From contig JAHDCD010000005.1 of NCBI GenBank assembly GCA_020630095.1, forward strand, positions 1-64,000: a stretch of 64,000 bases of DNA. The letters are read 5' to 3'. This document shows positions 1 through 64,000 of this stretch, in pieces; position 1 is the first letter of the stretch; every line of letters begins with the position of its first letter. The stretch comes from Rickettsiales bacterium. Lineage in GTDB: Bacteria; Pseudomonadota; Alphaproteobacteria; Rickettsiales; UBA8987. Both the position numbers and the translations under genes were made by a program. The notes beneath the pieces were generated by a model. The model worked only from the letters and a program-made list of their open reading frames with translations, made no database searches and had not been told where the DNA came from.

Positions 1-96
1 TGCTTTATATACATACCGATCTCCTAACTTGTTAAAAGTTAGGTGTCAGCCCCTAAAAATATTATGGAGTTTTCTTTTCTAAATAACGAAGAAATT

Positions 97-121
97 AAAA
101 AGGGGCTTGAAGCCCCTTTTT
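97..121 (-). terminator. strong rho-independent terminator, probably of the original tRNA-Leu transcript
   Basis: The stem has 11-bp arms AAAAAGGGGCT and AGCCCCTTTTT around a 3-nt loop, so it has a T-run on either strand. It lies directly beyond the partial tRNA-Leu 3' end at 125-140. Removing the element would place it 3-4 nt after the CCA end of the tRNA. I infer that it terminated tRNA-Leu before integration. Confidence 0.8.
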
Positions 122-124
122 TAG

Positions 125-140
125 TGGTGCCATAGAGGGA
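125..140 (-). repeat. attL-like copy of the tRNA-Leu 3' end
   Basis: Sixteen bases match the 17-base segment at 10955-10971 (tRNA-Leu 3' end including CCA) in the same orientation, with a single missing base. This is the expected footprint of tyrosine-integrase insertion into a tRNA 3' end. The one-base gap suggests either that the short core was only partly restored or that this copy has drifted since insertion. Confidence 0.7.
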
Positions 141-199
141 ACAGAGTTATTCTTATAAGCCCTTGATACAAATGAACTTCTTAAATTCAAAGTTCAAAC

Positions 200-225
200 T
201 TTATACACAGTTTTATACACTTTTT
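200..225 (+). repeat. 26-bp direct repeat, left copy (candidate integrase arm site)
   Basis: It matches 10809-10834 at 24 of 26 positions in the same orientation. Each copy is itself a tandem pair of TTTATACAC units. Single looser copies (TTATACAC, TTTATACA) lie at about 259-300. Position just inside the left boundary suggests an integrase or excisionase arm-binding array. That function is inferred. Confidence 0.6.
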
Positions 226-448
226 AGTATTCAAAACTGCAAAACACTTAGAAGAACTATTATACACTCTAAAACATAGTTACTCTTAATTCTTTATACA
301 TCAGAATGACTCTCTTTCAAGGAGTAATCCTTAGAGTGTGTTAAAAGCATCTTTGATAACATATATATCAACCCACCCCCTATTACCCCCATTTAAACCT
401 AAACTGGGACTCCTATATAAATATCAAGCACAATATATGCGTGGTGTT

Positions 449-2338
449 TTAAGTTGGGGGTTTAGCATCAATCACATCTGACTTAAGTAACTCAGCATAC
501 TTTATTGTATTACTTTGAGGCTTTGACATTTCATCCAACTCATTAACATTTAGTTTTATAGGTAGCTGAGTTAAGACGCCACTAAATATGCAAGTTCCAA
601 CAGGTAGGGTTGGTATTGACTTCTCACTAACCCTATCAATGTATGATATAGCATTAGAAATGCTTTCTAAATCTCTATTGTTTACTAGTCTGTGAATAAA
701 GTAGTTATGAGCTTGAGATATGATAGTAGAAGAAATGTCACTAGGTCTTTGACTTGATATAGTTACAAATATACCAAATTTCCTTCCCTCTTTGATAATC
801 TCTTCAAATGTTTCTAAACGATAGTTCTTCCAAGACTCCCCTTCTCGACTTGATTGATTTGAAAGTATATTATGAGCTTCATCTATAATGATGTTAAGAA
901 TACCATCACTTTTACTATTTTTCTTTTTATCATAATACCTTTTAGACAAAAGAAGTGGTATTATCTTTTTGAGTTCTAAATTACAGTCATTCATATTAAC
1001 AACCACGATATTTTCAGTCTCTGAGCTATCGCAATTAGTAACTTCAAAAACCTTATTAATTGAAGTTTTACGAGATTTTAATCTATTTATTACAGGGAAT
1101 ATATGTTCATTTGTAACTCTGTTAGACTGAATATCATTTATTAACTGCAAATATAAGAAATGAATTAGACGCTCTAATGGGTTGTCAGGAAGTTTATATT
1201 CCAACCCTCTTTTATAAATCTCTGTATTTCTAACTTCTTCTTTGCTTGTTTGATAATAGATAGATTTATCTTGAGACCTAAACTGAGGGCTTGAATTACT
1301 ATCCCCCTTGCCATTAAACCAGTCTAGACCTGATAATATATCTATATCCTGACCATTAGCGTCTTCTTTTTTTGAAAGTATGTTAGCAAAGTATGATGAG
1401 ATAGCCTCTGATTTATGCTTATCTGAAACCATAAAAAACTTATCAATAAAATAGCAAATTGAATTTTTGATATATTCTTTTGTGTTGTCACTTGTCATTA
1501 CTCTTTTGTAATACTCAAGCGTTCTATTTATAAATGGCTTTTGAGTTAGTTCCTTTGCATCGGATAAAATGGATATTAACTCTAAACTAAATAAGTCACC
1601 TTCAAAAATTGGGATTCTGTCTTTATCATCTACTCTTGTAGATAAGTTATAAACCTTTTTATTTGGACTGAGGCAATCTAAAGAAGTGTACTCCCCATTG
1701 AAATCAAAAAAGAGATACTTTGTTTTCTCTTTAAAGTCTTTATTAGACCTAGTTCTAAGCGTTGAGAATAAGTTCGTATATAAAGATGCTAAAGTGTTGG
1801 ACTTACCACTTCCTGTATTACCGAAAATAGCTATGTGGCTATTAAAAAGCCCATCAACTGGAAGGCTTATTTCTAGTCCATCTAATTCACTTTTAGCAAC
1901 GCTTATTGATAAGTCACTCGAGCCACTGAATGAGTATATTTTCTTTATTTTTTGCTCACTCAGTATGAAGGCTTTATTTCCAAGAAGGGGTAGTTCTTTT
2001 AACCCTCCAGTAAATATACCTTGAGAATCAATACACCCCTGAATAGATAAGACTAAAAATCTATCACTATTGTCAAAATTCTTAGTTTTCGCATTATAAT
2101 CTAACTTAACCTCTTCAATTCTTTCTTCTTCAACTTTACCAATTAGCGAACTGAAACCTTTCTTGATTTCAACAAAGCTATTAACAGATATGTTTTGTAT
2201 AAGCTTTCCGTTTAAAGGAAGATGACTAGAGTTCTTTTCTTTATCGATTTTTACTAATACCTTGTTGCCTCTTACTTCATAGACTTCTCCAATATGCAGT
2301 ACCGATTCAAGGTCACTTTTATTTTGTTGATTATTCAT
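449..2338 (-). CDS. HerA-family hexameric ATPase, partner of SIR2-like effector
   Basis: A 629-aa protein of the HerA/FtsK P-loop group (DUF87-like). An N-terminal HAS-barrel-like segment fills about residues 1-140. Walker A is GNTGSGKSNT (173-182), FDFNGEY follows at 211-217, Walker B is IIIDEAHN (483-490, acidic pair D486/E487), and SSQRPSD (528-534) fits the sensor region. HerA proteins form DNA-translocating hexamers, and in SIR2-HerA defence pairs the HerA ring assembles with the NADase. The start overlaps the end of the SIR2-like gene by 8 nt, so the two are translationally coupled and HerA is the last gene of the operon. Bacterial HerA without nurA, next to SIR2, points to defence rather than DNA repair. 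Family assignment is firm; the role is inferred from context. Confidence 0.88.
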   Translation of the reverse strand: MNNQQNKSDLESVLHIGEVYEVRGNKVLVKIDKEKNSSHLPLNGKLIQNISVNSFVEIKKGFSSLIGKVEEERIEEVKLDYNAKTKNFDNSDRFLVLSIQGCIDSQGIFTGGLKELPLLGNKAFILSEQKIKKIYSFSGSSDLSISVAKSELDGLEISLPVDGLFNSHIAIFGNTGSGKSNTLASLYTNLFSTLRTRSNKDFKEKTKYLFFDFNGEYTSLDCLSPNKKVYNLSTRVDDKDRIPIFEGDLFSLELISILSDAKELTQKPFINRTLEYYKRVMTSDNTKEYIKNSICYFIDKFFMVSDKHKSEAISSYFANILSKKEDANGQDIDILSGLDWFNGKGDSNSSPQFRSQDKSIYYQTSKEEVRNTEIYKRGLEYKLPDNPLERLIHFLYLQLINDIQSNRVTNEHIFPVINRLKSRKTSINKVFEVTNCDSSETENIVVVNMNDCNLELKKIIPLLLSKRYYDKKKNSKSDGILNIIIDEAHNILSNQSSREGESWKNYRLETFEEIIKEGRKFGIFVTISSQRPSDISSTIISQAHNYFIHRLVNNRDLESISNAISYIDRVSEKSIPTLPVGTCIFSGVLTQLPIKLNVNELDEMSKPQSNTIKYAELLKSDVIDAKPPT

Positions 2339-3344
2339 AAGTTATTGGCAATGAGTCCTTTATTAGTGAGTTCAGTCTCTTCAAGTCTATTTTTTCATCC
2401 TTTAGATAGTAAATTAAAACATTGTTATAACCATCAAATTTATCTTTGTATGACTTTACATTGCTTTCTTCATACGCAAAGATGATTACAGTTAGCGTAG
2501 GGTTTTTAAGTGATTTATGGGTAATGTCTCTTATGTGCTCGTCTTCGAATGAAAATCCTGTAACTATGAGTAAGCTTTGTTCATATTCCAGTTCATTTGC
2601 ATAAAGTCTTAATAAGTCATAATAAACTCTGCCAAGTACAGTTTCTCTAAACTTTTTCTTTTGGGGAAGGATGATGCAAGTCTTTGATTTATCTATATTC
2701 CCTAATACATTATAATAAATGTTATCTCCAGATTCTTGCCAATTTAGGGAGCCGTGTAGTTTAATTAAGTTTATAGATGGAGTTTCGATACTATAATTAT
2801 ACACCGAGCTTACCTTTTGTGAGGTTCTGTAATACTCTTGAGAAGAAAACTTTGGTGGATAAAGAGTGCAAGGAGTTCTTTCAAAACCGTCATTTAGTAT
2901 TAATTGCCCTAAATCATTAGAGGTCGACTCTATAAATAAATCATAATTTGTAGTAAACAGGTTTATCTTTTTCGGTAAAAGGTTGTTGCCATTTTCACTA
3001 AGGATACGCCCCATCAAGTTTAATAAGTCATAATAATTTGAAACTGTTTGCCAAATTACATTATCGTTATTTTGTTGTATGCAAGCATCTCTAAGCTCTT
3101 TGTGTGTATTGATTATAGATTGTTCAAACTCCTTAAGAAGTTTATCAGCATCAGCTTCTTTATCTTCATTTTGAAGGTCGGTAACTCTGTTCTCAATATC
3201 AGGCTCTGTCTTGATAGCCAAAGATGAAGCTCCCGAACCAATTAAGAAGTTAATTTTAGAAGACTGAAAACGCTTAATAAGCTCGCTTTTAAAACTATTG
3301 TAATCTTCATCACTTTGTGTGTTTATGCAGATTGATTGTGCCAT
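2331..3344 (-). CDS. SIR2-like NAD+-hydrolase effector
   Basis: A 337-aa stand-alone SIR2_2-type protein. The motifs appear in order: GSGAS (36-40, the NAD-binding loop equivalent to GAGxS), TTNYD (131-135), KLHGS (195-199, catalytic His197) and TGFSFEDEHI (262-271). There is no signal peptide or membrane segment. SIR2 domains in defence loci cleave NAD+ to starve infected cells, and the association with HerA is a described anti-phage arrangement. The start lies 6 nt after the DUF262-AlbA_2 stop, with the SD-like GGGGAT overlapping that gene's end. The region between residues 45 and 95 is a charged insertion with no obvious match. Catalytic motifs are intact, so it is likely active. Confidence 0.88.
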   Translation of the reverse strand: MAQSICINTQSDEDYNSFKSELIKRFQSSKINFLIGSGASSLAIKTEPDIENRVTDLQNEDKEADADKLLKEFEQSIINTHKELRDACIQQNNDNVIWQTVSNYYDLLNLMGRILSENGNNLLPKKINLFTTNYDLFIESTSNDLGQLILNDGFERTPCTLYPPKFSSQEYYRTSQKVSSVYNYSIETPSINLIKLHGSLNWQESGDNIYYNVLGNIDKSKTCIILPQKKKFRETVLGRVYYDLLRLYANELEYEQSLLIVTGFSFEDEHIRDITHKSLKNPTLTVIIFAYEESNVKSYKDKFDGYNNVLIYYLKDEKIDLKRLNSLIKDSLPITYE

Positions 3345-3350
3345 AGTGTA

Positions 3351-5474
3351 TTATCCCCAATGTAGTTTTTCGTATTCACTTTGTTCCTTTCTATTTTTTG
3401 AAACTGTTGCATTTCCCTCTCTTACATAAAAGTCCTCTTTACCTTCTCGATTAAAGAATACGGAACTAGTAAACTTAGTTGGAACATCAACAACACATAT
3501 TTCTTTATCATCAACATTTTCGAATGATATTTTGACATGCTTTGGAAAGCTATCTCCAAGATGCTTTTTAATAGCTTGCCTTAAGTAAAGCTCAAAGCCA
3601 TCTGCGTCTTGCTTTTTAAATGTTGCGTAATCATTTTGTAGACCAAGTATATTATGATTATCATCGACTCCTATTAATAATTTACCGCCATTAGCATTGA
3701 GAAACCCTGCTATAGTCTTAATTGAAGAATATTGAAGCTTGTCATTTTTGAGGTTTTGATTTGTGCAATATCTAAGAGAAGATTTGAATTCTAGCTCTTG
3801 CCCTTCTCCTTTGCTAATAAGTTCCTTCATTGGAGACTTGGACTCATAATACTCATTCTTAAGTTCGATTCGTTTTAATAGAAGTTTGTATATTTCTTTT
3901 GAACGCTCGGATAAGAAGCAGTCATAGTCATCATTCAAAATACCGAACTTTCTAATATCATTAATGAGATGCGTTTTAAGTGTCTCTTCTAACTTTTCAT
4001 TACTATCCATGTAATCTTCAATATAGTTAGAGGGGGCTTTTGCCCCTATCTCATACTTGTTAATTCTATCTCCAATAAGAGTAATATTAACTATGCTATT
4101 TTCATTTCTAATTCCTTCCTTTTTTAAGAAAGCCTTTGGAAAGAAATGGTGGTAGTTCTTACTATTTGCCCTTATTAAATAAGCATTACTTAGGTTTACC
4201 AAGCTGTTATTATCAAAGTTCTTAGGTTGCTGATAAGCAAGTAAACATATAATCGCTTTACATATACTACTTCCTGAACGGAAGTTAATATCAATTAAGT
4301 CTTCAGCAGATTTTACCAATAGATTATAGTCTTCGTAACTAGGTCTTTCTTCTTTTAATATCTTATCTATACGCTGTTTAACATCTTGAGATAAGCTAGT
4401 TTCAGAAGAGCTTGAATACCTTTCTGATAAAGATACTCTCCAAAAGAATTCTTCTAAATACTTAGATTGTATGTTTGTTGGGTTTCCCTTATTGAAATAA
4501 AAGAAGTATGTAAATGGAACCAGTAACGAATCGTATGGGAGTATAGTTGAAACTGGTATTCTAAATGTTTGCTTAATGAAGTCTATACTATGACAAAGAG
4601 CATTTATAACGTCATTCCATATATCAATAATCTCTTGCTTGTTTAGGTTAAGTAAAGCCTTTTTATTACATTCTTTATTCTCATTTAAAATAAGTGAAGT
4701 TGAGTGAAGTAGTATGGTGCTTGATATAGTATTGTACTCAATTTTCTTTAATCGCTCAATTAAAGCGTAGTAGCTTGCCTGCATATCAAACCCTTGTTTT
4801 TCGTCATAGGTCTTTGCAGACATAATCTCAAAGAGTGTAAGGGTTTTGCCGCCAACATTAATTCTTGTGAACACCTCTATGGCAGACTCAATATCTTGCT
4901 TCTTAAGAAGTATTGCGGAAAACTCATAGCCATTGAATATGGTGTAATATTTGGTTATCTTCTTGAAAAACTCTATTGAGAAGTTCTCTGAAAAATAATC
5001 TATTTTATCATTATATTGTAAAATCTCATGGAGAGAAACATGCACCCCTTCAGGCTTCTCATGAGTTACCAATATAGAATCCCTGTCATCTATATCAGCT
5101 TCAAGGTCTACATATATATTCTTATAATTCGTTTCTTTTGTCTCGCCATACTTAACAATAGATTGCCCTCTATAAGCGGCAAACAAAGATGTTATACGTT
5201 GCTGACCATCTAATACATAGTGAACTTCAGCCCCATCTTTTGCTTCAGGAAGTTCGAAGTTACCTATGTTTTTAATGTCACTTAGTCTTTCAGATGTTTC
5301 CCATAATATGAATGTACCTATGGGATAACCTTTTAATATACTATCTAATAAACCTGCTGTTTTATCTATTGACCAAACAAATTCTCTCTGGAACTTAGGT
5401 ACTTTTATTTTACCTGACTCTATTTCTTCTATTAGTGCTGTATACTTCTTTGATGTTGATATTGGTTGATTCAT
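3351..5474 (-). CDS. DUF262 (GmrSD/ParB-like plus HNH-like motif) fused to AlbA_2 Schlafen-type domain
   Basis: A 707-aa fusion and first gene of the defence operon. Residues 1-230 are DUF262: VPKFQREFVW (25-34), DGQQRITSL (89-97) and FTRINVGGKTLT (202-213), the ParB/Srx-like nucleotide-hydrolysing fold of GmrS-type proteins. Residues 440-485 carry YHHFFPKAFL (441-450) followed by spaced N460, N471, K473 and P481, resembling the DUF1524/GmrD HNH nuclease pattern. Residues 555-700 are an AlbA_2 domain: GQELEFKSSL (558-567), IAGFLNANGGKLLIGVDD (588-605) and FYVREGNATVSKN (682-694), the module at the front of Schlafen-like proteins. DUF262 proteins restrict modified phage DNA and AlbA_2 domains bind nucleic acid. 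I do not know this fusion from characterised SIR2-HerA loci. The start is supported only by a weak SD (AAGAAG). Confidence 0.85.
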   Translation of the reverse strand: MNQPISTSKKYTALIEEIESGKIKVPKFQREFVWSIDKTAGLLDSILKGYPIGTFILWETSERLSDIKNIGNFELPEAKDGAEVHYVLDGQQRITSLFAAYRGQSIVKYGETKETNYKNIYVDLEADIDDRDSILVTHEKPEGVHVSLHEILQYNDKIDYFSENFSIEFFKKITKYYTIFNGYEFSAILLKKQDIESAIEVFTRINVGGKTLTLFEIMSAKTYDEKQGFDMQASYYALIERLKKIEYNTISSTILLHSTSLILNENKECNKKALLNLNKQEIIDIWNDVINALCHSIDFIKQTFRIPVSTILPYDSLLVPFTYFFYFNKGNPTNIQSKYLEEFFWRVSLSERYSSSSETSLSQDVKQRIDKILKEERPSYEDYNLLVKSAEDLIDINFRSGSSICKAIICLLAYQQPKNFDNNSLVNLSNAYLIRANSKNYHHFFPKAFLKKEGIRNENSIVNITLIGDRINKYEIGAKAPSNYIEDYMDSNEKLEETLKTHLINDIRKFGILNDDYDCFLSERSKEIYKLLLKRIELKNEYYESKSPMKELISKGEGQELEFKSSLRYCTNQNLKNDKLQYSSIKTIAGFLNANGGKLLIGVDDNHNILGLQNDYATFKKQDADGFELYLRQAIKKHLGDSFPKHVKISFENVDDKEICVVDVPTKFTSSVFFNREGKEDFYVREGNATVSKNRKEQSEYEKLHWG

Positions 5475-5668
5475 CTTCTTAGTTTGTAAAAACTAAAATG
5501 TAAATTTTGCTATCTAACATTCAAGGTATTTTAGCTTGCTGAAGCAATCATACCCCCTCACTAACCTCAAGTTATTTTGACCACCCCTGCTATATTCCAA
5601 CGTGATAATCAAATTGCACCTTTTTGTAATCTCACGTGTAATGTTTTAAGATAACATGAGTGAGTTTA

Positions 5669-5881
5669 CTAATCTTCATTGGCATTATTGCGTCTAAAAA
5701 TCCACTCATATAAAGGAAATATCCAACCTTGATATACTTTGCGAAGCACTACTATTGGCAGAATCACATAAAAGCCAATTATACATAGTAATAAATAACC
5801 AGTCCAAGTTATTAGCCAATTATCAGTATCAGGAGCTAATACATCAATTAACTTACAAACAAGTTTGTCAATTAAATCCAT
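5669..5881 (-). CDS. small membrane protein, unknown
   Basis: A 70-aa protein with one strongly hydrophobic stretch at about residues 26-47, which may span the membrane once or hairpin through it, and a basic, Trp-rich tail ending in RRNNANED. A good SD (AAGGAAGG) sits about 5 nt before the ATG. It lies 12 nt after the lipoprotein gene stop, so the two are probably co-transcribed. I do not recognise the family. Phage-inhibitory or accessory membrane roles are possible but not shown. Confidence 0.55.
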   Translation of the reverse strand: MDLIDKLVCKLIDVLAPDTDNWLITWTGYLLLCIIGFYVILPIVVLRKVYQGWIFPLYEWIFRRNNANED

Positions 5882-5893
5882 ATTATCCTTCCT

Positions 5894-6403
5894 TTAATAA
5901 GTTGTACATTCAGTACCATTATCAGTTTCTACACAGCTAACGCTTTTGTTGCTGTTTATAGTAATTGAACTTCCATTTTTAGTAATATGAGTTGTATTAG
6001 AATTACTGCTACGCTTGCGTTTCTTGGAGGGGCTTTTAATACCACGAAGCAAATCATAATTATCACTAAAATCAGCTACTACATTGTCTTTATAAGCGAT
6101 AAATCTATGATGAAATGAACTCCACACTTCCCACTTATCATATTTAACGCCTTCAACATAAGCAGGGTTCTTTGCATCTAATAGATTATATTGAGTGTAA
6201 ACTAAGCCCTTAGCTTCGTCATTTGCGGTTTTATATGGTTTACCAAATATTGCTTCAACTTCATTTTTGGTTTGCCCCACTGCAATAACGCTATCAAAAT
6301 AAGCGTCTACTTTCTCTTTAGGATAAATGGTTTCATTACTACATGATGATAAGCCGAATGTGGCTATAATTATTAATGATAAGAACTTTATATATTTAAG
6401 CAT
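5894..6403 (-). CDS. SmpA/OmlA-like lipoprotein of the genomic island
   Basis: The 169-aa reading begins MLKYIKFLSLIIIATFGLSS followed by the lipobox Cys, a clear type II signal peptide. A strong SD (AAAGGAG) 9 nt upstream selects this ATG over a longer upstream start. The mature protein holds a SmpA/OmlA-type segment (VIAVGQTKNEVEAIFGKP), as in BamE-related proteins, and then a basic Ser/Asn-rich tail ending in a short Cys-containing segment. It is unrelated in position to the chromosomal bamE at 53402. On a mobile element such a lipoprotein could alter the cell surface, for example by receptor blocking or superinfection exclusion. That role is inference. Confidence 0.7.
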   Translation of the reverse strand: MLKYIKFLSLIIIATFGLSSCSNETIYPKEKVDAYFDSVIAVGQTKNEVEAIFGKPYKTANDEAKGLVYTQYNLLDAKNPAYVEGVKYDKWEVWSSFHHRFIAYKDNVVADFSDNYDLLRGIKSPSKKRKRSSNSNTTHITKNGSSITINSNKSVSCVETDNGTECTTY

Positions 6404-6738
6404 CTCTCTAACTCCTTTGTTTTTAGTTGGCAAAATGACTACCAGATGAGCAAATGCAACTTGGTAGTCGGGGAGTTTACAAAATCTGCTAAAAGAGAGA
6501 TTCACGACAATTTTTGGTCGTAAGACTTGGACATATACTGCCGTCTCCCCGACCTAAATCGAGGAAGACAAGCTATTTATATAGTGTGCTTGAGCCACTA
6601 CTTTTAGCAAGAGGTTGTAACGCCCCAGAATAAGAACTTACTTATTCCAATATCACTTATAAGTTAGAGTTTCATAATTGGAAGGATTACTTTCAAACAA
6701 AGGAAAAGCCCCCACCAATTAGCAGGGGCTAAGCCATT
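6404..6738 (-). other. long structured leader upstream of the lipoprotein gene
   Basis: No gene is seen in these 335 bases. Two 8-bp inverted repeats interlock: GACTACCA/TGGTAGTC (6437-6444 and 6462-6469) and TCGGGGAG/CTCCCCGA (6468-6475 and 6545-6552), which share bases 6468-6469. A small hairpin ACGAC/GTCGT lies between the long arms. This could be a structured 5' leader, an attenuator or a small RNA on the minus strand. Confidence 0.45.
6703..6730 (-). terminator. terminator after the DUF3987 gene
   Basis: On the minus strand the stem AGCCCCT...GGGGGCT is followed by TTTTCC. It begins 9 nt after the DUF3987 stop codon and would separate that gene from the lipoprotein operon. Confidence 0.7.
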
Positions 6739-8205
6739 CTAGGAAAACATCTCTTTATCTTCCTGCCAAGCTTTAAACCTCAAACTTTCATTCATAGGAT
6801 AAGATTGACAGAATCTAGCAAAATCTAGAACTGCTCCTTTGTTAAGTTCTTTTACAACATAATAAGGTTCAGGGCTTCCATTACCTGCCGATTTGAAGGC
6901 ATAGTAATCAATATCACCATTATCCTGCAACATACGCAGAGCTGATTTAAGTTTATTCTTAGTAATCTTGTTACCTCTATCATTCATTACTGAATGTAGG
7001 TAATCTAAGCTATATAGAGCCTTTGAAGGATTGTCATTGACCACATCTTTTGATTCACTCAAAATTTGCACAATCTTATGCTTCTCATAGCCAAGATATG
7101 TACCACCATAAGTATTATAAACACCTTTCATTCTGCTTTCAGCAACTTCAAGCAGATAAATAGCATCGTCAATATCTTCGATCTCAACGGAACGACTTCC
7201 TTTAGCAGCAGCTAAACACATAGATATTTTAACCATATGGTCGTTTCGCCTAGCAGAATAACTCTCAAATCTAGCGTCATTATCTACAAAGTTCTTTCCA
7301 TCATTAGCAATATATAATTCGTTGTAATACTTGCCAGCTTCAGCTGAAAAACTCATACTTCCAATATGAAATGCAGTTCTAAAACTTTGCTCAACTTGCT
7401 CTTTAAGCTTATAGTCAAACGGCTTAGGCTCAGGAATAGCTTTGTTCTTCATATGTTGATAAACTATAACAGATCTTGACAAAAAGCCATTTTCTCCAAC
7501 ATCATCAGGCAAAGCTTTTTCAAAAGTTTTAGGCACAGTTGCACCAAGAAATGTAAGATAGCAGTTGAAAATTTTAGCCGACTTATTAGCTAAGTTGTAA
7601 TCATACTGCTTCTTACAATCATACATCTCTATTAAGAAATGAATCATTTCATCTTGTCCAATACCTAAAAGAGTTGAAGCTTCGCTTATACAGCAGAAAA
7701 GCTCGCTGTTTTTAAGGTGAGCATCTTCAGACGATTTACCTTCAAACTTTCCAAGGTCTATATCGAGCGCAGAAGATAAGTTATCTAATATTGATGAAGA
7801 ACCATTATTAGACTTCTTCTTCTCCTTTTCCTGCTCAGCCTTATCTCTAACTATCTCCGATGCCATTCTATCAATAATGCCTTGCTTATGACCTGCAGTA
7901 TCATCAGGCGAAAACTTGACGTCAACGCTAGCATCTTCAATTTGCTTTCTGACCAACTTAAGAGCCGTACTCTTCCTTGAGGCTGAGTTGCCTGCTATAA
8001 ATACATATAAGTTGGCGTATGCTTTATATTCACCATGAGTTAAATAGCTAACTCTTCCCATACATGCGCTTATTCCTGCGATATATGAAAAAGTATGAAA
8101 CACTTCGGGTGATTCAGTATCCTCTACCATTTTAAGGTAAGTTTTAAGTGGTTCATTTTTAATCTTGGTTACGTCCAAGTATTTTAAATTATCATTGTAA
8201 GACAT
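6739..8205 (-). CDS. DUF3987 P-loop ATPase (element replication or maintenance)
   Basis: A 488-aa protein of the DUF3987 family. The N-terminal half carries the characteristic degenerate P-loop AGNSASRKST (71-80). A charged linker rich in Lys/Glu/Ser (about 130-160) precedes an acidic segment with SEASTLL and HFLIEMYD. The C-terminal part resembles a winged-helix region. DUF3987 proteins are common on integrative elements and prophages and are thought to act as primase/helicase-like replication ATPases. A strong SD (AAGGAG) precedes the ATG. The leader contains an imperfect 21-bp inverted repeat. An excisionase-like gene lies upstream and a terminator downstream. The replication role is inferred from family context. 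Confidence 0.75.
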   Translation of the reverse strand: MSYNDNLKYLDVTKIKNEPLKTYLKMVEDTESPEVFHTFSYIAGISACMGRVSYLTHGEYKAYANLYVFIAGNSASRKSTALKLVRKQIEDASVDVKFSPDDTAGHKQGIIDRMASEIVRDKAEQEKEKKKSNNGSSSILDNLSSALDIDLGKFEGKSSEDAHLKNSELFCCISEASTLLGIGQDEMIHFLIEMYDCKKQYDYNLANKSAKIFNCYLTFLGATVPKTFEKALPDDVGENGFLSRSVIVYQHMKNKAIPEPKPFDYKLKEQVEQSFRTAFHIGSMSFSAEAGKYYNELYIANDGKNFVDNDARFESYSARRNDHMVKISMCLAAAKGSRSVEIEDIDDAIYLLEVAESRMKGVYNTYGGTYLGYEKHKIVQILSESKDVVNDNPSKALYSLDYLHSVMNDRGNKITKNKLKSALRMLQDNGDIDYYAFKSAGNGSPEPYYVVKELNKGAVLDFARFCQSYPMNESLRFKAWQEDKEMFS

Positions 8206-8269
8206 ATTTATTCTCCTTATTTTAAAGGGTTAAGTGTTAGTGGGATTTCAAAGATTACACCTCAGATAA

Positions 8270-8355
8270 CAACTTCTGCGCACTCGCTAGGGTAGCCTCC
8301 ATATAGATTTATGGATTTTCCTTTTAGGGAAGGGCTAGGGAGTGTCGAGAAGTTG
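8270..8355. repeat. imperfect 21-bp inverted repeat between excisionase-like gene and DUF3987
   Basis: Arms at 8270-8290 and 8335-8355 match at 17 of 21 positions. The spacer holds a smaller perfect hairpin TCCATA/TATGGA (about 8298-8315). It could be an origin or operator of the element, or a structured leader of the DUF3987 mRNA. Confidence 0.55.
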
Positions 8356-8373
8356 AAATCTGTTATGTAATGT

Positions 8374-8553
8374 TTATCTGCTACTTTGAGATTCAAGCCA
8401 TTGCTCGACCTCTGAAAGCTTGAACATTAGCTTATTGCCTAATTTAAGATAAGGTGGGGCTTGCCCCTGTTTTCTCATTTTGTAATAATGAGATTTACTT
8501 ATCGCAATCATGGAAAGTAGTTCGTTGAATGTTATGAGCTTCTTTTGCATCAT
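8374..8553 (-). CDS. AlpA-like excisionase / MerR-type HTH protein
   Basis: A 59-aa reading frame that I translated directly. It starts ATG ATG at 8553 and stops at 8374. It reads MMQKKLITFNELLSMIAISK at the N terminus. Next come SHYYKMRKQGQAPPYLKLG, the recognition helix and beta-wing pattern of AlpA/HTH_17 proteins, and then FKLSEVEQWLES. AlpA-type proteins are excisionases or activators for P4-type integrases and usually sit close to the integrase, as here. The SD is weak. Length, motif order and context are all as expected for the family. Confidence 0.75.
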   Translation of the reverse strand: MMQKKLITFNELLSMIAISKSHYYKMRKQGQAPPYLKLGNKLMFKLSEVEQWLESQSSR

Positions 8554-8663
8554 TTCTATTTGCTGGTTGATGATGTATTATTACTAAGCAATAATTAGAA
8601 AGGAATATCGAGGGGGGTGCCATTTTCCTTGGAGAATAGCAAGGCATTATAAGCTATTGAAGT

Positions 8664-9512
8664 TTAAGAACTTTTATACCTTGCAGAAAGTTTCTTGAGT
8701 TCTTTTATGAAGTTTTTTATCCAATCGTCCCTCATTGTCTCACTGTTATTGGCATATTCATCTACAATATAATGTAATACTTTGATCTGCGTGTGCTTGT
8801 CTGGTTCAATTTTGTCTAGCTCCATAATTAAATAAGGAACAATTACTTTCAAAACTTCATATCTTTTCTCTTTTTCATTACCTTTTTTGGTATGTAATGA
8901 GTATGAGTTATCAGGTTGTGGCTCTAGCTCTTTTAAACTCTCAAAATCAATTAATATGTCATGCCTAGAAAATTGATTGCCATTATCAAAGACAATAGCA
9001 TTATATAGCTGTTTCATTATGCGCTCTTCTTCAAAACTTGAGCTATAAGAGGCTTCTAAATCCTTTTTAAATTTATTAAGTTCTTTTGAGTAGAGGGAGA
9101 TTTTGGTAATGTTCTCACAATCATCTCTGAGTAAGTTTATAGCTTTACCATGGTCGTTCAAATACTCATTTACATTCCATAGCCTGTAGAACTCTCTTTT
9201 TATTGTGACTACAGTTGGATTGCCATAATAAACCTTCGATAACCTACCTATTGATTTAACTTTACCACTACTAAGTAGCTTGAACAAATACCTTTCATTC
9301 TCCTGATAATACTCCTCTACTTGAAAGACTTCATCAGAAGTATTTAATATGTCTACGCCATTAATTAACCTAGGTTTAGTAAGATAATATTGCGAGAGGT
9401 AGTTTACGGCATCACGCCATGAAATATATTGCTTACCTTCTAACTGCTTTTCATCTAAAGGTTCTATGTATTTAGATGATATTAACTCATCTTTGTTTTG
9501 CTTTTTTGGCAT
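8664..9512 (-). CDS. uncharacterised protein of the island
   Basis: A 282-aa soluble, charged protein with no signal peptide or transmembrane segment. The N terminus is Lys-rich. The middle (about 60-130) carries aromatic residues (VEEYYQENERYLFKLL and REFYRLWNVNEYL). The C-terminal third is helical and Lys/Glu-rich (EVLKVIVPYLIMELDKI, IKNFIKELKKLSARYK). I do not recognise a family. Its place between the integrase (34 nt away) and the excisionase suggests an element-maintenance role, possibly DNA binding. The only SD-like sequence is the weak AAAGAG. Confidence 0.55.
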   Translation of the reverse strand: MPKKQNKDELISSKYIEPLDEKQLEGKQYISWRDAVNYLSQYYLTKPRLINGVDILNTSDEVFQVEEYYQENERYLFKLLSSGKVKSIGRLSKVYYGNPTVVTIKREFYRLWNVNEYLNDHGKAINLLRDDCENITKISLYSKELNKFKKDLEASYSSSFEEERIMKQLYNAIVFDNGNQFSRHDILIDFESLKELEPQPDNSYSLHTKKGNEKEKRYEVLKVIVPYLIMELDKIEPDKHTQIKVLHYIVDEYANNSETMRDDWIKNFIKELKKLSARYKSS

Positions 9513-9546
9513 GAATACTCTTTACCATTAGCCATATATTATTCAA

Positions 9547-10782
9547 CTAACTAACCCTACCACTATCAATATCAAAGTTGAATTTAGCACCTAGGCTTTC
9601 TAACTTATCCGCCCACCATTGCATTAGGCGTATGCGCTCTTCTATATATTCAGCTTTGTTGTAAGTGGCTCTGATTTTGTTGGTTGATTTAGTGCTGTGG
9701 TGTAGTTGAATCTCAATGGCATCGGGGTGGAACTCCATAGAATTATTGGCAATAGTAGAAAAACAATGTCTCCAACCATGCATAGACATTCTATCTTTAT
9801 AACCTGCCTTATGGATTATCTTCATCATCACATGCTCACTTATAAACCTGTTTTTACCAGTTGAAGGAAATACATATTTATAACCAAAGCCTAACTCTTT
9901 AATCTGCTCTATCACATGGCGCAGTTGTTTAGAGATAGGCACGATATGAGGTTTAGTAACCTTCATCTCTTCTTCAGGCATTACAATTTGGCTATTCTCT
10001 AAATCAATATACTCCCATTTCATCTTACGAATATTGATAGGACGCAGAAATGTTAAACAGGCAAAGTGAAAGGCATATAATCCCATTGATACAGAGTTCT
10101 TGTCATATAGCTCTTTGAAAAACTGAGGTAAATCTTCTTCAAATAAGAAAGGCATATTCTTTTCTTCCTTCTTTATAACTATCTCACGCAGTTCAACATC
10201 ATTAACAGGGTTGCGGTCAATCTTCTTATGAAGTAGCGCATGCGCAAATACTCGCCTTAAATCTTCTTTCAGCTTTTGGCATGTTTCAGGCTTATCACGA
10301 ATCTTATCAAATACAGAATATAGATGGCTCGGCTCAATATCTTCAATAGGCATATAGCCAATGGCAGGGAATAAGTGTCTTTCAAATCTAGACATGTTCT
10401 TTCTATTAGTGCTATCTGAACGCTTGCCCTCTTGGGTTTTAAACCAAGCTCTAGTAATATCCTCAACGCCATTATCTAACTTGGCTTTAACTGCTAGCTT
10501 GTCCTTCTTCTTTTCTAAACTAGGATTAATACCATCTTTGATTTGGAGTTTTAGCCTATTGCGCTCTAGCCTTGCTTGTTCAAGTGAGATTTGCCCTTCA
10601 GCCTTACCATATTGACCTATTGTATAGAGAAACGCTTTGCCACCAAATCTATAACGCAGGAGGAAAGTCTTATTAACAGTTTTAGCTACTTTCGCCACTA
10701 AGCCACCACCGCAAGGTACAGTTTCACCTGCTTTAGCTGTGGCTATGGTTTTATCTCTGGTTAATTCACCTTTTCTTTGCAT
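9547..10782 (-). CDS. int: P4-type tyrosine integrase
   Basis: A 411-aa site-specific recombinase. Residues 1-90 form the DUF4102 N-terminal domain (GGKAFLYTIGQYG, then an ISLEQARLERNRLK helix). A core-binding domain follows (about 105-200). The catalytic domain carries Arg247 (FLRPINIRKMKW), a Lys near 274-277, H335-x-x-R338 (HGWRHCF), H361/H362 and the nucleophile Tyr374 (RATYNKAEY). It catalyses integration and excision of the surrounding element at tRNA-Leu(UAG), whose 3' end lies about 170 bp upstream. The gene is intact and of normal length. A TTATACAC repeat array between gene and tRNA probably holds its arm sites. Confidence 0.93.
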   Translation of the reverse strand: MQRKGELTRDKTIATAKAGETVPCGGGLVAKVAKTVNKTFLLRYRFGGKAFLYTIGQYGKAEGQISLEQARLERNRLKLQIKDGINPSLEKKKDKLAVKAKLDNGVEDITRAWFKTQEGKRSDSTNRKNMSRFERHLFPAIGYMPIEDIEPSHLYSVFDKIRDKPETCQKLKEDLRRVFAHALLHKKIDRNPVNDVELREIVIKKEEKNMPFLFEEDLPQFFKELYDKNSVSMGLYAFHFACLTFLRPINIRKMKWEYIDLENSQIVMPEEEMKVTKPHIVPISKQLRHVIEQIKELGFGYKYVFPSTGKNRFISEHVMMKIIHKAGYKDRMSMHGWRHCFSTIANNSMEFHPDAIEIQLHHSTKSTNKIRATYNKAEYIEERIRLMQWWADKLESLGAKFNFDIDSGRVS

Positions 10783-10808
10783 TTTCTAAAAGTGTATAAA
10801 GCCGTTAT

Positions 10809-10834
10809 TTTATACACAATTTTATACACTTTTG
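10809..10834 (+). repeat. 26-bp direct repeat, right copy (candidate integrase arm site)
   Basis: It is a near-identical partner of 200-225 (24/26). It lies between the integrase start and attR, with an inverted unit GTGTATAAA at about 10792-10800. The arrangement matches arm sites and may also let integrase repress its own promoter. Confidence 0.6.
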
Positions 10835-10954
10835 CAAGTCTATTAACAAAAACCAACAAGGGCGTTTGCGGACTACCGAGGACTCGAAGCCCTTGCTGAC
10901 ATTGATTTCTGAAGGACTCGCGAGGATTGTTGTGAATTTGTAAAAATCAAGAGA

Positions 10955-10971
10955 TGGTGCGCATAGAGGGA
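10955..10971 (-). repeat. attR core (tRNA-Leu 3' end)
   Basis: These 17 bases at the 3' end of the intact tRNA recur at 125-140 with one base missing. This copy restores the tRNA after integration. Confidence 0.7.
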
Positions 10972-11040
10972 GTCGAACCCCCACGCCTCGCGGCACTAGA
11001 ACCTAAATCTAGCGTGTCTACCAATTCCACCATATGCGCA
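10955..11040 (-). tRNA. tRNA-Leu (anticodon UAG)
   Basis: On the minus strand an 86-nt tRNA folds with acceptor arms TGCGCAT/ATGCGCA and an encoded CCA. The anticodon stem CTAGA/TCTAG encloses the loop TTTAGGT, giving anticodon TAG. The T arm contains GGTTCGACT preceded by a GC-rich stem, and the long variable arm is typical of leucine tRNAs. It is the integration target of the neighbouring element and remains complete, so the insertion preserved the gene. Confidence 0.95.
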
Positions 11041-11096
11041 GTTGACAGTAGTTGCGGTTTTATAATATTAACGTAGAGCTATATCAAGTAAATTTT

Positions 11097-11387
11097 ATGA
11101 CAGATATATTACAAAAACTAGAAGAGCTTATAAATGATAGGGCTGAAAATTCAGCACCGAAGGATAGCTATGTAGCTAAAATGCTTAAGAAGGGTGAGAA
11201 TAAGATTTCTCAGAAAGTAGTTGAAGAGGCAGGTGAGGTGATAATTGCCGCTTTAGCCGAGGATGAAGGGCAGGTTATCTATGAATCAGCTGATTTACTG
11301 TTTCATCTAATGCTTTTATTAAAGGCAAAAAATGTTCCACTTGATAAAGTTCTTGCTGAGCTTCAGAGTAGAATGGATATTAAGTAA
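11097..11387 (+). CDS. hisE: phosphoribosyl-ATP pyrophosphatase
   Basis: A 96-aa all-alpha MazG-like enzyme that hydrolyses PR-ATP to PR-AMP in histidine synthesis. The metal-binding signature KVVEEAGEVIIAA...YESADLLFHL (EExxE, ExxD) is complete. I chose the ATG at 11097, which begins MTDILQKLEELI as in the family, over an in-frame ATG 45 nt upstream. It stands alone beside the tRNA-Leu; in many alphaproteobacteria hisE follows hisF, so the his genes are dispersed here. Confidence 0.9.
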   Translation: MTDILQKLEELINDRAENSAPKDSYVAKMLKKGENKISQKVVEEAGEVIIAALAEDEGQVIYESADLLFHLMLLLKAKNVPLDKVLAELQSRMDIK

Positions 11388-11398
11388 TATTACTAATT

Positions 11399-11590
11399 TT
11401 CTATATTCTGGAAATATAAAAAATCTTCAAAAAATAATATTTATGCTATAATTTCTCTAAGAATCCTTATATTTCAATGGTTGTATGTGTATATTGCCGT
11501 ATTTTAGGTTCAAAATACCTTCAAAAATGGACAAAAAACGGCTAAAAACGACGATTTCTTAAGATTTTTAAAGAAAAAAAGCGTCTGTAT
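11399..11590 (+). repeat. degenerate intergenic repeat, copy 1
   Basis: It shares ordered blocks with 48233-48440 and 63581-63740: AAAAAATAATATTT, ATCCTTATATTTCAATGG (11463-11480), an AAAAACG block and ACGACGATTT. Its first 15 bases (11399-11413) are the reverse complement of the first block in the other two copies, so this copy carries a small internal inversion. Its tail CAGATTCACGATGT is displaced to about 11858 by inserted palindromes. Confidence 0.6.
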
Positions 11591-11598
11591 AGTCTTTT

Positions 11599-11721
11599 CT
11601 AATTTACACTACGTATAAATTAGGTTCATTGCTACGCAATGCAAACCAAGCTCAAGCTTGGTTTGATAGTAAATTCTAATTTAAATCCCACTGCATTATA
11701 AATTAGAATTTACTGTAGTGT
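11599..11721. repeat. nested cruciform element with four inner hairpins
   Basis: Outer arms ACACTAC (11606-11612) and GTAGTGT (11715-11721) enclose three hairpins, and a fourth overlaps the left arm. The four are CTAATTT/AAATTAG (11599-11605, 11617-11623), CATTGC/GCAATG (about 11628-11642), an 11-bp stem with a 2-nt CA loop (11642-11665), and a perfect 15-bp stem AGTAAATTCTAATTT with its complement (11668-11682, 11700-11714). It resembles a MITE or a self-complementary RNA element. Confidence 0.65.
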
Positions 11722-11722
11722 G

Positions 11723-11847
11723 CGTCATTGCGAGGATATTAGGGGATAAAACATGTTTTTTATTCCCTAATTGACGTGGCAATCCAATGATTTGTTTTCT
11801 AGGATGGATTTCTGGATTGCTTCGTAGTTGCACTCCTCGCAATGACG
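11723..11847. repeat. GTCATTGCGAG palindrome, copy A
   Basis: Terminal arms CGTCATTGCGAG and CTCGCAATGACG are inverted. Inside are the recurrent GGCAATCCA and TGGATTGC blocks and a nearly perfect 14-bp hairpin whose left arm is ATTAGGGGATAAAA. Confidence 0.85.
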
Positions 11848-11883
11848 AGTTGAGGCAGATTCACGATGTATGAATAAGTTTAG

Positions 11884-11912
11884 AAAAAAATACCCTCTGC
11901 GGAAGAGGGTAT
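11884..11912 (-). terminator. rho-independent terminator of glyA
   Basis: On the minus strand the 9-bp stem ATACCCTCT/AGAGGGTAT is followed by a run of T. It begins about 12 nt after the glyA stop codon. Confidence 0.88.
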
Positions 11913-11923
11913 TATATAGATGC

Positions 11924-13285
11924 TTAATAAATTGGGAAGTGGCTGCAAAGTTCAGTTACTTTTGCTTTAACTTCTTGTTCTACAGAATTGTTATTTTCAA
12001 TTCCGTTAGCCGCGATGCCATCTAGAACATCACCAATTAAATTACCAACTTGTTTGAACTCCTCTACACCGAAGCCACGAGTTGTACCAGCCGATGTACC
12101 TAAGCGAACACCTGAAGTTACGAATGGTTTTTGTGGGTCGTTAGGGATAGCGTTTTTGTTACAAGTTAAACCTGCGCGCTCTAAAGATTCTTCAGTATCT
12201 TTACCAGTTAAGCCTTTCGGGCGTAAATCTACTAGTACGATATGATTATCCGTTCCGCCGGTGATAATATCTACACCGCGCTGGATTAAAGTATCAGCTA
12301 GAGCACGGGCATTATCTACCACGTTTTGCGCGTAAGCCTTGAATTCAGGGGTGTTAGCCTCTTTAAATGCTACGGCTTTTGCAGCAATAACATGTACTAA
12401 TGGTCCGCCCTGAATACCAGGGAAGATAGCAGAGTTAATCGCTTGGCCTATGCCGATTGATTTACCTGATTTAGTTTTTCTAACCTCTAAATCGCCGTTG
12501 CGAGAAAGAATTAAGCCACCACGTGGCCCGCGGATTGTTTTGTGTGTAGTTGTTGTTACAACGTCCGCGTATGGTACTGGTGAAGGGTATGCGCCACCTG
12601 CAATTAAACCTGCAATGTGAGCCATGTCTACCATGAAATATGCGCCTACTTCGTCTGCGATTTCGCGGAATTTCTTCCAATCCACTACGCGTGGGTAAGC
12701 TGAGAAGCCACCAATGATTAATTTTGGTTTATGCTCATGTGCTAATGCGCGTACTTCGTCGAAATCAATAAGCCCATCTTCAGCACGAACACCATATTGG
12801 ATTGCGTTGAACCATTTACCTGATTGGTTAGGCGCTGCGCCATGTGTTAAGTGACCACCTGTTGCTAGTGATTGACCTAAGATTGTATCACCCGGTTTTA
12901 AGATTGCATTGAATACGCCTTGGTTAGCTTGCGAGCCTGAATTTGGCTGAACATTAGCATAAGTTGCACCGAATAATTCGCATGCTCTATCGATCGCTAA
13001 CTGCTCTACAGTGTCAGCGTGTTCGCAACCACCATAGTAACGCTTGCCGGGGTAGCCTTCTGCGTATTTATTAGTAAATACTGAACCTTGAGCGGTAATT
13101 GTCGCGTATGATGCAATATTTTCAGAGGCGATTAATTCAATTTGATTTTGTTGACGACCTAGCTCGGCATTAATTGCATTGGCTATTTCAGGGTCGGTCT
13201 CAAACACTGATTTAGTGAAGAAAGTTTCGCGTGAAATATTGTCGTAAGTATTGTTCATTTTTTCTAAAGCACTCATGGTGGGCAT
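11924..13285 (-). CDS. glyA: serine hydroxymethyltransferase
   Basis: A 453-aa PLP enzyme that converts serine and tetrahydrofolate to glycine and 5,10-methylene-THF. The PLP lysine lies in [14 protein letters not shown] (Lys249), and [22 protein letters not shown] and the substrate-binding Arg region (SGVRLGTSA) are all present. In-frame ATGs at 13285, 13276 and 13258 are possible starts, none with a clear SD. The family length favours 13276 or 13258. It is divergent from gltX across a block of short inverted repeats and ends at a strong terminator, so it is a single-gene unit. Confidence 0.95.
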
Positions 13286-13312
13286 TATAAATAAGTGCTA
13301 TTGTAATAGCAA

Positions 13313-13391
13313 GCATATAAGAAGGGTAAGCAGATGAGCATATAAGAGGTAAATGTTGCTTATATGCTAATGAGCTTATATGCTTATATGC
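13313..13391. repeat. CTTATATGC repeat block between glyA and gltX
   Basis: GCATATAAG occurs at 13313-13321 and 13338-13346, and its reverse complement at 13359-13367, 13375-13383 and 13383-13391. The last copy ends 2 nt before the gltX ATG. The two orientations can pair into a hairpin that would cover the gltX start. It could be a divergent operator or simply a slippage-prone repeat. Confidence 0.6.
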
Positions 13392-13392
13392 T

Positions 13393-14697
13393 ATGAAAAC
13401 ACGTTTTGCACCATCGCCTACAGGTTACTTGCATATTGGTAATATGCGTACGGCATTGCTTTGCTATCTATACGCAAGGCAGGCAGGCGGTGAGTTTATT
13501 TTACGTGTTGATGATACTGACCAAGAGCGTTCAAAACAAGAATATGTAGATGGTTTGAAGGCAGATTTAGCTTGGTTGGGAATTGAATATGATTCAACGT
13601 TTAGCCAGTCGGAAAGGTTAGCTGAATATGATAAAGCCTTTGAGCAACTGAAAGATGCAGGGCGCGTATATGCAAGTTATGAAACTGCAGAAGAGTTAGA
13701 AATTAAGCGTAAGTTATTATTATCGCGCGGTCAGCCGCCGATTTATGAGCCAGCTAGCGATGCAGAGAATGAGGCTTATGTGGCAGAGGGTAGGCAGCCG
13801 CATTATAGATTCAAATTAGAGCAGAAAGAGGTTTCATGGGATGATGAAATTCGTGGACAGATTGCGATTAATTGTAAGCATCAGAGTGACCCTGTAATTA
13901 GGCGCGAAAATGGTGGGTACACTTATATGTTACCTTCAACTGTAGATGATATTTTTAGCTCTATTACTCATGTTTCGCGTGGAGAAGACCATATATCTAA
14001 CACTGCGGTGCAAATACAAATGTTTGAAGCACTTGGTGCTAAAGTTCCGCACTTTGCGCATAGTTCGCTTATTCAAAGTAAGGATGGTAAACTATCTAAG
14101 CGTAAAGGTTCGGCATCTATAAAAGATTTTAGAGCGGATAATGTTATGCCGATGGCTTTGGCATCATTTTTGAGCAAGGTTGGAACTTCGGATAATATTG
14201 AATTATTTAGTTCTATGCAGGAGCTAATTGATGGTTTTGATATTACAAAATTCTCGAAATCTACTACTACTTATGAGGAATCTGAAATTACTCGTTTGAA
14301 TACGCAGATTATTCACGAGGCTAGTTTTGATGTAGCGAAACCGTTTGTATCAAACGATATTACAGCAGAATTCTGGGAAGCGATTAAGCATAATTTAGAA
14401 AGTTTTGCACAAGCGGATGAATGGTATAAAATTATTAAGACCCCAATTAAGCCGTTAATAGATGCTGATGATTCGGGCTTTATTAGTTCAATCGCTAATT
14501 TATTACCGCAAGAATTAAATGAAGATTCTTGGAGTGAGTGGATTAATTCTATAAAGGCTGAAAATCCTGAGCGGAAGGGTAAGGGTTTGTTTATGCCTAT
14601 CCGTAAAGCGTTAACCGCACAGGAACATGGGCCTGAGATGGGTAAAATATTGCCTTTAATTGATAGGGCAGAAGTTATCCGTAGATTAACGGCTTAA
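13393..14697 (+). CDS. gltX: glutamate--tRNA ligase (short form)
   Basis: A 434-aa class I aminoacyl-tRNA synthetase. The HIGH motif is TGYLHIGN (10-17) and the KMSKS-type motif is KLSKR (233-237). The shortened anticodon-binding region fits the short GluRS forms found in alphaproteobacteria, where two GluRS paralogues often share tRNA-Glu and tRNA-Gln charging. A second copy elsewhere in the genome is therefore likely, but is not seen here. No SD is visible because the repeat block abuts the ATG. Confidence 0.93.
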   Translation: MKTRFAPSPTGYLHIGNMRTALLCYLYARQAGGEFILRVDDTDQERSKQEYVDGLKADLAWLGIEYDSTFSQSERLAEYDKAFEQLKDAGRVYASYETAEELEIKRKLLLSRGQPPIYEPASDAENEAYVAEGRQPHYRFKLEQKEVSWDDEIRGQIAINCKHQSDPVIRRENGGYTYMLPSTVDDIFSSITHVSRGEDHISNTAVQIQMFEALGAKVPHFAHSSLIQSKDGKLSKRKGSASIKDFRADNVMPMALASFLSKVGTSDNIELFSSMQELIDGFDITKFSKSTTTYEESEITRLNTQIIHEASFDVAKPFVSNDITAEFWEAIKHNLESFAQADEWYKIIKTPIKPLIDADDSGFISSIANLLPQELNEDSWSEWINSIKAENPERKGKGLFMPIRKALTAQEHGPEMGKILPLIDRAEVIRRLTA

Positions 14698-14741
14698 AAA
14701 CATTTGTTGATCATTCAAAACTATGATACAAATTAAGTATT

Positions 14742-15395
14742 ATGAGTGATGAGGAAAGGAATGTCCCAGCACAAATGATTGAAGATTTTCCTGAGCCTTT
14801 TGGTGAAGATAGTTTAAAATATTTTGAGTATTACGTGAGTATTGCTGAGATTGCGCCTGAGAAGATAAGAGAAAGGGAATTTTCTGGTCTTATGCATCTT
14901 TTTAATCCTGAGGAGGACTTTGAATGGATTTCAGGTTTATGGGAGGAATTAAGTGTAATTCCGCAATCACGTTTAATTGAAGATGGTGAGTTGAGCGAAC
15001 GTCCGTTATCACTCTTTCTATTTTCTAATCTTGTAGTGAAAGAAGGGCTTGATCTAGAATTTGTTGATGTTGATAAATTAACGAAGTTATATGACATACA
15101 GTTTGGTGTTATGGATGTTGAAACTTTTTTTGAACAGGTAACGGGTGGTGCATTAAGCTATATTTTAAGAGAAGAGAACTTTAATAGATTAATGGATCTT
15201 AGGCTTACTGGTAAGGAGCATGAGTTTATTTTAAAAGCTACGAACCCAGATGTTGAAGGCTCATATCAATCTCTTGAGCATCAAAGAAAAGAGGAGACAG
15301 AATTGTCAGCCGTGGAGAGACATACGCCTGTGGACAAGCCAGAGCCTGCTGGTGCGGGTAGTGTGAGAACTTTTTTAGGTTTTAGGAAAACTTAA
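14742..15395 (+). CDS. acidic protein of unknown function
   Basis: A 217-aa strongly acidic soluble protein (MSDEERNVPAQMIEDFPEPF...). It has no signal peptide or membrane helix and few low-complexity stretches apart from a polar C-terminal tail (about 175-205, Glu/Pro-rich) that ends in RTFLGFRKT. It lies 44 nt downstream of gltX on the same strand and converges on pstB with a 7-nt gap. I do not recognise the family. The sequence composition matches its neighbours, so recent transfer is not suggested. Confidence 0.7.
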   Translation: MSDEERNVPAQMIEDFPEPFGEDSLKYFEYYVSIAEIAPEKIREREFSGLMHLFNPEEDFEWISGLWEELSVIPQSRLIEDGELSERPLSLFLFSNLVVKEGLDLEFVDVDKLTKLYDIQFGVMDVETFFEQVTGGALSYILREENFNRLMDLRLTGKEHEFILKATNPDVEGSYQSLEHQRKEETELSAVERHTPVDKPEPAGAGSVRTFLGFRKT

Positions 15396-15402
15396 AGGTT
15401 TA

Positions 15403-16164
15403 TTAACCCACTTTGCCTTTAATATAGGCTTTGGTTAATTTATTTTGTGGGTCTTTGAAGATTTGTTTTGTTTCGCCAGTTTCAACAATTTCGCCCATGT
15501 GGAAGTAGGCGGTTTTATCCGAGATGCGTTTTGCTTGTGCCATTGAGTGCGTTACGATTACTATTGTGTAACGTTCTTTTAATTCTTCCATTAATTTTTC
15601 AATTTTAGCGGTGGCAATAGGGTCTAGCGCAGAGCATGGCTCGTCCATTAATATAACGTCAGGTGAAACGGCAATAGTACGTGCAATACATAAACGTTGT
15701 TGTTGACCGCCGGAAAGGGCTGTGCCTTTTTCGTCTAGTCTATCTTTTACTTCTTCCCATAGGCCAGCGCGTGTTAGAGATTTTTCTACTATTTTGTCAG
15801 CCTCGGCTTTGGTTTTAAATAGCCCGTGTAGTTTTGCGCCGTAAATTACGTTATCGTAAATTGATTTAGGGAATGGATTGGCTTTTTGGAATACCATGCC
15901 GATTTTTTCACGAAGTACTGTTAGCTCAACGTTGGGGTTGTAAATATCTTCATCATTGTAAGTTATATTGCCTTCAACGCGACAGCTTTCGATGGTGTCG
16001 TTCATGCGGTTTAAGCAACGTAAGAATGTAGATTTACCGCAACCAGAAGGGCCGATAAGTGCCATAATCTCGTTCTTATTCATATTAAGCGATACGCTTT
16101 TAAGCGCCTGTTTATTGCCGTAATATACTGAAACTTTCTTTGCTTTTAATACTGTCTTTGACAT
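15403..16164 (-). CDS. pstB: phosphate ABC transporter ATPase
   Basis: A 253-aa ABC ATPase. Walker A is GPSGCGKST (38-46), the signature is LSGGQQQR (150-157), Walker B is VILMDEP (170-176), and the switch His lies in VIVTHSM. The [15 protein letters not shown] segment after the Q-loop is typical of PstB. It would drive high-affinity phosphate uptake at the inner membrane. No pstS, pstC, pstA or phoU adjoins it, so the transporter genes are split. Upstream, a GTCATTGCGAG palindrome fills the gap to panB. Confidence 0.92.
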
Positions 16165-16174
16165 TGCTTTTCTC

Positions 16175-16303
16175 CGTCATTGCGAGCGACTGAAAGGAAG
16201 CGAAGCAATCCAGTGATCTGGTTACTTGGCTAAATCTCTGGATTGCCACGTTGTTCATAAGACGCATAACAGTTATGTGTCTTATGAACTCCTCGCAATG
16301 ACG
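16175..16303. repeat. GTCATTGCGAG palindrome, copy B
   Basis: It starts 10 bp upstream of the pstB start and ends one base before the panB stop codon. Inside is a 17-bp hairpin (left arm GTTCATAAGACGCATAA, one mismatch, 3-nt loop). On the minus strand it lies between panB and pstB and could act as a terminator or mRNA stabiliser. Confidence 0.85.
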
Positions 16304-17074
16304 TTAGTCATATAAGAAATCTTTGCTTGGAAATATTTTTCCTTTTACTTCTTTGGCAAATTCAGCAAATGCTTGATCCGCTTGTGTATTAAAATCAGCA
16401 TATTTCTTAACAAAGCTAGGGAATTTTTCTCCGAAGCCTAGAATATCTTGCGCGACCAGTATTTGCCCTTCGCATTTGGCGGATGCGCCAATGCCAATAA
16501 GCGGTATTCTTGCTGCTTCGCATACTTCATCAGCAATGGGTTTGGCGGTGCCTTCAATTACAGATGCGAATGCGCCTAGTTCTTCAAATTTCTTTAAATC
16601 GGCGATTATAGGTTCAGCATCTCGCGCGATTTTTAAACCTTCTTGTGGCTTTAAACCAACGTGACCCATTATTGGAAACCCCATTATGGAGGAGTTTGCT
16701 TCCTTTAGATGCTCGAAAATGACATCTCCGAACTCAGCTAAAGGTTCTATTTTTAGGGCGTCAGCTCCTGTTTCTTTATAGATATAATTGCAGTTATCTA
16801 TAAATGTACGTTCGTCTTCGCTGTAGGCTAAATATGGAACATCAACTACTAGAATTGCGTTTTTAACGGCTTTGCGTACAGCCTTTGCATGCTCAATTAA
16901 AGTTGATACAGGAAGTGTTTTTGTAGATTTGTGGCCATAGATAACTGTGGCAACGGAATCGCCAACTAAAATAATGTCGGCGTGCTTATCGGCAAGTAAT
17001 GCCATCGGGTAAGAGTAGCAAGATATTGCTACTAGCTTTTCCTTGGTATTTTTTATTTTATTAGGTAATTCCAA
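16304..17074 (-). CDS. panB: ketopantoate hydroxymethyltransferase
   Basis: A 256-aa TIM-barrel enzyme that makes ketopantoate from 2-oxoisovalerate and methylene-THF, the first step towards pantothenate and CoA. The family signatures VGDSVATVIYGH (metal/substrate site), GFPIMGHVGLKPQ and IPLIGIGASAKCEGQILV are present. The start overlaps the preceding 153-aa gene by 14 nt, implying co-translation. panC is not adjacent. Its cofactor comes from GlyA, encoded nearby, but that linkage may be accidental. Confidence 0.93.
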   Translation of the reverse strand: MELPNKIKNTKEKLVAISCYSYPMALLADKHADIILVGDSVATVIYGHKSTKTLPVSTLIEHAKAVRKAVKNAILVVDVPYLAYSEDERTFIDNCNYIYKETGADALKIEPLAEFGDVIFEHLKEANSSIMGFPIMGHVGLKPQEGLKIARDAEPIIADLKKFEELGAFASVIEGTAKPIADEVCEAARIPLIGIGASAKCEGQILVAQDILGFGEKFPSFVKKYADFNTQADQAFAEFAKEVKGKIFPSKDFLYD

Positions 17075-17522
17075 AACTTTCTTTTTTTATGAGATTAAAC
17101 TTTACTTCTATAGAAGTTGAAGATGTTTGTGCTGAAGGGGCAAGTAAGTTGTGTTCTTTTAAAAAGCCATTTGCTAATTCTACAATTGTAGAAAGCTCTT
17201 CCGTATCTAGTTGGGTAAGGTCTAGAAGTGGACCTAAGTTGGTGTGACGTATAGTACTACCTTCAAATCCTGTAATGACTATTGATGGAGGTTGATGATC
17301 TTCTATATCGAAGCGTAATTGACCTTTATCAGTTTTAACTAACTGATCTCCACTGAAATCTTCAAATGTTGCATTGTGAAAAGTCTCAGGGTCGGTGTTA
17401 AGAGATATTAACACCCGTCCTTTGCCAGGGTTAAGATGTTCAAAGTATAGTAATGCCGCACCATCTTTTTTTATTACAAATTTTGTTTTCCCTTCAAGGG
17501 ACTCTAATTTAATATTCCCCAT
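17061..17522 (-). CDS. uncharacterised protein upstream of panB
   Basis: A 153-aa soluble, beta-rich looking protein with no signal peptide. It is acidic in the middle, with short Gly/Thr-rich turns (GFEGSTIRHTNLGPLLDLTQLDTEEL). The SD GGAG lies 7-8 nt before the ATG and a GC-rich hairpin (17537-17557) lies just ahead of that. It overlaps panB by 14 nt, so the pair forms a unit downstream of pnp. I do not recognise the family. Confidence 0.7.
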   Translation of the reverse strand: MGNIKLESLEGKTKFVIKKDGAALLYFEHLNPGKGRVLISLNTDPETFHNATFEDFSGDQLVKTDKGQLRFDIEDHQPPSIVITGFEGSTIRHTNLGPLLDLTQLDTEELSTIVELANGFLKEHNLLAPSAQTSSTSIEVKFNLIKKESFGIT

Positions 17523-17536
17523 TTTTATCTCCAGAT

Positions 17537-17557
17537 AGAGGCCTCATTGAGGCCTCT
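17537..17557. terminator. GC-rich hairpin after pnp
   Basis: A perfect 7-bp stem AGAGGCC/GGCCTCT with a 7-nt loop sits between the pnp stop and the SD of the next gene. No T-run follows on the minus strand, so it may attenuate, protect the pnp mRNA 3' end, or mark an RNase processing site rather than fully terminate. Confidence 0.5.
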
Positions 17558-17570
17558 ACATTGTATTGTG

Positions 17571-19682
17571 CTAGGCAGCTTCTTCAGATGACCCAAGTAA
17601 ACCTTTAGTTGAAAGTTTGATTTTGCCTTGCTTATCAACATCAATAACTTTTGCAGTAACGATATCGCCCATTTTGAAATGTTCGTTAACATCGTTTACG
17701 CGCTCTTCAGCTATTTCAGAAATATGCACTAGACCTTGCTGCTTGCCCATGAATTGAACAACTACACCGAAATCAAGGATCTTGATAACTTTACAATCGT
17801 TAAATACTGTGCCTTTTTCAACGTCACCTGCAACTTCGTTAACAAGTTGTTTAGCGTATTCAAATGCTTCTTCGCCGGCAGCCATAATAGTAACTTTACC
17901 ATTATCGTTAACGTCAACTTTACAGCCAGATTTAGCTACAATGTCCTTAATGTTAACGCCACCAGGGCCGATTAGGTCTCTGATTTTGCCTTTGTTGATT
18001 TTCATTTCATAAGCTTGAGGAACTGAAGGCTTTAACTTAGCGTTAGGCTCAGTTATTGCTTTAGCCATTTCGCCTAGAATATGCTCACGACCTTCTTTAG
18101 CTTGCTCAAGAGCTTCTTTCATAATCTCTTGAGTGATGCCTTGAACTTTAATGTCCATTTGAAGTGAAGTGATACCATCTTTCGTACCAGCAACTTTGAA
18201 GTCCATGTCGCCTAAGTGATCTTCATCACCTAGGATATCAGAAAGAACTGCGAAGTCCTTACCCTCAAGTACTAAGCCCATTGCAATACCTGCGCATGGT
18301 TTAGCTATTGGAACACCCGCATCCATTAAGGCTAATGATGTACCGCAAACTGTAGCCATTGAAGATGAACCATTAGATTCAGTAATTTCAGATACAACAC
18401 GGATAGTGTATGGGAAATCTGCTTTGCTTGGCATTAATGGCGTAATTGCGCGGTGTGCTAATTTACCATGACCAATTTCACGACGACCTGGAGGGCCCAT
18501 TCTGCGTGCTTCACCTACAGAGTATGGAGGGAAGTTATAATGTAGCATGAAGTGAGATTTTTGTTCACCAAGTAAGCTGTCGAAACGTTGTTCTTCTTGC
18601 TCAGAACCTAAAGCAATAGTTACGATAGATTGCGTTTCACCACGAGTGAATAATGCAGAACCATGCGTTAATGGTAAGAATTCTGTTTCAGCGATGATAG
18701 GGCGAACTTGGTTAAGTTTACGACCATCAATACGTTTGCCACCTAGAACATCACCACGAACGATTTTACTTTGTAGATCTTTGTATAATGCACCAATATG
18801 GCTTTCGTTTTCAGCGTAGCCTTCTTCACCAAGGTCAGCAAGTAAAGCTTCTTTTAGTTCAGTTTTAGCAACATCTAATGCGGTTGTACGCTCTTGCTTA
18901 TCAGTTGATTTGTAAGCTTGCGTTACTGCTTTAGTTGAAATTTTAGCGATTTTCTTTTCTAGGTCAGAAAGATCAGCCTTTTCAACAGTAATACGTTCTT
19001 TACCAGCTTCATCAGCTAGTTCTTGAATCATATCAATAACAGGTTGCATGCTATCATGTGCGAACTTTACAGAACCAAGCATTTCTTCTTCAGTTAATTC
19101 TTGAGCTTGAGACTCAACCATAAGAACTGAAGATTTAGTGCCGGCAATGATGATATCTAATTTAGTATCTTCTTCAAAGCCGTGGTCTGGGTTTAATGTG
19201 TATTCGCCATCAGTGTAACCAACACGGCAACCAGCGATTGGGCCATTAAATGGTGCGCCTGAAATAGCTAATGCTGCAGATGCTGCAACTAGTGCTACGA
19301 TGTCCGATTGAACTTTTTGATCGTGCTGGATAACTGTTAGAACAACTTGAGTTTCCGCTTTGAAGCCATCTTCAAACATTGGGCGGATTGGTCTATCAAT
19401 TAAACGAGATGTTAATGTTTCATGCTCTGAAGGGCGACCTTCACGCTTGAAGAAACCACCAGGGATTTTACCTGCTGCGGTTGTTTTTTCTTGATATGTT
19501 ACTGTTAGTGGGAAGAAGTCTAGAGTAGGGTCCGACTTGCTTGCGTAACATACTGCAGCTAAAACTTTTACGCCGCCATAAGTTACAATTACTGATCCTT
19601 GAGCTTGACGAGCAACTTTACCCGTTTCAATCTCTAACGTTTTGCCACCCCATTCGATGGACTTATTAACTATGTTAAACAT
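17571..19682 (-). CDS. pnp: polyribonucleotide nucleotidyltransferase
   Basis: A 703-aa phosphorolytic 3'-5' exoribonuclease of the degradosome. Two RNase PH domains flank a helical linker. The second core holds FTRGETQ and the active-site region GSSSMATVCG. A KH domain follows (IRDLIGPGGVNIKDIVAKSG) and a C-terminal S1 domain (VKILDFGVVVQFMGKQQGLVHISEI). The length is normal. In many alphaproteobacteria rpsO precedes pnp. Here the upstream neighbour is the divergent sigma-factor gene instead, so the rpsO-pnp linkage is broken. Confidence 0.96.
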   Translation of the reverse strand: MFNIVNKSIEWGGKTLEIETGKVARQAQGSVIVTYGGVKVLAAVCYASKSDPTLDFFPLTVTYQEKTTAAGKIPGGFFKREGRPSEHETLTSRLIDRPIRPMFEDGFKAETQVVLTVIQHDQKVQSDIVALVAASAALAISGAPFNGPIAGCRVGYTDGEYTLNPDHGFEEDTKLDIIIAGTKSSVLMVESQAQELTEEEMLGSVKFAHDSMQPVIDMIQELADEAGKERITVEKADLSDLEKKIAKISTKAVTQAYKSTDKQERTTALDVAKTELKEALLADLGEEGYAENESHIGALYKDLQSKIVRGDVLGGKRIDGRKLNQVRPIIAETEFLPLTHGSALFTRGETQSIVTIALGSEQEEQRFDSLLGEQKSHFMLHYNFPPYSVGEARRMGPPGRREIGHGKLAHRAITPLMPSKADFPYTIRVVSEITESNGSSSMATVCGTSLALMDAGVPIAKPCAGIAMGLVLEGKDFAVLSDILGDEDHLGDMDFKVAGTKDGITSLQMDIKVQGITQEIMKEALEQAKEGREHILGEMAKAITEPNAKLKPSVPQAYEMKINKGKIRDLIGPGGVNIKDIVAKSGCKVDVNDNGKVTIMAAGEEAFEYAKQLVNEVAGDVEKGTVFNDCKVIKILDFGVVVQFMGKQQGLVHISEIAEERVNDVNEHFKMGDIVTAKVIDVDKQGKIKLSTKGLLGSSEEAA

Positions 19683-19759
19683 TTATTTTTTCCTTTTAAA
19701 TTTAAGTGGTTAAGATAAGTATGTAATTGCGTTATAGCAAGTTAAATTTAGGAACCTAG

Positions 19760-20296
19760 GTGGCATTTAATAAAACATATCAAGAGCTTGGAGAGAAGGC
19801 TATAGGCGGTGATAAGAAGGCCTATGCGGAGCTTTTGGGCATAACTGAGAAGATTGCCTATAATTATCTTAAAAGTCGCGTTAAAGATTTTGATTCAATT
19901 GATGATGTGGTGCAGGAGATATTAATATCTGTACATAAGGCGTTACATACTTATCAGCCTTCTATGCCTTTTGAGCCTTGGGTTTATTCAATTATCAATT
20001 TCCGTTTTAAAGATTATTTGCGTAAAGTTTACCGAACGGCTGAGGTTTCAACGGTAGACTTAGATGATGTTTCGCACTTGCTTAGTACTAAATCGGACGA
20101 AGGTAAGATTGAAAACGAAGATGCGGTAGATAAGGCTTTGCAATGTTTAAAGGATAAGGAGCGAATGATAGTGGAGGCTCTATATTTAGAGGGCATGTCT
20201 GCAAAAGAGGTGGCAGATAAAATGATATTAACAGTTTCGGATGTTCGCACTACTGCTCATAGAGCGTTGAAGAAGCTAAAAGGGAGAGTTAGTTAG
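19760..20296 (+). CDS. ECF-type sigma factor (SigF-like)
   Basis: A 178-aa sigma-70 family protein that starts with GTG. Region 2 (about 20-90: FDSIDDVVQEILISVHKAL...EPWVYSIINFRFKDYLRK) and region 4 (about 122-175: CLKDKERMIVEALYLEGMSAKEVADKM...RTTAHRALKKLKG) are clear. The NrsF-type anti-sigma gene follows after 2 nt, the arrangement of the alphaproteobacterial SigF-NrsF module that responds to oxidative or metal stress. The dodecin and SOUL genes downstream may be targets. Confidence 0.88.
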   Translation: MAFNKTYQELGEKAIGGDKKAYAELLGITEKIAYNYLKSRVKDFDSIDDVVQEILISVHKALHTYQPSMPFEPWVYSIINFRFKDYLRKVYRTAEVSTVDLDDVSHLLSTKSDEGKIENEDAVDKALQCLKDKERMIVEALYLEGMSAKEVADKMILTVSDVRTTAHRALKKLKGRVS

Positions 20297-20298
20297 AT

Positions 20299-20937
20299 AT
20301 GACTAAGAATAAAGATTTAATAGCGAATCTATGTAAAGAGCATGCAGAAATTAAGCCGTATTGCTCAAGGAATTCGTATTTTGAATGGCTAGCTATGATA
20401 GCTATATATGTGACTGTTGTACTTGCTATATGCGGTATTCGTGATGATATTTCTGAGCGTATGATGGATAGGAACTTTGTGATAGAGTTAGGTATCTGTG
20501 CTATTATTGCGCTTTGGGCGGGCTATGCACAGATTATTACTAATGTGCCGAGTAAATATTGTTTTATTCGGAACTTAATTATACCGGCATTCTTGGTTTT
20601 AGTATTGGCCGTTTTAATTGTGATATTTGGTAAAGTTTCACGTGAAACTCTGTCAGAAAGTATGGGGCAGATGCATTTTGAAACAACTGGCGTGCTAGTT
20701 GCACTTACTATATTTCCTGCTCTGTATTCATTCTTCAGACTATGTAGGGGTGCGCCGACAAAGTTGGGTTTATCTGGTGCTATGACATTATTATCATCCG
20801 CAACTGTAGCTTATATTATATTAAGGCTATATTTCCAGTCGGATGACTTAAGTAGCATTATGCTGTGGTGTTATATACCAATTCTACTTCTTTCTATGTG
20901 TGGTATACTAATTGGAAGAAAGTTCTTAAAATGGTAG
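20299..20937 (+). CDS. NrsF/DUF1109 membrane anti-sigma factor
   Basis: A 212-aa protein with six predicted membrane helices (about residues 28-47, 59-78, 89-110, 128-146, 157-178 and 187-208). It carries the DUF1109 pattern of a Cys-containing loop after helix 4 (RLCRGAPTKLGLSGA). DUF1109 proteins such as Caulobacter NrsF hold the cognate ECF sigma at the inner membrane and release it on stress sensed through conserved cysteines. Translational coupling to the sigma gene (2-nt gap) supports the pairing. Confidence 0.85.
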   Translation: MTKNKDLIANLCKEHAEIKPYCSRNSYFEWLAMIAIYVTVVLAICGIRDDISERMMDRNFVIELGICAIIALWAGYAQIITNVPSKYCFIRNLIIPAFLVLVLAVLIVIFGKVSRETLSESMGQMHFETTGVLVALTIFPALYSFFRLCRGAPTKLGLSGAMTLLSSATVAYIILRLYFQSDDLSSIMLWCYIPILLLSMCGILIGRKFLKW

Positions 20938-21051
20938 TAATCTAGCGAGGGTTAGCAGAACTAGCAGCGCTGGCTATTTTCTACTTGATTATTAATGAGT
21001 GTGGTTTTAGCGTTCTTTTCTTAATAACTAATAATCAAAAAGGAGACTAAA

Positions 21052-21249
21052 ATGTTAAAAGTTGTAGAAATTTTATCGGAATCTAAAAAATCATGGGAAG
21101 ACGCTACTAAGAATGCTGTTGAGCGTGCGGGTAAAACTGTTCGTGGCATTAAAGGTGTTTATGTTAATGAGCAGTCTGCTGTTGTTGAAAACGACAAGGT
21201 AGTTGCTTACCGTGTTAACTTAAAAATTACTTTCGCTGTTGAAGGCTAA
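21052..21249 (+). CDS. dodecin (flavin-binding dodecamer)
   Basis: A 65-aa small beta-alpha protein. It begins MLKVVEILSESKKSWEDATK, with the flavin-stacking Trp in SKKSWEDA, and continues with the GIKGVYVNEQ and YRVNLKITFAVE strands of the family. Dodecins store or buffer flavins and limit photo-oxidative damage. A strong SD (AAGGAG) lies 8 nt before the ATG. It sits downstream of the sigma/anti-sigma pair with its own leader (about 115 nt). Confidence 0.93.
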   Translation: MLKVVEILSESKKSWEDATKNAVERAGKTVRGIKGVYVNEQSAVVENDKVVAYRVNLKITFAVEG

Positions 21250-21284
21250 GTAACGATTTTTAAGAATATAGCGAAGCAGTTGGT

Positions 21285-21836
21285 ATGAAAATATTTTTAT
21301 TTGTACTATTTTGCTTCGCTTTTTTTATGCCTAAAAATTCATTTGCATATGATGAACCTAATTATGATACCTTGAATAAAGAGGGTAAAATTGAGGTTAG
21401 AAAATATCAAGATTCTATAGTTGCTGAGGCAATTATGGGAGCTGATCGGAATGATGGTTCGAACGGCGCGTTCAGAGGTTTGTTTAAATATATCGGCGCT
21501 AATGACATTCCGATGACCATTCCTGTTCGTCAGGAGAAAATAGCAGGTAATTGGAATATGGCGTTTTATATGCCAGATAAATTTACCTTAGAGAATACAC
21601 CAAAGCCGAGTGATTCAAAAGTTAGAATTAAGAAGATTAAAGGTGAGAAGGTAGTGGTTATAAAGTTCTCTGGCAGATGGACGGATAAGAACTTTAAGAA
21701 GCATGAAGCTACGTTACGAAATTACTTAATAGAAAAAAAGATTAGCTTCATGGATAATCCAATATATGCTTATTACAATTCACCGGTTAGGCCTTGGTTT
21801 TTACGAAGGAATGAGGTGATGTTTAAAATATATTAA
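21285..21836 (+). CDS. SOUL family heme-binding-like secreted protein
   Basis: A 183-aa protein with a Sec signal peptide (MKIFLFVLFCFAFFMPKNSF, cleavage near AYDEP). The SOUL domain follows: KIEVRKYQDSIVAEA, then the FRGLFKYIGAND and IPMTIPVRQEK blocks, ending ARRNEV-like (FLRRNEVMFKIY). SOUL proteins bind tetrapyrroles in the periplasm or elsewhere, with roles in heme handling or oxidative stress. It lies between dodecin and the FMN-dependent enzyme, so three cofactor-related genes are in a row. Confidence 0.88.
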   Translation: MKIFLFVLFCFAFFMPKNSFAYDEPNYDTLNKEGKIEVRKYQDSIVAEAIMGADRNDGSNGAFRGLFKYIGANDIPMTIPVRQEKIAGNWNMAFYMPDKFTLENTPKPSDSKVRIKKIKGEKVVVIKFSGRWTDKNFKKHEATLRNYLIEKKISFMDNPIYAYYNSPVRPWFLRRNEVMFKIY

Positions 21837-21848
21837 GGCATATTAGCT

Positions 21849-23348
21849 ATGTGGTTTTTAAGTAATTTATTTATTCTTGTTGCAGGTTTAGTCGCTGCGT
21901 TTCTAGTTTATCTATATTTATATGATAGGTTCCAGAAGAAATCTACGCTGCGTAGAAATTTCCCCGTTATTGCGCGTGGGAGGTACTTTTTAGAGAATAT
22001 GGGTGTATTTTTACGTCAGTATTTTTACTCGCATGATCGTGAAGAAATGCCATTTAATAGGGCGGAACGTTCATGGGCATATAGAGCTGCGAAGGATGTA
22101 AGTTCTACTGTTGCATTTGGCTCAACGCGTGACCTTAACCCTGCGGGAACGGTATTTTTCTCTAACTCGGCATACCCGACAATGGAAGAAGATATTAAGC
22201 CGATGGAGCCAGTTATAATTGGTGAGTATTCTAGAAGGCCATATAGTACGGCATCTATTTTTAATATTTCAGGAATGAGCTATGGTGCGATTTCTAAGCC
22301 GGCGGTTCAGGCGCTTTCTTATGGTGCAAAGAAGGCTGGAATTTGGTTAAATACTGGTGAAGGTGGGCTTGCGCCGTTTCATATTGAAGGCGGTTGCGAT
22401 ATTGTTTTTCAAATTGGTACTGCGAAGTTTGGCGTTAAAGATGAAGAAACTGGTGGTTTCTCTAAAAAGAAATTGAAGGAGCTTGGCGAATTAGAGCAAG
22501 TTAAGATGATCGAGATTAAGCTTTCTCAAGGTGCTAAGCCGGGTAAAGGTGGTATTTTACCAGGAGTTAAGGTTGATGAAGAGATTGCCGCTATTCGTGG
22601 AATCAATGTTGGCGAACCGGCGATATCGCCTAATAGGCATCCTGAAATTAATAATACATCGGAGCTAATGGATGTGGTGAGTATGATTCGTGAAGAGTCT
22701 GGTTTGCCTACAGGTTTTAAAGCGGTAATTGGTGAGTTTGTATGGGTTGAGGAAATTTGTGAGGAGATTAAAAAGCGCGGTATTGAGCATGCGCCAGATT
22801 TTATAACGATTGATTCAGCTGATGGTGGTACGGGCGCCGCGCCAATGGCATTAATGGATAATGTTGGTATTCCGCTGAAAGAGGCTTTACCGCGTACAGT
22901 TGATATTTTAGAGAAGCATGGGCTTCGTGATAGAATAAAGATTGTTGTATCGGGTAAAATGGTTAACCCAACGGAAGTTGCATGGGCGTTTTGTGCAGGT
23001 GCAGATTTTGTTAATTCAGCGCGTGGCTTTATGTTTGCGCTTGGCTGTATTCAGGCAATGCAGTGTAATCGTAATACTTGCCCCACTGGTATTACAACCA
23101 ATAATAAAAACCTACAATATGGTTTGAATCCTGAGAATAAGACTAATCGCGTTTACAATTTCGCTAAGAATATGGAGAAGGAAGTAAACATTATTGCGCA
23201 TTCATGTGGCGTTAATGATGCGCGTGGTTTGAATAGGCATCATGCGCGTATTGTATTACCATCTGGTAAGTCACTTAGAATGGACGAGCTTTATTTTGGT
23301 AAGGAAGATGTTCAAGTTAAGATGGGTACTAAGAAGAAAGTTGCTTAA
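21849..23348 (+). CDS. FMN-binding glutamate synthase family protein (membrane-anchored)
   Basis: A 499-aa protein. A single N-terminal membrane helix (about 4-26) is followed by a glutamate-synthase FMN/central-type barrel: SGMSYGAISKPAVQALS, GEGGLAPFH, IDSADGGTGAAP, and the cysteine cluster region QCNRNTCPTGITT. It lacks the glutaminase amidotransferase domain of GltB, so it probably oxidises or reduces another small substrate with FMN and an Fe-S centre. Its true reaction is not known. It converges on cckA with the stop codons overlapping by 4 nt. Confidence 0.85.
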   Translation: MWFLSNLFILVAGLVAAFLVYLYLYDRFQKKSTLRRNFPVIARGRYFLENMGVFLRQYFYSHDREEMPFNRAERSWAYRAAKDVSSTVAFGSTRDLNPAGTVFFSNSAYPTMEEDIKPMEPVIIGEYSRRPYSTASIFNISGMSYGAISKPAVQALSYGAKKAGIWLNTGEGGLAPFHIEGGCDIVFQIGTAKFGVKDEETGGFSKKKLKELGELEQVKMIEIKLSQGAKPGKGGILPGVKVDEEIAAIRGINVGEPAISPNRHPEINNTSELMDVVSMIREESGLPTGFKAVIGEFVWVEEICEEIKKRGIEHAPDFITIDSADGGTGAAPMALMDNVGIPLKEALPRTVDILEKHGLRDRIKIVVSGKMVNPTEVAWAFCAGADFVNSARGFMFALGCIQAMQCNRNTCPTGITTNNKNLQYGLNPENKTNRVYNFAKNMEKEVNIIAHSCGVNDARGLNRHHARIVLPSGKSLRMDELYFGKEDVQVKMGTKKKVA

Positions 23349-25501
23349 GAAGCCAATTCAGTTTTAACCTTTTCTACTAAGTCTTTTAGGGTGAATGGTT
23401 TTGGTAGGAAGTTGAAATCACGTTCAACGCCAAATGATTCATCAAATGCGGATTCGCCGAAACCAGAGATAAATAACACCTTAATATCAGGGTAGATAGG
23501 TAGAATCTTTTTGATCATTTCTGGGCCTGTCATGCCAGGCATCATTACGTCCGAAACTATCATATCTAGTTCAGGTTTTTTCTCTTCAATAAGTTTTAAG
23601 GCATCTTCGCCGGAAGCGGCTTCAAATACTTCATAACCCTTATTTGAAAGCGCGCGGGTAGAGAATAAACGTACTGGGGCTTCATCTTCTACGATTAATA
23701 TTTTGCCTGTACCGGTAAGGTCTTGTGCGGAATCTATGCGCTTACTTGCCTTAGCTTCTTTAACTATTTCTTTTGCTTCTTCTAGGCCTTCTTCATCGGC
23801 ATTGAAGCGCTTTAAATAAATTTTGAATGATGTGCCTTTATCAATTTCTGATTTCACACCAATGAAGCCACCTGTTTGGTTAATTATACCATAAACTGTT
23901 GCTAGCCCTAAGCCTGTTCCTTTGCCGACATCTTTTGTGGTGAAGAATGGCTCAAATATTTTGCGCATTGTATCGCGGCTCATGCCGGAGCCATTATCAG
24001 TTAATGAAACAACCACATATTCGCCTTCGGGAGTGCCGTCTTCCATTGGGCAGTAAATTTCTTTAGGTAAAGAGTTACGCTTTGTAAGGCTTAAGTTTTC
24101 AGTGGAGATAATAATGTTGCCTTGTTCTTCACGTTCTAGAGCGTGGGCATTAATTGCATCGCGGGCGTTTACTGCAAGGTTTACAAGCACTTGCTCGATC
24201 TGCGTTTTATCAACCTTAGTTTCCCATAGGTTTTTAGCATATTGAATATCGAGATTAATATTTGCGCCAATAAGCCTTTTAATAAGGTTAGATATATTGG
24301 CAATGTCGTCCGTAAGGTTTAGCACCTTAGGTTGCATGGTTTGCTTTCTTGAGAATGCTAGTAACTGGCTTACAAGGTTTGCCGCGCGGTTGGCATTTTG
24401 CTTAATTTGCATTATGTCTGCAAAGCTTTGCTCACCTGGTTTATGGCGCGTAAGTAGAAGATCGCAGAAGCCAATCATTGCGGTTAACAGATTGTTGAAG
24501 TCATGCGCTACGCCACCAGCAAGCTGACCCACCGCTTGCATTTTTTGTGATTGTACGAACTTTTCTTCTAAGGTTTTTTTCTCGGTAGTATCTATAATGT
24601 AGCAGATGAATTTATCGAACTCGTCATCTAGTTGTTTAATGAAAAATGTCGCAGAAGAATTTTCATCATAGGAATAACGAATGTTAGTATCCTGCATTCT
24701 ACCTTTGGCGACATCTTGCCATGCTAGAATTTGTCCTATGCGTCCTAAGCCACTGCGTGAGATAAATGACGATAAGAACTGATCGCCAGATTTGTCCTCT
24801 TCTTTGATTAATTTAAGTAGGTCGTCATTGGCAAAGATTATCTTTAAGTCTTTATCAATAATTGCCGTAGGTACTGGGGTTGAATCTATGTATTTACGCC
24901 AGACATCAGAGATTTTTGGTTTATTAACTTTAATGTTAACAACAGTTACTGGTTGTAGAGAAATTTGATAAACTATGTCCTCTGGCAGGTTTACTTTATC
25001 GACAACTAGCTTGTATTTACTTTCGCCTTTCTCAAATTTTAAGGTGGCTTCGAATTCTCTGCGGCGGCCGTCCTTTATTACGTTGTTTAGTTTTTCAACC
25101 AGTAGCGAAGTTGTTTCAATTTGATATGCAAGGTCAGTGAATTTATCGTGCCCTGCAAGTTTTTTAGTTTCAAAGCTAGATACCCCAAGAGTTGAAAAAT
25201 CTATGTATAGAATTTCCTTTTCCTTATTAATTATGGCAAATATTTTTTCCTGCTTTTTGCTGGCGCGTAAGAAGCATTCACGTAAGGCAAAATTATTACG
25301 CTCTTTCTTGCGGAGTTTTGAGAATAAGCGGAATAAATATAGAACTACTAATGCGTTTACGCCGAATAAAGTAGATAGGAATAAGGGCGAATCCGATGCG
25401 CCAAATATAGAAGTTATAGGAGTAACTAGGGTAAGTAGTACTACCACGAATATGGCGATAATTACTTCGAAGTATGAGTTTATTTTAAAGTTACTATCCA
25501 T
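23345..25501 (-). CDS. cckA: CckA-type hybrid histidine kinase
   Basis: A 718-aa protein. Two membrane helices (about 11-31 and 40-60), a PAS-containing region (about 70-310), HisKA with His333 (LAGGVAHDFNNLL), HATPase (N-box NLAVNARDA 441-449, DNGSGM 502-507, GTGLGLA 528-534) and a C-terminal receiver with Asp651 (IVSDVMMPG). This is the domain order of CckA, the kinase/phosphatase that feeds ChpT and then CtrA and CpdR to control the alphaproteobacterial cell cycle. It lies 25 nt downstream of a DivK-like gene, which in Caulobacter regulates CckA but is unlinked to it. Confidence 0.92.
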   Translation of the reverse strand: MDSNFKINSYFEVIIAIFVVVLLTLVTPITSIFGASDSPLFLSTLFGVNALVVLYLFRLFSKLRKKERNNFALRECFLRASKKQEKIFAIINKEKEILYIDFSTLGVSSFETKKLAGHDKFTDLAYQIETTSLLVEKLNNVIKDGRRREFEATLKFEKGESKYKLVVDKVNLPEDIVYQISLQPVTVVNIKVNKPKISDVWRKYIDSTPVPTAIIDKDLKIIFANDDLLKLIKEEDKSGDQFLSSFISRSGLGRIGQILAWQDVAKGRMQDTNIRYSYDENSSATFFIKQLDDEFDKFICYIIDTTEKKTLEEKFVQSQKMQAVGQLAGGVAHDFNNLLTAMIGFCDLLLTRHKPGEQSFADIMQIKQNANRAANLVSQLLAFSRKQTMQPKVLNLTDDIANISNLIKRLIGANINLDIQYAKNLWETKVDKTQIEQVLVNLAVNARDAINAHALEREEQGNIIISTENLSLTKRNSLPKEIYCPMEDGTPEGEYVVVSLTDNGSGMSRDTMRKIFEPFFTTKDVGKGTGLGLATVYGIINQTGGFIGVKSEIDKGTSFKIYLKRFNADEEGLEEAKEIVKEAKASKRIDSAQDLTGTGKILIVEDEAPVRLFSTRALSNKGYEVFEAASGEDALKLIEEKKPELDMIVSDVMMPGMTGPEMIKKILPIYPDIKVLFISGFGESAFDESFGVERDFNFLPKPFTLKDLVEKVKTELAS

Positions 25502-25526
25502 TCCTTTCGCTAAAGCTACAGCGAGA

Positions 25527-25907
25527 TTAAGCTGTGTTTAAGTGCTTTTTAATTTCCTCCATGAATTGCATAACATCAATAGGCTTTGAGATATAACCTT
25601 CACAGCCGGTTTCTAAGATAGATTGTTTATCGTCTTCCATGGCCATGGCAGTTACCGCGATAATTGGAACTTCTTTATATTGTTCCATTGCTTTAATTTC
25701 TACAATAAGCTCTTTACCTGATTTTTGTGGCAGGTTGATATCCATTAAAATTAATTCTGGATTAAATAGCTCTAAGCTTTTCATTACTTCATTGGGATGA
25801 TCTACTACAACGGCTTCAATGTCCATTGCACCTAAAATGTCGTGGAAGAGTTTTGAATTTAATTCGTTATCTTCTACTACTAATATTTTTCGTTGTTCGT
25901 TGGTCAT
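25527..25907 (-). CDS. divK: DivK-like single-domain response regulator
   Basis: A 126-aa receiver domain with no output. Phosphoacceptor Asp56 (LILMDINLP), acidic pocket VEDNE (11-15), Thr in AVTAMAM, Lys in ISKPID. Sequence and size match DivK, the essential regulator that, when phosphorylated, acts through DivL to inhibit CckA. It overlaps metC by 4 nt and precedes cckA by 25 nt, so regulator and target kinase appear to be co-transcribed. Confidence 0.85.
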   Translation of the reverse strand: MTNEQRKILVVEDNELNSKLFHDILGAMDIEAVVVDHPNEVMKSLELFNPELILMDINLPQKSGKELIVEIKAMEQYKEVPIIAVTAMAMEDDKQSILETGCEGYISKPIDVMQFMEEIKKHLNTA

Positions 25908-27091
25908 TTTAACTCCCCTAAAATGGTTTTTGCGGCATCTAAAATATCTTCAGCATCTTCAAGTCCTACATAAAAGCGTAATGATGTTCCTTCATGTTTC
26001 CAAGATTTGCGCATTGGCTTTGGATTAAACGCGATAATTAAACTTTCAAAGCCACCCCAAGATGCGCCAACAGAGAATATATTCTGTTTTTTAATTGCAT
26101 TACTTAGTGTTTTTGTATCATATTTTGCCTTTAAAGTAATGGCAAAAAGTGATGTGAAGCCGGTGAAGTATTTTTTATATAGCTCGTGGTATTTGTCTGA
26201 CTCAAGTGCGGGGAAATGAATTTCGGCAATTGCGCTCTCAGATTCAAAATATTTAGCTAGTTTTAAGGCTGAATCTTGATGTTGCTTGAGCCTAGCATTC
26301 ATTGAGCGTAAACCGCGTAAGGCAAGTGAGCAATCGTAGGCGGAAACAGATTGCCCTAAAATTTGGTACATTCTGAATAAAGCTTTTTTATGTTTTGGGC
26401 CGAATAGAATTGCGCCCATTAGTATATCTGAATGGCCGCCAGCGTATTTTGTTATAGCATTTATTGAGATATCAATTCCGTGTTCTAGTGGTTTGAAGAA
26501 AAGTGGCGTTGCCCAGCTATTATCAAAAATAGTTATGCAGTTGGCATTTTTAGCTTCTTTAACTAGTTTGTCGATATCTTGAATTTCAAAGGTTAATGAG
26601 CCTGGGCTTTCTAAGAAAACTAGTTTTGTGTTTTCTTTTAAATGTGGCTTAATTGAGGTTTCATCAACGCTGTAATAGCTTACTTCAATGTTATTGCGTT
26701 TTAAGTAATGCTCTGCGAAACGGCGTGTTGGGCCATAGATATTATCCGTTAGTAAAATATGGTCGCCGGCTTTGCATAGCGCCATCAAAGTAACGGTAAT
26801 AGCGTTTAAGCCTGATGGGGTTAGTAGACAGTGATCTGCATCTTTGCCTTCAATTTCTTTTAATGCGTCTTGTAAGGCGAAATGTGTATCCGAACCGCCG
26901 ATGCCGTATGTTATGTCTGGCGTGTCGCCTTCTTCGCGTGAATTGTAATGGTTTGTACCACTTTCAGCAGATTCAAAGCTTTCTAAGTCTGGATAAATAA
27001 CAGTAGATGAGTGGATAATAGGAGGGTTAACACAGCCGTTCTGTTTGGCTGTATTTCTACCTGATTTAACTATTTTTGTTGCCTCTTTCAT
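25904..27091 (-). CDS. metC: cystathionine beta-lyase
   Basis: A 395-aa Cys/Met-metabolism PLP enzyme. The PLP lysine is in the motif SINAITKYAGGHSD, with the phosphate-binding SGLNAITVTL region and ESPGSLTFEI upstream. It cleaves cystathionine to homocysteine, ammonia and pyruvate. Homologues of this type (Rickettsia- and alphaproteobacteria-like) may also act as cystathionine gamma-synthase. It is the promoter-proximal gene of an apparent operon with divK and cckA, an odd metabolic partner for cell-cycle genes. Confidence 0.9.
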   Translation of the reverse strand: MKEATKIVKSGRNTAKQNGCVNPPIIHSSTVIYPDLESFESAESGTNHYNSREEGDTPDITYGIGGSDTHFALQDALKEIEGKDADHCLLTPSGLNAITVTLMALCKAGDHILLTDNIYGPTRRFAEHYLKRNNIEVSYYSVDETSIKPHLKENTKLVFLESPGSLTFEIQDIDKLVKEAKNANCITIFDNSWATPLFFKPLEHGIDISINAITKYAGGHSDILMGAILFGPKHKKALFRMYQILGQSVSAYDCSLALRGLRSMNARLKQHQDSALKLAKYFESESAIAEIHFPALESDKYHELYKKYFTGFTSLFAITLKAKYDTKTLSNAIKKQNIFSVGASWGGFESLIIAFNPKPMRKSWKHEGTSLRFYVGLEDAEDILDAAKTILGELK

Positions 27092-27135
27092 TTACTTTTA
27101 ATTTAGGTATTTATTATTTAATTACCATATTAATT

Positions 27136-27423
27136 ATGAAAGGCGAAGAACGGGAAATATTTATTAAAAAGCTTATATATAAAGCGTGGTACAGAGGGTG
27201 CAAAGAAACCGATAGGTTAATAGGCACGTTTGCGAAGAAATACTTAAATGATTTTTCTGACGAAGAGCTGATTCAGTTTGAGAATATTTTGGATATATCG
27301 GATCAGGATTTATATAATTATCTTAATAGATCAGAACAGCCACCAGAAGATATAATGGCACTTAGTGCTTTTAAAAGATTATATGATTACGATTACTTTG
27401 CAGAAGCATTAGAAGGTGTTTAA
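27136..27423 (+). CDS. sdhE: succinate dehydrogenase assembly factor (FAD assembly)
   Basis: A 95-aa SdhE/CptB/YgfY family protein. The RGxxE motif is present as YRGCKETDRLIGTF, followed by KYLNDFSDEELIQFENILD and YDYDYFAEALE. SdhE promotes covalent FAD attachment to SdhA. I chose the ATG at 27136 (MKGEEREIF) rather than one 60 nt upstream, which would overlap metC on the other strand. It is divergent from metC and convergent with the XRE regulator gene. Confidence 0.9.
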   Translation: MKGEEREIFIKKLIYKAWYRGCKETDRLIGTFAKKYLNDFSDEELIQFENILDISDQDLYNYLNRSEQPPEDIMALSAFKRLYDYDYFAEALEGV

Positions 27424-27430
27424 TACTCCA

Positions 27431-27865
27431 TTAATCTTCTATATCGCCACTCATGCTTTTAACTAATGCTAATACGCGCTTACGAACCTTAGGTTCTTTA
27501 ATTTCGTAGTAAGCTTTAATTAATGCTAGAGTTTCTTTTGAGTTTCCTTTTGCGCTGTTTTCAATTTCAGCTGAATCAAAAGAGTTCTTATTTTCAGCTA
27601 AGCCAGAACTTGCATTGTCATAATCTTCAAAGAAGTAATCAACATTAGTGTTTAAGTGGTTCGAGAATTCATATAAACGGCTAGAGCCAATGCGGTTAAC
27701 ACCGCGCTCATATTTTTGGATTTGCTGGAAGGTAATCCCCATTTTTTGTGCTAGAGCATCTTGGCTTAGGCCAAGCAAGCTTCTGCGAGAACGTAGTTTT
27801 TTACCTACGTGTATATCAACTGGGTGAGATTGTTTTACTTCTTTCTTTTGGTTAAGCATATTCAT
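27431..27865 (-). CDS. XRE-family transcriptional regulator
   Basis: A 144-aa cytosolic DNA-binding protein. A Cro/C1-type helix-turn-helix spans about residues 20-75 (GKKLRSRRSLLGLSQDALAQ, then KMGITFQQIQKYERGVNRIG). This matches a regulator type found across alphaproteobacteria, often near division or metabolism genes. The C-terminal part is acidic and then basic (KETLALIKAYYEIKEPKVRKRVLALVKSM). About 200 bp of AT-rich non-coding sequence lies upstream. Targets are unknown. Confidence 0.85.
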   Translation of the reverse strand: MNMLNQKKEVKQSHPVDIHVGKKLRSRRSLLGLSQDALAQKMGITFQQIQKYERGVNRIGSSRLYEFSNHLNTNVDYFFEDYDNASSGLAENKNSFDSAEIENSAKGNSKETLALIKAYYEIKEPKVRKRVLALVKSMSGDIED

Positions 27866-28079
27866 TTTCCTATGGCTTATAGCCTATTAGTATTATTCAA
27901 AAAAATTATGGAATAACTTTGGCTTAATGATGAACGTGCTTCCCTTGTTCAATAGAAAAAATTTACTAAGCCGGACCTTGGTAAGTCAAGTAGAAAAAAA
28001 CAATAAATCGGCGCTGAACCTGATTTTGATGTTTATTATATACCATAAAATTGGGGTGCGTACAATAGGAAATATCCTA

Positions 28080-29444
28080 CTAATAAATGGGTACTTTTAC
28101 GATGTTATTGTATTCGGTGTTGAGTTTTGATGATTCGAGTATGCGCCCGTATTTATCTACCGCACCAGAAATGCCAGAATTGGCGGAGCGAACCATAGAA
28201 ATTCCATTTTCAACTGCGCGGAAGCGAGCGGCCTCAAAATGTTGATATGGACCTACGGATTCCCCGAACCATGCGTCGTTAGTTACGTTAACTAGGAAAT
28301 CGGCATTATCGAAATTATTTACGAATAATGGAAAGATAGCTTCGTAGCAGATTAATGGGCGGATTTTACTGCCTTGGCTGGTGATAACATTATTACCTCT
28401 TGTGCCTTGTGAGAAGTCTAACGCGCCGGGGGTGATTTTATTAATACTGTTAGGTAAATACTTGCGGAAGGGTATAAACTCACCGAATGGTACAAGTTTT
28501 ACTTTGTTATAGCGTGCGGTTATTTGGTGGTTTTCAGAGTGGCTGATAAATGAGTTATATATTTTAACTAGAGCTGGGTTTTGTGGGTCTCTATCAAGTG
28601 TTAGTCCGCCGGTTAGAACTTCAGCACCGAAGCTTGAAAGGATTTCTTTCATGTTTGGGTCTGAATTTACAATGGATGGTAATGCTGATTCAGGAAGTAA
28701 TATGAAATCGGCCTGTTCATTGTTTACTAGTTCGCCTAGTGAAATTACTTTCATTAAATTATTACGCTGACTAGCAGGGTTGTTCTTTAATGTTTGTGGA
28801 ATGTTAGGCTGAACTATTTTGAAGCTTTTATGTGAGCTTGGTTGTTCGGCATCAATTCTAAGTGAGGTAATTGTGAAGAATATTGCGGTAATTATTGCGG
28901 TGGCTATTTTACCTTTTGTTGGAAGCTTTATTAGTAGGTAGCTGGCTAGAATTAATAAGAAACCCATGCCGTAAATTCCTACATAATATAGGCCTTGCAT
29001 TAAATATTCAGAAGCGCCTAAGCTATAGGCACTTAGGTTCCACGGGAAGCCATAGAAAACTATGCTTCGTAAATGTTCGGCAATGAACCAAAGTGATGCG
29101 AATATTAGGCCATTAATAGTTATGCTGTTACGTTTGAATTTGTTATAAGTCCAGCCGATTAAGCCAATATAAATGGCTAATATAGCTGGCATTAGTGAGA
29201 TGGTGATGGGAATCATGAACCAGAAGCGTTCAATATCTACTAGGAAGCTATTGTTAATCCAGTAAGTAGAGCCAATGAAATAGCCAAAGCCGAATAGCCA
29301 ACCTATGCGAAAGCCTCTAGAATCAGGTGTATCTAGCTGTTTTAGTAAATACCAAAGGCACGGGATAATTGCGGGTAAGAAATGGAATGGGGCGAATATT
29401 AGATTAAATAATAATCCTGCTATTATTAGCCCCAAACTTCTCAT
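28080..29444 (-). CDS. lnt: apolipoprotein N-acyltransferase
   Basis: A 454-aa inner-membrane enzyme that adds the third acyl chain to lipoproteins. N-terminal membrane helices (to about 195) are followed by a periplasmic nitrilase-like domain with the triad Glu252 (LLPESALPS), the Lys of YNKVKLVPFGE (about 314) and Cys366 (LICYEAIFP). It follows the QmcA-like gene with no gap. It is rather short compared with many proteobacterial Lnt proteins and ends soon after the nitrilase fold without a long C-terminal helix. In many alphaproteobacteria lnt neighbours an HTH regulator, as here. Confidence 0.92.
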   Translation of the reverse strand: MRSLGLIIAGLLFNLIFAPFHFLPAIIPCLWYLLKQLDTPDSRGFRIGWLFGFGYFIGSTYWINNSFLVDIERFWFMIPITISLMPAILAIYIGLIGWTYNKFKRNSITINGLIFASLWFIAEHLRSIVFYGFPWNLSAYSLGASEYLMQGLYYVGIYGMGFLLILASYLLIKLPTKGKIATAIITAIFFTITSLRIDAEQPSSHKSFKIVQPNIPQTLKNNPASQRNNLMKVISLGELVNNEQADFILLPESALPSIVNSDPNMKEILSSFGAEVLTGGLTLDRDPQNPALVKIYNSFISHSENHQITARYNKVKLVPFGEFIPFRKYLPNSINKITPGALDFSQGTRGNNVITSQGSKIRPLICYEAIFPLFVNNFDNADFLVNVTNDAWFGESVGPYQHFEAARFRAVENGISMVRSANSGISGAVDKYGRILESSKLNTEYNNIVKVPIY

Positions 29445-30368
29445 TTAGGCCTTCTTTTTAACTGCATCAAATACAGTTAAAGCTTGTGCTACCATGCTAC
29501 CGGCATCGTTAGCGTTTGCAGGGACAATTAATGTATTTCCTTCTTTCGCTAAGTTAGCGAAGGCATCAACATATTTTTCAGCAACTTGAAGGTTTACTGC
29601 ATCTTGTCCGCCTTTTGATTGGATAGCTTTTGCTACCTTTTCAATTGCTTCAGATGTTGCATCTGCAATGGCGCGTACGGCATTTGCTTCACCTTCTGCG
29701 CGGTTAATTTGGTCAAGTTTTGATGCTTCAGATTCTAATACAACTTTCTGTTTATTACCTTCTGCGATGTTAATATCATATTGGCGCTTACCTTCAGATT
29801 CTAGAATCTCAGCGCGTTTTTGACGTTCCGCTTTAGCTTGTAATTCCATTGCTTCTTGGATTTCTGCTGGCGGAATCATGTCCTTAATTTCGTAACGCAT
29901 ACATTGTACGCCCCAACTTGTAGAGGCTTCGTTGATTACGGAAACTATTGAAACGTTTAATGCTTCTCTGTCCTCAAAGGTTTTCTCGAATTGCATTTTA
30001 CCAATTTCTGCACGCATTGTAGTTTGTGCTAATTGGCTAATTGCTAAGAAGTAATTTGATACACCGTAAGATGCCGCCTTAGCATCAATTACACGTACAT
30101 ATAATACGCCATCAATTCTTAATGATACGTTGTCCGATGTAATTGCAGTTTGTTGGTCGATATCTATTACCTGCTCTTTTAGCGAGTGCTTATAGCTCAC
30201 TTTTTGAACAAATGGGATTAGGAAAACTAGGCCGGCATCTAGTACGCGGTCGAATTTACCTAAGGTTTCAACAACCCATGCTTCTTGTTGTGGTACAATT
30301 TTTACTGAGCGGTAAATTACAATTAATGCAATAAAACCGATGATTATTCCTGCTCCGAAATCTGGCAT
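29445..30368 (-). CDS. QmcA/stomatin-like SPFH protein
   Basis: A 307-aa protein. One N-terminal membrane helix (about 5-23) is followed by an SPFH/prohibitin domain (VPQQEAWVVETLGKFDRVLDAG...) and an Ala/Glu-rich coiled-coil (about 180-260: EAMELQAKAERQKRAEIL...). It belongs to the QmcA-like group, which forms membrane microdomain rings and often pairs with an NfeD protein, as it does here (the nfeD gene is immediately upstream). Confidence 0.9.
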   Translation of the reverse strand: MPDFGAGIIIGFIALIVIYRSVKIVPQQEAWVVETLGKFDRVLDAGLVFLIPFVQKVSYKHSLKEQVIDIDQQTAITSDNVSLRIDGVLYVRVIDAKAASYGVSNYFLAISQLAQTTMRAEIGKMQFEKTFEDREALNVSIVSVINEASTSWGVQCMRYEIKDMIPPAEIQEAMELQAKAERQKRAEILESEGKRQYDINIAEGNKQKVVLESEASKLDQINRAEGEANAVRAIADATSEAIEKVAKAIQSKGGQDAVNLQVAEKYVDAFANLAKEGNTLIVPANANDAGSMVAQALTVFDAVKKKA

Positions 30369-30402
30369 AATATTTATTTAGTTAGTGGTTAATGATTGTT
30401 GG

Positions 30403-30843
30403 TTATTCTTCAACGTATAGTACGTTACCTTCAATTTTTTTGATAGTAACTGGAGTGTTAATATCAATGGCTTTCTTGATGGTATTAGCTGGTTTGGCGT
30501 TCATTGTTGTGCCGCTCCATTTTACTTCGCCCCCCATTTTAGGGGTTATTTTTTTGGTAACTATTGCAGTTTCACCTATAATATTTGAGAAACTTTCACT
30601 TCCTTGGCGGATACGTTTTAATGGGCGCCATAAAAGAGCTGTATATATTGCTGTTGCTATTGCCCAGAATAAAATTTGTACGTAGCCATCTATAAGGCCA
30701 AATTGTAAGGCAAGGCCAGTAGATATTGCGCCTAAGCCTAGGAATAACAATCCGATAGGGGCGATAAAAATATCTGTAAGGATTAGCGCGCCGCCTAAGA
30801 TGTACCAAAGTAATAATAAAGATTCTGTGGGAAGTCCGAACAT
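30403..30843 (-). CDS. NfeD-like membrane protein
   Basis: A 146-aa protein when started at the ATG at 30843 (MFGLPTESLLLLWYILGGAL). The longer in-frame start at 30876 would place GGCATAA tandem repeats inside the coding region. Three to four N-terminal helices are followed by an OB-fold NfeD domain (GETAIVTKKITPKMGGEVKW). NfeD partners SPFH proteins in membrane quality control. It lies 34 nt upstream of the SPFH gene. Confidence 0.85.
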   Translation of the reverse strand: MFGLPTESLLLLWYILGGALILTDIFIAPIGLLFLGLGAISTGLALQFGLIDGYVQILFWAIATAIYTALLWRPLKRIRQGSESFSNIIGETAIVTKKITPKMGGEVKWSGTTMNAKPANTIKKAIDINTPVTIKKIEGNVLYVEE

Positions 30844-30927
30844 AATTTTAGGCATAAGGCATAAGGGAATAGGCACAAGGGAAATTTATAAATTGACGGT
30901 GTTATGGTGCGTGGTATCATTTATTTT

Positions 30928-31548
30928 ATGGCGCTTGCATTAAGAAAAGGACTTTTATTTATTATTTCATCACCTTCGGGTGCGGGTAAAAGTACGCTTT
31001 GCAAGCTGTTACTTGCCTCGGATGATAATATAAAGCTTTCAGTTTCAGCTACAACGCGTGAGCGTAGGTTAGAAGAAGTTGATGGTGTGCATTATGATTT
31101 TATTAGTCAGGATCAGTTTGATGAAATGTCTAATAATGGTGAGTTTTTAGAATATGCTACGGTGTTCCAGAACTCTTATGGTACTCCACGTGCGCCAGTT
31201 GAGGCGGCATTAGAGCGTGGTATGGATATTCTATTCGATATTGATTGGCAAGGTACGCTACAATTACAACATAGTATGAAGGAAAATGTGGTTTCTATAT
31301 TTATTCTTCCGCCTTCAATGAAAGAGCTTGAGCGTAGGTTGCGCTCGCGGGCATCGGATACGGAAGATGTTATTCAACACCGCATGAGCAGGGCGGCATC
31401 GGAAATATCTAAATGGGATCATTATGATTATGTTTTGGTGAATGATGATATTCAAGAAACGCTTGGTGAAATTAAAACAATTCTTTCAGCGGAGCGTATG
31501 AAGAAATTCCGCAATCATGGTCTAAAGTCTTTCATCGAAAAGATTTAG
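30928..31548 (+). CDS. gmk: guanylate kinase
   Basis: The P-loop is SSPSGAGKST (about 14-23 from the ATG at 30928). The GMP-binding loop (SVSATTRERRLEEVDGVHYDF) and the lid region (RRLRSRASDTEDVIQHRM) follow. It converts GMP to GDP with ATP. A longer start at 30904 is possible but adds an atypical N terminus. Divergent from nfeD. Confidence 0.93.
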   Translation: MALALRKGLLFIISSPSGAGKSTLCKLLLASDDNIKLSVSATTRERRLEEVDGVHYDFISQDQFDEMSNNGEFLEYATVFQNSYGTPRAPVEAALERGMDILFDIDWQGTLQLQHSMKENVVSIFILPPSMKELERRLRSRASDTEDVIQHRMSRAASEISKWDHYDYVLVNDDIQETLGEIKTILSAERMKKFRNHGLKSFIEKI

Positions 31549-31745
31549 AGTTAGGGACAGGCGACCAATAAGCCATTCCTGCCCCACTTACTTCAAGTTC
31601 AGCTACTTACTATAAAGCTATAGTAATACAACCTTCAGTTTAGTAACATCGGGCTGATACATCCTATTTATAATAGTTATTTGTGTAGTCAATAGCTAAA
31701 TCAAAAAATATTAAAGTATTTTATATTGCTCAACTTTTAGGTGTA

Positions 31746-32819
31746 TTAGAAATCTTTAACTATAAGATATAGTTCTTTAAGTGCAGGGCTGGATTGATAG
31801 GAAGATGCTTGTTCAAAGCCTTCTTTAACATAGCCTTCTTGGGCAAGGGTTTCTATTATATCGGCAATTTTATCTGCGGCATTGATACAGCCTTTAGTAG
31901 CTCTAATAGAGGTGTTGGTTTTTGGCTCGGTGTAGTTATCAGGATTTTCTGGGTCTACTGAATTGCCATGAATACGCAGTGCGTAACGGCCCATAGCGTT
32001 GGCGATGATAAATTCATTAGCCCAATATTGATTGGTATAGTCTTCATCAATAATTCCTTTTTGAGTAAGTGTAGCAAGAGCCATTGGTGAGGAGTTATCA
32101 ATATTTATATAAGGCTGGCCACCAAGGATTTTCATTGGGTTAGAAAGTAGGCCGTTAATTTTATATATGCCTTGCGGGGTAGATGAGTTAGGACGCAGGC
32201 GGGTGTTTAGTTGGTCTTTATCATCAAGGGCAGCTAAGCCCAGAACGGGAATACTTAGTTTGCCATTTAGGCCTTCAATTATGCCAAATTCTTTCCTGTT
32301 CTCAGGGAGTTTTACAGTAATTGCGCTATTATTATTTAGTTCAATATTTTCGGTATATTCAGTGTCTTGGTTTAGTTTATTTAAGCTAGTTTGAGAAATT
32401 AGGATAATCTCACGCGTATTAGATATAAGCAGTGCAGGGATAAGTTCTTTTGCGTGTTCGCCGATATTGAATACACGCTTTTCTTGCACGTTTATAAGAA
32501 TATAGTCAGAGTCTTTTAATGCGATTTCTTCCCACATATTTGGGATGATAATTTTAGATTCTTCGCCGATTATTTTAGATGCAATGCGAGTAGCCTCACG
32601 CGAGCCGTAATTAACGCGCTTTAAAATATTAATTTCGCCATGGAACTTGGAATAATCAAAGCGTTTTATAAGGTGTTGTTTAGGGGCTTCGATATAATTC
32701 GATTTATTGAAAACTTCGGGTGTTTTAACAGGGCTAGTGTTGGAACTAATAACCACAGAAAGCACTAATGTTTGGAAGAAATTACTTAACATTAGTTGTT
32801 TGAGGAAGGTATAATTCAC
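31746..32819 (-). CDS. L,D-transpeptidase (YkuD-type)
   Basis: A 357-aa protein with a short hydrophobic N-terminal stretch (about 10-25) that may be an uncleaved signal or anchor. The catalytic YkuD motif lies at the C terminus: IHGN with His284, then TKGCINA with Cys311. A Lys stands where many family members have His or Arg before Gly-Cys. The domain forms 3-3 peptidoglycan cross-links or attaches lipoprotein. A small lipoprotein gene is divergent from it about 90 bp away. The assignment rests on the motif spacing, which is good. Confidence 0.8.
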   Translation of the reverse strand: MNYTFLKQLMLSNFFQTLVLSVVISSNTSPVKTPEVFNKSNYIEAPKQHLIKRFDYSKFHGEINILKRVNYGSREATRIASKIIGEESKIIIPNMWEEIALKDSDYILINVQEKRVFNIGEHAKELIPALLISNTREIILISQTSLNKLNQDTEYTENIELNNNSAITVKLPENRKEFGIIEGLNGKLSIPVLGLAALDDKDQLNTRLRPNSSTPQGIYKINGLLSNPMKILGGQPYINIDNSSPMALATLTQKGIIDEDYTNQYWANEFIIANAMGRYALRIHGNSVDPENPDNYTEPKTNTSIRATKGCINAADKIADIIETLAQEGYVKEGFEQASSYQSSPALKELYLIVKDF

Positions 32820-32910
32820 CCTTGTTCCCGCAGGAAGTTAAGGAAAGGGCAAAAATTATTGCAATTAGTAAAGCTTTGAACATTATAGTCTTATTATAAT
32901 AATGTATATT

Positions 32911-33093
32911 ATGAGAACATTTATTTTTACAGCAATCATTGTTTTAGCATCATTAGGTTTATCTGGTTGTGAGGATAAAAAGCCTGAGCTTAGAAGCCCG
33001 TGCGTAAGTGCGGATAACGGTGTTGCTAAAAACCCTTGTGGACCTAGAACTCCAGTAAACACTTGGATGAATGATCTGCCAGAGCAGGTGTAA
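32911..33093 (+). CDS. small lipoprotein (DUF2706-like)
   Basis: A 60-aa protein with a lipobox at its N terminus: MRTFIFTAIIVLASLGLSGC. The mature part is about 41 residues with two more Cys (SPC and KNPCGP) and ends VNTWMNDLPEQV. It resembles the small Rickettsiales DUF2706 lipoproteins, an assignment from memory. An in-frame ATG 9 nt upstream is possible. The TAA overlaps the ATG of thrB by one base. Confidence 0.7.
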   Translation: MRTFIFTAIIVLASLGLSGCEDKKPELRSPCVSADNGVAKNPCGPRTPVNTWMNDLPEQV

Positions 33094-34031
33094 TGGGTGT
33101 ATTTACTAAGCTATCTGAATCAGATTTTTCTGAAATTTTAACTAATTATGAGATTGGTGAGTACGTTGCTCATCAGGAAATTTCTGCTGGAATACAAAAT
33201 TCTAATTTCTTTTTAACTACTTCAGGCGGTAAATTTGTACTTACTGTTTACGAGGATTATGTATCAGAAGATGAGTTGCCGTTCTTTTTGGGGTTATTAT
33301 CTCACATTAATAAAGCGGGTATAAATGTTCCACAGCCTCAGGATGCTCAAGGTGAGGTATCAATAAAATATAATGATAAGAATTTAGCGATATTTTCATT
33401 GTTACAAGGTGATGAGCTTAAAAGAGTTGGTGCTAAAGATTGTACCAAAGTTGGCAATATATTGGCAGACATTCATAATGCCACGGAAAGGTTTAATTTA
33501 AAACGTGCGAATAATTTTCATTTTGATGAGTTTGATAAGCATATTGCCGAGCTTGGTGAGTATGAGTTTATTGATGAGATAGAATCTATAAATGCAGAGC
33601 TAAAGGAGTTTTATGATTCAATAGGTGATGATATTCCAGAAGGAATTATTCATGCAGATTTATTTAAGGATAATATTTTCTTTGATAAAAGTGGTGTGGT
33701 TACGGGGGTATTAGATTTCTATTTCGCTTGTAACGATTATTTGATATATGATTTGGCGATAACCCTTAATGCATGGGCTTTTGATGAGGGTAAAAGTTAT
33801 AATATGACCAAAGGGCGTGCGCTTATAAAAGCGTATAATGAGGGAAGGCAGATATCTGATTTGGAGAAGGAATATTTTTCTAAGTTCTCGGCATTGGCGG
33901 CGCTTAGAATAATATTGTTAAGGTTATATGAAGGCAAGAATGAGGGGAAGGCGGTTAAGAATCCTCAAGAATATTTGGATAGGCTACGCTTTCATATGCA
34001 GGTAAAGAGTTTTGGAGAATATGGTGTTTAG
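33093..34031 (+). CDS. thrB: homoserine kinase (APH-fold type)
   Basis: A 312-aa kinase of the aminoglycoside-phosphotransferase fold. The catalytic loop is IIHADLFKDNIFF with the following VLDFYFACND metal motif. This ThrB type is common in alphaproteobacteria. It phosphorylates homoserine on the way to threonine and works with Asd, encoded at about 50 kb. One-base overlap with the lipoprotein gene (TAATG) means translational coupling. Confidence 0.92.
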   Translation: MGVFTKLSESDFSEILTNYEIGEYVAHQEISAGIQNSNFFLTTSGGKFVLTVYEDYVSEDELPFFLGLLSHINKAGINVPQPQDAQGEVSIKYNDKNLAIFSLLQGDELKRVGAKDCTKVGNILADIHNATERFNLKRANNFHFDEFDKHIAELGEYEFIDEIESINAELKEFYDSIGDDIPEGIIHADLFKDNIFFDKSGVVTGVLDFYFACNDYLIYDLAITLNAWAFDEGKSYNMTKGRALIKAYNEGRQISDLEKEYFSKFSALAALRIILLRLYEGKNEGKAVKNPQEYLDRLRFHMQVKSFGEYGV

Positions 34032-34067
34032 CGGGGATTAGCGAGGTTTAGCTTTTATCCCTTGTCA

Positions 34068-34130
34068 TGCTGCGACTTGATCGCAGCATCTCCTAAATAA
34101 CTATAAGATCCTGTGGTCAAGCCACAGGAT
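34068..34130. repeat. pair of short hairpins with CTTGA/TCAAG loops
   Basis: The stem TGCTGCGA/TCGCAGCA has loop CTTGA (34068-34088), and the stem ATCCTGTGG/CCACAGGAT has loop TCAAG (34108-34130). The second hairpin ends inside the possible start codon of the next gene. They follow thrB and could act as terminators or mark a mobile palindrome. Confidence 0.7.
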
Positions 34131-34737
34131 GACTAAACTATTTAAGATTATGTTTAATTTATTAAAGAAAAAGAATCCGTATAATTATTTCGATAGGACT
34201 GGTTGGAAGAAATCTACATCAGTTAAGAAGGCGGTAGATGCTGAGGGTAATTTTATTCCTTGGGTGAATTATTCGTATCTTACATTTATTGAGCCGCGCT
34301 TGCATGAAGAGTTAAGGGTATTCGAATATGGTTCGGGGGCGTCGTCTATTTATTACGAGCAACGCGTTGGTGAATATTATGCGGCGGAAGATAATTTAGA
34401 ATGGCTATTCTGGGTTAAGGAGCGTGTGCAGAATCCTGAGAATATTATACTACCATTTGGTAAGTATTATGATGCTATAGAAGGTAAAGGTGAGTTTGAT
34501 ATTGTTATTGTAGACTCAAAACAGCGCCATAGATGCGTGTATAAAGCAATTGATCATTTAACGGCTGAAGGCGTTATTATTTTAGATGATTCGGAGCGTG
34601 TGCGCTACGAGAAGGTGTTTAAGAAAATGGTACAGAATGGCTTTAAGCGCCTTGATTTCTGCGGTTTATCACCGGTTATCCCAGATTATAAATGTGCTAC
34701 CATCTTCTATCGTGAGGGCAATTGTTTAGGTATTTAA
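34129..34737 (+). CDS. SAM-dependent methyltransferase-like protein
   Basis: A 202-aa protein with a Rossmann-like glycine motif VFEYGSGASS (about residues 63-72), then FDIVIVDSKQRHRC and GVIILDDSERVRY, the pattern of class I methyltransferases related to the FkbM or class-I-like group. There is no signal peptide. The ATG at 34129 overlaps a palindrome; an internal ATG at 34150 is an alternative start. Its substrate is unknown. The reading overlaps the next gene by 16 nt. Confidence 0.7.
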   Translation: MTKLFKIMFNLLKKKNPYNYFDRTGWKKSTSVKKAVDAEGNFIPWVNYSYLTFIEPRLHEELRVFEYGSGASSIYYEQRVGEYYAAEDNLEWLFWVKERVQNPENIILPFGKYYDAIEGKGEFDIVIVDSKQRHRCVYKAIDHLTAEGVIILDDSERVRYEKVFKKMVQNGFKRLDFCGLSPVIPDYKCATIFYREGNCLGI

Positions 34738-35480
34738 ACATTCTTTTATTGGTCTTAATGCCTATTTCAGGAATTGCATCGGACGATAATAAGCTACTTA
34801 ATAATATTAATAAATTTGTAGGCGCGAAATATCAGCTGGGAGCTTTAGGTGAGGGTAATAATGGCAAGTATGATAATGACCCGCTATTTAGAGAAGATGC
34901 TTTTGATTGTGTAACTTACGTTGAAACCGTTCTGGCGCAAACTTTAGCCTCAGATAATGCGCAAGTTTTACCGCTACTTAATAAGATAAGATATAAGGGT
35001 GGTAAGGTATCTTATTTTGATAGGAATCATTTCGTTTCGGTAGATTGGGTGCCTAATAATGATTGGTTATTTAACGATATTACGGATCAAGTAGTGCGCG
35101 ATAACAAAATTAGTTATAAGGAATCTAAGGCGGTTATTGATAAAGCTAGCTGGTATAGGAATCAGGATATTGAAGTTAATTTAGATAAGCAGGTTTCAGT
35201 GATTAATTATATTAATGCTTCTGAAATTATTAATGCTCAGAATATTAAATTACCTGAAGTTTCTATATTGTTAATTCATAGGAAGGATAAGGATTATAAG
35301 AATATTATTGGAACGGCATTGCAATATACTCATATGGGATTTGTAGTGAGTGAGAGTTTTTACCATGCAGGTACTAAGTCAGGCAAGGTTACTAAAGAAA
35401 GACTGCAAGATTACTTAATTGATAGAGAGAAAATTTACGGAGAGTTCGGAGTTAGTTTTTTGAGTCTAAACCCTATCTAG
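34722..35480 (+). CDS. DUF1460 amidase-like secreted protein
   Basis: A 252-aa protein starting with TTG, preceded by GAGGG, and carrying a signal peptide (LNILLLVLMPISGIAS). The first ATG further in would destroy that signal. The DUF1460 (NlpC/P60-like) core is visible: FDCVTYVETVLAQTLAS with the active-site Cys, KIRYKGGKVSYFDRNHFVSVDWV with the His, then NDITDQV. The family acts on peptidoglycan as N-acetylmuramoyl-L-alanine amidase-like enzymes. It overlaps kdtA in convergent orientation by 15 nt. Confidence 0.8.
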   Translation: MFRYLNILLLVLMPISGIASDDNKLLNNINKFVGAKYQLGALGEGNNGKYDNDPLFREDAFDCVTYVETVLAQTLASDNAQVLPLLNKIRYKGGKVSYFDRNHFVSVDWVPNNDWLFNDITDQVVRDNKISYKESKAVIDKASWYRNQDIEVNLDKQVSVINYINASEIINAQNIKLPEVSILLIHRKDKDYKNIIGTALQYTHMGFVVSESFYHAGTKSGKVTKERLQDYLIDREKIYGEFGVSFLSLNPI

Positions 35481-36725
35481 GTAATGCGAGAGGCGGGTGA
35501 GAGTTTGGTTAGTTACGCCTTGCTTGGATTGTGCGAAGTCATTAGCGATTTTAATGCGAGCATCTAGAAGGTCTATATCTTCTAGTAGTCCATCAACATA
35601 ATTGGCTAATTCTTCGGCGGAATCTACTCTATATAAGCCACCAGCTTCATCTAGTTCAATGTAAGTGGATAAGAAATTTTCGGTATTTTTGCCGGCTAAA
35701 ATGGCTGATGTTAAACGTGATGCTTCAAGTGGGTTTTGTCCGCCATGTTCAATTAATGATCCTCCCATAAATACAATGTTAGATAGACGATAGAACGAGC
35801 CAAGTTCGCCTACTGTATCAACTAAGTAAATATCTGTTTCGGCGGTAATTTCTTCGCGCTCAGAATGAAGGGCGATTTTATAATCGTGTAGTTCTACTTT
35901 AATATCTTGTGCGCGTTCAGGGTGGCGCGGGCAGATAATAGTTAGAACATCTTGTCTGTTTTCTTTTAAGATTGAATGTGCTTGGGCGATGGTTTCTTCT
36001 TCATTATAATGGGTACAAGCGGCCATCCATAATGAGCGGTTACCTATTTGATCAATTAGTTCAGCAACAATTTCAGGATTAGATGGCAGAGGCTCTGCAT
36101 CGAATTTTAAATTGCCGATATATTCAACGTTGGTTGCGCCTAATTCTTCAAAACGTTGTTTGTCAATATCCGACTGAACAAGGGTTAGCTTGAAGTAAGA
36201 TAACATTTCTTCGGTGAATTTTGGAACTTTCTTAAAGCGTTCGAACGAGTTTCTGCTCATGCGCGCGTTAACTTGTAACATGGTACAGCCGGTATCATAA
36301 GTTAATGTAGTTAAGTTAGGCCATAGTTCGGAATCTATGAATATAGCTACATTTGGCTTCCAGTGAGCAAGAAATTTGTTTACGCATAGGGTTGCATCTA
36401 CTGGTGCAAACTGGTGTATAACCTTACGCGGTAAATGCTTTTTTAATAATTCAGATGAAGTGCGTGTGCCGGTAGTGCATAAAATATTTAATTCAGGATA
36501 ATTTTCGCGGATTTGCTTAATTAGCGGTATGATAGACATAGATTCACCAATGGATACCGCATGAAACCAGATTAAGTTACCCTCAGGGCGTGGCGATGAC
36601 GCCTTACCAAGGCGTTCTGAAAAACGAACTGGATCTTCCTTACCCTTCTTCTTGCGATAATGTAAATATAGTAATATGAAGGGATAAAGAACGAAAGTTA
36701 AGACTCTGTAGATTCTTAAAAGCAC
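35466..36725 (-). CDS. waaA: 3-deoxy-D-manno-octulosonic acid transferase
   Basis: A 419-aa GT-B enzyme that adds KDO to lipid A precursors, with GTG as start. N-terminal membrane anchor (about 1-20). The motif NLIWFHAVSIGESMSIIPLI is typical of the KdtA/WaaA acceptor-binding N domain, and GGSLIEHGGQNPLEAS marks the CMP-KDO-binding C domain. The cell therefore makes LPS. Divergent from a histidine kinase with a 23-nt gap. Confidence 0.93.
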   Translation of the reverse strand: MLLRIYRVLTFVLYPFILLYLHYRKKKGKEDPVRFSERLGKASSPRPEGNLIWFHAVSIGESMSIIPLIKQIRENYPELNILCTTGTRTSSELLKKHLPRKVIHQFAPVDATLCVNKFLAHWKPNVAIFIDSELWPNLTTLTYDTGCTMLQVNARMSRNSFERFKKVPKFTEEMLSYFKLTLVQSDIDKQRFEELGATNVEYIGNLKFDAEPLPSNPEIVAELIDQIGNRSLWMAACTHYNEEETIAQAHSILKENRQDVLTIICPRHPERAQDIKVELHDYKIALHSEREEITAETDIYLVDTVGELGSFYRLSNIVFMGGSLIEHGGQNPLEASRLTSAILAGKNTENFLSTYIELDEAGGLYRVDSAEELANYVDGLLEDIDLLDARIKIANDFAQSKQGVTNQTLTRLSHYLDRV

Positions 36726-36748
36726 TGTTTAGTTTCTCTACAATTTTT

Positions 36749-37984
36749 ATGAATAAAGTCATCATAAATTTATTTATTATTACTGTTGTGGTAATTGCGG
36801 ACGCATTCATAATATCTAGTTTGCTGCATAATTACCTAGAAAAAGAATATTATCATGTGAAGAATGAAGGCTATGCAGTACTTTTTGATGAGAAGGTGAT
36901 AGATGGCAATAAAGGCTATTTGCGTAAGCTTCCATGCGATTCTTGTGACGAACAAATTTTAGTTCAAACTAAAATAGAACAGTTTGTTAGTAAATATAAT
37001 TTGGGTGAGGTTAATCTTTATGATGCGTATACGCGCGATAATTTAATTAATGCTTCGATTGAATTGGTAGAGTCGGATAGGGAAATTAATTTAACAGATT
37101 ATATAATTACGATTGAAGGTGATATGCCTAAATTATTGCTTGGTAGGGCTCTGAATACTTTTGTGTTTACGTTGTTCGCGTTGCTTTTAACATATGCGAT
37201 TTATTTCCATATTAATAAATATTCGGCTTCATATTCGCGTATTGCTGCGCGTGAGGATGAGGTTAATCTTAAGGCTAAAACTGCTGTTAAGGAAACTGAG
37301 TCGAAGTCTATGTTTTTGGCAAATATAAGTCATGAATTGCGGACGCCGCTGAATTCTATTATTGGATTTTCTGAGATAATAAAAAGTGATGTTAACGCAC
37401 AGGAGCAAAATAGAGCGCATGCGAAAGATATTAACGATGCGGGTAATCATTTATTGGCGCTAATTAATGATATTTTAGATTATTCTAAGTTGGAATCGGG
37501 TAAGTTAGAAATTCATAATGAGGAAGTGGATATTACCAAAATTATTCGTAAAACATTGCGCTTAGTGCAAACTAAAGCTGAGGAAACTAATGTACGTTTA
37601 ATTCCAGATATTCCAGCGGAACATTATGTTCTTAAGGTTGACCCAAAGCGTATTAGGCAGGTTATTTTAAATATACTTACTAATGCTATTAAATTTACAC
37701 CGAATGGTGGCTCTGTTACCTTGATTACATGGGTTTCAAAGCAAGGTGATGAGTTTGTAATTGAAGTGCAAGACAGTGGAATTGGCATACCTAAAGATAA
37801 AATTCCAATGGTTCTGGAGAGTTTTAGTCAGGTTGATAATAAATATACTCGCCAGAAGGAGGGTACTGGTTTAGGGTTACCTATCTCTAAGAAATTAGTG
37901 GAACAAATGGGTGGTAGGTTAAATATTGAGAGTGACGAGGGACAGGGTACTGCTGTTCAAATTATTATGCCTTATAAGGCTTAA
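36749..37984 (+). CDS. membrane sensor histidine kinase
   Basis: A 411-aa protein. Two membrane helices (about 7-27 and 134-153) enclose a periplasmic sensor of about 105 residues with a CDSC motif (63-66) that could be redox-active or bind metal. HisKA follows with His195 (FLANISHELRTPLNS) and HATPase with LNILTNAIKFTPNGG, DSGIGIP and GTGLGLP. It resembles PleC/DivJ-type kinases, which control DivK phosphorylation, but the sensor is not conserved enough to assign it. No receiver is attached. tmk follows after 3 nt. Confidence 0.85.
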   Translation: MNKVIINLFIITVVVIADAFIISSLLHNYLEKEYYHVKNEGYAVLFDEKVIDGNKGYLRKLPCDSCDEQILVQTKIEQFVSKYNLGEVNLYDAYTRDNLINASIELVESDREINLTDYIITIEGDMPKLLLGRALNTFVFTLFALLLTYAIYFHINKYSASYSRIAAREDEVNLKAKTAVKETESKSMFLANISHELRTPLNSIIGFSEIIKSDVNAQEQNRAHAKDINDAGNHLLALINDILDYSKLESGKLEIHNEEVDITKIIRKTLRLVQTKAEETNVRLIPDIPAEHYVLKVDPKRIRQVILNILTNAIKFTPNGGSVTLITWVSKQGDEFVIEVQDSGIGIPKDKIPMVLESFSQVDNKYTRQKEGTGLGLPISKKLVEQMGGRLNIESDEGQGTAVQIIMPYKA

Positions 37985-37987
37985 GTT

Positions 37988-38602
37988 ATGACAGGGAAAT
38001 TTATTACATTTGAAGGAGGAGATGGGTCTGGTAAGTCTACGCAGATAAACCTTCTTTCACGTTATTTAAATGCGCGTGGTATTCCTTATATTGTTACTCG
38101 TGAGCCGGGTGGTACTAAGGGCGGTGATATTATCCGTAATGCAATTTTGAAGAAGGATGCTTATTCGTGGAATGCGTACTCGGAAATTCTACTTTTTGCG
38201 GCATCTAGAAATGAGAATGTTGAACATATAATTAAGCCTGCGTTAAATGCTGGGCGCTGGGTGTTATGTGATAGGTACATTGATTCTACGCGTGCTTACC
38301 AAGGTTATGGGCTGGGTTATGATATGGAGTTAATTGAGCTGGTTAATTCTAAGTTTCCTAAGCCAGATGTTACGGCACTTTTTGATATTGAAGTTGAGAA
38401 GGCGTTGGCTAGGTCTAATGCTAGGCTTGAGCTAGAAAGTTCGGATGAAAGTAGATATGAAACTAAAGCGATTGAGTTTCATAAAACTTTGCGTAATGGC
38501 TTTTTAGAAATCGCTAAGGCAGACCCTGAGCGTATGAAGATTATCAATGCAGATGAAACTGTTGATAATGTATTTTCTCAAGTAATTGATGCAATTATTT
38601 AA
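37988..38602 (+). CDS. tmk: thymidylate kinase
   Basis: A 204-aa P-loop kinase: FEGGDGSGKST (about 8-18), DRYIDSTRAYQG (dTMP binding), and the TREPGGT loop. It makes dTDP from dTMP. In alphaproteobacteria it is often next to holB; here it follows the histidine kinase. Confidence 0.93.
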   Translation: MTGKFITFEGGDGSGKSTQINLLSRYLNARGIPYIVTREPGGTKGGDIIRNAILKKDAYSWNAYSEILLFAASRNENVEHIIKPALNAGRWVLCDRYIDSTRAYQGYGLGYDMELIELVNSKFPKPDVTALFDIEVEKALARSNARLELESSDESRYETKAIEFHKTLRNGFLEIAKADPERMKIINADETVDNVFSQVIDAII

Positions 38603-38612
38603 TGGTTGATTG

Positions 38613-40064
38613 CTAGAAGCCGCCACCAGTACGGAATCCGCCGGATGATCTACTACCACCGAAGCCACCACCGCGAGGGAATGAGAATCCGCCGCCCATT
38701 CTACTTCTTGTATTACCGCCCCAATTCATACCACGGCGAGGCGAGTAGTTTGTGCGCCTAAACATATCGTCAATTTTATTATAAGGATTATAATGTAATG
38801 GCCTGATTCTATCCATAAATAGGCCAGATGTAAGCGCGCCAGTAGCTAGGTTGCTGATTAGTAGGTTAATCATGTTCTTATCCTTAAATGCGGATGAGAA
38901 ATTAGCATAACCCTTAGAATTAAACTGGCTTAGCGCTTCGGACAGGTTCTTATCGGCCTTGGTTTGTGAGTCTATTTGTTGCTGATAATTTGAGATATTG
39001 CGTTGTTGTGTATCTATTTGATTGCGTAGATCCTTTAACTCAATAACTAGTAAATCGTCTTCATTGGTTTGAGTTCTAAAGGCATCATCTCTTAGAATGC
39101 GTAAAGTTTGATTATCGTAATTCTCAGCTAGAAGTTGGATTGCCTTTAAATAAGATGAATCTTTATTGATGCTGAAATTATTAATTTCTTCTAGTAAGGC
39201 ATCATTATCGGCATCTAATTTCTCTAATTTTTCTTGTAGCTTTATTAGAGAATCTTGTTTCTTTTGAAGTTCGGTTTGTAATTTATCTACGCCGTCCTTT
39301 TTAAGCGCTGTAGTTTCAATATCAGTTAGCTCAGCCTTTAATTTAGTATAGGTTTTTTCTAAATCTTTTAGATGCTCTTCAAGTTGTTTCGGCAGGGTTG
39401 AGAGTACTCTGTAATTGGCCATATTTGAGCCGTAATCTATAACGCGCGCAACCCAGTTATCTAGAATATGGACTATGTTATTTGCTTCATAATCTTTTGT
39501 ATCATACCCCTTGTTCCATAGATACATGAAGGTTTTATCATTCTCGTAATCTACTGCCTTTTCGGTATAGTCGGCAGTTGCAACTTCAATTTTATTTTCA
39601 GCGGTGAAATATAAGTCTTCTGCTTCTTTAGTGTTTTTAAGTAGATCTTTATATGCTTTGCCCTTTAGTAATTCTTTTAAGGTTGCGGTTTCTGCTTCTT
39701 CGACTTTTAAGGCAAATTTCTCTAAGTCTATAGATTCCTTAGCTATCTGGTCAGATAAAGAATCACGCTTTTGATAGGCGGTTTTTAATTTCTTATTATG
39801 GCTTTCTAATTCTTTATCACGTTGCTTAAGTAACTTTAAAGAGTATTTTTCAGATTCTTTTAGCGAGCCTTTAAAATTTTTATCATTTAGAATATCGGCG
39901 CGTTGTTCAGCCAGAATATTATAAATCTCAAACTCGCGTTCAACTGCTTGGGTTAGGCTTTCGTTAGCTGATCTTAAGGATTCTTGAAGAGTTAAGCTGT
40001 TTTTTTCAACTTGCCTTGAGGCATTGTTGAACATTGTTAATATTTGTGGGCCGTGAACTACCAT
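38613..40064 (-). CDS. long coiled-coil protein with Gly/Arg-rich C terminus
   Basis: A 483-aa protein. Residues about 1-390 are helical and heptad-like (Lys/Glu/Leu-rich). A short hydrophobic stretch at about 402-420 may touch the membrane. The last 40 residues are low-complexity Gly/Arg/Phe/Ser (GGNTRSRMGGGFSFPRGGGF and SRSSGGFRTGGGF), an RGG-like tail that often binds nucleic acid or drives condensation. It overlaps the DUF6384-like gene by 7 nt and is the last of three. No known family assigned. Confidence 0.7.
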   Translation of the reverse strand: MVVHGPQILTMFNNASRQVEKNSLTLQESLRSANESLTQAVEREFEIYNILAEQRADILNDKNFKGSLKESEKYSLKLLKQRDKELESHNKKLKTAYQKRDSLSDQIAKESIDLEKFALKVEEAETATLKELLKGKAYKDLLKNTKEAEDLYFTAENKIEVATADYTEKAVDYENDKTFMYLWNKGYDTKDYEANNIVHILDNWVARVIDYGSNMANYRVLSTLPKQLEEHLKDLEKTYTKLKAELTDIETTALKKDGVDKLQTELQKKQDSLIKLQEKLEKLDADNDALLEEINNFSINKDSSYLKAIQLLAENYDNQTLRILRDDAFRTQTNEDDLLVIELKDLRNQIDTQQRNISNYQQQIDSQTKADKNLSEALSQFNSKGYANFSSAFKDKNMINLLISNLATGALTSGLFMDRIRPLHYNPYNKIDDMFRRTNYSPRRGMNWGGNTRSRMGGGFSFPRGGGFGGSRSSGGFRTGGGF

Positions 40065-40792
40065 TTTGTAATTATTCCCCCTAATGTGCCATCAATATAT
40101 ATTATATCTTCTTGAGATTTCTTCTCACCAAGGATGTTATTTTGGATAATACCATCGTCCTTCTTATCAGCTCCGATAGAGTTAAATAGCTCCTCTGAAA
40201 CGCGAACTGCAAATTTATCAGTTTTCTCTGACTCGTTAGTTTCTTCATTAATAACGTAGATATCTTGCGTTTTGCCGAGTGCATTAATTGGTTCAACAAT
40301 TATATAGTAATTTTTAGCATTAGGGTTTGAATCTGGTATGCGCCAAATGCCTGAACGTTCACCATGTTCAGAATAAATTCTTAATTTATAAGATTGTTCA
40401 TTCTGTATGGTTTGAACTTCATCAGCCGTTGGTTGTTTGATAAATATGTTATAAATTAGCAGAAGAGCAATAAATGCTATTAGTGCATAAAGTATATATT
40501 TACCCCATGTGCCACGGGTAACATAGGCCTTAGCAATCTTCGCGGAGAAAGAGTTTTTAGGCTCTTTATATTTGAACCTATCTTCACGAAGGGCGGTTAC
40601 ACCATCTTTTAATACATCGTCAGATACTTCTAATCCTTGAGAGGTATAGATAGATTTTAAACGCTCTATTAACTTGGTATCCTGCTCTTGGGTATTAAGT
40701 TCACGCTTTATAATATTGCTACGGTGGCGGAGAGTATCCACCACGTCCATAGCAACCATTACATCGGTAAGCTTTTGTTTTGGCTTAGCCAT
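40058..40792 (-). CDS. DUF6384-like membrane protein
   Basis: A 244-aa protein from the ATG at 40792 (MAKPKQKLTDVMVAMDVVDT). A longer frame would overlap the previous gene. The N terminus matches the DUF6384 pattern KLTDVMVAMDVVDTLRHR as I recall it. One membrane helix (WGKYILYALIAFIALLLIYN) is followed by a charged domain of about 125 residues (YYIIVEPINALGKTQDIYVI). Function is unknown. It lies 64 nt after the all-alpha gene and overlaps the coiled-coil gene. Confidence 0.65.
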   Translation of the reverse strand: MAKPKQKLTDVMVAMDVVDTLRHRSNIIKRELNTQEQDTKLIERLKSIYTSQGLEVSDDVLKDGVTALREDRFKYKEPKNSFSAKIAKAYVTRGTWGKYILYALIAFIALLLIYNIFIKQPTADEVQTIQNEQSYKLRIYSEHGERSGIWRIPDSNPNAKNYYIIVEPINALGKTQDIYVINEETNESEKTDKFAVRVSEELFNSIGADKKDDGIIQNNILGEKKSQEDIIYIDGTLGGIITKW

Positions 40793-40856
40793 ACTTTTAA
40801 TTGTTGGTCGCACGGGCATGGAAAACCGGTTCCCACTTTTCCTGCCCTTTGCTCCG

Positions 40857-42041
40857 TTAAGCAGCGATCTTGTTAACTTGTGTAGTTGAGCCCGCACGTT
40901 CAGCAAGTTTAGCCATACGTTGCTTGCCATCTTCAACAACGTCGTGAATTTCTTCAGCGTTCTTAGTTGAGGCAACTCGAGCTTCTTTGATGATATCAGT
41001 TGAGCGTTCTTGGTATGCAATAATTGCATCTACAAGCTTTTTAACTGATGCTGCGCGGATAGTTGGGCCGTAACCTGCTTTAAGCGCTTCTTCTTGAACT
41101 TTACCACCAATTTCAGCCAGTGTTTCAAGTGATTTTTCAACACCTTCTTTCATGCGGTTAAGCGTTTGAGTTGATTCATGAAGGCCATGTAAGCCAGTGA
41201 ATGAAGCTGAAAGTGCAGTAAGTACAGTTTCGTTAGTTGAGAAGAAAGAAACTGACTGTGCATATACGCGTTGCTTAGCAGAGGTTGTTTGGTTTAAACG
41301 CGCCATAACTACTTCAGATGTATTGTAACCAACAGTTAGGTTATCAGATAAATCCTTAGCGATTTGATAACGACCATCTTCATCTTGAAGTTCACGTAAT
41401 TTTTCATCGCGAGTGAGTTCAAGTTTTGAGCGTTCAACTGCCTCTTCACCTGCGTAGGCCGCTAATGAGTCTGCCGCAGTTTCTAGAGCACCTTGTGCTT
41501 TAGCTACTCTGTTTTCAGCTGTTTTTAATACCTCTAGAGCTAGAATTTCAGCTTGCTTTAATGCGCCGCGGAAATCGCGATAAGCATCTAAAACTGTGTG
41601 CTCGCGGTTAATTTGGTCTTGTGTGTCGTTAGCTACTTCTAGGTAGGTTTCTTTGATTTTATCGAAACGTTTAGAAATGTCGCCACGAGTTACTTTCATC
41701 CATAAGTTGCTTGCGCGCTCTAGTGTTGAAAGTTCACCATCTTCAACTTGATCTACCATGTTTTTTGCATCGTTGCGGATAGAGTCGAAATTATTGGCGA
41801 TATCTTCATAACGACTGCCGTATTTCATTTCTTTAACTTGTTCACGAACTACTTCGTTGAATAAAGATGCTTGAGATAATGCGCGAGCGATAACTGGTAC
41901 ACGCTCTTCATCTACAATTTGAATGCGTTGTATTAATGCAGTGATGGGCGCTTCTTCTACAGCGGCCTCATCAGTGATAATTCCCATTTCTTTTAACTTG
42001 CCAAGAGCTTGGTCAAGATACTTCATAACTGTTTGTTTCAT
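40857..42041 (-). CDS. all-alpha cytoplasmic protein, possibly TelA-like
   Basis: A 394-aa protein that is almost wholly helical, Ala/Glu/Lys-rich and without signal or membrane segment. The N terminus (MKQTVMKYLDQALGKLKEMG) is followed by repeated amphipathic helices. Length and helicity recall the TelA/toxic-anion resistance group, but I see no diagnostic motif, so the name is tentative. It is the first gene of a three-gene unit. A perfect 17-bp inverted repeat (42057-42094) lies 16 nt ahead of its ATG, suggesting a leader hairpin or operator. Confidence 0.6.
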   Translation of the reverse strand: MKQTVMKYLDQALGKLKEMGIITDEAAVEEAPITALIQRIQIVDEERVPVIARALSQASLFNEVVREQVKEMKYGSRYEDIANNFDSIRNDAKNMVDQVEDGELSTLERASNLWMKVTRGDISKRFDKIKETYLEVANDTQDQINREHTVLDAYRDFRGALKQAEILALEVLKTAENRVAKAQGALETAADSLAAYAGEEAVERSKLELTRDEKLRELQDEDGRYQIAKDLSDNLTVGYNTSEVVMARLNQTTSAKQRVYAQSVSFFSTNETVLTALSASFTGLHGLHESTQTLNRMKEGVEKSLETLAEIGGKVQEEALKAGYGPTIRAASVKKLVDAIIAYQERSTDIIKEARVASTKNAEEIHDVVEDGKQRMAKLAERAGSTTQVNKIAA

Positions 42042-42056
42042 TATTTTCTCTCTTTT

Positions 42057-42094
42057 GTTAAGATTATATAATTTGTTAATTATATAATCTTAAC
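42057..42094. promoter_or_regulatory. perfect 17-bp inverted repeat before the all-alpha gene
   Basis: Arms 42057-42073 and 42078-42094 are exact complements with a 4-nt loop (TGTT). They begin 16 nt from the start codon. The symmetry and location suit a dimeric repressor site or a 5'-UTR hairpin. The AT-rich stem makes a terminator unlikely. Confidence 0.65.
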
Positions 42095-42117
42095 TATACA
42101 CTGCGCATCCGCGCGTG

Positions 42118-42141
42118 CAAAACTAGCTCAAGCTAGTTTTG
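42118..42141. repeat. 11-bp palindrome with CA loop
   Basis: Perfect arms CAAAACTAGCT and AGCTAGTTTTG surround a 2-nt CA loop. It closely resembles the hairpin at 11642-11665 (arm CAAACCAAGCT, same loop), so it is probably the same element family. A following pair GTAATTT/AAATTAC extends the structure. Confidence 0.6.
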
Positions 42142-42234
42142 GTAATTTGTAGAAATGCAAATTACTCTCCTAAAGTTGAAGTAATACAATCAGCTTAAAA
42201 ATACAAAGATGCAAGTAAAAATGGCGTGAAAACC

Positions 42235-42651
42235 TTACTTATCATTGATTGCAAGTGCGCCAGCAGAGCCGCCGAATATGTAAGCTAATGAAGTTAGGGT
42301 AATAAATGCTGAATATTCCCATCCGCCGTTAGTTATGCTCCAGCCCGCAGGGAAGTGAACTAGAATTGCACCGAATAGAATTGGTAATAATAAAGTTGTT
42401 ACAGTTCTAGAGAATAGTCCGATTAGAATTAGCAAACCACCTAGGCCTTCGGCAATAATAATTGGCCATGCAAGTTCAGATGGTAATGTGATGTTTATAA
42501 ACGGAAGAGTTGTTCCTGCTAAGTAAGTTTCGAATCCAGCTACTGTGAATACAGAATATTTTAAGTAGGCGTGAGCCATAAACATTGCACCTAATGCAAT
42601 TCTTAAAAGTAGCGGAGATAATTCTGAATTTTTTCTTAGCATATTTTTCAT
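42235..42651 (-). CDS. DoxX family membrane protein
   Basis: A 138-aa protein with four hydrophobic helices and the DoxX pattern (LLLRIALGAMFMAHAYLKYSVF at the start, then AWPIIIAEGLGGLLILIGLFSR). DoxX proteins are membrane parts of redox or sulfur-compound oxidation complexes, or of unknown function. It is followed by leuC upstream on the same strand (25-nt gap). Confidence 0.85.
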   Translation of the reverse strand: MKNMLRKNSELSPLLLRIALGAMFMAHAYLKYSVFTVAGFETYLAGTTLPFINITLPSELAWPIIIAEGLGGLLILIGLFSRTVTTLLLPILFGAILVHFPAGWSITNGGWEYSAFITLTSLAYIFGGSAGALAINDK

Positions 42652-42676
42652 TTAATGGGTTAGAAAAAAATGTCAA

Positions 42677-44047
42677 CTATAAGAATTCACGAACGTCTGC
42701 AAGTTTACCTTTTATGGCTGCAGCTGCGGCCATAGCTGGACTCATTAAATGAGTTCTGCCACCTCTGCCTTGTCTGCCTTCAAAATTTCTATTAGATGTT
42801 GAAGCGCAACGCTCGCCAGATTCTAATTTATCAGCATTCATTGCTAGGCACATTGAGCAACCTGGTTCGCGCCATTCAAAGCCAGCTTGTGTGAATATTT
42901 CATGTAAGCCTTCTTGCTCGGCTTGTTTTTTAACTAAACCAGAACCCGGAACAACCATTGCTAATTTTACATTGTTAGCAATTTTTCTACCTTTCGCAAT
43001 TTCTGCAGCGGCGCGTAAATCTTCAATTCTGCCATTAGTGCATGAGCCAATAAACACCTTGTCGATATCAATATCGGTAGCGTTAACGCCCGCTTCAATG
43101 CCCATATAGTCAAGTGCGCGAGGCTTCTCATTAGGGATTTTATTGGTAATCTCAATAACGTCTTCTGGTGAAGTTCCCCATGTTATTAATGGTGGGATAT
43201 CGGCGATATTGATGGTGATTTCTTTATCAAATTTTGCGCCATCATCGGTTTTTAATGTTTTCCAGAATTTTACAGCTTTATCATATTCTTCGCCTTTTGG
43301 AGCTAGTGGCTTGTCTTTTACATATTCAAAGGTTTTTTCATCTGGGGCAATTATACCAGCGCGTGCGCCAGCTTCGATTGACATATTACAAATGGTCATT
43401 CTACCTTCCATTGAAAGGTCTTCAATGGCTTTACCAGCATATTCAATAACGTAGCCAGTGCCGCCTGCTGTGCCTAGTTCTTTAATAATAGCTAGCACAA
43501 TATCTTTTGCGGTTAAGTAGCTTGGCATATCGCCTTCAACATTAACGCGCATAGATTTAGATTTCTTTTGTACCAGTGTTTGCGTTGCTAATACATGCTC
43601 AACTTCTGATGTACCAATGCCATGAGCTAATGCGCCAAATGCGCCATGGGTAGATGTGTGTGAATCGCCACAAACAATAGTCATTCCCGGTTGGGTGAAG
43701 CCTTGTTCAGGGCCTACAATGTGTACGATGCCTTGGCGGATATCATTCATTTTGAAGTATGTTACGCCGAATTCATTGGCGTTATCTTCTAATGTTTGAA
43801 CTTGGATTCTTGAGGTTTCATCTGCTATGCCTTTTGATCTGTCCGTTGTTGGAACGTTGTGGTCGGCAACGGCAAGGGTTCTGTCCGGTCTTCTTACTTT
43901 ACGATTAGTTAAACGTAGGCCTTCAAAGGCCTGTGGACTAGTTACTTCATGAACTAAATGACCATCAATGTATAATAAAGATGTGCCGTCATCTGCTTCG
44001 TGAACTAAGTGGTTTTCCCAGATTTTATCGTATAGTGTCTTCGCCAT
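42677..44047 (-). CDS. leuC: 3-isopropylmalate dehydratase large subunit
   Basis: A 456-aa aconitase-family enzyme that isomerises isopropylmalate in leucine synthesis. It carries the [4Fe-4S] ligands in [13 protein letters not shown] and [11 protein letters not shown], and the conserved [22 protein letters not shown] block. The partner leuD is 17 kb away at 61.5 kb on the opposite strand, so the leuCD pair is split. Confidence 0.95.
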
Positions 44048-44063
44048 AGAAGACTATATAGTG

Positions 44064-45092
44064 CTAATTTACTTGAGCCTCAAGTGATTTTGAAGTTTCA
44101 ATCCAGCTCTTAGCTTCTTCTAATGTTGGAACAGGCTGTTCAATAGGCGAAGTATCATTTAGCTTGTCTAGTTTTTCTACTAGAACTACAGCCTCAAAAT
44201 CTTTCAAGTAATTAACATTAAGAACGCCAGCATCGTATAATAGTTCGGCTTCTTGCTTATCAATTGCTGGAATACGTAGTAAGTCAGCCATGCCAATCCA
44301 AGAGTTGATAACTGAGATATTAATATTCATGTGCTCAGATAATTCTTCGCGTTTTTCTAAAGATGTGCCACCGAAGCGAAGTAGGTCAGCTGTTGTTGAA
44401 ATGCCTTTTTCGCGTAATGCATTACCGAATGCTTTACCTATACCTTCAATTTCTTCAATTTCATATTCTAAGTCAGGGTCGTAAGCAGATACAGTTGGTG
44501 CAGAAATTTCATTTAAATCATCAGTAAAATCAGATTTAATATCCTTAATCTCCTCTACTTCTTTAGTTGCCTCATCTTCAAGATCATCAAATTTTTCTTC
44601 AAAACCATCGGATAAATTAAAGTTAGAGTCTTCTTTTTCTAGGTCGATAGTTTCAGTTTTAACTTCGGGTAATTCTTCTTTAAAATCTTCTACTGCATCA
44701 TTTACAAAATTGTTTTCTGAAGATTCAATTTTATTTTCAATTTCAGCTTCTCTAGCAAATGCATCTGAAGATGAAGCCGCCACACCTGCTGCGGCACCAG
44801 CACCCGCTGCTGCAAAATTGCTATAATTGTTTTTTGATCCTTCGTCTTTTGCTTGATTAAGCTCGGCTTCTAGGCGTAATTTATCTTTTTCTAGCCTTTC
44901 ATTAAGAGCGTCGTACTCGCCAATAATTTTTTGGTATTCAGCGTTTTCAGTTTCTAATTCGTTTAATCTGCCATTATCTTCCACGGGTACTGTGCGTGAG
45001 CCGAAGCGTCCGCGCATTAACCAGCCTATAATAAAGCCGACTACGACAGCGATTAGAATGAATAAAAATATTTCAATGAATAATGCTAACAT
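44064..45092 (-). CDS. membrane-anchored DUF4332 (HhH-like) protein
   Basis: A 342-aa protein. One N-terminal membrane helix (about 4-25) is followed by a coiled-coil and a long acidic linker (to about 205), then a helix-hairpin-helix type DUF4332 domain (EIEEIEGIGKAFGNALREKG, then ISTTADLLRFGG and LEKREELSEHM). The Ala-rich stretch AAAGAGAAAGVAASSSDAFA sits in the linker. The membrane anchor with a DNA-binding-like domain suggests tethering, but this is inference. It is one nucleotide from the next gene on the same strand. Confidence 0.75.
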   Translation of the reverse strand: MLALFIEIFLFILIAVVVGFIIGWLMRGRFGSRTVPVEDNGRLNELETENAEYQKIIGEYDALNERLEKDKLRLEAELNQAKDEGSKNNYSNFAAAGAGAAAGVAASSSDAFAREAEIENKIESSENNFVNDAVEDFKEELPEVKTETIDLEKEDSNFNLSDGFEEKFDDLEDEATKEVEEIKDIKSDFTDDLNEISAPTVSAYDPDLEYEIEEIEGIGKAFGNALREKGISTTADLLRFGGTSLEKREELSEHMNINISVINSWIGMADLLRIPAIDKQEAELLYDAGVLNVNYLKDFEAVVLVEKLDKLNDTSPIEQPVPTLEEAKSWIETSKSLEAQVN

Positions 45093-45093
45093 A

Positions 45094-45639
45094 TTATTTA
45101 ACTCTCAAATTTGGTTCGTAATTATGAACTCTGTATAAGTTTTTTCTGACTAACTTATCTAAAAAATCTAGCTTTTCTTTTGTTTTGAAGTCCGCATCGA
45201 TAAAAATTCGGTTATTTTCAATTCTAATTGAGCCTTCATTAATGTATTTTGCTGCTACTGATGCAACAGATATTAAACGATAGTGATTTTCATCGCGATT
45301 AGTTGAAACTTTAACAGCGCTTGTATCAGCCCTTTTACCAGTTAGGTTACTGATATGGTTAGCGATAGTATCTCTCATCTCATCAGATGCAAGATATCCA
45401 TTAATATTAATATTACGCTTACTTATAAAGATGTTTAATCTAGCTAAGCTACTTAAAGTTTGGCTGCTCTTAAGCGTATTATTCTTAACCGTCTTTGTTT
45501 TAGGATAAGATCTACTATTTTTAGCTACCTTATGGTCAGGGCTGTACATTAGCCATGCAAGATAACTTATAATAATAGTTGCGGTTAGGATGAGAATAAG
45601 GCTCATCTTTTTAAATATGTTTCTAAATGCTTGTCTCAC
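45094..45639 (-). CDS. membrane-anchored protein, BON/OmpA-like weak similarity
   Basis: A 181-aa protein with one N-terminal membrane helix (about 12-31) and a short Lys/Ser-rich stretch. The external part contains alternating beta-type segments (NIFISKRNININGYLASDEM, RIENNRIFIDADF) that vaguely recall BON domains. I do not assign a family. It overlaps functionally with the DUF4332 gene as a two-gene unit. Confidence 0.6.
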   Translation of the reverse strand: MRQAFRNIFKKMSLILILTATIIISYLAWLMYSPDHKVAKNSRSYPKTKTVKNNTLKSSQTLSSLARLNIFISKRNININGYLASDEMRDTIANHISNLTGKRADTSAVKVSTNRDENHYRLISVASVAAKYINEGSIRIENNRIFIDADFKTKEKLDFLDKLVRKNLYRVHNYEPNLRVK

Positions 45640-45747
45640 TGTCCATACAGGTTTAACTACTCAGTTATGTAGTCTAGATATAAAAAGTTAATAATCCTTT
45701 AACAAAAAGTAGAAAAATTGCACTAATATTACTATATTTTATAATAT

Positions 45748-48078
45748 ATGGCTGAATCTGAATCAAAAAACACGTTACTTCCCGTTATTCCTCTTAGAGA
45801 TATTGTGGTATTTCCTAATATGGTGGTGCCGTTATTTGTAGGGCGTGACAAATCTATTAATGCGCTAGAAGAGGCAGTTCGTAAGAATATACCGGTAATT
45901 GTAGTTACGCAGAAGAATCCTAAATTAGATAACCCTGCTACAGATGATTTCTTTCCAACGGCAACTTTAGCTAATGTTATGCAATTGTTAAGATTGCCAG
46001 ATAATACCGTTAAAGTTTTAGCAGAAATTAAGAGTAGAGTAAATTTAGAAGTTATATTTGAGGATAATGATTATTTATCTGCCTCATATAAGGTTCTTCG
46101 TAATAAGCCTTATGAGGCTGAAGAGATTAAGCCTAAAGTAGCTGCACTTATTAAAGCCTTTGATGAGTATGTTAAGCTTAATAATAGAATCCCGCAGGAG
46201 ATAATTGGCCATATTGCTAAATTGCCATACCCTTCTGATATTGCGGATTCCATTGCATCTAACATTGTATTAACGCATGAAGAAAAGCATGGCTTGCTTA
46301 AGGAAATAGATATTCATAAGCGCGTGCAGGAGTTACTTGGTTTTGTTGAGCGCGAAATATTTTCATTATCTGCGGAGCATAATATCCGCTCAAAAGTTAA
46401 AGAGCAGATTGAGGAAAATAATAAAAAATATTATTTGCGCGAGCAGATGAAAATCTTAAAGCGTGAGCTTGGTGAAGAGGCCGATAATGAAGCGCATGAT
46501 GATGAGGTTTTAAAATTAAAAGATAAAGCTAAGAAGCTTAAATTTACTAAAGATGCTAAGGAGTTATTTGGCACTGAAATTAAGAAGCTTAGCTCGATGA
46601 GTATGCATGGTCAGGAAGCATCTATTATTCGTACGTTCCTTGATTTCTTAACTGACTTACCTTGGGGTAAGAACTCGCGCGTTAATAAAGATTTAGCAAA
46701 GGCCGAATCTATTTTAGATAAACAACATTCGGGCTTAAAGAAAGTTAAGGAGCGCGTGATAGAGCATCTAGCGGTGCAGAATAAAACGGGTTCACTTAAA
46801 GGGCCTATATTATGTTTGGTTGGCCCTCCGGGGGTTGGTAAAACATCTTTGGCGAAAAGCATTGCTGAGGCTTGTAAGCGTGAGTATCAGCGCATTGCGT
46901 TAGGCGGTGTGCGTGATGAAGCGGAAGTGCGTGGGCATAGACGAACTTATTTGGGTGCAATGCCGGGGAAGATAATTAAGGCTATATCTAAGGCGAAAGT
47001 TTCTAACCCACTAATATTATTAGATGAAATTGATAAGATGGGTTTTGACCAGCGCGGTGATCCAGCATCTGCATTGCTTGAGGTTTTAGACCCTGAGCAA
47101 AATAAGGATTTCCAAGATCATTATTTAGAAACAGGCTATGACCTTTCTAACGTGATGTTCATTACTACCGCGAACTCGTTAAATATTCCATCAGCGCTTC
47201 GTGATAGGTTAGAGATTATTCAGCTTTCAGGTTATACGGAAGATGAAAAAGTTGAAATAGCTACGACTCATTTAATACCGAAACAACTAAAAGAACATGG
47301 CTTAAAGGGCGATGATATTGAAATTTCTGAGAAGGTTCTGCGTGAAACAATTCAGAAATATACGCGTGAATCTGGTGTACGTAATTTGGAAAGGCAAATT
47401 GGTACATTAATGCGTAAGGTTGTAACCGAAATTGTTAAAGGTGACTCTAAGAAGGTGAGTTTGAAGGTATCTGACTTAGCAGATTACTTAGGTGTGCCGA
47501 AGTTTGAATATAGTTCTAAAGACACCGAAGCGCGTGTTGGTATTACTAATGGGCTTGCGTATATGGAGTCTGGCGGTGATTTATTGCCTATTGAAGCTGC
47601 GGTTATTAAAGCAGGTTCTGGTAAAATTGCGCATACTGGTAAGTTGGGCGATGTTATGCAGGAATCAGCGCAAGTGGCTTGGAGTTTTGTGCGTTCAAGG
47701 GCTGATGAGTTTGGCATAAAAGAAGATGATTTTAGGAAGAATGATATTCATATCCATGTGCCTGAGGGCGCTACTCCTAAAGATGGGCCTTCGGCGGGTA
47801 TTGCGTTATCGGTATCAATAGTTTCAGCACTTACTGGTAAAAAGGTGCGTAATGATGTTGCTATGACAGGTGAAATTTCGCTTCGTGGTGCGGTGTTACC
47901 TATTGGCGGCTTGAAGGAGAAATTATTAGCTGCTTTGCGTGGTGATATTAAAACTGTAATTATTCCTAAAAAGAATGAAAAGGATTTAGCTGAGTTACCT
48001 AAGAATGTAACGGAAGGTTTAGAAATCATTCTAGCTGAAAAGTTTGATGAAGTAATTGCTAACGCAATTGTGGATTAG
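45748..48078 (+). CDS. lon: ATP-dependent protease Lon
   Basis: A 776-aa protein. N-terminal substrate domain (LPVIPLRDIVVFPNMVVPLF), AAA+ module with Walker A GPPGVGKTSLAKS and Walker B ILLDEIDKMG, and a C-terminal protease domain with the catalytic Ser in PKDGPSAGIA and Lys in LPIGGLKEKLLAA. Full length. It degrades misfolded and regulatory proteins, including CcrM in the CtrA system of Caulobacter. No clpX or hupB is adjacent within the window. Downstream is the gene-free stretch 48079-48785. Confidence 0.96.
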   Translation: MAESESKNTLLPVIPLRDIVVFPNMVVPLFVGRDKSINALEEAVRKNIPVIVVTQKNPKLDNPATDDFFPTATLANVMQLLRLPDNTVKVLAEIKSRVNLEVIFEDNDYLSASYKVLRNKPYEAEEIKPKVAALIKAFDEYVKLNNRIPQEIIGHIAKLPYPSDIADSIASNIVLTHEEKHGLLKEIDIHKRVQELLGFVEREIFSLSAEHNIRSKVKEQIEENNKKYYLREQMKILKRELGEEADNEAHDDEVLKLKDKAKKLKFTKDAKELFGTEIKKLSSMSMHGQEASIIRTFLDFLTDLPWGKNSRVNKDLAKAESILDKQHSGLKKVKERVIEHLAVQNKTGSLKGPILCLVGPPGVGKTSLAKSIAEACKREYQRIALGGVRDEAEVRGHRRTYLGAMPGKIIKAISKAKVSNPLILLDEIDKMGFDQRGDPASALLEVLDPEQNKDFQDHYLETGYDLSNVMFITTANSLNIPSALRDRLEIIQLSGYTEDEKVEIATTHLIPKQLKEHGLKGDDIEISEKVLRETIQKYTRESGVRNLERQIGTLMRKVVTEIVKGDSKKVSLKVSDLADYLGVPKFEYSSKDTEARVGITNGLAYMESGGDLLPIEAAVIKAGSGKIAHTGKLGDVMQESAQVAWSFVRSRADEFGIKEDDFRKNDIHIHVPEGATPKDGPSAGIALSVSIVSALTGKKVRNDVAMTGEISLRGAVLPIGGLKEKLLAALRGDIKTVIIPKKNEKDLAELPKNVTEGLEIILAEKFDEVIANAIVD

Positions 48079-48102
48079 TGGGTTAGAAGGATAGTAATAT
48101 TT

Positions 48103-48228
48103 CGTCATTGCGAGGAGCGTTAGCGACGTGGCAATCCATTACATGAGTTATATTTTATTAATGTTCTTTAAGAATATTACTAGAACACGAAGTGATAGAT
48201 GGATTGCTTTGCTTCGCTCGCAATGACG
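48103..48228. repeat. GTCATTGCGAG palindrome, copy C
   Basis: Inverted arms CGTCATTGCGAG / CTCGCAATGACG, and inside the GGCAATCCAT and ATGGATTGC blocks. It starts 24 bp after the lon stop. Confidence 0.85.
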
Positions 48229-48232
48229 GATT

Positions 48233-48440
48233 TTCCAGAATATAGAAAATTTAGAAATCCTAAAAATCTCTAAAAAATAATATTTTTGCCACTTATTTTA
48301 GAAAGATCCTTATATTTCAATGGCTATAAGAAAATTTCTATTAGAAAATGCTTTAAAAAACGTTAAAAAAGTGGCGTTTTTTGCCCAAAAATGACGATTT
48401 TTTGATTAATTTTGCATGTATAATTCTCAGATTCACGATG
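48233..48440 (+). repeat. degenerate intergenic repeat, copy 2 (uninterrupted)
   Basis: The most complete copy. In order: TTCCAGAATATAGAA (48233-48247), AAAAAATAATATTTTT, ATCCTTATATTTCAATGG (48306-48323), AAAAAACGTT, GACGATTTTTTG, then CAGATTCACGATGTT (about 48428-48442) with no palindrome between. The other copies carry a palindrome ahead of the last block. Confidence 0.65.
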
Positions 48441-48470
48441 TTATAGCAAGTTAAGTTGAGATTTTTGTTG

Positions 48471-48540
48471 TGTCATCCCCGCGAAAGCGGGGATCTCGGG
48501 AAGCGACCGAAGGGAGATTCCCGCTATGCTAAGAATGACA
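48471..48540. repeat. GTCATCCCCGC hairpin element
   Basis: The outer arms TGTCAT/ATGACA enclose the hairpin ATCCCCGC-GAAA-GCGGGGAT and a second stem CGGGAA/TTCCCG. A related element lies at 49594-49660. Short palindromes with GAAA-type loops like these are common in bacterial intergenic DNA. Confidence 0.6.
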
Positions 48541-48658
48541 AAATTTGTGGTAGCCTTAACTTTAACTTGGTTCAACAGTAAACCTAAGTTTATAATCGGG
48601 AAGGTGGTTATTTAGGTTCGTGTTATTCAACTGTAAAAGAGCGGAACTTATAATATAT

Positions 48659-48782
48659 GTCATTGCGAGTGCAGCGAAGCAATCCATCTATTGTATTATG
48701 TTCTGTAATTATTCTTTCAGAGCAATATTGAAGCATAAGCCATATAATGGATTGCTTCGTCGTTTTACTCCTCGCAATGACG
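48659..48782. repeat. GTCATTGCGAG palindrome, copy D
   Basis: Arms GTCATTGCGAG / CTCGCAATGAC, with GAAGCAATCCAT and TGGATTGCTTC within. It ends 3 bp before the tolQ stop codon and could terminate tolQ. Confidence 0.85.
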
Positions 48783-48785
48783 AAT

Positions 48786-49547
48786 TTAACTCTTAACGTA
48801 ATTGTCGAAGTTGGTGCGTAGCATATGCTCGGAGATGTCTTCTAATTCCATTTGGAAATTATTAATTTTAGAATTAATGCGGTTGTATAGAATTACTGCT
48901 GGAATTGCGGCTATTAGGCCAATAGCTGTTGCAAATAATGCTTCGGCGATACCAGGGGCAACAATTTCAATGCCACTTCCCTTTGAAACGGCGATTGAAC
49001 GGAATGAATTCATAATACCCCATACTGTTCCGAATAGACCAATAAATGGTGCGGCAGATGCGGTAGTTGCTAAGAAGTTTAGTCCGCCTTCGGCTTTATC
49101 AAGCGTTCTGTTAATAATGCGGTTTAGGTCTGCGGAGATAATATCTTTCTTTTCCTTTAGGCTTATGGCTTTGTCGATTAGTAGATCGTAACGTTCTTCG
49201 AATACGTTATACATGCGCGCTATTGGATGGTTTGGCGTGTGGAAATCACTTTCGGTAATGTTTAATGAAAGTGGATTTAGTGAGCTTAAGATACTGCGCG
49301 AGATTTTTTTATCTGAACGTAAATACCAGAAGTAGAAATATTTTTCAAAAGCGATTGCCCATGAGATTATTGAGCATAGTACAAGGATGAAAATCACGCT
49401 TTGTACTACGATGTCCGCGTTTAGGAATAGGTGAGAAATAGATAGTGAGTCGAATTCTGCGCCAGCTTGTGGTAAAGCTACTTCGCGTAGTTCGCCATCT
49501 GTAGCTGAAATATTAGCTGTATCTACTGCTTGTACTTCTCTTGTCAT
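48786..49547 (-). CDS. tolQ: TolQ/ExbB-family proton channel protein
   Basis: A 253-aa protein with three predicted helices (about 47-68, 160-180, 200-222). The conserved MotA/TolQ/ExbB segment lies near the C terminus: FLATTASAAPFIGLFGTVWG and ATAIGLIAAIPAVILYNRI. It powers TolA or TonB at the inner membrane. Neither tolR nor tolA nor tolB is adjacent, so the Tol system is split here. The extended N-terminal part (about 45 residues before the first helix) is longer than in E. coli TolQ. The proximity of a palindrome may help mRNA termination. Confidence 0.88.
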   Translation of the reverse strand: MTREVQAVDTANISATDGELREVALPQAGAEFDSLSISHLFLNADIVVQSVIFILVLCSIISWAIAFEKYFYFWYLRSDKKISRSILSSLNPLSLNITESDFHTPNHPIARMYNVFEERYDLLIDKAISLKEKKDIISADLNRIINRTLDKAEGGLNFLATTASAAPFIGLFGTVWGIMNSFRSIAVSKGSGIEIVAPGIAEALFATAIGLIAAIPAVILYNRINSKINNFQMELEDISEHMLRTNFDNYVKS

Positions 49548-49556
49548 AGTGATTTA

Positions 49557-49577
49557 GGCATAAGGCATAAGGCATAA
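49557..49577. repeat. tandem GGCATAA repeat
   Basis: Three tandem copies of GGCATAA lie just upstream of tolQ. Two copies occur at 30851-30864 upstream of nfeD. Repeat number could vary between strains, but no function is apparent. Confidence 0.6.
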
Positions 49578-49593
49578 GGGAGCAAGGGTAAAT

Positions 49594-49660
49594 TGTCATT
49601 CGAAGCGAGGCGGGAATCGTATTCAGTTAACAAGGAGACCCCTGCCTTCGCAGGGGTGAC
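49594..49660. repeat. GTCATTC hairpin element
   Basis: The hairpin ACCCCTGC-CTTC-GCAGGGGT (49638-49657) closes an element whose other end starts TGTCATTCGAAG. It resembles 48471-48540 in inverted order. It lies between tolQ and asd. Confidence 0.55.
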
Positions 49661-49668
49661 TTGGTTAG

Positions 49669-50691
49669 TTAGATAATGCCTTTGATGATTAGCTCTTCAG
49701 CGATTTGGATGGTATTAAGGGCTGCGCCTTTGCGGATATTATCTGCTACACACCATAGGTTTAGGCCGTTTTCAATTGAAGCATCTTTACGGATACGGCT
49801 TACGTATACAGCATCTTCACCAGTTACTTCGGCTGGGGTCATGTAGCCGCCATCTTCGCGCCTGTCCATTACATGTACGCCTTCAAAATTATCTAAACAT
49901 TCAAAGATATCATCTTCTTCAAATGGTTTTTCTAGCTCTAAGTTTAGTGATAAACCATGACCTACGAAGCTTGGTAAGCGTACGCATGTTGCTGAAACTG
50001 GAATGTCCGCTTCTAGGATTTTCTTAGTTTCAACGATCATTTTCCACTCTTCTTTGGTATTGCCGTCTTCTTTAAATACGTCAATATGAGGGATGCAATT
50101 GAATGCGATACGTTTCGTGAATTTACTATTTTCAATGCGGTCTGCGCCTTGGTAGTAAGCTTTTGTTTGGTCGTATAATTCGTCCATAGCTTCTTTACCT
50201 GCGCCAGAAACTGATTGGTAAGTTGAAGTTACAACGCGTTTAATGCCGAATTTTTCATGGATTGGCTTTAGTGCCATAACCATTTGGATAGTTGAGCAGT
50301 TAGGGTTAGCGATAATTTTGCTTTGTAAATTATCAAGTGCGTTTGGATTTACTTCTGGAACTACTAGGGCTTTGTCTTCGTCCATTCTGTAGTATGAAGC
50401 GTTATCAACGCAGTATGCGCCAGCTTCAGCGAATTTTGGTAAGTATAGTTCAGAAACGGCTGAACCGCCAGATGCTAGTACTATATCAACTGAGCCATAA
50501 TCGAATGTGGCGATATCTAGAACTTTTAGTTTTTCATCACCGAATTGTACTTCTTTACCGGCACTTCTAGAAGATGCTAAAGGGTATAGGTTGGCGATTG
50601 GGAATTTGCGCTCATCTAAGATGTCAAGCAGAACTCTGCCTACGTTACCTGTTGCACCTGCAATTGCGATATTATATTTTTTATTAGTCAT
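49669..50691 (-). CDS. asd: aspartate-semialdehyde dehydrogenase
   Basis: A 340-aa enzyme for the common step to lysine, threonine, methionine and diaminopimelate. N-terminal GxxGxxG (AIAGATGNVGR) and the active-site Cys132 in IIANPNCSTIQM, with a later His-containing RLPSFVGHG. I chose the ATG at 50691, because the reading upstream (PRSLRSLA) is simply the translated arm of palindrome E. The start codon itself lies within that palindrome, which probably affects translation. Confidence 0.93.
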   Translation of the reverse strand: MTNKKYNIAIAGATGNVGRVLLDILDERKFPIANLYPLASSRSAGKEVQFGDEKLKVLDIATFDYGSVDIVLASGGSAVSELYLPKFAEAGAYCVDNASYYRMDEDKALVVPEVNPNALDNLQSKIIANPNCSTIQMVMALKPIHEKFGIKRVVTSTYQSVSGAGKEAMDELYDQTKAYYQGADRIENSKFTKRIAFNCIPHIDVFKEDGNTKEEWKMIVETKKILEADIPVSATCVRLPSFVGHGLSLNLELEKPFEEDDIFECLDNFEGVHVMDRREDGGYMTPAEVTGEDAVYVSRIRKDASIENGLNLWCVADNIRKGAALNTIQIAEELIIKGII

Positions 50692-50836
50692 TGCGAGCGA
50701 CCGTAGGGAGCGCGGCAATCCAGGGATCTTAATTTTTAGAAAGATCTTGTTATGGATTCGCCGATCAAGTCGGCGAATGACGGCGATTTTTAGTCGCCTA
50801 CTGGATTGCTTCGTCGCTTCGCTCCTCGCAATGACG
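50687..50836. repeat. GTCATTGCGAG palindrome, copy E, overlapping the asd start
   Basis: The left arm includes the asd start codon (50689-50691) and the right arm ends 9 bp before the fabH stop. Inside lies a further hairpin with loop TCAAG and 9-bp arms ATTCGCCGA/TCGGCGAAT (50756-50778). Confidence 0.85.
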
Positions 50837-50844
50837 AAACTACA

Positions 50845-51783
50845 TTAAAATCTAAATACCATAGAAGCCCATGTTAGGCCGCCACCGAAGGCCTGAGAGC
50901 ATACTAAATCACCTTCTTTAAGTCTACCGTCTTTTTTAGCGACATCCATAGCTAGTGGTATAGAGGCTGCAGAGGTGTTACCATGCAAGTGGACTGTAGA
51001 AATTAACTTTTCTAATGGCACGTTTAGCTTGTCGGCTACTGCGTGTAATATTCTAATATTTGCTTGATGAGGGATAACCCAGTCGATATCATCTTTTGTA
51101 AAGCCAGACATTTCTAGTACTTCTGCTGAAGCGCGGCTCATTTCTGTAACGGCATTTTTAAAGATTTCTCTGCCACCCATGTGTAAGAATTCGCCTTCAC
51201 CACGTTCTGCGTATAGTAATTCACGGGTTGAGCCATCCGCGTATAATTTATGTGAAATAATTCCTCTATCGCCAGAATCTTCATAGCGTAGAATTGCAGC
51301 ACCTGCACCATCGCCGAATAGAACGCAAGTGGATCTATCGCTCCAGTCTACTATTTTTGAAACTTGGTCTGCGCCGATAACTAGAGCTGTTTTATATGTG
51401 CCAGATTTTAAGAAGTTGTCCGCTGTTGCGCATGCGTACAAAAAGCCAGAGCAAGCTGCTTGAAGGTCAAATGATGGAACTTTTATGCCTAACTCTCTGC
51501 CAACTTGAGTAGCGCAAGATGGAAACCATTCATCCGTTGTTGATGTACCCATTACAATAATATCAATTTCAGATGCATCAATGCCAGCATCAGCTAATGC
51601 GTTTCTTGCGGCACTTGCACCCATGGTTGAGGTGCGTAAGTCTTTTTCAGCAATATGACGTTGTTTAATGCCGGTGCGTTCGGTTATCCATTCGTCAGAT
51701 GTTTCAACGATTTTTGATAAATCTTCGTTGGTTAATATCTTTTCTGGCAAATAAGAGCCGACTCCTTTTATTACAGATCTCAT
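50845..51783 (-). CDS. fabH: beta-ketoacyl-ACP synthase III
   Basis: A 312-aa thiolase-fold enzyme that starts fatty acid synthesis from acetyl-CoA and malonyl-ACP. The triad is Cys111 (QAACSGFLYA), His239 (IPHQANIRI) and Asn269 (HGNTSAAS). It lies 4 nt after plsX and is the third gene of the conserved rpmF-plsX-fabH operon. Confidence 0.96.
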   Translation of the reverse strand: MRSVIKGVGSYLPEKILTNEDLSKIVETSDEWITERTGIKQRHIAEKDLRTSTMGASAARNALADAGIDASEIDIIVMGTSTTDEWFPSCATQVGRELGIKVPSFDLQAACSGFLYACATADNFLKSGTYKTALVIGADQVSKIVDWSDRSTCVLFGDGAGAAILRYEDSGDRGIISHKLYADGSTRELLYAERGEGEFLHMGGREIFKNAVTEMSRASAEVLEMSGFTKDDIDWVIPHQANIRILHAVADKLNVPLEKLISTVHLHGNTSAASIPLAMDVAKKDGRLKEGDLVCSQAFGGGLTWASMVFRF

Positions 51784-51787
51784 GGAA

Positions 51788-52816
51788 TTAATTTATAATT
51801 AGTTTGCTGATAGAGTCATTAATTTTTCTGGAAGCTAGTTTTATGGCAACGCGAAGGGCGTTTTCATAGGCTATTCTATCTGCTGAACCGTGGGATTTTA
51901 TTACAATGCCGTTAAGACCAAGTAGCATTGCGCCGTTATATTTGCGTGGGTCAGTTTCGGATTTTAAATGTTTTAAAGCGGGCTTCATAAACAGATAGCC
52001 TATTTTAGCTAAGATAGAGCTGGAGAAGGCGCGTTTTAACATTTTTGTATATACTACTGCTGTGCCTTCAACGGCTTTAAGAGCAATATTACCACTGAAG
52101 CCGTCGGTAACTATTACATCTGTTCCGCCTTTGCCGATAGCGTCTGCTTCTACGAAGCCGTTATAATTTATGTTCCTATCTTCAGAAAGTAGGCGGGCGG
52201 CATCTTTAACGGCTGGGTTGCCTTTTGTATCTTCAGAGCCAATATTTAGTAAGCCTGTTTTAAGATTTTCGCGTTCTAAAATAATTTCAGCAAATACGTT
52301 ACCCATTATGCCGAAATGGTGCAGATGCCCCGCTTCGCAGTTAACGTTTGCACCAAGGTCTAGCATTATTATAGGTTCTTTAACTGTTGGCATCACGGAT
52401 GTTAGTGCTGCTCTAGATATGCCTTCTAGTGTGCGCAAGATAATTGTTGAAAGGGCTACTAATGCGCCGGTATTTCCTGCGGATATTATGGTATCTGCTT
52501 TGCCTTCCTTAACGGCTTTTATGGCTTCTGCCATTGAAGAGTTCTTGCCATTTTTTAAGGCTTCACGGGGTTTATCAGTTGGTTTTATGAATTCTTCGAC
52601 ATGAATAAATTCATATCTTTCCTTCATATCCTCTAATTGTTCTAGGTGAGGCTTAACAAAACGTTGATTGCCATAAATAAGGAAGCTTACGTTGGCGATG
52701 TTTTTGCATCTGTGAACGCCAGCAAGAATTTCTTCAGGGGCATTATCGCCACCCATAGCATCTACCGCAATGGTAATTGGCTCATGATCAGGAATGTTTG
52801 ATGCAAAATGGGTCAT
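51788..52816 (-). CDS. plsX: phosphate acyltransferase PlsX
   Basis: A 342-aa enzyme that makes acyl-phosphate from acyl-ACP for phospholipid synthesis. The reading contains ITIAVDAMGGDNAPEEIL near its N terminus, and the DLGANVNC, GNTGALVAL and GFSGNIALK blocks. I chose the ATG at 52816 (MTHFASNIPDHEP). The upstream frame up to 52888 starts only with TTG and adds an atypical leader. Confidence 0.93.
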   Translation of the reverse strand: MTHFASNIPDHEPITIAVDAMGGDNAPEEILAGVHRCKNIANVSFLIYGNQRFVKPHLEQLEDMKERYEFIHVEEFIKPTDKPREALKNGKNSSMAEAIKAVKEGKADTIISAGNTGALVALSTIILRTLEGISRAALTSVMPTVKEPIIMLDLGANVNCEAGHLHHFGIMGNVFAEIILERENLKTGLLNIGSEDTKGNPAVKDAARLLSEDRNINYNGFVEADAIGKGGTDVIVTDGFSGNIALKAVEGTAVVYTKMLKRAFSSSILAKIGYLFMKPALKHLKSETDPRKYNGAMLLGLNGIVIKSHGSADRIAYENALRVAIKLASRKINDSISKLIIN

Positions 52817-52954
52817 TAACGCTCTATATTTTGGTTGATAACTTTGCTTTCCTGCGAACTCACAAATGCTCATGTACCATTTGTACAATCCGCTTTGCTC
52901 GCCTTGAAAAGCTTGTTCTAAAACAAAATATAGAACGTTAAGGCGTTAAGGGAA

Positions 52955-53182
52955 TTATAAAGTTTCTGCTTTAGTTTCAGAAGAACCTTCTTTTAAAGTT
53001 TCTAATTCTTCAGCTGTGTAGAATACTTTTTTGCCATTATAATAGCCAGACTTAGTCATAGTGTGCGAAAGAGTTTGCTCACCTGTATCTGGGTTTGTAG
53101 ATAATGGACGCGCAGTTAAAGCGTGGTCGGCACGTCTCATGTTGCGTTTTGATTTTGATGTTTTCTTCTTAGGAACTGCCAT
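52955..53182 (-). CDS. rpmF: 50S ribosomal protein L32
   Basis: A 75-aa basic ribosomal protein. MAVPKKKTSKSKRNMRRADH is typical of L32. The C terminus has an extra acidic tail (ELETLKEGSSETKAETL) longer than in many species. It leads the rpmF-plsX-fabH operon. A 16-bp inverted repeat lies about 50-110 bp upstream. An SD (GGAG) precedes the ATG. Confidence 0.95.
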   Translation of the reverse strand: MAVPKKKTSKSKRNMRRADHALTARPLSTNPDTGEQTLSHTMTKSGYYNGKKVFYTAEELETLKEGSSETKAETL

Positions 53183-53234
53183 TATATATTCTCCTGCGGT
53201 TTTTCAAATTATAATTTTGCTGCTTTTTTGCTGC

Positions 53235-53292
53235 AAATTCAGAAACCCTTCTTGAAATAGCACCACTATTACTGCGAAGGGTTTCTGAATTT
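53235..53292. repeat. perfect 16-bp inverted repeat upstream of rpmF
   Basis: Arms AAATTCAGAAACCCTT (53235-53250) and its exact complement (53277-53292) are separated by 26 nt. It stands between the divergent rpmF and bamE genes. It could be a regulator binding site or an attenuator in the rpmF leader. Confidence 0.6.
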
Positions 53293-53401
53293 TCGCTAAA
53301 AAACCATCTAAAATTCTACAATTTAAAAAACCTTGTAGAATATAAATACCAACTTATTTCTGTCTTGATATAAGTGAACAAGTCTTATAACTATTTACGA
53401 C

Positions 53402-53821
53402 ATGAATATCAAGAGAATAATTGTAGGTTGTTTAGCTATTTTATTAAGTACCGCTTCTTGTACGGTAGATAGTGGCTCGCGCGGTCATGTAATTTCAGAA
53501 GAAAGCTTGAAGCGTTTAAAAGTTGGTTCTTTGAAAAATGATGTAACCAATGTGCTTGGTTCGCCATCTATTGATGACGGGAATGAGTGGCTATATGTTT
53601 CTAATAAATATAGAAAAAAGAGTTTTTCTAATGAATTGGCTAATGATCTACAGGTGCTGAAATTTGTATTTAGTGGTAATAAGGTTGTTGATATTGCGTT
53701 TAAGCATAATGATTCACCTAACTATGTGTCTATTGATTCTGATGCTACACCTGCGGCTGGTAAAGAGGTTGGATTCTTTGATCAGATTATTCAGAATATC
53801 GGTAGATTTAATAATCAGTAA
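53402..53821 (+). CDS. bamE: BamE/SmpA-type outer-membrane lipoprotein
   Basis: A 139-aa lipoprotein: signal peptide ending LSTASC (lipobox). The SmpA/OmlA core follows (LKVGSLKNDVTNVLGSPSID, then NEWLYVSNKYRKKSF and LKFVFSGNKVVDI). It is the small subunit of the Bam complex that inserts outer-membrane proteins. It is distinct from the lipoprotein on the island at 5894. Confidence 0.85.
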   Translation: MNIKRIIVGCLAILLSTASCTVDSGSRGHVISEESLKRLKVGSLKNDVTNVLGSPSIDDGNEWLYVSNKYRKKSFSNELANDLQVLKFVFSGNKVVDIAFKHNDSPNYVSIDSDATPAAGKEVGFFDQIIQNIGRFNNQ

Positions 53822-53866
53822 TTTAGCGAGTGCTGGCGAGGGTTAGTAATTAGCGAGGGTTAGCAT

Positions 53867-54742
53867 TTGATTAATGAATTTCTTAAATACATTAAGAACG
53901 TTAGGAATTATTCTAAAAATACGCTTGTTTCTTATAAAAATGATTTAGTTCAGCTATCTGCTTTTATGAATGAATATAAGGCTGGTGAATGGGACTATTC
54001 CGCGCTTAAATTGTCTGATTTTAGGGCTTTCTTGGCTAAGTTGTCACTAGAGGAGGAGAAGAATAAGGCCTCTGTTTCTAGGGCTGTATCGAGTATAAAA
54101 TCTTTTTACAATTATTTGGAGCGTGAGCATGAAATTGTTAACAAAGAGGTTGAGCTTATTAAGTCGCCTAAGCGTGATAAATTATTGCCAAAAGCTTTAA
54201 CTAAAGATGAAGTTGAAAGGTTTATTGAAGCCATAGCTGTGCATGATAAGCAGGAGTGGATTAATAAGCGGAATATTGCACTTACATTGCTTATTTATGG
54301 AACAGGTTTGCGGGTATCTGAAGCTATTGGTATTAATGTGAATGACATTGATGATTCGGGTGTGCTAACTGTTTTAGGTAAGGGGAAGAAGTACAGAAAA
54401 GTGCCTGTATTGCCTGTTATTATTGAGGCGATTGAGGTTTATAAAGGCGAGTGTAAGTATAATTTTGATGAAGCTTTATTTATTGGTTTAAGAGGTGGTA
54501 GGCTGAGTGCTACTATGTATCAAAAGTTAGTGCGTGAAGTTAGGCTTTTATTAAACCTAGCGGATTCTGTTACGCCACATGCATTGCGCCATAGTTTTGC
54601 GACTCATTTATTAGGTTCTTCGGGGAATTTGCGTTCTATACAGAAGTTGCTAGGCCATGAAAGCCTTAGTTCTACGCAAATATATACTAAGGTAAGCTCT
54701 ATGGAGATGCTTAAGAAGTATAATGATATTTTAGAAGGGTAG
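53867..54742 (+). CDS. tyrosine recombinase XerC/XerD
   Basis: A 291-aa chromosome-dimer resolution recombinase starting with TTG. The catalytic residues are Arg149 (GTGLRVSEA), Lys173, His238/Arg241 (HALRHSFATHLL), His264 (LGHESLSSTQ) and Tyr273 (IYTKVSS). Between XerC and XerD I cannot decide, but the N-terminal MINEFLKYIKNVRNYSKNTL suits XerC. The SD-like GAGGGT is supplied by a short repeat (TAGCGAGGGTTAGC at 53851-53864). Confidence 0.9.
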   Translation: MINEFLKYIKNVRNYSKNTLVSYKNDLVQLSAFMNEYKAGEWDYSALKLSDFRAFLAKLSLEEEKNKASVSRAVSSIKSFYNYLEREHEIVNKEVELIKSPKRDKLLPKALTKDEVERFIEAIAVHDKQEWINKRNIALTLLIYGTGLRVSEAIGINVNDIDDSGVLTVLGKGKKYRKVPVLPVIIEAIEVYKGECKYNFDEALFIGLRGGRLSATMYQKLVREVRLLLNLADSVTPHALRHSFATHLLGSSGNLRSIQKLLGHESLSSTQIYTKVSSMEMLKKYNDILEG

Positions 54743-54852
54743 AGGGAAAGAAGGATGGAAGGATTCGTTGTGGATTGGATAAATTCTTTTTCCGGAAAGC
54801 GAGAGGCCTAACTGCTTGAAGTATAAGGCATTAAAGGCAAAATTTTTTGTGT

Positions 54853-55044
54853 TTACTTGTTTTTCTTGGAGATAGATTCGCCAGCTACAGAATAATGGGT
54901 TTTTTCCATTTCTTCTATGTGGATACGTACAGATTCTTTGGGTGCATCAACTGCTTCGGAAATAGCCTCACAAACTTTCTGATGAAGCTTTTCTATTTTG
55001 TCTGGGGTTCTACCTTCGATTAATTTTATGTGTACTATTGGCAT
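54853..55044 (-). CDS. 4-oxalocrotonate tautomerase family protein
   Basis: A 63-aa protein with the catalytic N-terminal Pro after Met (MPIVHIKLIEGRTPDKIEKL). The Arg at VRIHIEEM is also conserved in the family. These small enzymes tautomerise or dehalogenate simple ketoacids. Its true substrate is unknown. It stands as a single gene 17 nt downstream of tag. Confidence 0.85.
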   Translation of the reverse strand: MPIVHIKLIEGRTPDKIEKLHQKVCEAISEAVDAPKESVRIHIEEMEKTHYSVAGESISKKNK

Positions 55045-55061
55045 GCGATGAAGAATAAAGG

Positions 55062-55646
55062 TTAGTTTTTATATAGCCAGCAATCTTTTAAGTGATCTAT
55101 TACCATTCCAATAGCTTGCATATAAGCATATATAATAGTTGGTCCTACGAAGCTCATTCCACGTTTCTTTAAGTCTTTTGATAAGGCGTTACTTATGGGT
55201 GTGCTTGTGGGTACTTGTTCAAAGTTTTTGAGTGAATTCTTGATAGGTTTGTGGTTAACGTAGTTCCAGAGATATTTATCAAAAGAGCCAAATTCATTTT
55301 GTATTTCTTTAAAAACTAGGGCGTTTTTTCTTATAGAATAAACTTTGAGTTTGTTTCTAACGATCTCGGTATTTTGTAGTTGTTGTTCTAAGTAGGTATC
55401 TGAAAGATTGGCGCACTTATTTATATCAAAATTATGAAAGGCTTTTTTGTAGCCTTGGCGCTTGTTTAATATTGTTAGCCAGCTTAAACCAGCGTGTGCA
55501 CCTTCAAGAATTAACATTTCAAATAATTCTTTATCGTCATGAACTGGCTTACCCCATTCATTATCATGATATTGCGCGTAATGTTGCTGGTTTGGTTTAT
55601 TACCAAAACATCGCTTTTTATTATCGTAGATGGAAGGTTCCAGCAT
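55062..55646 (-). CDS. tag: DNA-3-methyladenine glycosylase I
   Basis: A 194-aa HhH-GPD glycosylase that removes 3-methyladenine. KKRCFGN and YHDNEWGKPVHDD hold the zinc-site Cys/His region, with GLSWLTILNKRQGYKKAF and the C-terminal GMSFVGPTIIYAYMQAIG also conserved. It would act in base-excision repair. It lies 15 nt downstream of the M23 peptidase gene on the same strand. Confidence 0.92.
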   Translation of the reverse strand: MLEPSIYDNKKRCFGNKPNQQHYAQYHDNEWGKPVHDDKELFEMLILEGAHAGLSWLTILNKRQGYKKAFHNFDINKCANLSDTYLEQQLQNTEIVRNKLKVYSIRKNALVFKEIQNEFGSFDKYLWNYVNHKPIKNSLKNFEQVPTSTPISNALSKDLKKRGMSFVGPTIIYAYMQAIGMVIDHLKDCWLYKN

Positions 55647-55661
55647 AGAGTAACTATGCTA

Positions 55662-56924
55662 CTAGTTAGAATTTAAGGCAACAGCTTCGGTAAGCATGTT
55701 ATCAATTTTCTTTTTACTGCGTTTGAATAAAGCAAGTTTCTTGCCCTTTAAGCTTCTATCAACAGGAAGTTTAATAGCCTGCATAGGGTTGATGTGCTTT
55801 TTGCCTTTAATAATCTCAAAATGTAAGTGAGGGCCCGTTGAGGCGCCAGTGTTACCTACATAAGCAATTAATTCACCTTTCTTTACATAGTCACCTTTCT
55901 TTAAACCGCGTGCGAATTTATGAAGGTGAGCATAAGCAGATTTATAGCCGTTTGCGTGGTCTACTCTTAAGTAGTTACCATAACCGCGCATGCGTGTTTT
56001 TCTGTCAACTTTACCAGCTGCTGTTGCATAAACTGGAGTTCCTGTTTTCCCTCTGAAATCAACGCCTTTATGCATTTTGCGCACTTTATAAATAGGGTGC
56101 TTACGCATACCAAAACGTGAAGTGATATACATTTTCTTTAGTGGCGGTTCGAACATATTGCTCGATTTTTTGGCCATTAAATTACCTGTAGAATTGTAGT
56201 ATTTAGCATCAACTGAGCGCCCTGTTGGCGAGAAGCGATAAATTTCCTTTTCTTTTCCGCTATTAACTAAGCTTGCGTATAAAAGGTCGCCATCTTTGAT
56301 TTTATCACCAGCGGCATCAACATATTGTTCGTATAGAACTTCGATTTCACTGTTTTTGCGGATATCCTTCTTGAAGTTCACTTCATGCTTTAAGGCATTT
56401 ACGAATGAAAGTAAGATATTTGCAGGAATACCTTGAGAACGAGCTAAGGCATCAATGTTAGTTTTAACTGTACCGCGTTTGCGGACAATTTTGATATCAG
56501 TTGTTAAAGGCTGAATTTTTGTGGTAAATTCTTTCTCTGCCGTTTTTAATATTGAGATATCGTTAGAGTCTAATTTAAAGCTAATACGCGATAAATGGCT
56601 CTGGAACTTCCTATCGTAGTTAATTACTACTTCAATTTCGTCGCCAGCGCGTAATTTTTTAATATTAACTTTTTTAGATACTTTTGAAGATATCTTAGAA
56701 GCGTCCTCAGATTTGATCTTATGCTTTCTAAGAATTGAATTTAGTGTATCGCCCGAACGAACCGTATACTTGTAACGACCTGTGATGAAGGGTTTATCTA
56801 CAATATTCAGCTTTTTCTCTACAAATTCTGCAGGCGCTGCTAATGCTGCGTCATCCGCATTGTGAGCTGTAAATACAGCCGAACCTAGTAGTACTGATAA
56901 AATTTTTAACACCTTTTTAGCCAT
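55662..56924 (-). CDS. M23 family metallopeptidase (cell-wall endopeptidase)
   Basis: A 420-aa secreted protein with an N-terminal hydrophobic signal/anchor (about 3-20), a LysM-like region (YTVRSGDTLNSILRKHKI, 53-70), a middle domain, and a C-terminal LytM/M23 domain. Zinc ligands are His285 and Asp289 (HKGVDFRGKTG), with His333/335 (YAHLH) and His368 (GPHLHFE). It cleaves peptidoglycan cross-links during growth or separation. Confidence 0.9.
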   Translation of the reverse strand: MAKKVLKILSVLLGSAVFTAHNADDAALAAPAEFVEKKLNIVDKPFITGRYKYTVRSGDTLNSILRKHKIKSEDASKISSKVSKKVNIKKLRAGDEIEVVINYDRKFQSHLSRISFKLDSNDISILKTAEKEFTTKIQPLTTDIKIVRKRGTVKTNIDALARSQGIPANILLSFVNALKHEVNFKKDIRKNSEIEVLYEQYVDAAGDKIKDGDLLYASLVNSGKEKEIYRFSPTGRSVDAKYYNSTGNLMAKKSSNMFEPPLKKMYITSRFGMRKHPIYKVRKMHKGVDFRGKTGTPVYATAAGKVDRKTRMRGYGNYLRVDHANGYKSAYAHLHKFARGLKKGDYVKKGELIAYVGNTGASTGPHLHFEIIKGKKHINPMQAIKLPVDRSLKGKKLALFKRSKKKIDNMLTEAVALNSN

Positions 56925-57078
56925 CTAAAAACCATTAATCGCATAGTTATAGCAGAATAATGGCATTTGGTAAATAAATAGTTAACAAAAACTAACTAAA
57001 TAAGATTAAATAATAATCTTTATTTAATTCATTGGGAAAATTAGCTTTAAGTTATGGCTATAGCAAGCAAATTTGTGC

Positions 57079-57795
57079 TTAGGAAGATAGAATTTCTTTA
57101 AAGCGCTTAATGGTGCGTTCTAGGCCATTAAAAATAGACTCTGATATTATGAAATGTCCGATATTTAGTTCTTTTATCAGAGGCTCGTTGAAATTAATTT
57201 TTAGGATATCTTTTGTGGTATCAAAATTAAGCCCATGACCAGCATGACACTCAATGCCGAGCTTGTTGGTATAGATTGCCGCTTCATTAATTCTATTATA
57301 TTCAGATTCAGTAGGTTTATGGCAATATGTGCCTGTGTGAAGCTCTATTATTTCAGCGCCAATTTCGTTCGAAGCGTTTATTGCGTCTTTGGTTGGCTCA
57401 ATGAATAAAGATGTTTTTATACCTTGTTCTTTTAACGCGTTTGAGAAGTCAGTTAATTTAGACTTATATTTTATAACGTTTAACCCGCCTTCGGTGGTTA
57501 TTTCCTCACGTTTTTCGGGAACTAAGCAGCAAGCGTTAGGTTTAACATCTAATGCTATTTTTAACATTTCCTCTGTTGCGGCCATTTCAAAATTTAAGGG
57601 CAAGTTTATGGCTTCTTTAATGGCGTAGATATCAGAATCTCTTATGTGCCTTCTATCTTCGCGTAAATGTGCGGTTATGCCATCTGCGCCATATTTTTCA
57701 GCTAGTTTTGCTGCTTCGATTGGGCAGGGGAATTCGCCGCCCCTTGCATTTCTAAGGGTTGCTACATGGTCAATATTTACTCCTAAGCGTACCAT
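57079..57795 (-). CDS. pdxJ: pyridoxine 5'-phosphate synthase
   Basis: A 238-aa TIM-barrel enzyme: MVRLGVNIDHVATLRNARGG at the start, the HLREDRRHIRD loop, and VPEKREEITTEGGLNV. It condenses aminoacetone phosphate (from PdxA) and deoxyxylulose 5-phosphate to pyridoxine phosphate. It directly abuts the Rsh stop codon, so they are co-transcribed. Confidence 0.94.
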   Translation of the reverse strand: MVRLGVNIDHVATLRNARGGEFPCPIEAAKLAEKYGADGITAHLREDRRHIRDSDIYAIKEAINLPLNFEMAATEEMLKIALDVKPNACCLVPEKREEITTEGGLNVIKYKSKLTDFSNALKEQGIKTSLFIEPTKDAINASNEIGAEIIELHTGTYCHKPTESEYNRINEAAIYTNKLGIECHAGHGLNFDTTKDILKINFNEPLIKELNIGHFIISESIFNGLERTIKRFKEILSS

Positions 57796-59910
57796 TTATA
57801 GTCTTTTTACTTCTTTTACTTCTGTGATATTGCGTAAGTGGGCGTTTACGATTTCTAAATGCTCTAATGAGTTAACCTCAACATCTAGAACCATGGTAAA
57901 GAAGCGTTCTGAACGAGAAGGTACTTTAATATTGGTAATATTACAATTTCGTTCTGAGATTATATTAGCCACGCGCCCTAGTGATCCGGCTACGTTTTCG
58001 GTTAGTAATTCTATGCGTGAAACGTAATATTCTTTTTGACTGCCTGAATCCCAATTTAGGAGCATTATATTTTCTTCTTCTCCCTTAACTTCATCGCAAT
58101 GAGTATTGTGGATGTATATGCCTTCGCCGGCTTTCATTACCCCAACAATTCTATCACCCGGTAATGGGTGGCAGCATTTTGAATAATGAATAGAGAAGCC
58201 AGGGATTAGCCCTTTAATTGGCATTTTCTTTAATTCGCCTTCATTGGTTTTAGCTAGAACTTCTTCTTCAATATCTGGGAAGATTCGTTTTGCTAATTCT
58301 TTATGTGATATAGCGCCAGAGCCGATATCGAAAAGTAATGCTTCGGCATCTATAGAGTCGAAGAAGTCTAAATGAGGTTCTAGGAATTCATCGGAATAGT
58401 CTTGGCCGTAATTTTCAAAGTCGGTTTCAATTAATTTACGACCCAGTTTAATATATTCTTCTTGTTCTTTTATGCGTGCAAAACGGCGAATTTCAGAACG
58501 TGCTTTACCGGTTACTACAAAGCCTTCCCATGTTGGTGAAGGGGTTTGCTTTTCAGATGTTATAATGTCTACTTGGTCGCCATTATGTAGTGTTGTGCGC
58601 AATGGCATAATTACGCCATTAATTCTTGCGCCTACGCATCTACGGCCTACTTCAGAATGTACCGCGAAGGCGAAATCTACAGGTGTTGCGTTAGATGGTA
58701 GCGAGATAAGTTCTCCCTTTGGGGTAAAGCAGAATACCTTATCTTGGTGCATCTGCATTTTAGTATTTTCTAAGAACTCGCTGGCCTCTCCAGTTTGTTC
58801 ATTGATATTCATTATTTCTTGGATCCATTTAAGTTCGTTAATGGAATTATCTACTTCACGTTTTTCTTTATAGCTCCAATGCGCGGCAACCCCCATTTCA
58901 GCGATGGTGTGCATTTCGCGGGTTCTAATTTGAATCTCTACGCGCTTTTTATTTGGGCCAACAATAACGGTATGAAGCGATTGATAGCCGTTATTTTTAG
59001 GCATTGAGATATAATCTTTAAAGCGTCCAGGGATGGTTTTATAATTTGTATGAAGAATGCCCAGTATAGAATAGCAGTTTTCTAGCGAGTCGGTAATTAC
59101 TCTGAAGCCGATAATATCGGTAAGGTCAGAGAACTCGATATTCTTTTTCTTCATTTTACGCCAAATTGAATAAGGCGTTTTTTTACGGCCGATAATTTCT
59201 GTTTTAGATTCTGGTAGTTTTTCTTCTAACAGGTTGTTTAGGTCAGTTATAATTTCCTCAATTGGTGTTTTTGAGGTTTCTTCTAAGTAAGATAATCTAC
59301 CTTCCATAAGTTCATAAGCTTCGGGAGATAAGTTCTTGAATGCTAGGTTTTCAAGTTCGTTTTTAAATTTTGCTAAACCTACGCGTTCGGCTAATGGAAC
59401 ATATATTTCCATTGTTTCGCGTGCTTTAAACCTGCGTTTTTCTTCCTTTGGAACATAATGCAGGGTGCGCATGTTATGTAGGCGGTCTGCTAGTTTTACC
59501 AATAAAACGCGTATGTCTTGGCTGATTGCCAGAATTAGTTTACGGAAGTTATTGGCTTGCTTTTCATCAACTGATTTAAAGTCGAATTGGGTAATTTTAG
59601 TTACGCCATCTACAATATTGGCAACTTCGCCGCCAAATTCTTGGGTTATTAGTTCTAAAGTGGCATCTGTATCTTCTACTGTGTCATGAAGTAATGCGGT
59701 TACGATTGATTTTGTATCTATACCTATGCCAGCTAATATTTCAGCAACGGCAACAGGGTGTGTATAGTATGGTTCACCGCTTTTACGTTTTTGCCCTTCA
59801 TGGCTTGCGATACAGAATTGTACGGCTTTCAATATAATATCTACGTTATCAGGATAAGATATCTTAGCCTTCTCGCATATATTGTTGGTTATTTTCTTAG
59901 CTTCGTTCAA
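57796..59910 (-). CDS. spoT: bifunctional (p)ppGpp synthetase/hydrolase (RelA/SpoT, Rsh)
   Basis: A 704-aa alarmone enzyme that starts with TTG. HD hydrolase domain (His51, His75/Asp76, with EDTD at 80), synthetase domain (LTDIIGFRVITDS, NGYQSLHTVI), TGS (FTPKGELISLPSNATPVDFA), a helical region, and a C-terminal ACT (NCNITNIKVPSRSERFFT). HD residues are intact, so hydrolysis is likely active. In alphaproteobacteria rsh often follows rpoZ; rpoZ is not seen next to it. Confidence 0.94.
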   Translation of the reverse strand: MNEAKKITNNICEKAKISYPDNVDIILKAVQFCIASHEGQKRKSGEPYYTHPVAVAEILAGIGIDTKSIVTALLHDTVEDTDATLELITQEFGGEVANIVDGVTKITQFDFKSVDEKQANNFRKLILAISQDIRVLLVKLADRLHNMRTLHYVPKEEKRRFKARETMEIYVPLAERVGLAKFKNELENLAFKNLSPEAYELMEGRLSYLEETSKTPIEEIITDLNNLLEEKLPESKTEIIGRKKTPYSIWRKMKKKNIEFSDLTDIIGFRVITDSLENCYSILGILHTNYKTIPGRFKDYISMPKNNGYQSLHTVIVGPNKKRVEIQIRTREMHTIAEMGVAAHWSYKEKREVDNSINELKWIQEIMNINEQTGEASEFLENTKMQMHQDKVFCFTPKGELISLPSNATPVDFAFAVHSEVGRRCVGARINGVIMPLRTTLHNGDQVDIITSEKQTPSPTWEGFVVTGKARSEIRRFARIKEQEEYIKLGRKLIETDFENYGQDYSDEFLEPHLDFFDSIDAEALLFDIGSGAISHKELAKRIFPDIEEEVLAKTNEGELKKMPIKGLIPGFSIHYSKCCHPLPGDRIVGVMKAGEGIYIHNTHCDEVKGEEENIMLLNWDSGSQKEYYVSRIELLTENVAGSLGRVANIISERNCNITNIKVPSRSERFFTMVLDVEVNSLEHLEIVNAHLRNITEVKEVKRL

Positions 59911-60009
59911 GTTTCTTGTTGCTTTAATGTAATGTTTCTTTCTAAGTCTTAGAAGTTAATATTAAGTAAACAATTACAAATAAAATTAAATTAAAGGAGT
60001 ATTTATAAA

Positions 60010-60750
60010 ATGGCTGGAAGATTACTAACAATTATTATCGCAATCATCGCTGGTTTTGCTGGTGCGTTTGGTTACAATAAATTTTTTGCTGGCGAAAGTG
60101 CTAGTACAGGTTCTGCGGGTGGTTCATCTGAGGCAGACATTAGAGCATTCTTAAAGGAAAATCCTTTAGAAATTTATAATTCAGTAATTGCTGGTCAAGG
60201 TGAGTTACAAAAACAAAAAGATAGAGCGGCTAAAGAGGCCGTTAAAAGTAACTTAAGTGAATTAGAGGGGGGTAACTCTCCTGTATTTGGCAATCCAAAA
60301 GGTAAGAATATTGTTGTTAAATTCTCTGACTATAACTGTGGTTACTGCAAAAAAGCAGGTGCTGTTGTAGCTAAGCTTGCGGAGAAAAGGGATGATATTA
60401 AAGTGGTGGTTAAAGATTATCCTATTTTAGGTTCTGGCTCTACTATTGCATCAAAAGCAGCACTAGCTGTTCATGATAAATTTGCTGATAAATATGAAGA
60501 GTTCCACTTTGCTTTATTAAAAACTGGTGGTCGTACTTTAGAGGGTGTTTTAGTTGCCGCCGATAAAGTTGGCATTGATAGAGGTGAGCTTAAAGCTATC
60601 TATAATGATTCAAAATACCAAGATCAGTTAAATGAGAACTTAAGATTGGGTCAATTAATTGGTGTAAATGGTACGCCAGCTTTCGTTGTTAATGGTGAAT
60701 TTGTGCCAGGTTATTTAGACGAAAATAGAATGGCTGATTTATTAGATTAG
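60010..60750 (+). CDS. DsbA/Com1-like periplasmic thiol oxidoreductase
   Basis: A 246-aa protein with an N-terminal signal/anchor (MAGRLLTIIIAIIAGFAGAF). The DsbA-fold domain follows from about residue 85, with catalytic CGYC (110-113, FSDYNCGYCKKAG) and cis-Pro loop GVNGTPAF. The length and the CGYC motif resemble Com1-type DsbA proteins of intracellular or host-associated proteobacteria. The SD AAAGGAG precedes the ATG. A hairpin follows downstream. Confidence 0.9.
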   Translation: MAGRLLTIIIAIIAGFAGAFGYNKFFAGESASTGSAGGSSEADIRAFLKENPLEIYNSVIAGQGELQKQKDRAAKEAVKSNLSELEGGNSPVFGNPKGKNIVVKFSDYNCGYCKKAGAVVAKLAEKRDDIKVVVKDYPILGSGSTIASKAALAVHDKFADKYEEFHFALLKTGGRTLEGVLVAADKVGIDRGELKAIYNDSKYQDQLNENLRLGQLIGVNGTPAFVVNGEFVPGYLDENRMADLLD

Positions 60751-60783
60751 ATTTTAACTTTCTTAGATAGGTAGAATTAAATA

Positions 60784-60805
60784 AGGGGCTGATTTCTCAG
60801 CCCCT
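60784..60805 (+). terminator. hairpin after the DsbA-like gene
   Basis: A 9-bp stem AGGGGCTGA/TCAGCCCCT with a 4-nt loop lies 33 nt after the stop codon. It is followed on the plus strand by CGGTCTT rather than a T-run, so termination may be weak. Confidence 0.6.
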
Positions 60806-60945
60806 CGGTCTTACTCACAATTTACACATTACCGCACTACCAGTAATGCTAAGGTTAATAAGGTATAAAAATATTAACCTATTTCTTTTGGAGCTACGTG
60901 CTCCAGTTTTAGGGGGGTGTAAAGCCTAAACCCATACATTGGGTC

Positions 60946-61374
60946 TTAAGCTAACTTTACTCCTTTATGAAATACTTCTACTGCGGGTATTTCAGTGTTA
61001 GGAATTTCTTTATTTAAAGCATCACCTAATGCTTTATTAGTGGCAGCCATTCTTAGGGCTTCTTGCCAGTTATATATTCTTTCTTCTTTTTCTTCCTGAC
61101 GCGTATGGTGAGAGGTAAGAAGGTCAATTTCTTCACCTTGGTGATATAAGAAACCTGCTAAACCAAGCTCAAGTTCAGTGAAGTTGTTTTCATCAATATT
61201 ATCTTCTTCGTATGTGTATTGAGATAAATTGCCTTCGATCATTTCACCATCTGCGTGAAGAGAGATTTCTTCAGTGATAGCCTTTAAAGCTGAAGGGTTG
61301 ATAATTTCGATAGCACGAACTTGTTTAATAAATTCGCAAATGCCCATAATTACTGATTTGTGATGTGTATCCAT
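60946..61374 (-). CDS. acidic protein of unknown function
   Basis: A 142-aa soluble protein with a His/Lys N terminus (MDTHHKSVIMGICEFIKQVR) and otherwise strong acidity (about 40-75 Glu/Asp-rich). No signal peptide, membrane helix or known motif is apparent. It sits alone between dsbA-like and leuD genes, with about 140-190 bp of AT-rich DNA on either side. Confidence 0.6.
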   Translation of the reverse strand: MDTHHKSVIMGICEFIKQVRAIEIINPSALKAITEEISLHADGEMIEGNLSQYTYEEDNIDENNFTELELGLAGFLYHQGEEIDLLTSHHTRQEEKEERIYNWQEALRMAATNKALGDALNKEIPNTEIPAVEVFHKGVKLA

Positions 61375-61563
61375 GTTACTTACCTAGTTTTTCTGTACGA
61401 TTACTTATCGTAGTTAATTAGTTTTTATTTTTTGTAGATTCTGGATTGAATCAACTCACAAACAAGAAATTACCCCTATTAAGTTAACAAAGTGTTAACA
61501 AAATTAAGTTTTTTTAAAAAAGTTTTGGGTTTAATTTTTAAAGCCTTTTTGTATAAGGGTTTC

Positions 61564-62169
61564 ATGGATAAATTTAATAAATTAACTTCGGTTACTGCTC
61601 CATTAAATATTGATAATGTGGATACGGACATGATTATTCCGAAGCAGTTTTTAAAAACTATTAAGCGTACGGGCTTATCGGAAGGGCTTTTCTTTGAAAT
61701 GCGTTATACCGAAGATGGTATTCGTGTGGATGACTTTATTTTGCATAATGCGCCATATGATAAGGCTAATATATTAGTATCAGGTGAGAATTTTGGTTGT
61801 GGTTCTTCGCGCGAGCATGCGCCATGGGCATTATTAGACTTCGGCATACGTTGTGTTATTGCGCCATCATTCGCGGATATATTTTATAATAATTGCTTTA
61901 AGAATGGCATTTTACCTATCGCGTTGCCGGAAGCTAAAGAGATGTTAAAGGAAGCTTTAGATAATGAGTTAGAGCTTACAATTGATTTAGAAGAGCAGAG
62001 AGTAATATCGGGCAATAAGGTTTATGATTTCGAGATAGATGAATTTAAGAAGCATTGCTTGCTTAATGGTCTTGATGATATTTCTTTATCTTTGCAGAAG
62101 GCGGATCATATTGATTCATATGAAAGTGATGCCAAAGCTAGAACGCCTTGGTTGCACGAGGCTGTTTAA
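61564..62169 (+). CDS. leuD: 3-isopropylmalate dehydratase small subunit
   Basis: A 201-aa aconitase swivel domain. The substrate-binding motif [15 protein letters not shown] and early [14 protein letters not shown] are present. It pairs with LeuC (42677-44047) to isomerise isopropylmalate. I chose the ATG at 61564 ([10 protein letters not shown]) because the upstream frame is an AT-rich leader. The TAA overlaps the ATG of the following gene by one base. Confidence 0.94.
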
Positions 62170-63413
62170 TGTTAAAGTCATTTGAAAGAAAAATAGCGTT
62201 GCGCTATGTTAAGCCCTCAAAGAAGCAGGGGTTCTTATCATTAATTTCTATATTATCGTTTTTAGGGATAACTATTGGTGTTGGTACATTAATAATAGTT
62301 ATGGCAGTTATTAATGGCACTAAGGACGAGCTGAAGAGCTCTATTATTGGTGTTGATTCTCATATTACTATTAACCCGAAATTTGAGAATTTTATAACTG
62401 ATTATGAAGGTGCCTCAGTTAAGGCTGAAGAGAATGATAATGTTGAGTTAGCTATGCCGTTAATTAATGGTACTGTGTTGGCTAATGCTAATGGCGGTTA
62501 TAATGTGGTGCAAGTGCAGGGTGCGCGTGCCAGTGATTTTGAGCGTAACTCAAAGATATCTGATAAAATAACGCAAGGGCGTTTATGGAAGGCGGATAAT
62601 GAATCATCTATTGTTATTGGTGACATATTGGCGCGTAAATTGCGCCTTAATTTGGGTGGTACGTTAAGGCTGGTTAGTCCGCAAACAACATCTACTTTCT
62701 TCGGTGGTGTGCCAGTAATTAAAGATTTTGAAATAGTTGGTATATTTAAAACGGGCATTAATCAGATTGATAAGTCGATAGTATTTATACCTTTTGATTT
62801 CGCCAAAATTTACTTTGAAGCAAGTGGCGCATCTAGTGTGAAGGTTTATTTAAAAGATTCTAATTCGCTTGATGCGGATAAAGCGGATATTGAGGGTAAG
62901 TTTGATATCGCGTATCATGTATCTTCTTGGAAGGATGATTATAAGGACTGGTTTGAAACGATTGAAACGCAGGGCAATGTTTTCTTTATTATACTCTCAC
63001 TAATTGTGCTTATTGCGGCGTTTAACATTATTTCATCAATGGTTATGCTGGTTAACGCGAAGCAGAAGGAGATATCTATATTGCGTACCATTGGTGCAAG
63101 GCAGGGTTCGGTATTGCGTATATTTATATTTACCGGTGCGATAATTGGTGTGCTTGGCACAATATTTGGTTTCGCGTGGGGTTATTTATTTGCTACTAAT
63201 ATAGATTCAATTCGTATGTGGTTGGAATCTATAACAAGGCAGAACTTGCTTGCTGCGGAATTTTATTTCCTATCATCGTTACCGGCTAAGGTAGATAATT
63301 ACGATGTTGTGCGCGTGGTTATAATGTCGCTTGGGCTTTCGTTTTTAGCGCCTATTTATCCTGCACTAAAAGCCTCTAGGCAGAATATTGTAGATGGCTT
63401 GAAGTATGAATGA
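62169..63413 (+). CDS. lolC: lipoprotein-releasing ABC transporter permease LolC/LolE
   Basis: A 414-aa inner-membrane protein with an N-terminal helix (about 20-43), a large periplasmic MacB-type domain and three C-terminal helices (about 268-290, 315-340, 385-400). It releases lipoproteins from the inner membrane with LolD. The family often has MxxxxERxIAxRYxxPxKxxGFLS, and here [20 protein letters not shown]. lolD is not adjacent; the next 587 bp are repeats. Confidence 0.9.
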   Translation: MLKSFERKIALRYVKPSKKQGFLSLISILSFLGITIGVGTLIIVMAVINGTKDELKSSIIGVDSHITINPKFENFITDYEGASVKAEENDNVELAMPLINGTVLANANGGYNVVQVQGARASDFERNSKISDKITQGRLWKADNESSIVIGDILARKLRLNLGGTLRLVSPQTTSTFFGGVPVIKDFEIVGIFKTGINQIDKSIVFIPFDFAKIYFEASGASSVKVYLKDSNSLDADKADIEGKFDIAYHVSSWKDDYKDWFETIETQGNVFFIILSLIVLIAAFNIISSMVMLVNAKQKEISILRTIGARQGSVLRIFIFTGAIIGVLGTIFGFAWGYLFATNIDSIRMWLESITRQNLLAAEFYFLSSLPAKVDNYDVVRVVIMSLGLSFLAPIYPALKASRQNIVDGLKYE

Positions 63414-63456
63414 TAGGTGTTAGGTATTAGGTTTGAGGTGTTAGGGAGATTTGTCA

Positions 63457-63477
63457 TTGCCCGACTTGATCGGGCAA
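63457..63477. repeat. short hairpin with CTTGA loop
   Basis: Stem TTGCCCGA/TCGGGCAA with loop CTTGA, embedded in a half GTCATTGC element. The same loop with other stems occurs at 34068, 34108 (reverse), 50756 (reverse) and 63773. Confidence 0.7.
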
Positions 63478-63580
63478 TCCATCAACCAATATTTTGTTCT
63501 TGGCTGAAATTGATTTAAGTATTTACTTACTTTGTTCCACGGCAAATGCTAAGATTTTTAAAGGGTTAATTTTATTAACT

Positions 63581-63740
63581 TTCCAGAATATAGAAAATCT
63601 AAAATTTCAGAAAATCTCTAAAAAATAATGTTTTTAGTACTTCAAACACAAAATATCCTTGTATTTCAATAGCGCTTAGGATCTATCCGTTAGAAATAGC
63701 TTCAAAAAACGTTGAAAAATGGGCATTTTTTGGATTTCTT
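63581..63740 (+). repeat. degenerate intergenic repeat, copy 3
   Basis: It shares TTCCAGAATATAGAA (63581-63595), AAAAAATAATGTTTTT, ATCCTTGTATTTCAATAG (63655-63672) and AAAAAACGTTGAAAAATGG with copy 2. The tail block (about 63871-63885) is pushed away by palindrome F. Confidence 0.65.
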
Positions 63741-63741
63741 T

Positions 63742-63865
63742 GTCATTGCGAGGAGCGTTAGCAGAGCCTGTGCCGGACTTGATCCGGTATGGCAATCTAT
63801 TAAGAGATCTTTATGTTAGGTTAGATCAGTTGATGGATCGCTTCACCTAAAGGTTCGCGATGACG
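63742..63865. repeat. GTCATTGCGAG palindrome, copy F
   Basis: Arms GTCATTGCGAG and CGCGATGACG (one arm degenerate). It holds the hairpin CCGGA-CTTGA-TCCGG (63773-63787) near its left side. Confidence 0.75.
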
Positions 63866-63978
63866 TGTTGGCAGATTTACAATGTGTTTAGGTTATATTC
63901 TATACTCTAAGCCTCCGGAAGGTGGAGTTATGATTTTCTTTAATTTAAATTTAACTATTGAGTGATAATCTGTAATTT

Positions 63979-64000
63979 ATGTCAGACAATGAACATATGG
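63979..64000 (+). CDS. possible start of a truncated gene
   Basis: An ATG opens MSDNEHM and runs off the window end. No SD is clear. Only seven residues are visible, so this cannot be identified. Confidence 0.25.

Follow-up and report, generated by a model that had tools for sequence, protein, structure and literature searches.

The GmrSD proteins of the Machnicka 2015 survey carry extra domains of the DUF4268, DUF4357, and DNA_binding_1 types, and AlbA_2 is not among them (PMC4619093). In the Schlafen protein SLFN13, Glu205, Glu210, and Asp248 are each required for the tRNA-cleaving RNase activity (PMC5862951). In the same study, SLFN5 and SLFN1 left the assayed tRNAs uncut despite retaining key catalytic residues, and such residues are therefore no proof of activity by themselves. 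Schlafen RNases linked to BREX have already been described with other partners (PMC12839542); a search of open-access journal papers gave no report of DUF262/GmrSD joined with Schlafen/AlbA_2. The window described here, a 64,000-nucleotide stretch of a Rickettsiales bacterium (contig JAHDCD010000005.1, positions 1 to 64,000), codes for a protein of this kind, a widespread but apparently undescribed GmrSD/BrxU-type enzyme with a Schlafen-like arm.

The ORF listing contains an uninterrupted, ATG-started frame of 707 aa on the minus strand of the window at exactly 3351-5474, in agreement with the initial annotation, which gave the same frame and coordinates and left the strand unstated. The gene and its domains are as follows.

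3351-5474, minus strand: DUF262-HNH-AlbA_2 fusion gene (ORF, Pfam, AlphaFold, and a 34-member colinear family)
4812-5435, minus strand: DUF262 (GmrSD_N) domain, ParB/Srx fold, predicted NTPase/sensor, residues 14-221 (Pfam and motifs)
3867-4190, minus strand: predicted HNH (His-Me finger) nuclease region, residues ~429-536 (BrxU profile alignment, fold match, and conservation)
3354-3839, minus strand: SLFN_AlbA_2 arm, residues 546-707 (Pfam, arm model, and triad)

Pfam places PF03235 (GmrSD_N) at residues 14-221 (112.7 bits against a cut-off of 33.2, E=3.2e-32) and PF04326 (SLFN_AlbA_2) at residues 557-690 (59.5 bits against 25.3, E=6.1e-16). Both assignments are far above chance, and in a profile search of the genome (1.6 Mb, 13 contigs) this gene is the sole carrier of PF03235 and PF04326; NCBIfam assigns the protein to no family. 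The DUF262 motifs (P26..Q29R30..V33W34, D89GQQR93, and F202..N206) are invariant across 34 fusions, comprising the window protein and those of the fetched loci, except for G209 (33/34), and the motif positions initially proposed are all correct, with HHFFP starting at 442. A full-length AlphaFold model from the 34-member alignment has a mean pLDDT of 85.7, and its best Foldseek matches are BrxU (E 2.7e-14) and then SspE, with DIP2311, SAMD9, SLFN13, and SLFN11 matching the C terminus. VIA-align of the same model pairs residues 4-540 with BrxU (Z 18), a similarity claimed at the domain level only, the superposition having an rmsd of 18 Å from differing domain placement; residues 211-540 pair with the SspE C-terminal domain (Z 9.4), residues 545-707 with the SAMD9 tRNase domain (Z 12.3), and residues 547-675 with the SLFN13 catalytic lobe (Z 9.2). 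Pfam, a BrxU profile alignment, and the AlphaFold matches agree in placing DUF262, HNH, and AlbA_2 in one chain, as had been suggested from the sequence.

In the HNH region, no HNH or DUF1524 model of Pfam matches the window protein, but close relatives have weak PF07510 (GmrSD_C) matches over this stretch. A profile of the 34 fusions gives an end-to-end alignment with BrxU over residues 10-548 (E=5e-37), in which H442-H443-F-F-P446 falls on the BrxU D-H-I-Y-P and the Asn residues are N463 and N472; the first motif is HH in the fusion and DH in BrxU. H443 is present in 33 of the 34 fusions, N463 in all of them, and N472 in 32, and the [D/E/H]HxxP plus Asn pattern of GmrSD-type C-terminal DUF1524/HNH domains is recognizable through the BrxU alignment and the fold, with His as its first residue. 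Residues ~430-500 are thus predicted, from model and alignment, to be part of a BrxU/SspE-type HNH domain, which encloses residues 440-485, the segment on whose HNH fold the initial annotation had staked its proposal beforehand. One fusion (L110, 5702-7813) has the changes H443Y and N472P, with the DUF262 motifs and the arm triad intact. Its HNH is probably dead, and the retention of the arm site beside a degenerate HNH is a natural clue, from one member only, that the arm has importance of its own.

Modelled alone, the arm has a pLDDT of 95.9 and VIA-align Z scores of 13.0 against SAMD9 and 9.7 against SLFN13. The concern that the AlbA_2 match might be spurious is dispelled by this structural comparison, which gives a Schlafen/SAMD9 fold. 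Pfam finds one AlbA_2 stretch only, and the VIA-align fold matches span one Schlafen lobe; having a single lobe, and no two-lobed (pseudo-dimeric) core, the protein is AlbA_2/Schlafen-like rather than a Schlafen. Profile alignment pairs SLFN13 ESASIEFK...GVDDE with GEGQELEFK...GVDDN of the fusion, so the SLFN13 triad E205/E210/D248 corresponds to E557/E562/D605. E557, E562, K564, D605, and R685 are present in all 34 fusions (EFK was one of two locus-finding patterns, and the conservation of E562 and K564 is therefore partly ascertained, that of E557 and D605 not), and N593 is a further listed residue of the arm. The triad is a family trait, however, being present too in 25 AlbA_2 proteins that have no DUF262.

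The invariance of this three-carboxylate site argues that the arm is more likely to be a second nuclease than the nucleic-acid-targeting module originally envisaged for it. The principal alternative, which we consider somewhat unlikely, has the HNH as sole effector and gives the arm no catalytic part, only nucleic-acid binding or regulation; the fusion would then be a BrxU-like Type IV restriction enzyme with an added DNA-binding module, comparable to the DUF4268, DUF4357, and DNA_binding_1 additions. The C-terminal domains of other GmrSD proteins are indeed variable (PMC4619093), and the first structure of the SAMD9 domain was presented as that of a DNA-binding domain (7ksp title), but the best fold matches of the arm are characterized tRNases, barring one uncharacterized protein. 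The invariance of the carboxylates, K564, and R685 likewise sits poorly with a purely binding role, as does the arm site kept in L110.

The distribution of the protein bears on the same question. The fusion was initially described as unusual, which is only partly right, as it belongs to a recurrent family. A genome-collection scan and blastp identified ∼27 loci with fusions 48 to 59% identical to the window protein, the majority full-length and a few broken by contig ends, in Bacteroidota, Pseudomonadota, Verrucomicrobiota, Cloacimonadota, Calditrichota, and archaeal MAGs, some of which may be mis-binned. At least 12 distant colinear full-length fusions (∼23 to 29% identity) are present in haloarchaea, Sinorhizobium, Planctomycetota, Elusimicrobiota, Myxococcota, and one viral contig. 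The nearest core relatives (45 to 49% identity), carried by roseobacter plasmids and by other genera of the order to which the window belongs, lack the arm, so the core can do without it, a point in favor of the non-catalytic reading. In a core-only tree there are five changes of fusion state, at least four of them forced by well-supported branches, and in the arm tree the distant fusions are interleaved with AlbA_2-only proteins, so that the arm has been joined, swapped, or lost several times, the exact number of changes being unsure with the quick tree method used and some long branches.

Two other accounts of the family were rejected. Against a chance or assembly-artefact fusion stands the recurrence of colinear ∼707-aa fusions in dozens of genomes. 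As to a phage-borne origin, there are matches in only 11 phage records, all with query coverage below 80%, and a scan of viral contigs yields three loci. Several related proteins are also of note. The order to which the window belongs has near-identical armless DUF262-HNH genes in four genera from two families (L003, L004, L005, and L006), which suggests recent horizontal spread. Candidate-phyla proteins of 1151 to 1155 aa (L093:4097-7552, L095:4097-7552, and L126:1531-4998) have the same AlbA_2 arm at their end, and two of them are within 3 kb of an HsdM-like gene (27 to 28% identity). A 715-aa protein (L052:4513-6660) ends in an AlbA_2 arm, and Pfam matches nothing in its N-terminal part.

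In the window, the fusion gene is adjacent to a second putative defense system, which the initial annotation did not mention, and lies in a segment that also includes an integrase and a tRNA gene.

2331-3344, minus strand: SIR2-family NADase, 337 aa (PADLOC PDLC04080, E=1e-91; TTNYD and KLHGS intact)
449-2338, minus strand: HerA ATPase, 629 aa (PADLOC PDLC04097, E=4e-191; Walker A GNTGSGKS, Walker B IIIDEAH)
9547-10782, minus strand: tyrosine integrase of the island (Pfam Arm-DNA-bind_3, Phage_integrase)
10955-11039, minus strand: tRNA-Leu beside the integrase, likely attachment site (ARAGORN)

The 11-kb segment from tRNA-Leu and the integrase to the contig edge has a lower G+C than the rest (0.337 versus 0.379), and 449-10782 with tRNA-Leu looks like a genomic island containing an integrase, a DUF3987 protein, and defense genes; its far end is lost at the contig start (position 1), and no attachment-site repeat of the tRNA-Leu of at least 14 bp is present within the window. 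Two island proteins, at 5894-6505 (203 aa, lipoprotein-like) and 8664-9512 (282 aa), have no convincing family. The adjacent NADase and ATPase genes (449-3344), both with their active-site motifs, form a SIR2-HerA (Nezha) pair, and because both proteins miss the NCBIfam equivalog cut-offs, the pair represents a divergent subtype. Nezha-type pairs deplete NAD+ in phage-infected cells, and two genes suffice for defense in other bacteria (PMC11559045).

The fusion gene is 6 bp upstream of the SIR2 gene, HerA overlaps the SIR2 gene by 8 bp, all are on the same strand, and the three are probably co-transcribed. This compact arrangement and the similar low G+C raise the idea that the fusion is a third SIR2-HerA component, a nuclease and sensor feeding the NADase from one operon, with a parallel in SAMD9, which joins AlbA, SIR2, and NTPase in the same order (PMC12331169). 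We regard this as very improbable, since no SIR2 or HerA homologue is beside any other fusion locus examined, the SIR2-HerA loci of four enteric plasmids and of an order-relative (G133) are without a DUF262 gene, and the two-gene Nezha is sufficient elsewhere; with the linkage seen neither at the other fusion loci nor at the other SIR2-HerA loci examined, it was rejected as the main reading. The pairing is thus most likely local, and the SIR2-HerA pair is a separate neighboring system of which the fusion is not a known component. The order of AlbA_2, SIR2, and P-loop ATPase over three co-oriented ORFs (449-5474) is that of vertebrate SAMD9, where the three are within one chain; this is probably a coincidence, because the other fusion loci have no SIR2 or HerA.

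At other loci the fusion gene (FUS) occupies guest positions in defense operons of several kinds, a habit also absent from the initial annotation. In Halomonas, Kangiella, Porticoccus, and another gammaproteobacterium (L066, L069, L070, and L077), the order is hsdR-FUS-hsdM-hsdS with gaps of 2 to 4 bp, the Porticoccus hsdR being truncated by a contig edge; hsdR and hsdM are near-identical at the four loci (81 to 95%), which hence represent one or two insertion events. Three Rhodobacteraceae loci (L080 to L082) have the order PglZ-BrxL-FUS, and in the distant clade one fusion (L048) is between an hsdS-like ORF, recognized by its C-terminal motif only, and hsdR. Elsewhere, the fusion overlaps by 4 bp a 714-aa gene without a Pfam or PADLOC match (L071, 3546-5690) that adjoins a Type ISP enzyme. 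At two further loci it follows an AAA_13 gene at a distance of 34 bp (L084) and an Hhe/PDC-S37 helicase-nuclease at 19 bp (L083). Many other fusions are amid housekeeping genes with no defense gene nearby. PADLOC matches 302 families among 91 fusion neighbors and 91 families among 91 AlbA_2-only neighbors, the tallies counting families and not loci, and the commonest family is matched by 8/91 fusion-neighbor proteins versus 2/91 AlbA_2-only-neighbor proteins. A Fisher test of defense genes near fusions versus AlbA_2-only genes (p=0.002) was discarded, as its queries came from the very fusion loci under comparison, and the PADLOC tallies are fairer in this respect.

These positions invite a PrrC-like explanation, in which a restriction or BREX complex silences the fusion or is monitored by it, and the RNase arm fires upon inhibition of that complex by a phage. 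There is a precedent in PrrC of the EcoprrI hsd operon (PMC2610378), and the insertions are repeated: between hsdR and hsdM in four genomes, between the hsdS-like ORF and hsdR, after brxL at three loci, and near the Type ISP, AAA_13, and helicase systems, with PADLOC defense matches commoner beside fusions than beside AlbA_2-only genes. However, a single conserved protein-protein contact is difficult to reconcile with such varied partners, many of the fusions are solitary, and the four hsd loci reduce to one or two events. The Type I restriction-modification linkage that such a guard would call for is seen in several fusions, but not in all and not in the window, and we think this explanation quite unlikely.

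The reading that we prefer, while giving it only an even chance, is that the fusion is a single-chain, Type IV-like restriction or abortive-infection factor, in which an NTP-gated HNH DNase is joined to an RNase arm of the Schlafen type. By homology to BrxU, GmrSD, and SspE (PMC10952713, PMC8565348), DUF262 would bind and hydrolyze NTP and sense invading, probably modified, DNA, which the HNH, whose motif and fold are observed, would then nick or cut. The arm, to judge from its fold and residues, may be a Schlafen/SAMD9-type endoribonuclease acting on RNA, likely tRNA or else another structured RNA, and its RNA cleavage would be a second line that shuts down translation. The gene travels as an add-on within defense operons of unrelated kinds, and, speculatively, the arm could be a back-up fired upon inhibition of the host operon, as is PrrC in the EcoprrI operon (PMC2610378). 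The extended proposal, that a Schlafen-type RNase and modification-dependent DNA restriction in one chain form a mobile back-up in Type I, Type ISP, BREX, and SIR2-HerA operons, killing translation when the DNA-level defense of the host operon is overcome, is doubtful. If it is true, bacteria and archaea have on several occasions combined Schlafen-type RNA restriction with DNA restriction. The recurrence in unrelated restriction operons offers a testable case for modular back-up immunity. An active RNase arm would make the fusion a single-chain restriction factor with both DNA and RNA nuclease functions, and it would directly parallel, in prokaryotes, the vertebrate Schlafen/SAMD9 antiviral tRNases; the predicted catalytic residues are all named, and point mutants could separate DNA-only, RNA-only, and dual action.

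Among known systems, the PrrC and RloC anticodon nucleases resemble the fusion in that it, too, may be an RNA-cutting effector encoded inside Type I restriction operons (PMC2610378); the likeness is confined to genomic habit, as their ATPase and nuclease folds are unrelated. Two PADLOC models match the core, PDC-M55C at residues 13-531 (E 4e-58) and HEC-05 at residues 8-538 (E 3e-34); these models (554 and 600 positions, respectively) are candidates only, with no mechanism, and their matches stop before the AlbA_2 arm. The phosphorothioate-sensing proteins SspE and DndI share the DUF262 NTPase and an HNH-type C-terminal domain (PMC10952713), but are without an AlbA_2 arm and are tied to phosphorothioation systems. 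The Schlafen proteins SLFN11, SLFN13, and SLFN14 and the SAMD9/9L tRNase domains have the AlbA_2 fold and the SLFN13-type three acidic residues in common with the fusion, whereas the fusion is prokaryotic, single-lobed, and joined to a DNA-restriction module. BrxU/GmrSD shares with the fusion a single chain with the DGQQR-containing DUF262, a helical linker, and an HNH with [D/H]H-x-[F/Y]-P and two Asn residues, and, like the fusion, may adjoin BREX; to this architecture, the fusion adds the C-terminal AlbA_2 arm.

Follow-up and report, generated by a model that had tools for sequence, protein, structure and literature searches.

The three genes A, B and C form an operon that is a real, co-inherited unit. 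They occur together, in constant order and on the same strand, at all 78 distinct loci compared, on chromosomes, on large plasmids and in the jumbo phage phiR1-37. An earlier note on this DNA had described the trio as an operon and had named neighbourhood conservation as the check, which the comparison bears out. In the window, i.e. the whole 64-kb stretch of DNA that was analysed, all three are confirmed as minus-strand open reading frames, and the last gene overlaps the second by the 7 nt (40058-40064) that the note had described.

40857..42041, minus strand: gene A, 394 aa, all-alpha, from the ORF list and its translation
40058..40792, minus strand: gene B, 244 aa, DUF6384 (PF19911)
38613..40064, minus strand: gene C, 483 aa, coiled-coil with a Gly/Arg-rich tail, starting inside the end of B

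Linkage and distribution of the operon

The order and strand of A-B-C were the same at 16/16 loci of the first set. Loci found via B alone gave A-B-C in 44/44 distinct genes (47 loci), and the larger stretches in 47/47, including 18 new genes. The profiles for the 16-locus count contained most of those 16 members, and the count was therefore repeated, leaving out each locus in turn. A and B then scored E 2.5e-45 or better in 16/16 cases, and for C 15/16 gave E 2.5e-76 or lower, the weakest match being the C protein of phiR1-37 (E 6.2e-6). Pairwise divergences of the three proteins correlate (r 0.77 for A-B, 0.58 for A-C and 0.78 for B-C, values reached by 0/2000 permutations), as is also expected from shared inheritance alone.

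DUF6384 passes the cut-off in 106 of the 392 genomes sampled from one order of the window's class (Alphaproteobacteria); among 55 genomes that include the window's own, only the latter passes it. Carriers of the operon are chromosomes, large plasmids (10 among the loci compared; 11 plasmid records, sized from 323 kb up to 1.39 Mb) and phiR1-37, and four scans of viral contigs for further relatives recovered only phiR1-37 itself. No flanking family is present in more than 8 of the 47 larger stretches, the commonest (8/47) being an ABC ATPase, as read from sequence. No conserved neighbour hinting at envelope stress was found around the loci examined. The chromosomal surroundings of the operon are shared within some G105-order families, in groups of 5 loci, and families f434, f442 and f49 form clades. 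StiP genes lie a few kb upstream of the operon in two plasmids; the two proteins align, and the StiP Pfam match was run for L015 only. The Pfam title of StiP refers to tellurite-like stress resistance.

This distribution bears on the possibility that the operon is a conflict system, for superinfection exclusion or plasmid/phage defence, in which A and C would sense or transmit and B would act in the membrane. Carriage by large plasmids and a jumbo phage, the patchy occurrence (1/55 genomes) and the nearby StiP genes are consistent with it. However, a PADLOC scan of seven proteins gave no match below E 0.001, the best (E 0.0029) being to ZorA for residues 278-391 of one A relative, and the shared chromosomal surroundings and clades in the G105 order are unlike fast-turnover defence islands. 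We consider a conflict system unlikely.

Sequence upstream of gene A

42042..42056, minus strand: purine-rich leader from the hairpin to the ATG (AAAAGAGAGAAAATA), likely ribosome-binding region as read from sequence
42057..42094: perfect 17-bp inverted repeat in the operon's leader or promoter, arms 42057-42073 and 42078-42094, loop of 4
42093..42121, minus strand: weak match to a sigma-70-like promoter, TTTGCA-17-TATAGT, immediately upstream of the hairpin

The perfect repeat of the earlier note is present as described, with arms complementary at 17/17 positions, and its near arm begins 16 nt upstream of A because A starts at 42041. It is the sole perfect repeat in the window with arms of at least 13 and a loop of at most 12. 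Folded as RNA, the leader stretch of 88 nt reaches -25.8 kcal/mol (z -8.2 relative to 200 shuffles), and Rfam gave no match in 38000-43000. Conservation of the hairpin, in contrast, did not hold: it is absent upstream of all 13 other loci tested. Half-site matches with at most 2 mismatches number 22 in the genome versus 13 for a control pattern, with no second perfect half-site pair. Since neither the 13 other loci nor a second perfect pair in the genome repeats it, the hairpin is a local feature, and it lies outside the conserved A-B-C unit. A dimeric repressor acting at it, as the earlier note suggested, is conceivable but gained no support from any of these analyses. The promoter candidate is weak because the region contains 2 promoter-like matches versus 1.0 expected from shuffles.

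Features and candidate relatives of the three proteins

B is a member of the DUF6384 family, as the earlier note had proposed: it matches PF19911 with 283.3 bits (E 2.8e-84), against a curated cut-off of 25 bits. Its preferred start is the ATG at 40792, with the conserved region starting just past it; the mechanical ORF list has a longer frame of 323 aa. The match covers profile positions 2-130 and 195-308 of 308. B shares the transmembrane segment and the conserved ends of the family but lacks roughly positions 131-194, and is thus about 60 residues short between the transmembrane segment and the C-terminal domain. The Pfam model takes in B alone, and not its constant partners A and C.

40439..40495, minus strand: residues 100-118 of B, its likely single transmembrane segment, hydropathy 2.68

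Residues 100-118 are the sole segment of the window's B with hydropathy above 1.4. Among 14 relatives, 11 have one such segment and 3 have none at a threshold of 1.6, while at 1.4 one is counted in 13 and two in the remaining protein. The N-terminal flank is more positive than the C-terminal flank in 14/14. B is likely to have one transmembrane segment with its N-terminus inside, as judged from these sequences. A Trp lies at most 13 residues from the end of B in 46/47. The structure model of B (mean pLDDT 66.2) is half beta-rich and gave no Foldseek match under E 0.001; its best VIA Z is 5.8, but almost all rows fall on the N-terminal part, which is modelled with low confidence, and barely cover the C-terminal domain.

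No Pfam match of A reaches a meaningful score. It has no transmembrane segment by hydropathy, the highest 19-residue value among 14 A proteins being 1.38, and its structure model (mean pLDDT 63.9) is least sure at residues 275-329. The best structural matches of this model are alpha-pore-forming proteins of ClyA/AhlB/XaxA-like fold (6h2f_B, with Z 13.9 and an rmsd of 4.0 for 271 residues), and the operon might then make a tripartite pore. We find such a pore highly improbable: five mostly helical models that lack a clear match typically have a best Z of 14, the A model is of low confidence, the hydropathy of A is as low as stated, and half of B is beta-rich.

Alternatively, A could be distantly related to TelA (toxic anion resistance), which would make the operon a variant TelA-XpaC membrane-stress pair. 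Aligned as profiles, 16 A sequences and 29 TelA sequences scored 29.3 globally (probability 56-58%) and none of 180 block-shuffled controls exceeded 20.3, but the local score of 31.2 was beaten by 1/180 shuffles. The 16-row A profile likewise scored 24-27 globally against family C; this fell to 15.5 with 57 rows, and kinship between C and A was rejected. Against TelA, 57 A sequences reached a global score of 20.7 (maximum of 60 shuffles 19.4; probability 12%) and the local score of 21.4 was within the shuffle range. Initial small comparisons had given probabilities of 0.5% and 2.9%. In a viral Foldseek library, four phage TelA/tellurite proteins are among the 50 matches listed for the low-confidence A model (E 0.04-0.12, none under 0.001), and one A relative matches a PHROG annotated as 'tellurite resistance' (E 0.057). 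The best match of the A profile among ORFs of TelA loci is a TelA (E 0.0015), but in two pieces in the wrong order. The TelA HMM leaves A at background (4/16 A members among 100 rows listed), the TelA profile (PF05816) has no match to the window's A at E up to 5, TelA is not among the 25 of 43 families listed for A relatives (one of 14 rows misread), and the window's own genome gave no TelA match. TelA homology, which looked strong with 16 sequences, faded with 57 and was not upheld, and a variant TelA-XpaC pair is quite improbable.

The operon resembles TelA operons in that the gene of a soluble, all-helical protein of about 390 aa adjoins a membrane-protein gene; TelA has such a neighbour, presumably XpaC, at L019 and L020. 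The sequence relation to A is not established, B has one likely transmembrane segment and a beta-rich half, and every A-B-C locus examined has a tailed protein as third member. Jumbo phages, too, carry TelA (PMC7824862). PspA and chemoreceptor-like proteins, as further candidates for A, scored at background.

38616..38636, minus strand: FRTGGGF, the peptide that forms the conserved C-terminus of C

For C, no convincing Pfam match was found. Against PspA (PF04012), hhalign gave a probability of 66%, and the local score of 41.9 exceeds the maximum of 75 shuffles (36.4). However, the global score of 21.9 is below the shuffled PspA maximum of 34.5, and with 57 C rows the local score drops to 34.7 over 44 columns. 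C was thus rejected as a PspA relative, and the similarity is read as shared coiled-coil make-up. C resembles PspA/IM30 in being coiled-coil and in a possible membrane-stress setting, but profile similarity to it beyond composition is not supported for A or C. The strict end F-x-T-[GS]-[GD]-x-F is found in 33/47 C proteins and a looser form in 43/47, both patterns having been defined after the tails had been inspected. Regarding the RGG-like tail of the earlier note, the Gly/Arg-rich end stands. RGG repeats are not kept across relatives, and an RNA-binding RGG tail is unsupported because in relatives from Pseudomonas and phage the terminal peptide persists but the tail that bears it is Ser-rich.

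Proposed function and significance

The membrane-linked assembly suggested by the earlier note is reasonable because the co-inherited three-gene operon includes one membrane protein. We tentatively propose, at slightly less than an even chance, that A and C, both cytosolic, assemble with B into a membrane-anchored structure. The operon would be self-contained, its products cooperating at the inner membrane. B would cross the membrane once, with its helical N-terminal domain inside and its beta-rich C-terminal domain outside, linked by a segment whose length varies widely. Soluble helical A and coiled-coil C would assemble beneath the membrane on the inner domain of B, and the conserved F-x-T-[GS]-[GD]-x-F-type end of C would be a docking peptide. 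Both the physical A-B-C complex and the docking role of the tail are what we infer; C could bind elsewhere, or act on nucleic acid. The role that we favour, membrane or envelope maintenance under stress, is a guess, and a doubtful one. It is rather improbable that the C tail peptide clips a cytosolic A-C lattice to B as a stalked transmembrane receptor, sealing or guarding the inner membrane, and that large mobile elements thereby protect the host cell.

No homologue with established function was found for A, B or C. In the library searched, no paper names DUF6384 or PF19911, the main text of two phiR1-37 papers does not mention g190, g191 or g192, and the PHROG libraries gave no useful match. 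The A-B-C module thus appears to match no known system; as this rests on failed matches, a known fold could still emerge. Because the three genes go together, what had been a single orphan domain can now be tested as a system comprising a membrane anchor, a partner and a conserved peptide. It matters for the 106 of 392 sampled genomes with DUF6384 over the cut-off, and the operon is also present on giant plasmids and in a giant phage.

Organization of the operon and its upstream hairpin

The genome that carries the window spans 1.6 Mb in 13 contigs and, judged from relatives, probably belongs to the Alphaproteobacteria. As the earlier note had described, genes A, B and C share one strand, and the first 7 nt of C overlap the last 7 nt of B. 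The operon and its neighbors are as follows:

37988-38602, plus strand, thymidylate kinase gene, on one flank of the operon
38613-40064, minus strand, gene C, 483 aa
40058-40792, minus strand, gene B, 244 aa
40857-42041, minus strand, gene A, 394 aa
42235-42651, minus strand, DoxX-like gene, 193 nt upstream of the operon

Within the 193-nt gap between A and the DoxX-like gene lie a hairpin, a single weak match to a promoter and, on the plus strand, one repeat flagged as terminator-like. The operon is likely driven by its own promoter. In one fetched stretch, L031, the operon is followed ~490 nt further downstream by a DoxX relative (~41% identity); no other was seen in the 16-locus comparison. 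The base composition of the operon showed no departure.

The hairpin, a perfect 17-bp inverted repeat (42057-42094), is real; it begins 16 nt ahead of gene A and is the strongest of its kind within the window. It is not conserved: it is absent upstream of all 13 other loci compared (250 nt searched, longest perfect arms 9), a set that leaves out the two G528 copies and the later-fetched loci. A half-site search of the genome gave no further perfect pair. The hairpin is a local element, either operator or leader hairpin, outside the conserved unit.

Conservation and surroundings of the A-B-C unit

The search for relatives of A led to Dankookia rubra, genome G528, 11 of 72,556 plasmid records and jumbo phage phiR1-37 (two of 50,697 records, both of this phage); the locus of genome G315 was reached via a B search. 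One of the 11 plasmid records, from Pseudomonas alcaligenes, was left out as a near-duplicate, its A sharing 99.7% identity with that of another record. In each of the 16 loci retained, the window among them, A, B and C follow one another in the same order on a single strand. Single window proteins used as queries detected A and B in 13/13 other loci and C in 12/13, missing the phage, and leave-one-locus-out profiles detected all three in 16/16, the weakest being phage C (E 6.2e-6). In G528, two complete, diverged operon copies lie on different contigs (L029, L030).

We performed searches with B only, because selection by A was to be avoided. B exceeded the cut-off in 15 of 364 genomes from the class of G249 and in 106 of 392 from the order of G105 (108 at E 0.001). 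The 47 loci fetched this way, which represent 44 distinct genes, all carry A-B-C, as do 31 usable larger stretches (18 new genes; one 501-base stretch was dropped as a duplicate). The gene-neighborhood conservation of DUF6384 with A and C is thereby borne out in 78 of 78 distinct loci; of the 123 genomes matching in the two B searches, 63 were covered in this way, mostly the best-scoring. A-B-C is a real three-gene unit; no description of it was found in the literature searched.

Flanks were compared across 47 stretches, most of them reaching 6-9 kb to either side, with families defined by blastp at 1e-12. No flanking family was common to more than 8 of the 47; among the groups of 5 are two sets in which related genomes share synteny. 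A-B-C has the look of a self-contained unit. Two Pseudomonas megaplasmids carry StiP cysteine-protease and PTH2-like genes a few kb upstream of the operon (L015 5468-8001; L017 5576-8785), and a Type IV CRISPR gene, csf2, lies ~5 kb from it in Pseudomonas aeruginosa plasmid NZ_CP017294.1 (L009 17791-18837).

Distribution and descent

The DUF6384 cut-off was exceeded by just one of the 55 genomes covering the window's family and order, namely the genome of the window itself. A weak partial match below that cut-off (E 2.5e-4) occurs in same-order genome G050 (L003 1501-1749). The class sample searched with A gave 2/385 and the phylum sample searched with B 2/398, own genome counted in each; these low counts are at odds with the 106/392 from a single order of that class, although the samples cover different families and one was searched with another query. 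The order of G105 is probably Rhizobiales. In a tree of 57 A proteins, copies from f434, f442 and f49 cluster by family. Six Pseudomonas plasmids and phage phiR1-37 are joined (99/99), a join that may be false, as the tree program warned that long branches meet there. The window A is placed unsurely, its nearest identity being 65%. The operon thus seems to be mobile in some lineages and stably kept in others, and acquisition is the probable origin of the window copy. The main rival reading takes the operon as a conflict system, acting in superinfection exclusion or in plasmid or phage defence. All 11 plasmids with gene A are at least 323 kb and the sole phage is jumbo, in raw counts unweighted by share of bases.

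Protein anatomy and a possible membrane-anchored assembly

The assignment of B to DUF6384 was confirmed (E 2.8e-84), the window protein being without roughly profile positions 131-194. B has a hydrophobic segment near residue 100, with greater positive charge before than after it in 14/14 proteins; a hydropathy threshold of 1.6 gives one segment in 11 of the 14 and none in 3, and 1.4 gives one in 13 and two in 1. The predicted-structure model is helical in its N-terminal half and beta-rich in its C-terminal half. Lengths are 440-501 aa in the six Pseudomonas-plasmid members and the phage member, 386 in a Rhizobium plasmid and 301-338 in the other five aligned relatives; the post-TM segment therefore resembles a spacer whose length is free to vary. 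A Trp lies within the last 13 residues of B in 46/47.

C comprises coiled coils followed by a tail of varying make-up. The tail that the earlier note called RGG-like is indeed Gly/Arg-rich in the window, whereas relatives vary, some being Ser-rich, and it is the terminal peptide that stays. The strict pattern F-x-T-[GS]-[GD]-x-F ends 33/47 proteins and the looser [FWYI]-x-[TSN]-[GS]-[GDERNT]-x-[FILG] 43/47, both patterns having been defined after the tails were seen and many of the 47 being close relatives. Of the four exceptions, three depart only slightly (RNTGGGF, WRTTDSF, FRTGKTF). Conserved as it is at the free C-terminal end of a flexible tail, this peptide suggests a docking element. 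Stretch L204 is off-pattern at both ends, with C ending in RTGGRIR and B without the terminal Trp.

A is helical without TM segments and is most conserved at about residues 141-160 and 221-340, part of which (275-329) is the model's least certain stretch. Neither A nor C had a convincing match in Pfam, NCBIfam, PHROGs or PADLOC, judged partly among the matches listed and in some searches with an alignment containing one faulty row; A had none among PDB sequences. A pore-forming-protein fold match of A reaches about the value that the tool reports for helical models lacking any clear match. In plasmid records L009 and L010 gene A is labelled 'merozoite surface protein 3b', surely a misleading name; in the literature sampled the phrase leads to Plasmodium.

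The closest analogue of A-B-C in layout is the TelA operon. In Ter systems, present on jumbo phages and plasmids as well, TelA has been described to form sub-membrane structures (PMC7824862), and increased sensitivity to nisin and tellurite is cited for a Listeria lmo1967 (TelA) mutant (PMC12791056). With a 16-row profile, the global alignment of A with TelA scored above 180/180 shuffles and the local score was exceeded by one shuffle. With 57 rows, the global score was 20.7 against a shuffle maximum of 19.4 and the local score fell within the shuffle range; the TelA HMM did not pick out A. Because of these last two results, membership of A in TelA is not claimed.

The products of A-B-C most likely constitute a membrane-anchored assembly. 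A, B and C would form a physical complex in which the tail of C would serve docking, and the operon would act in envelope stress.
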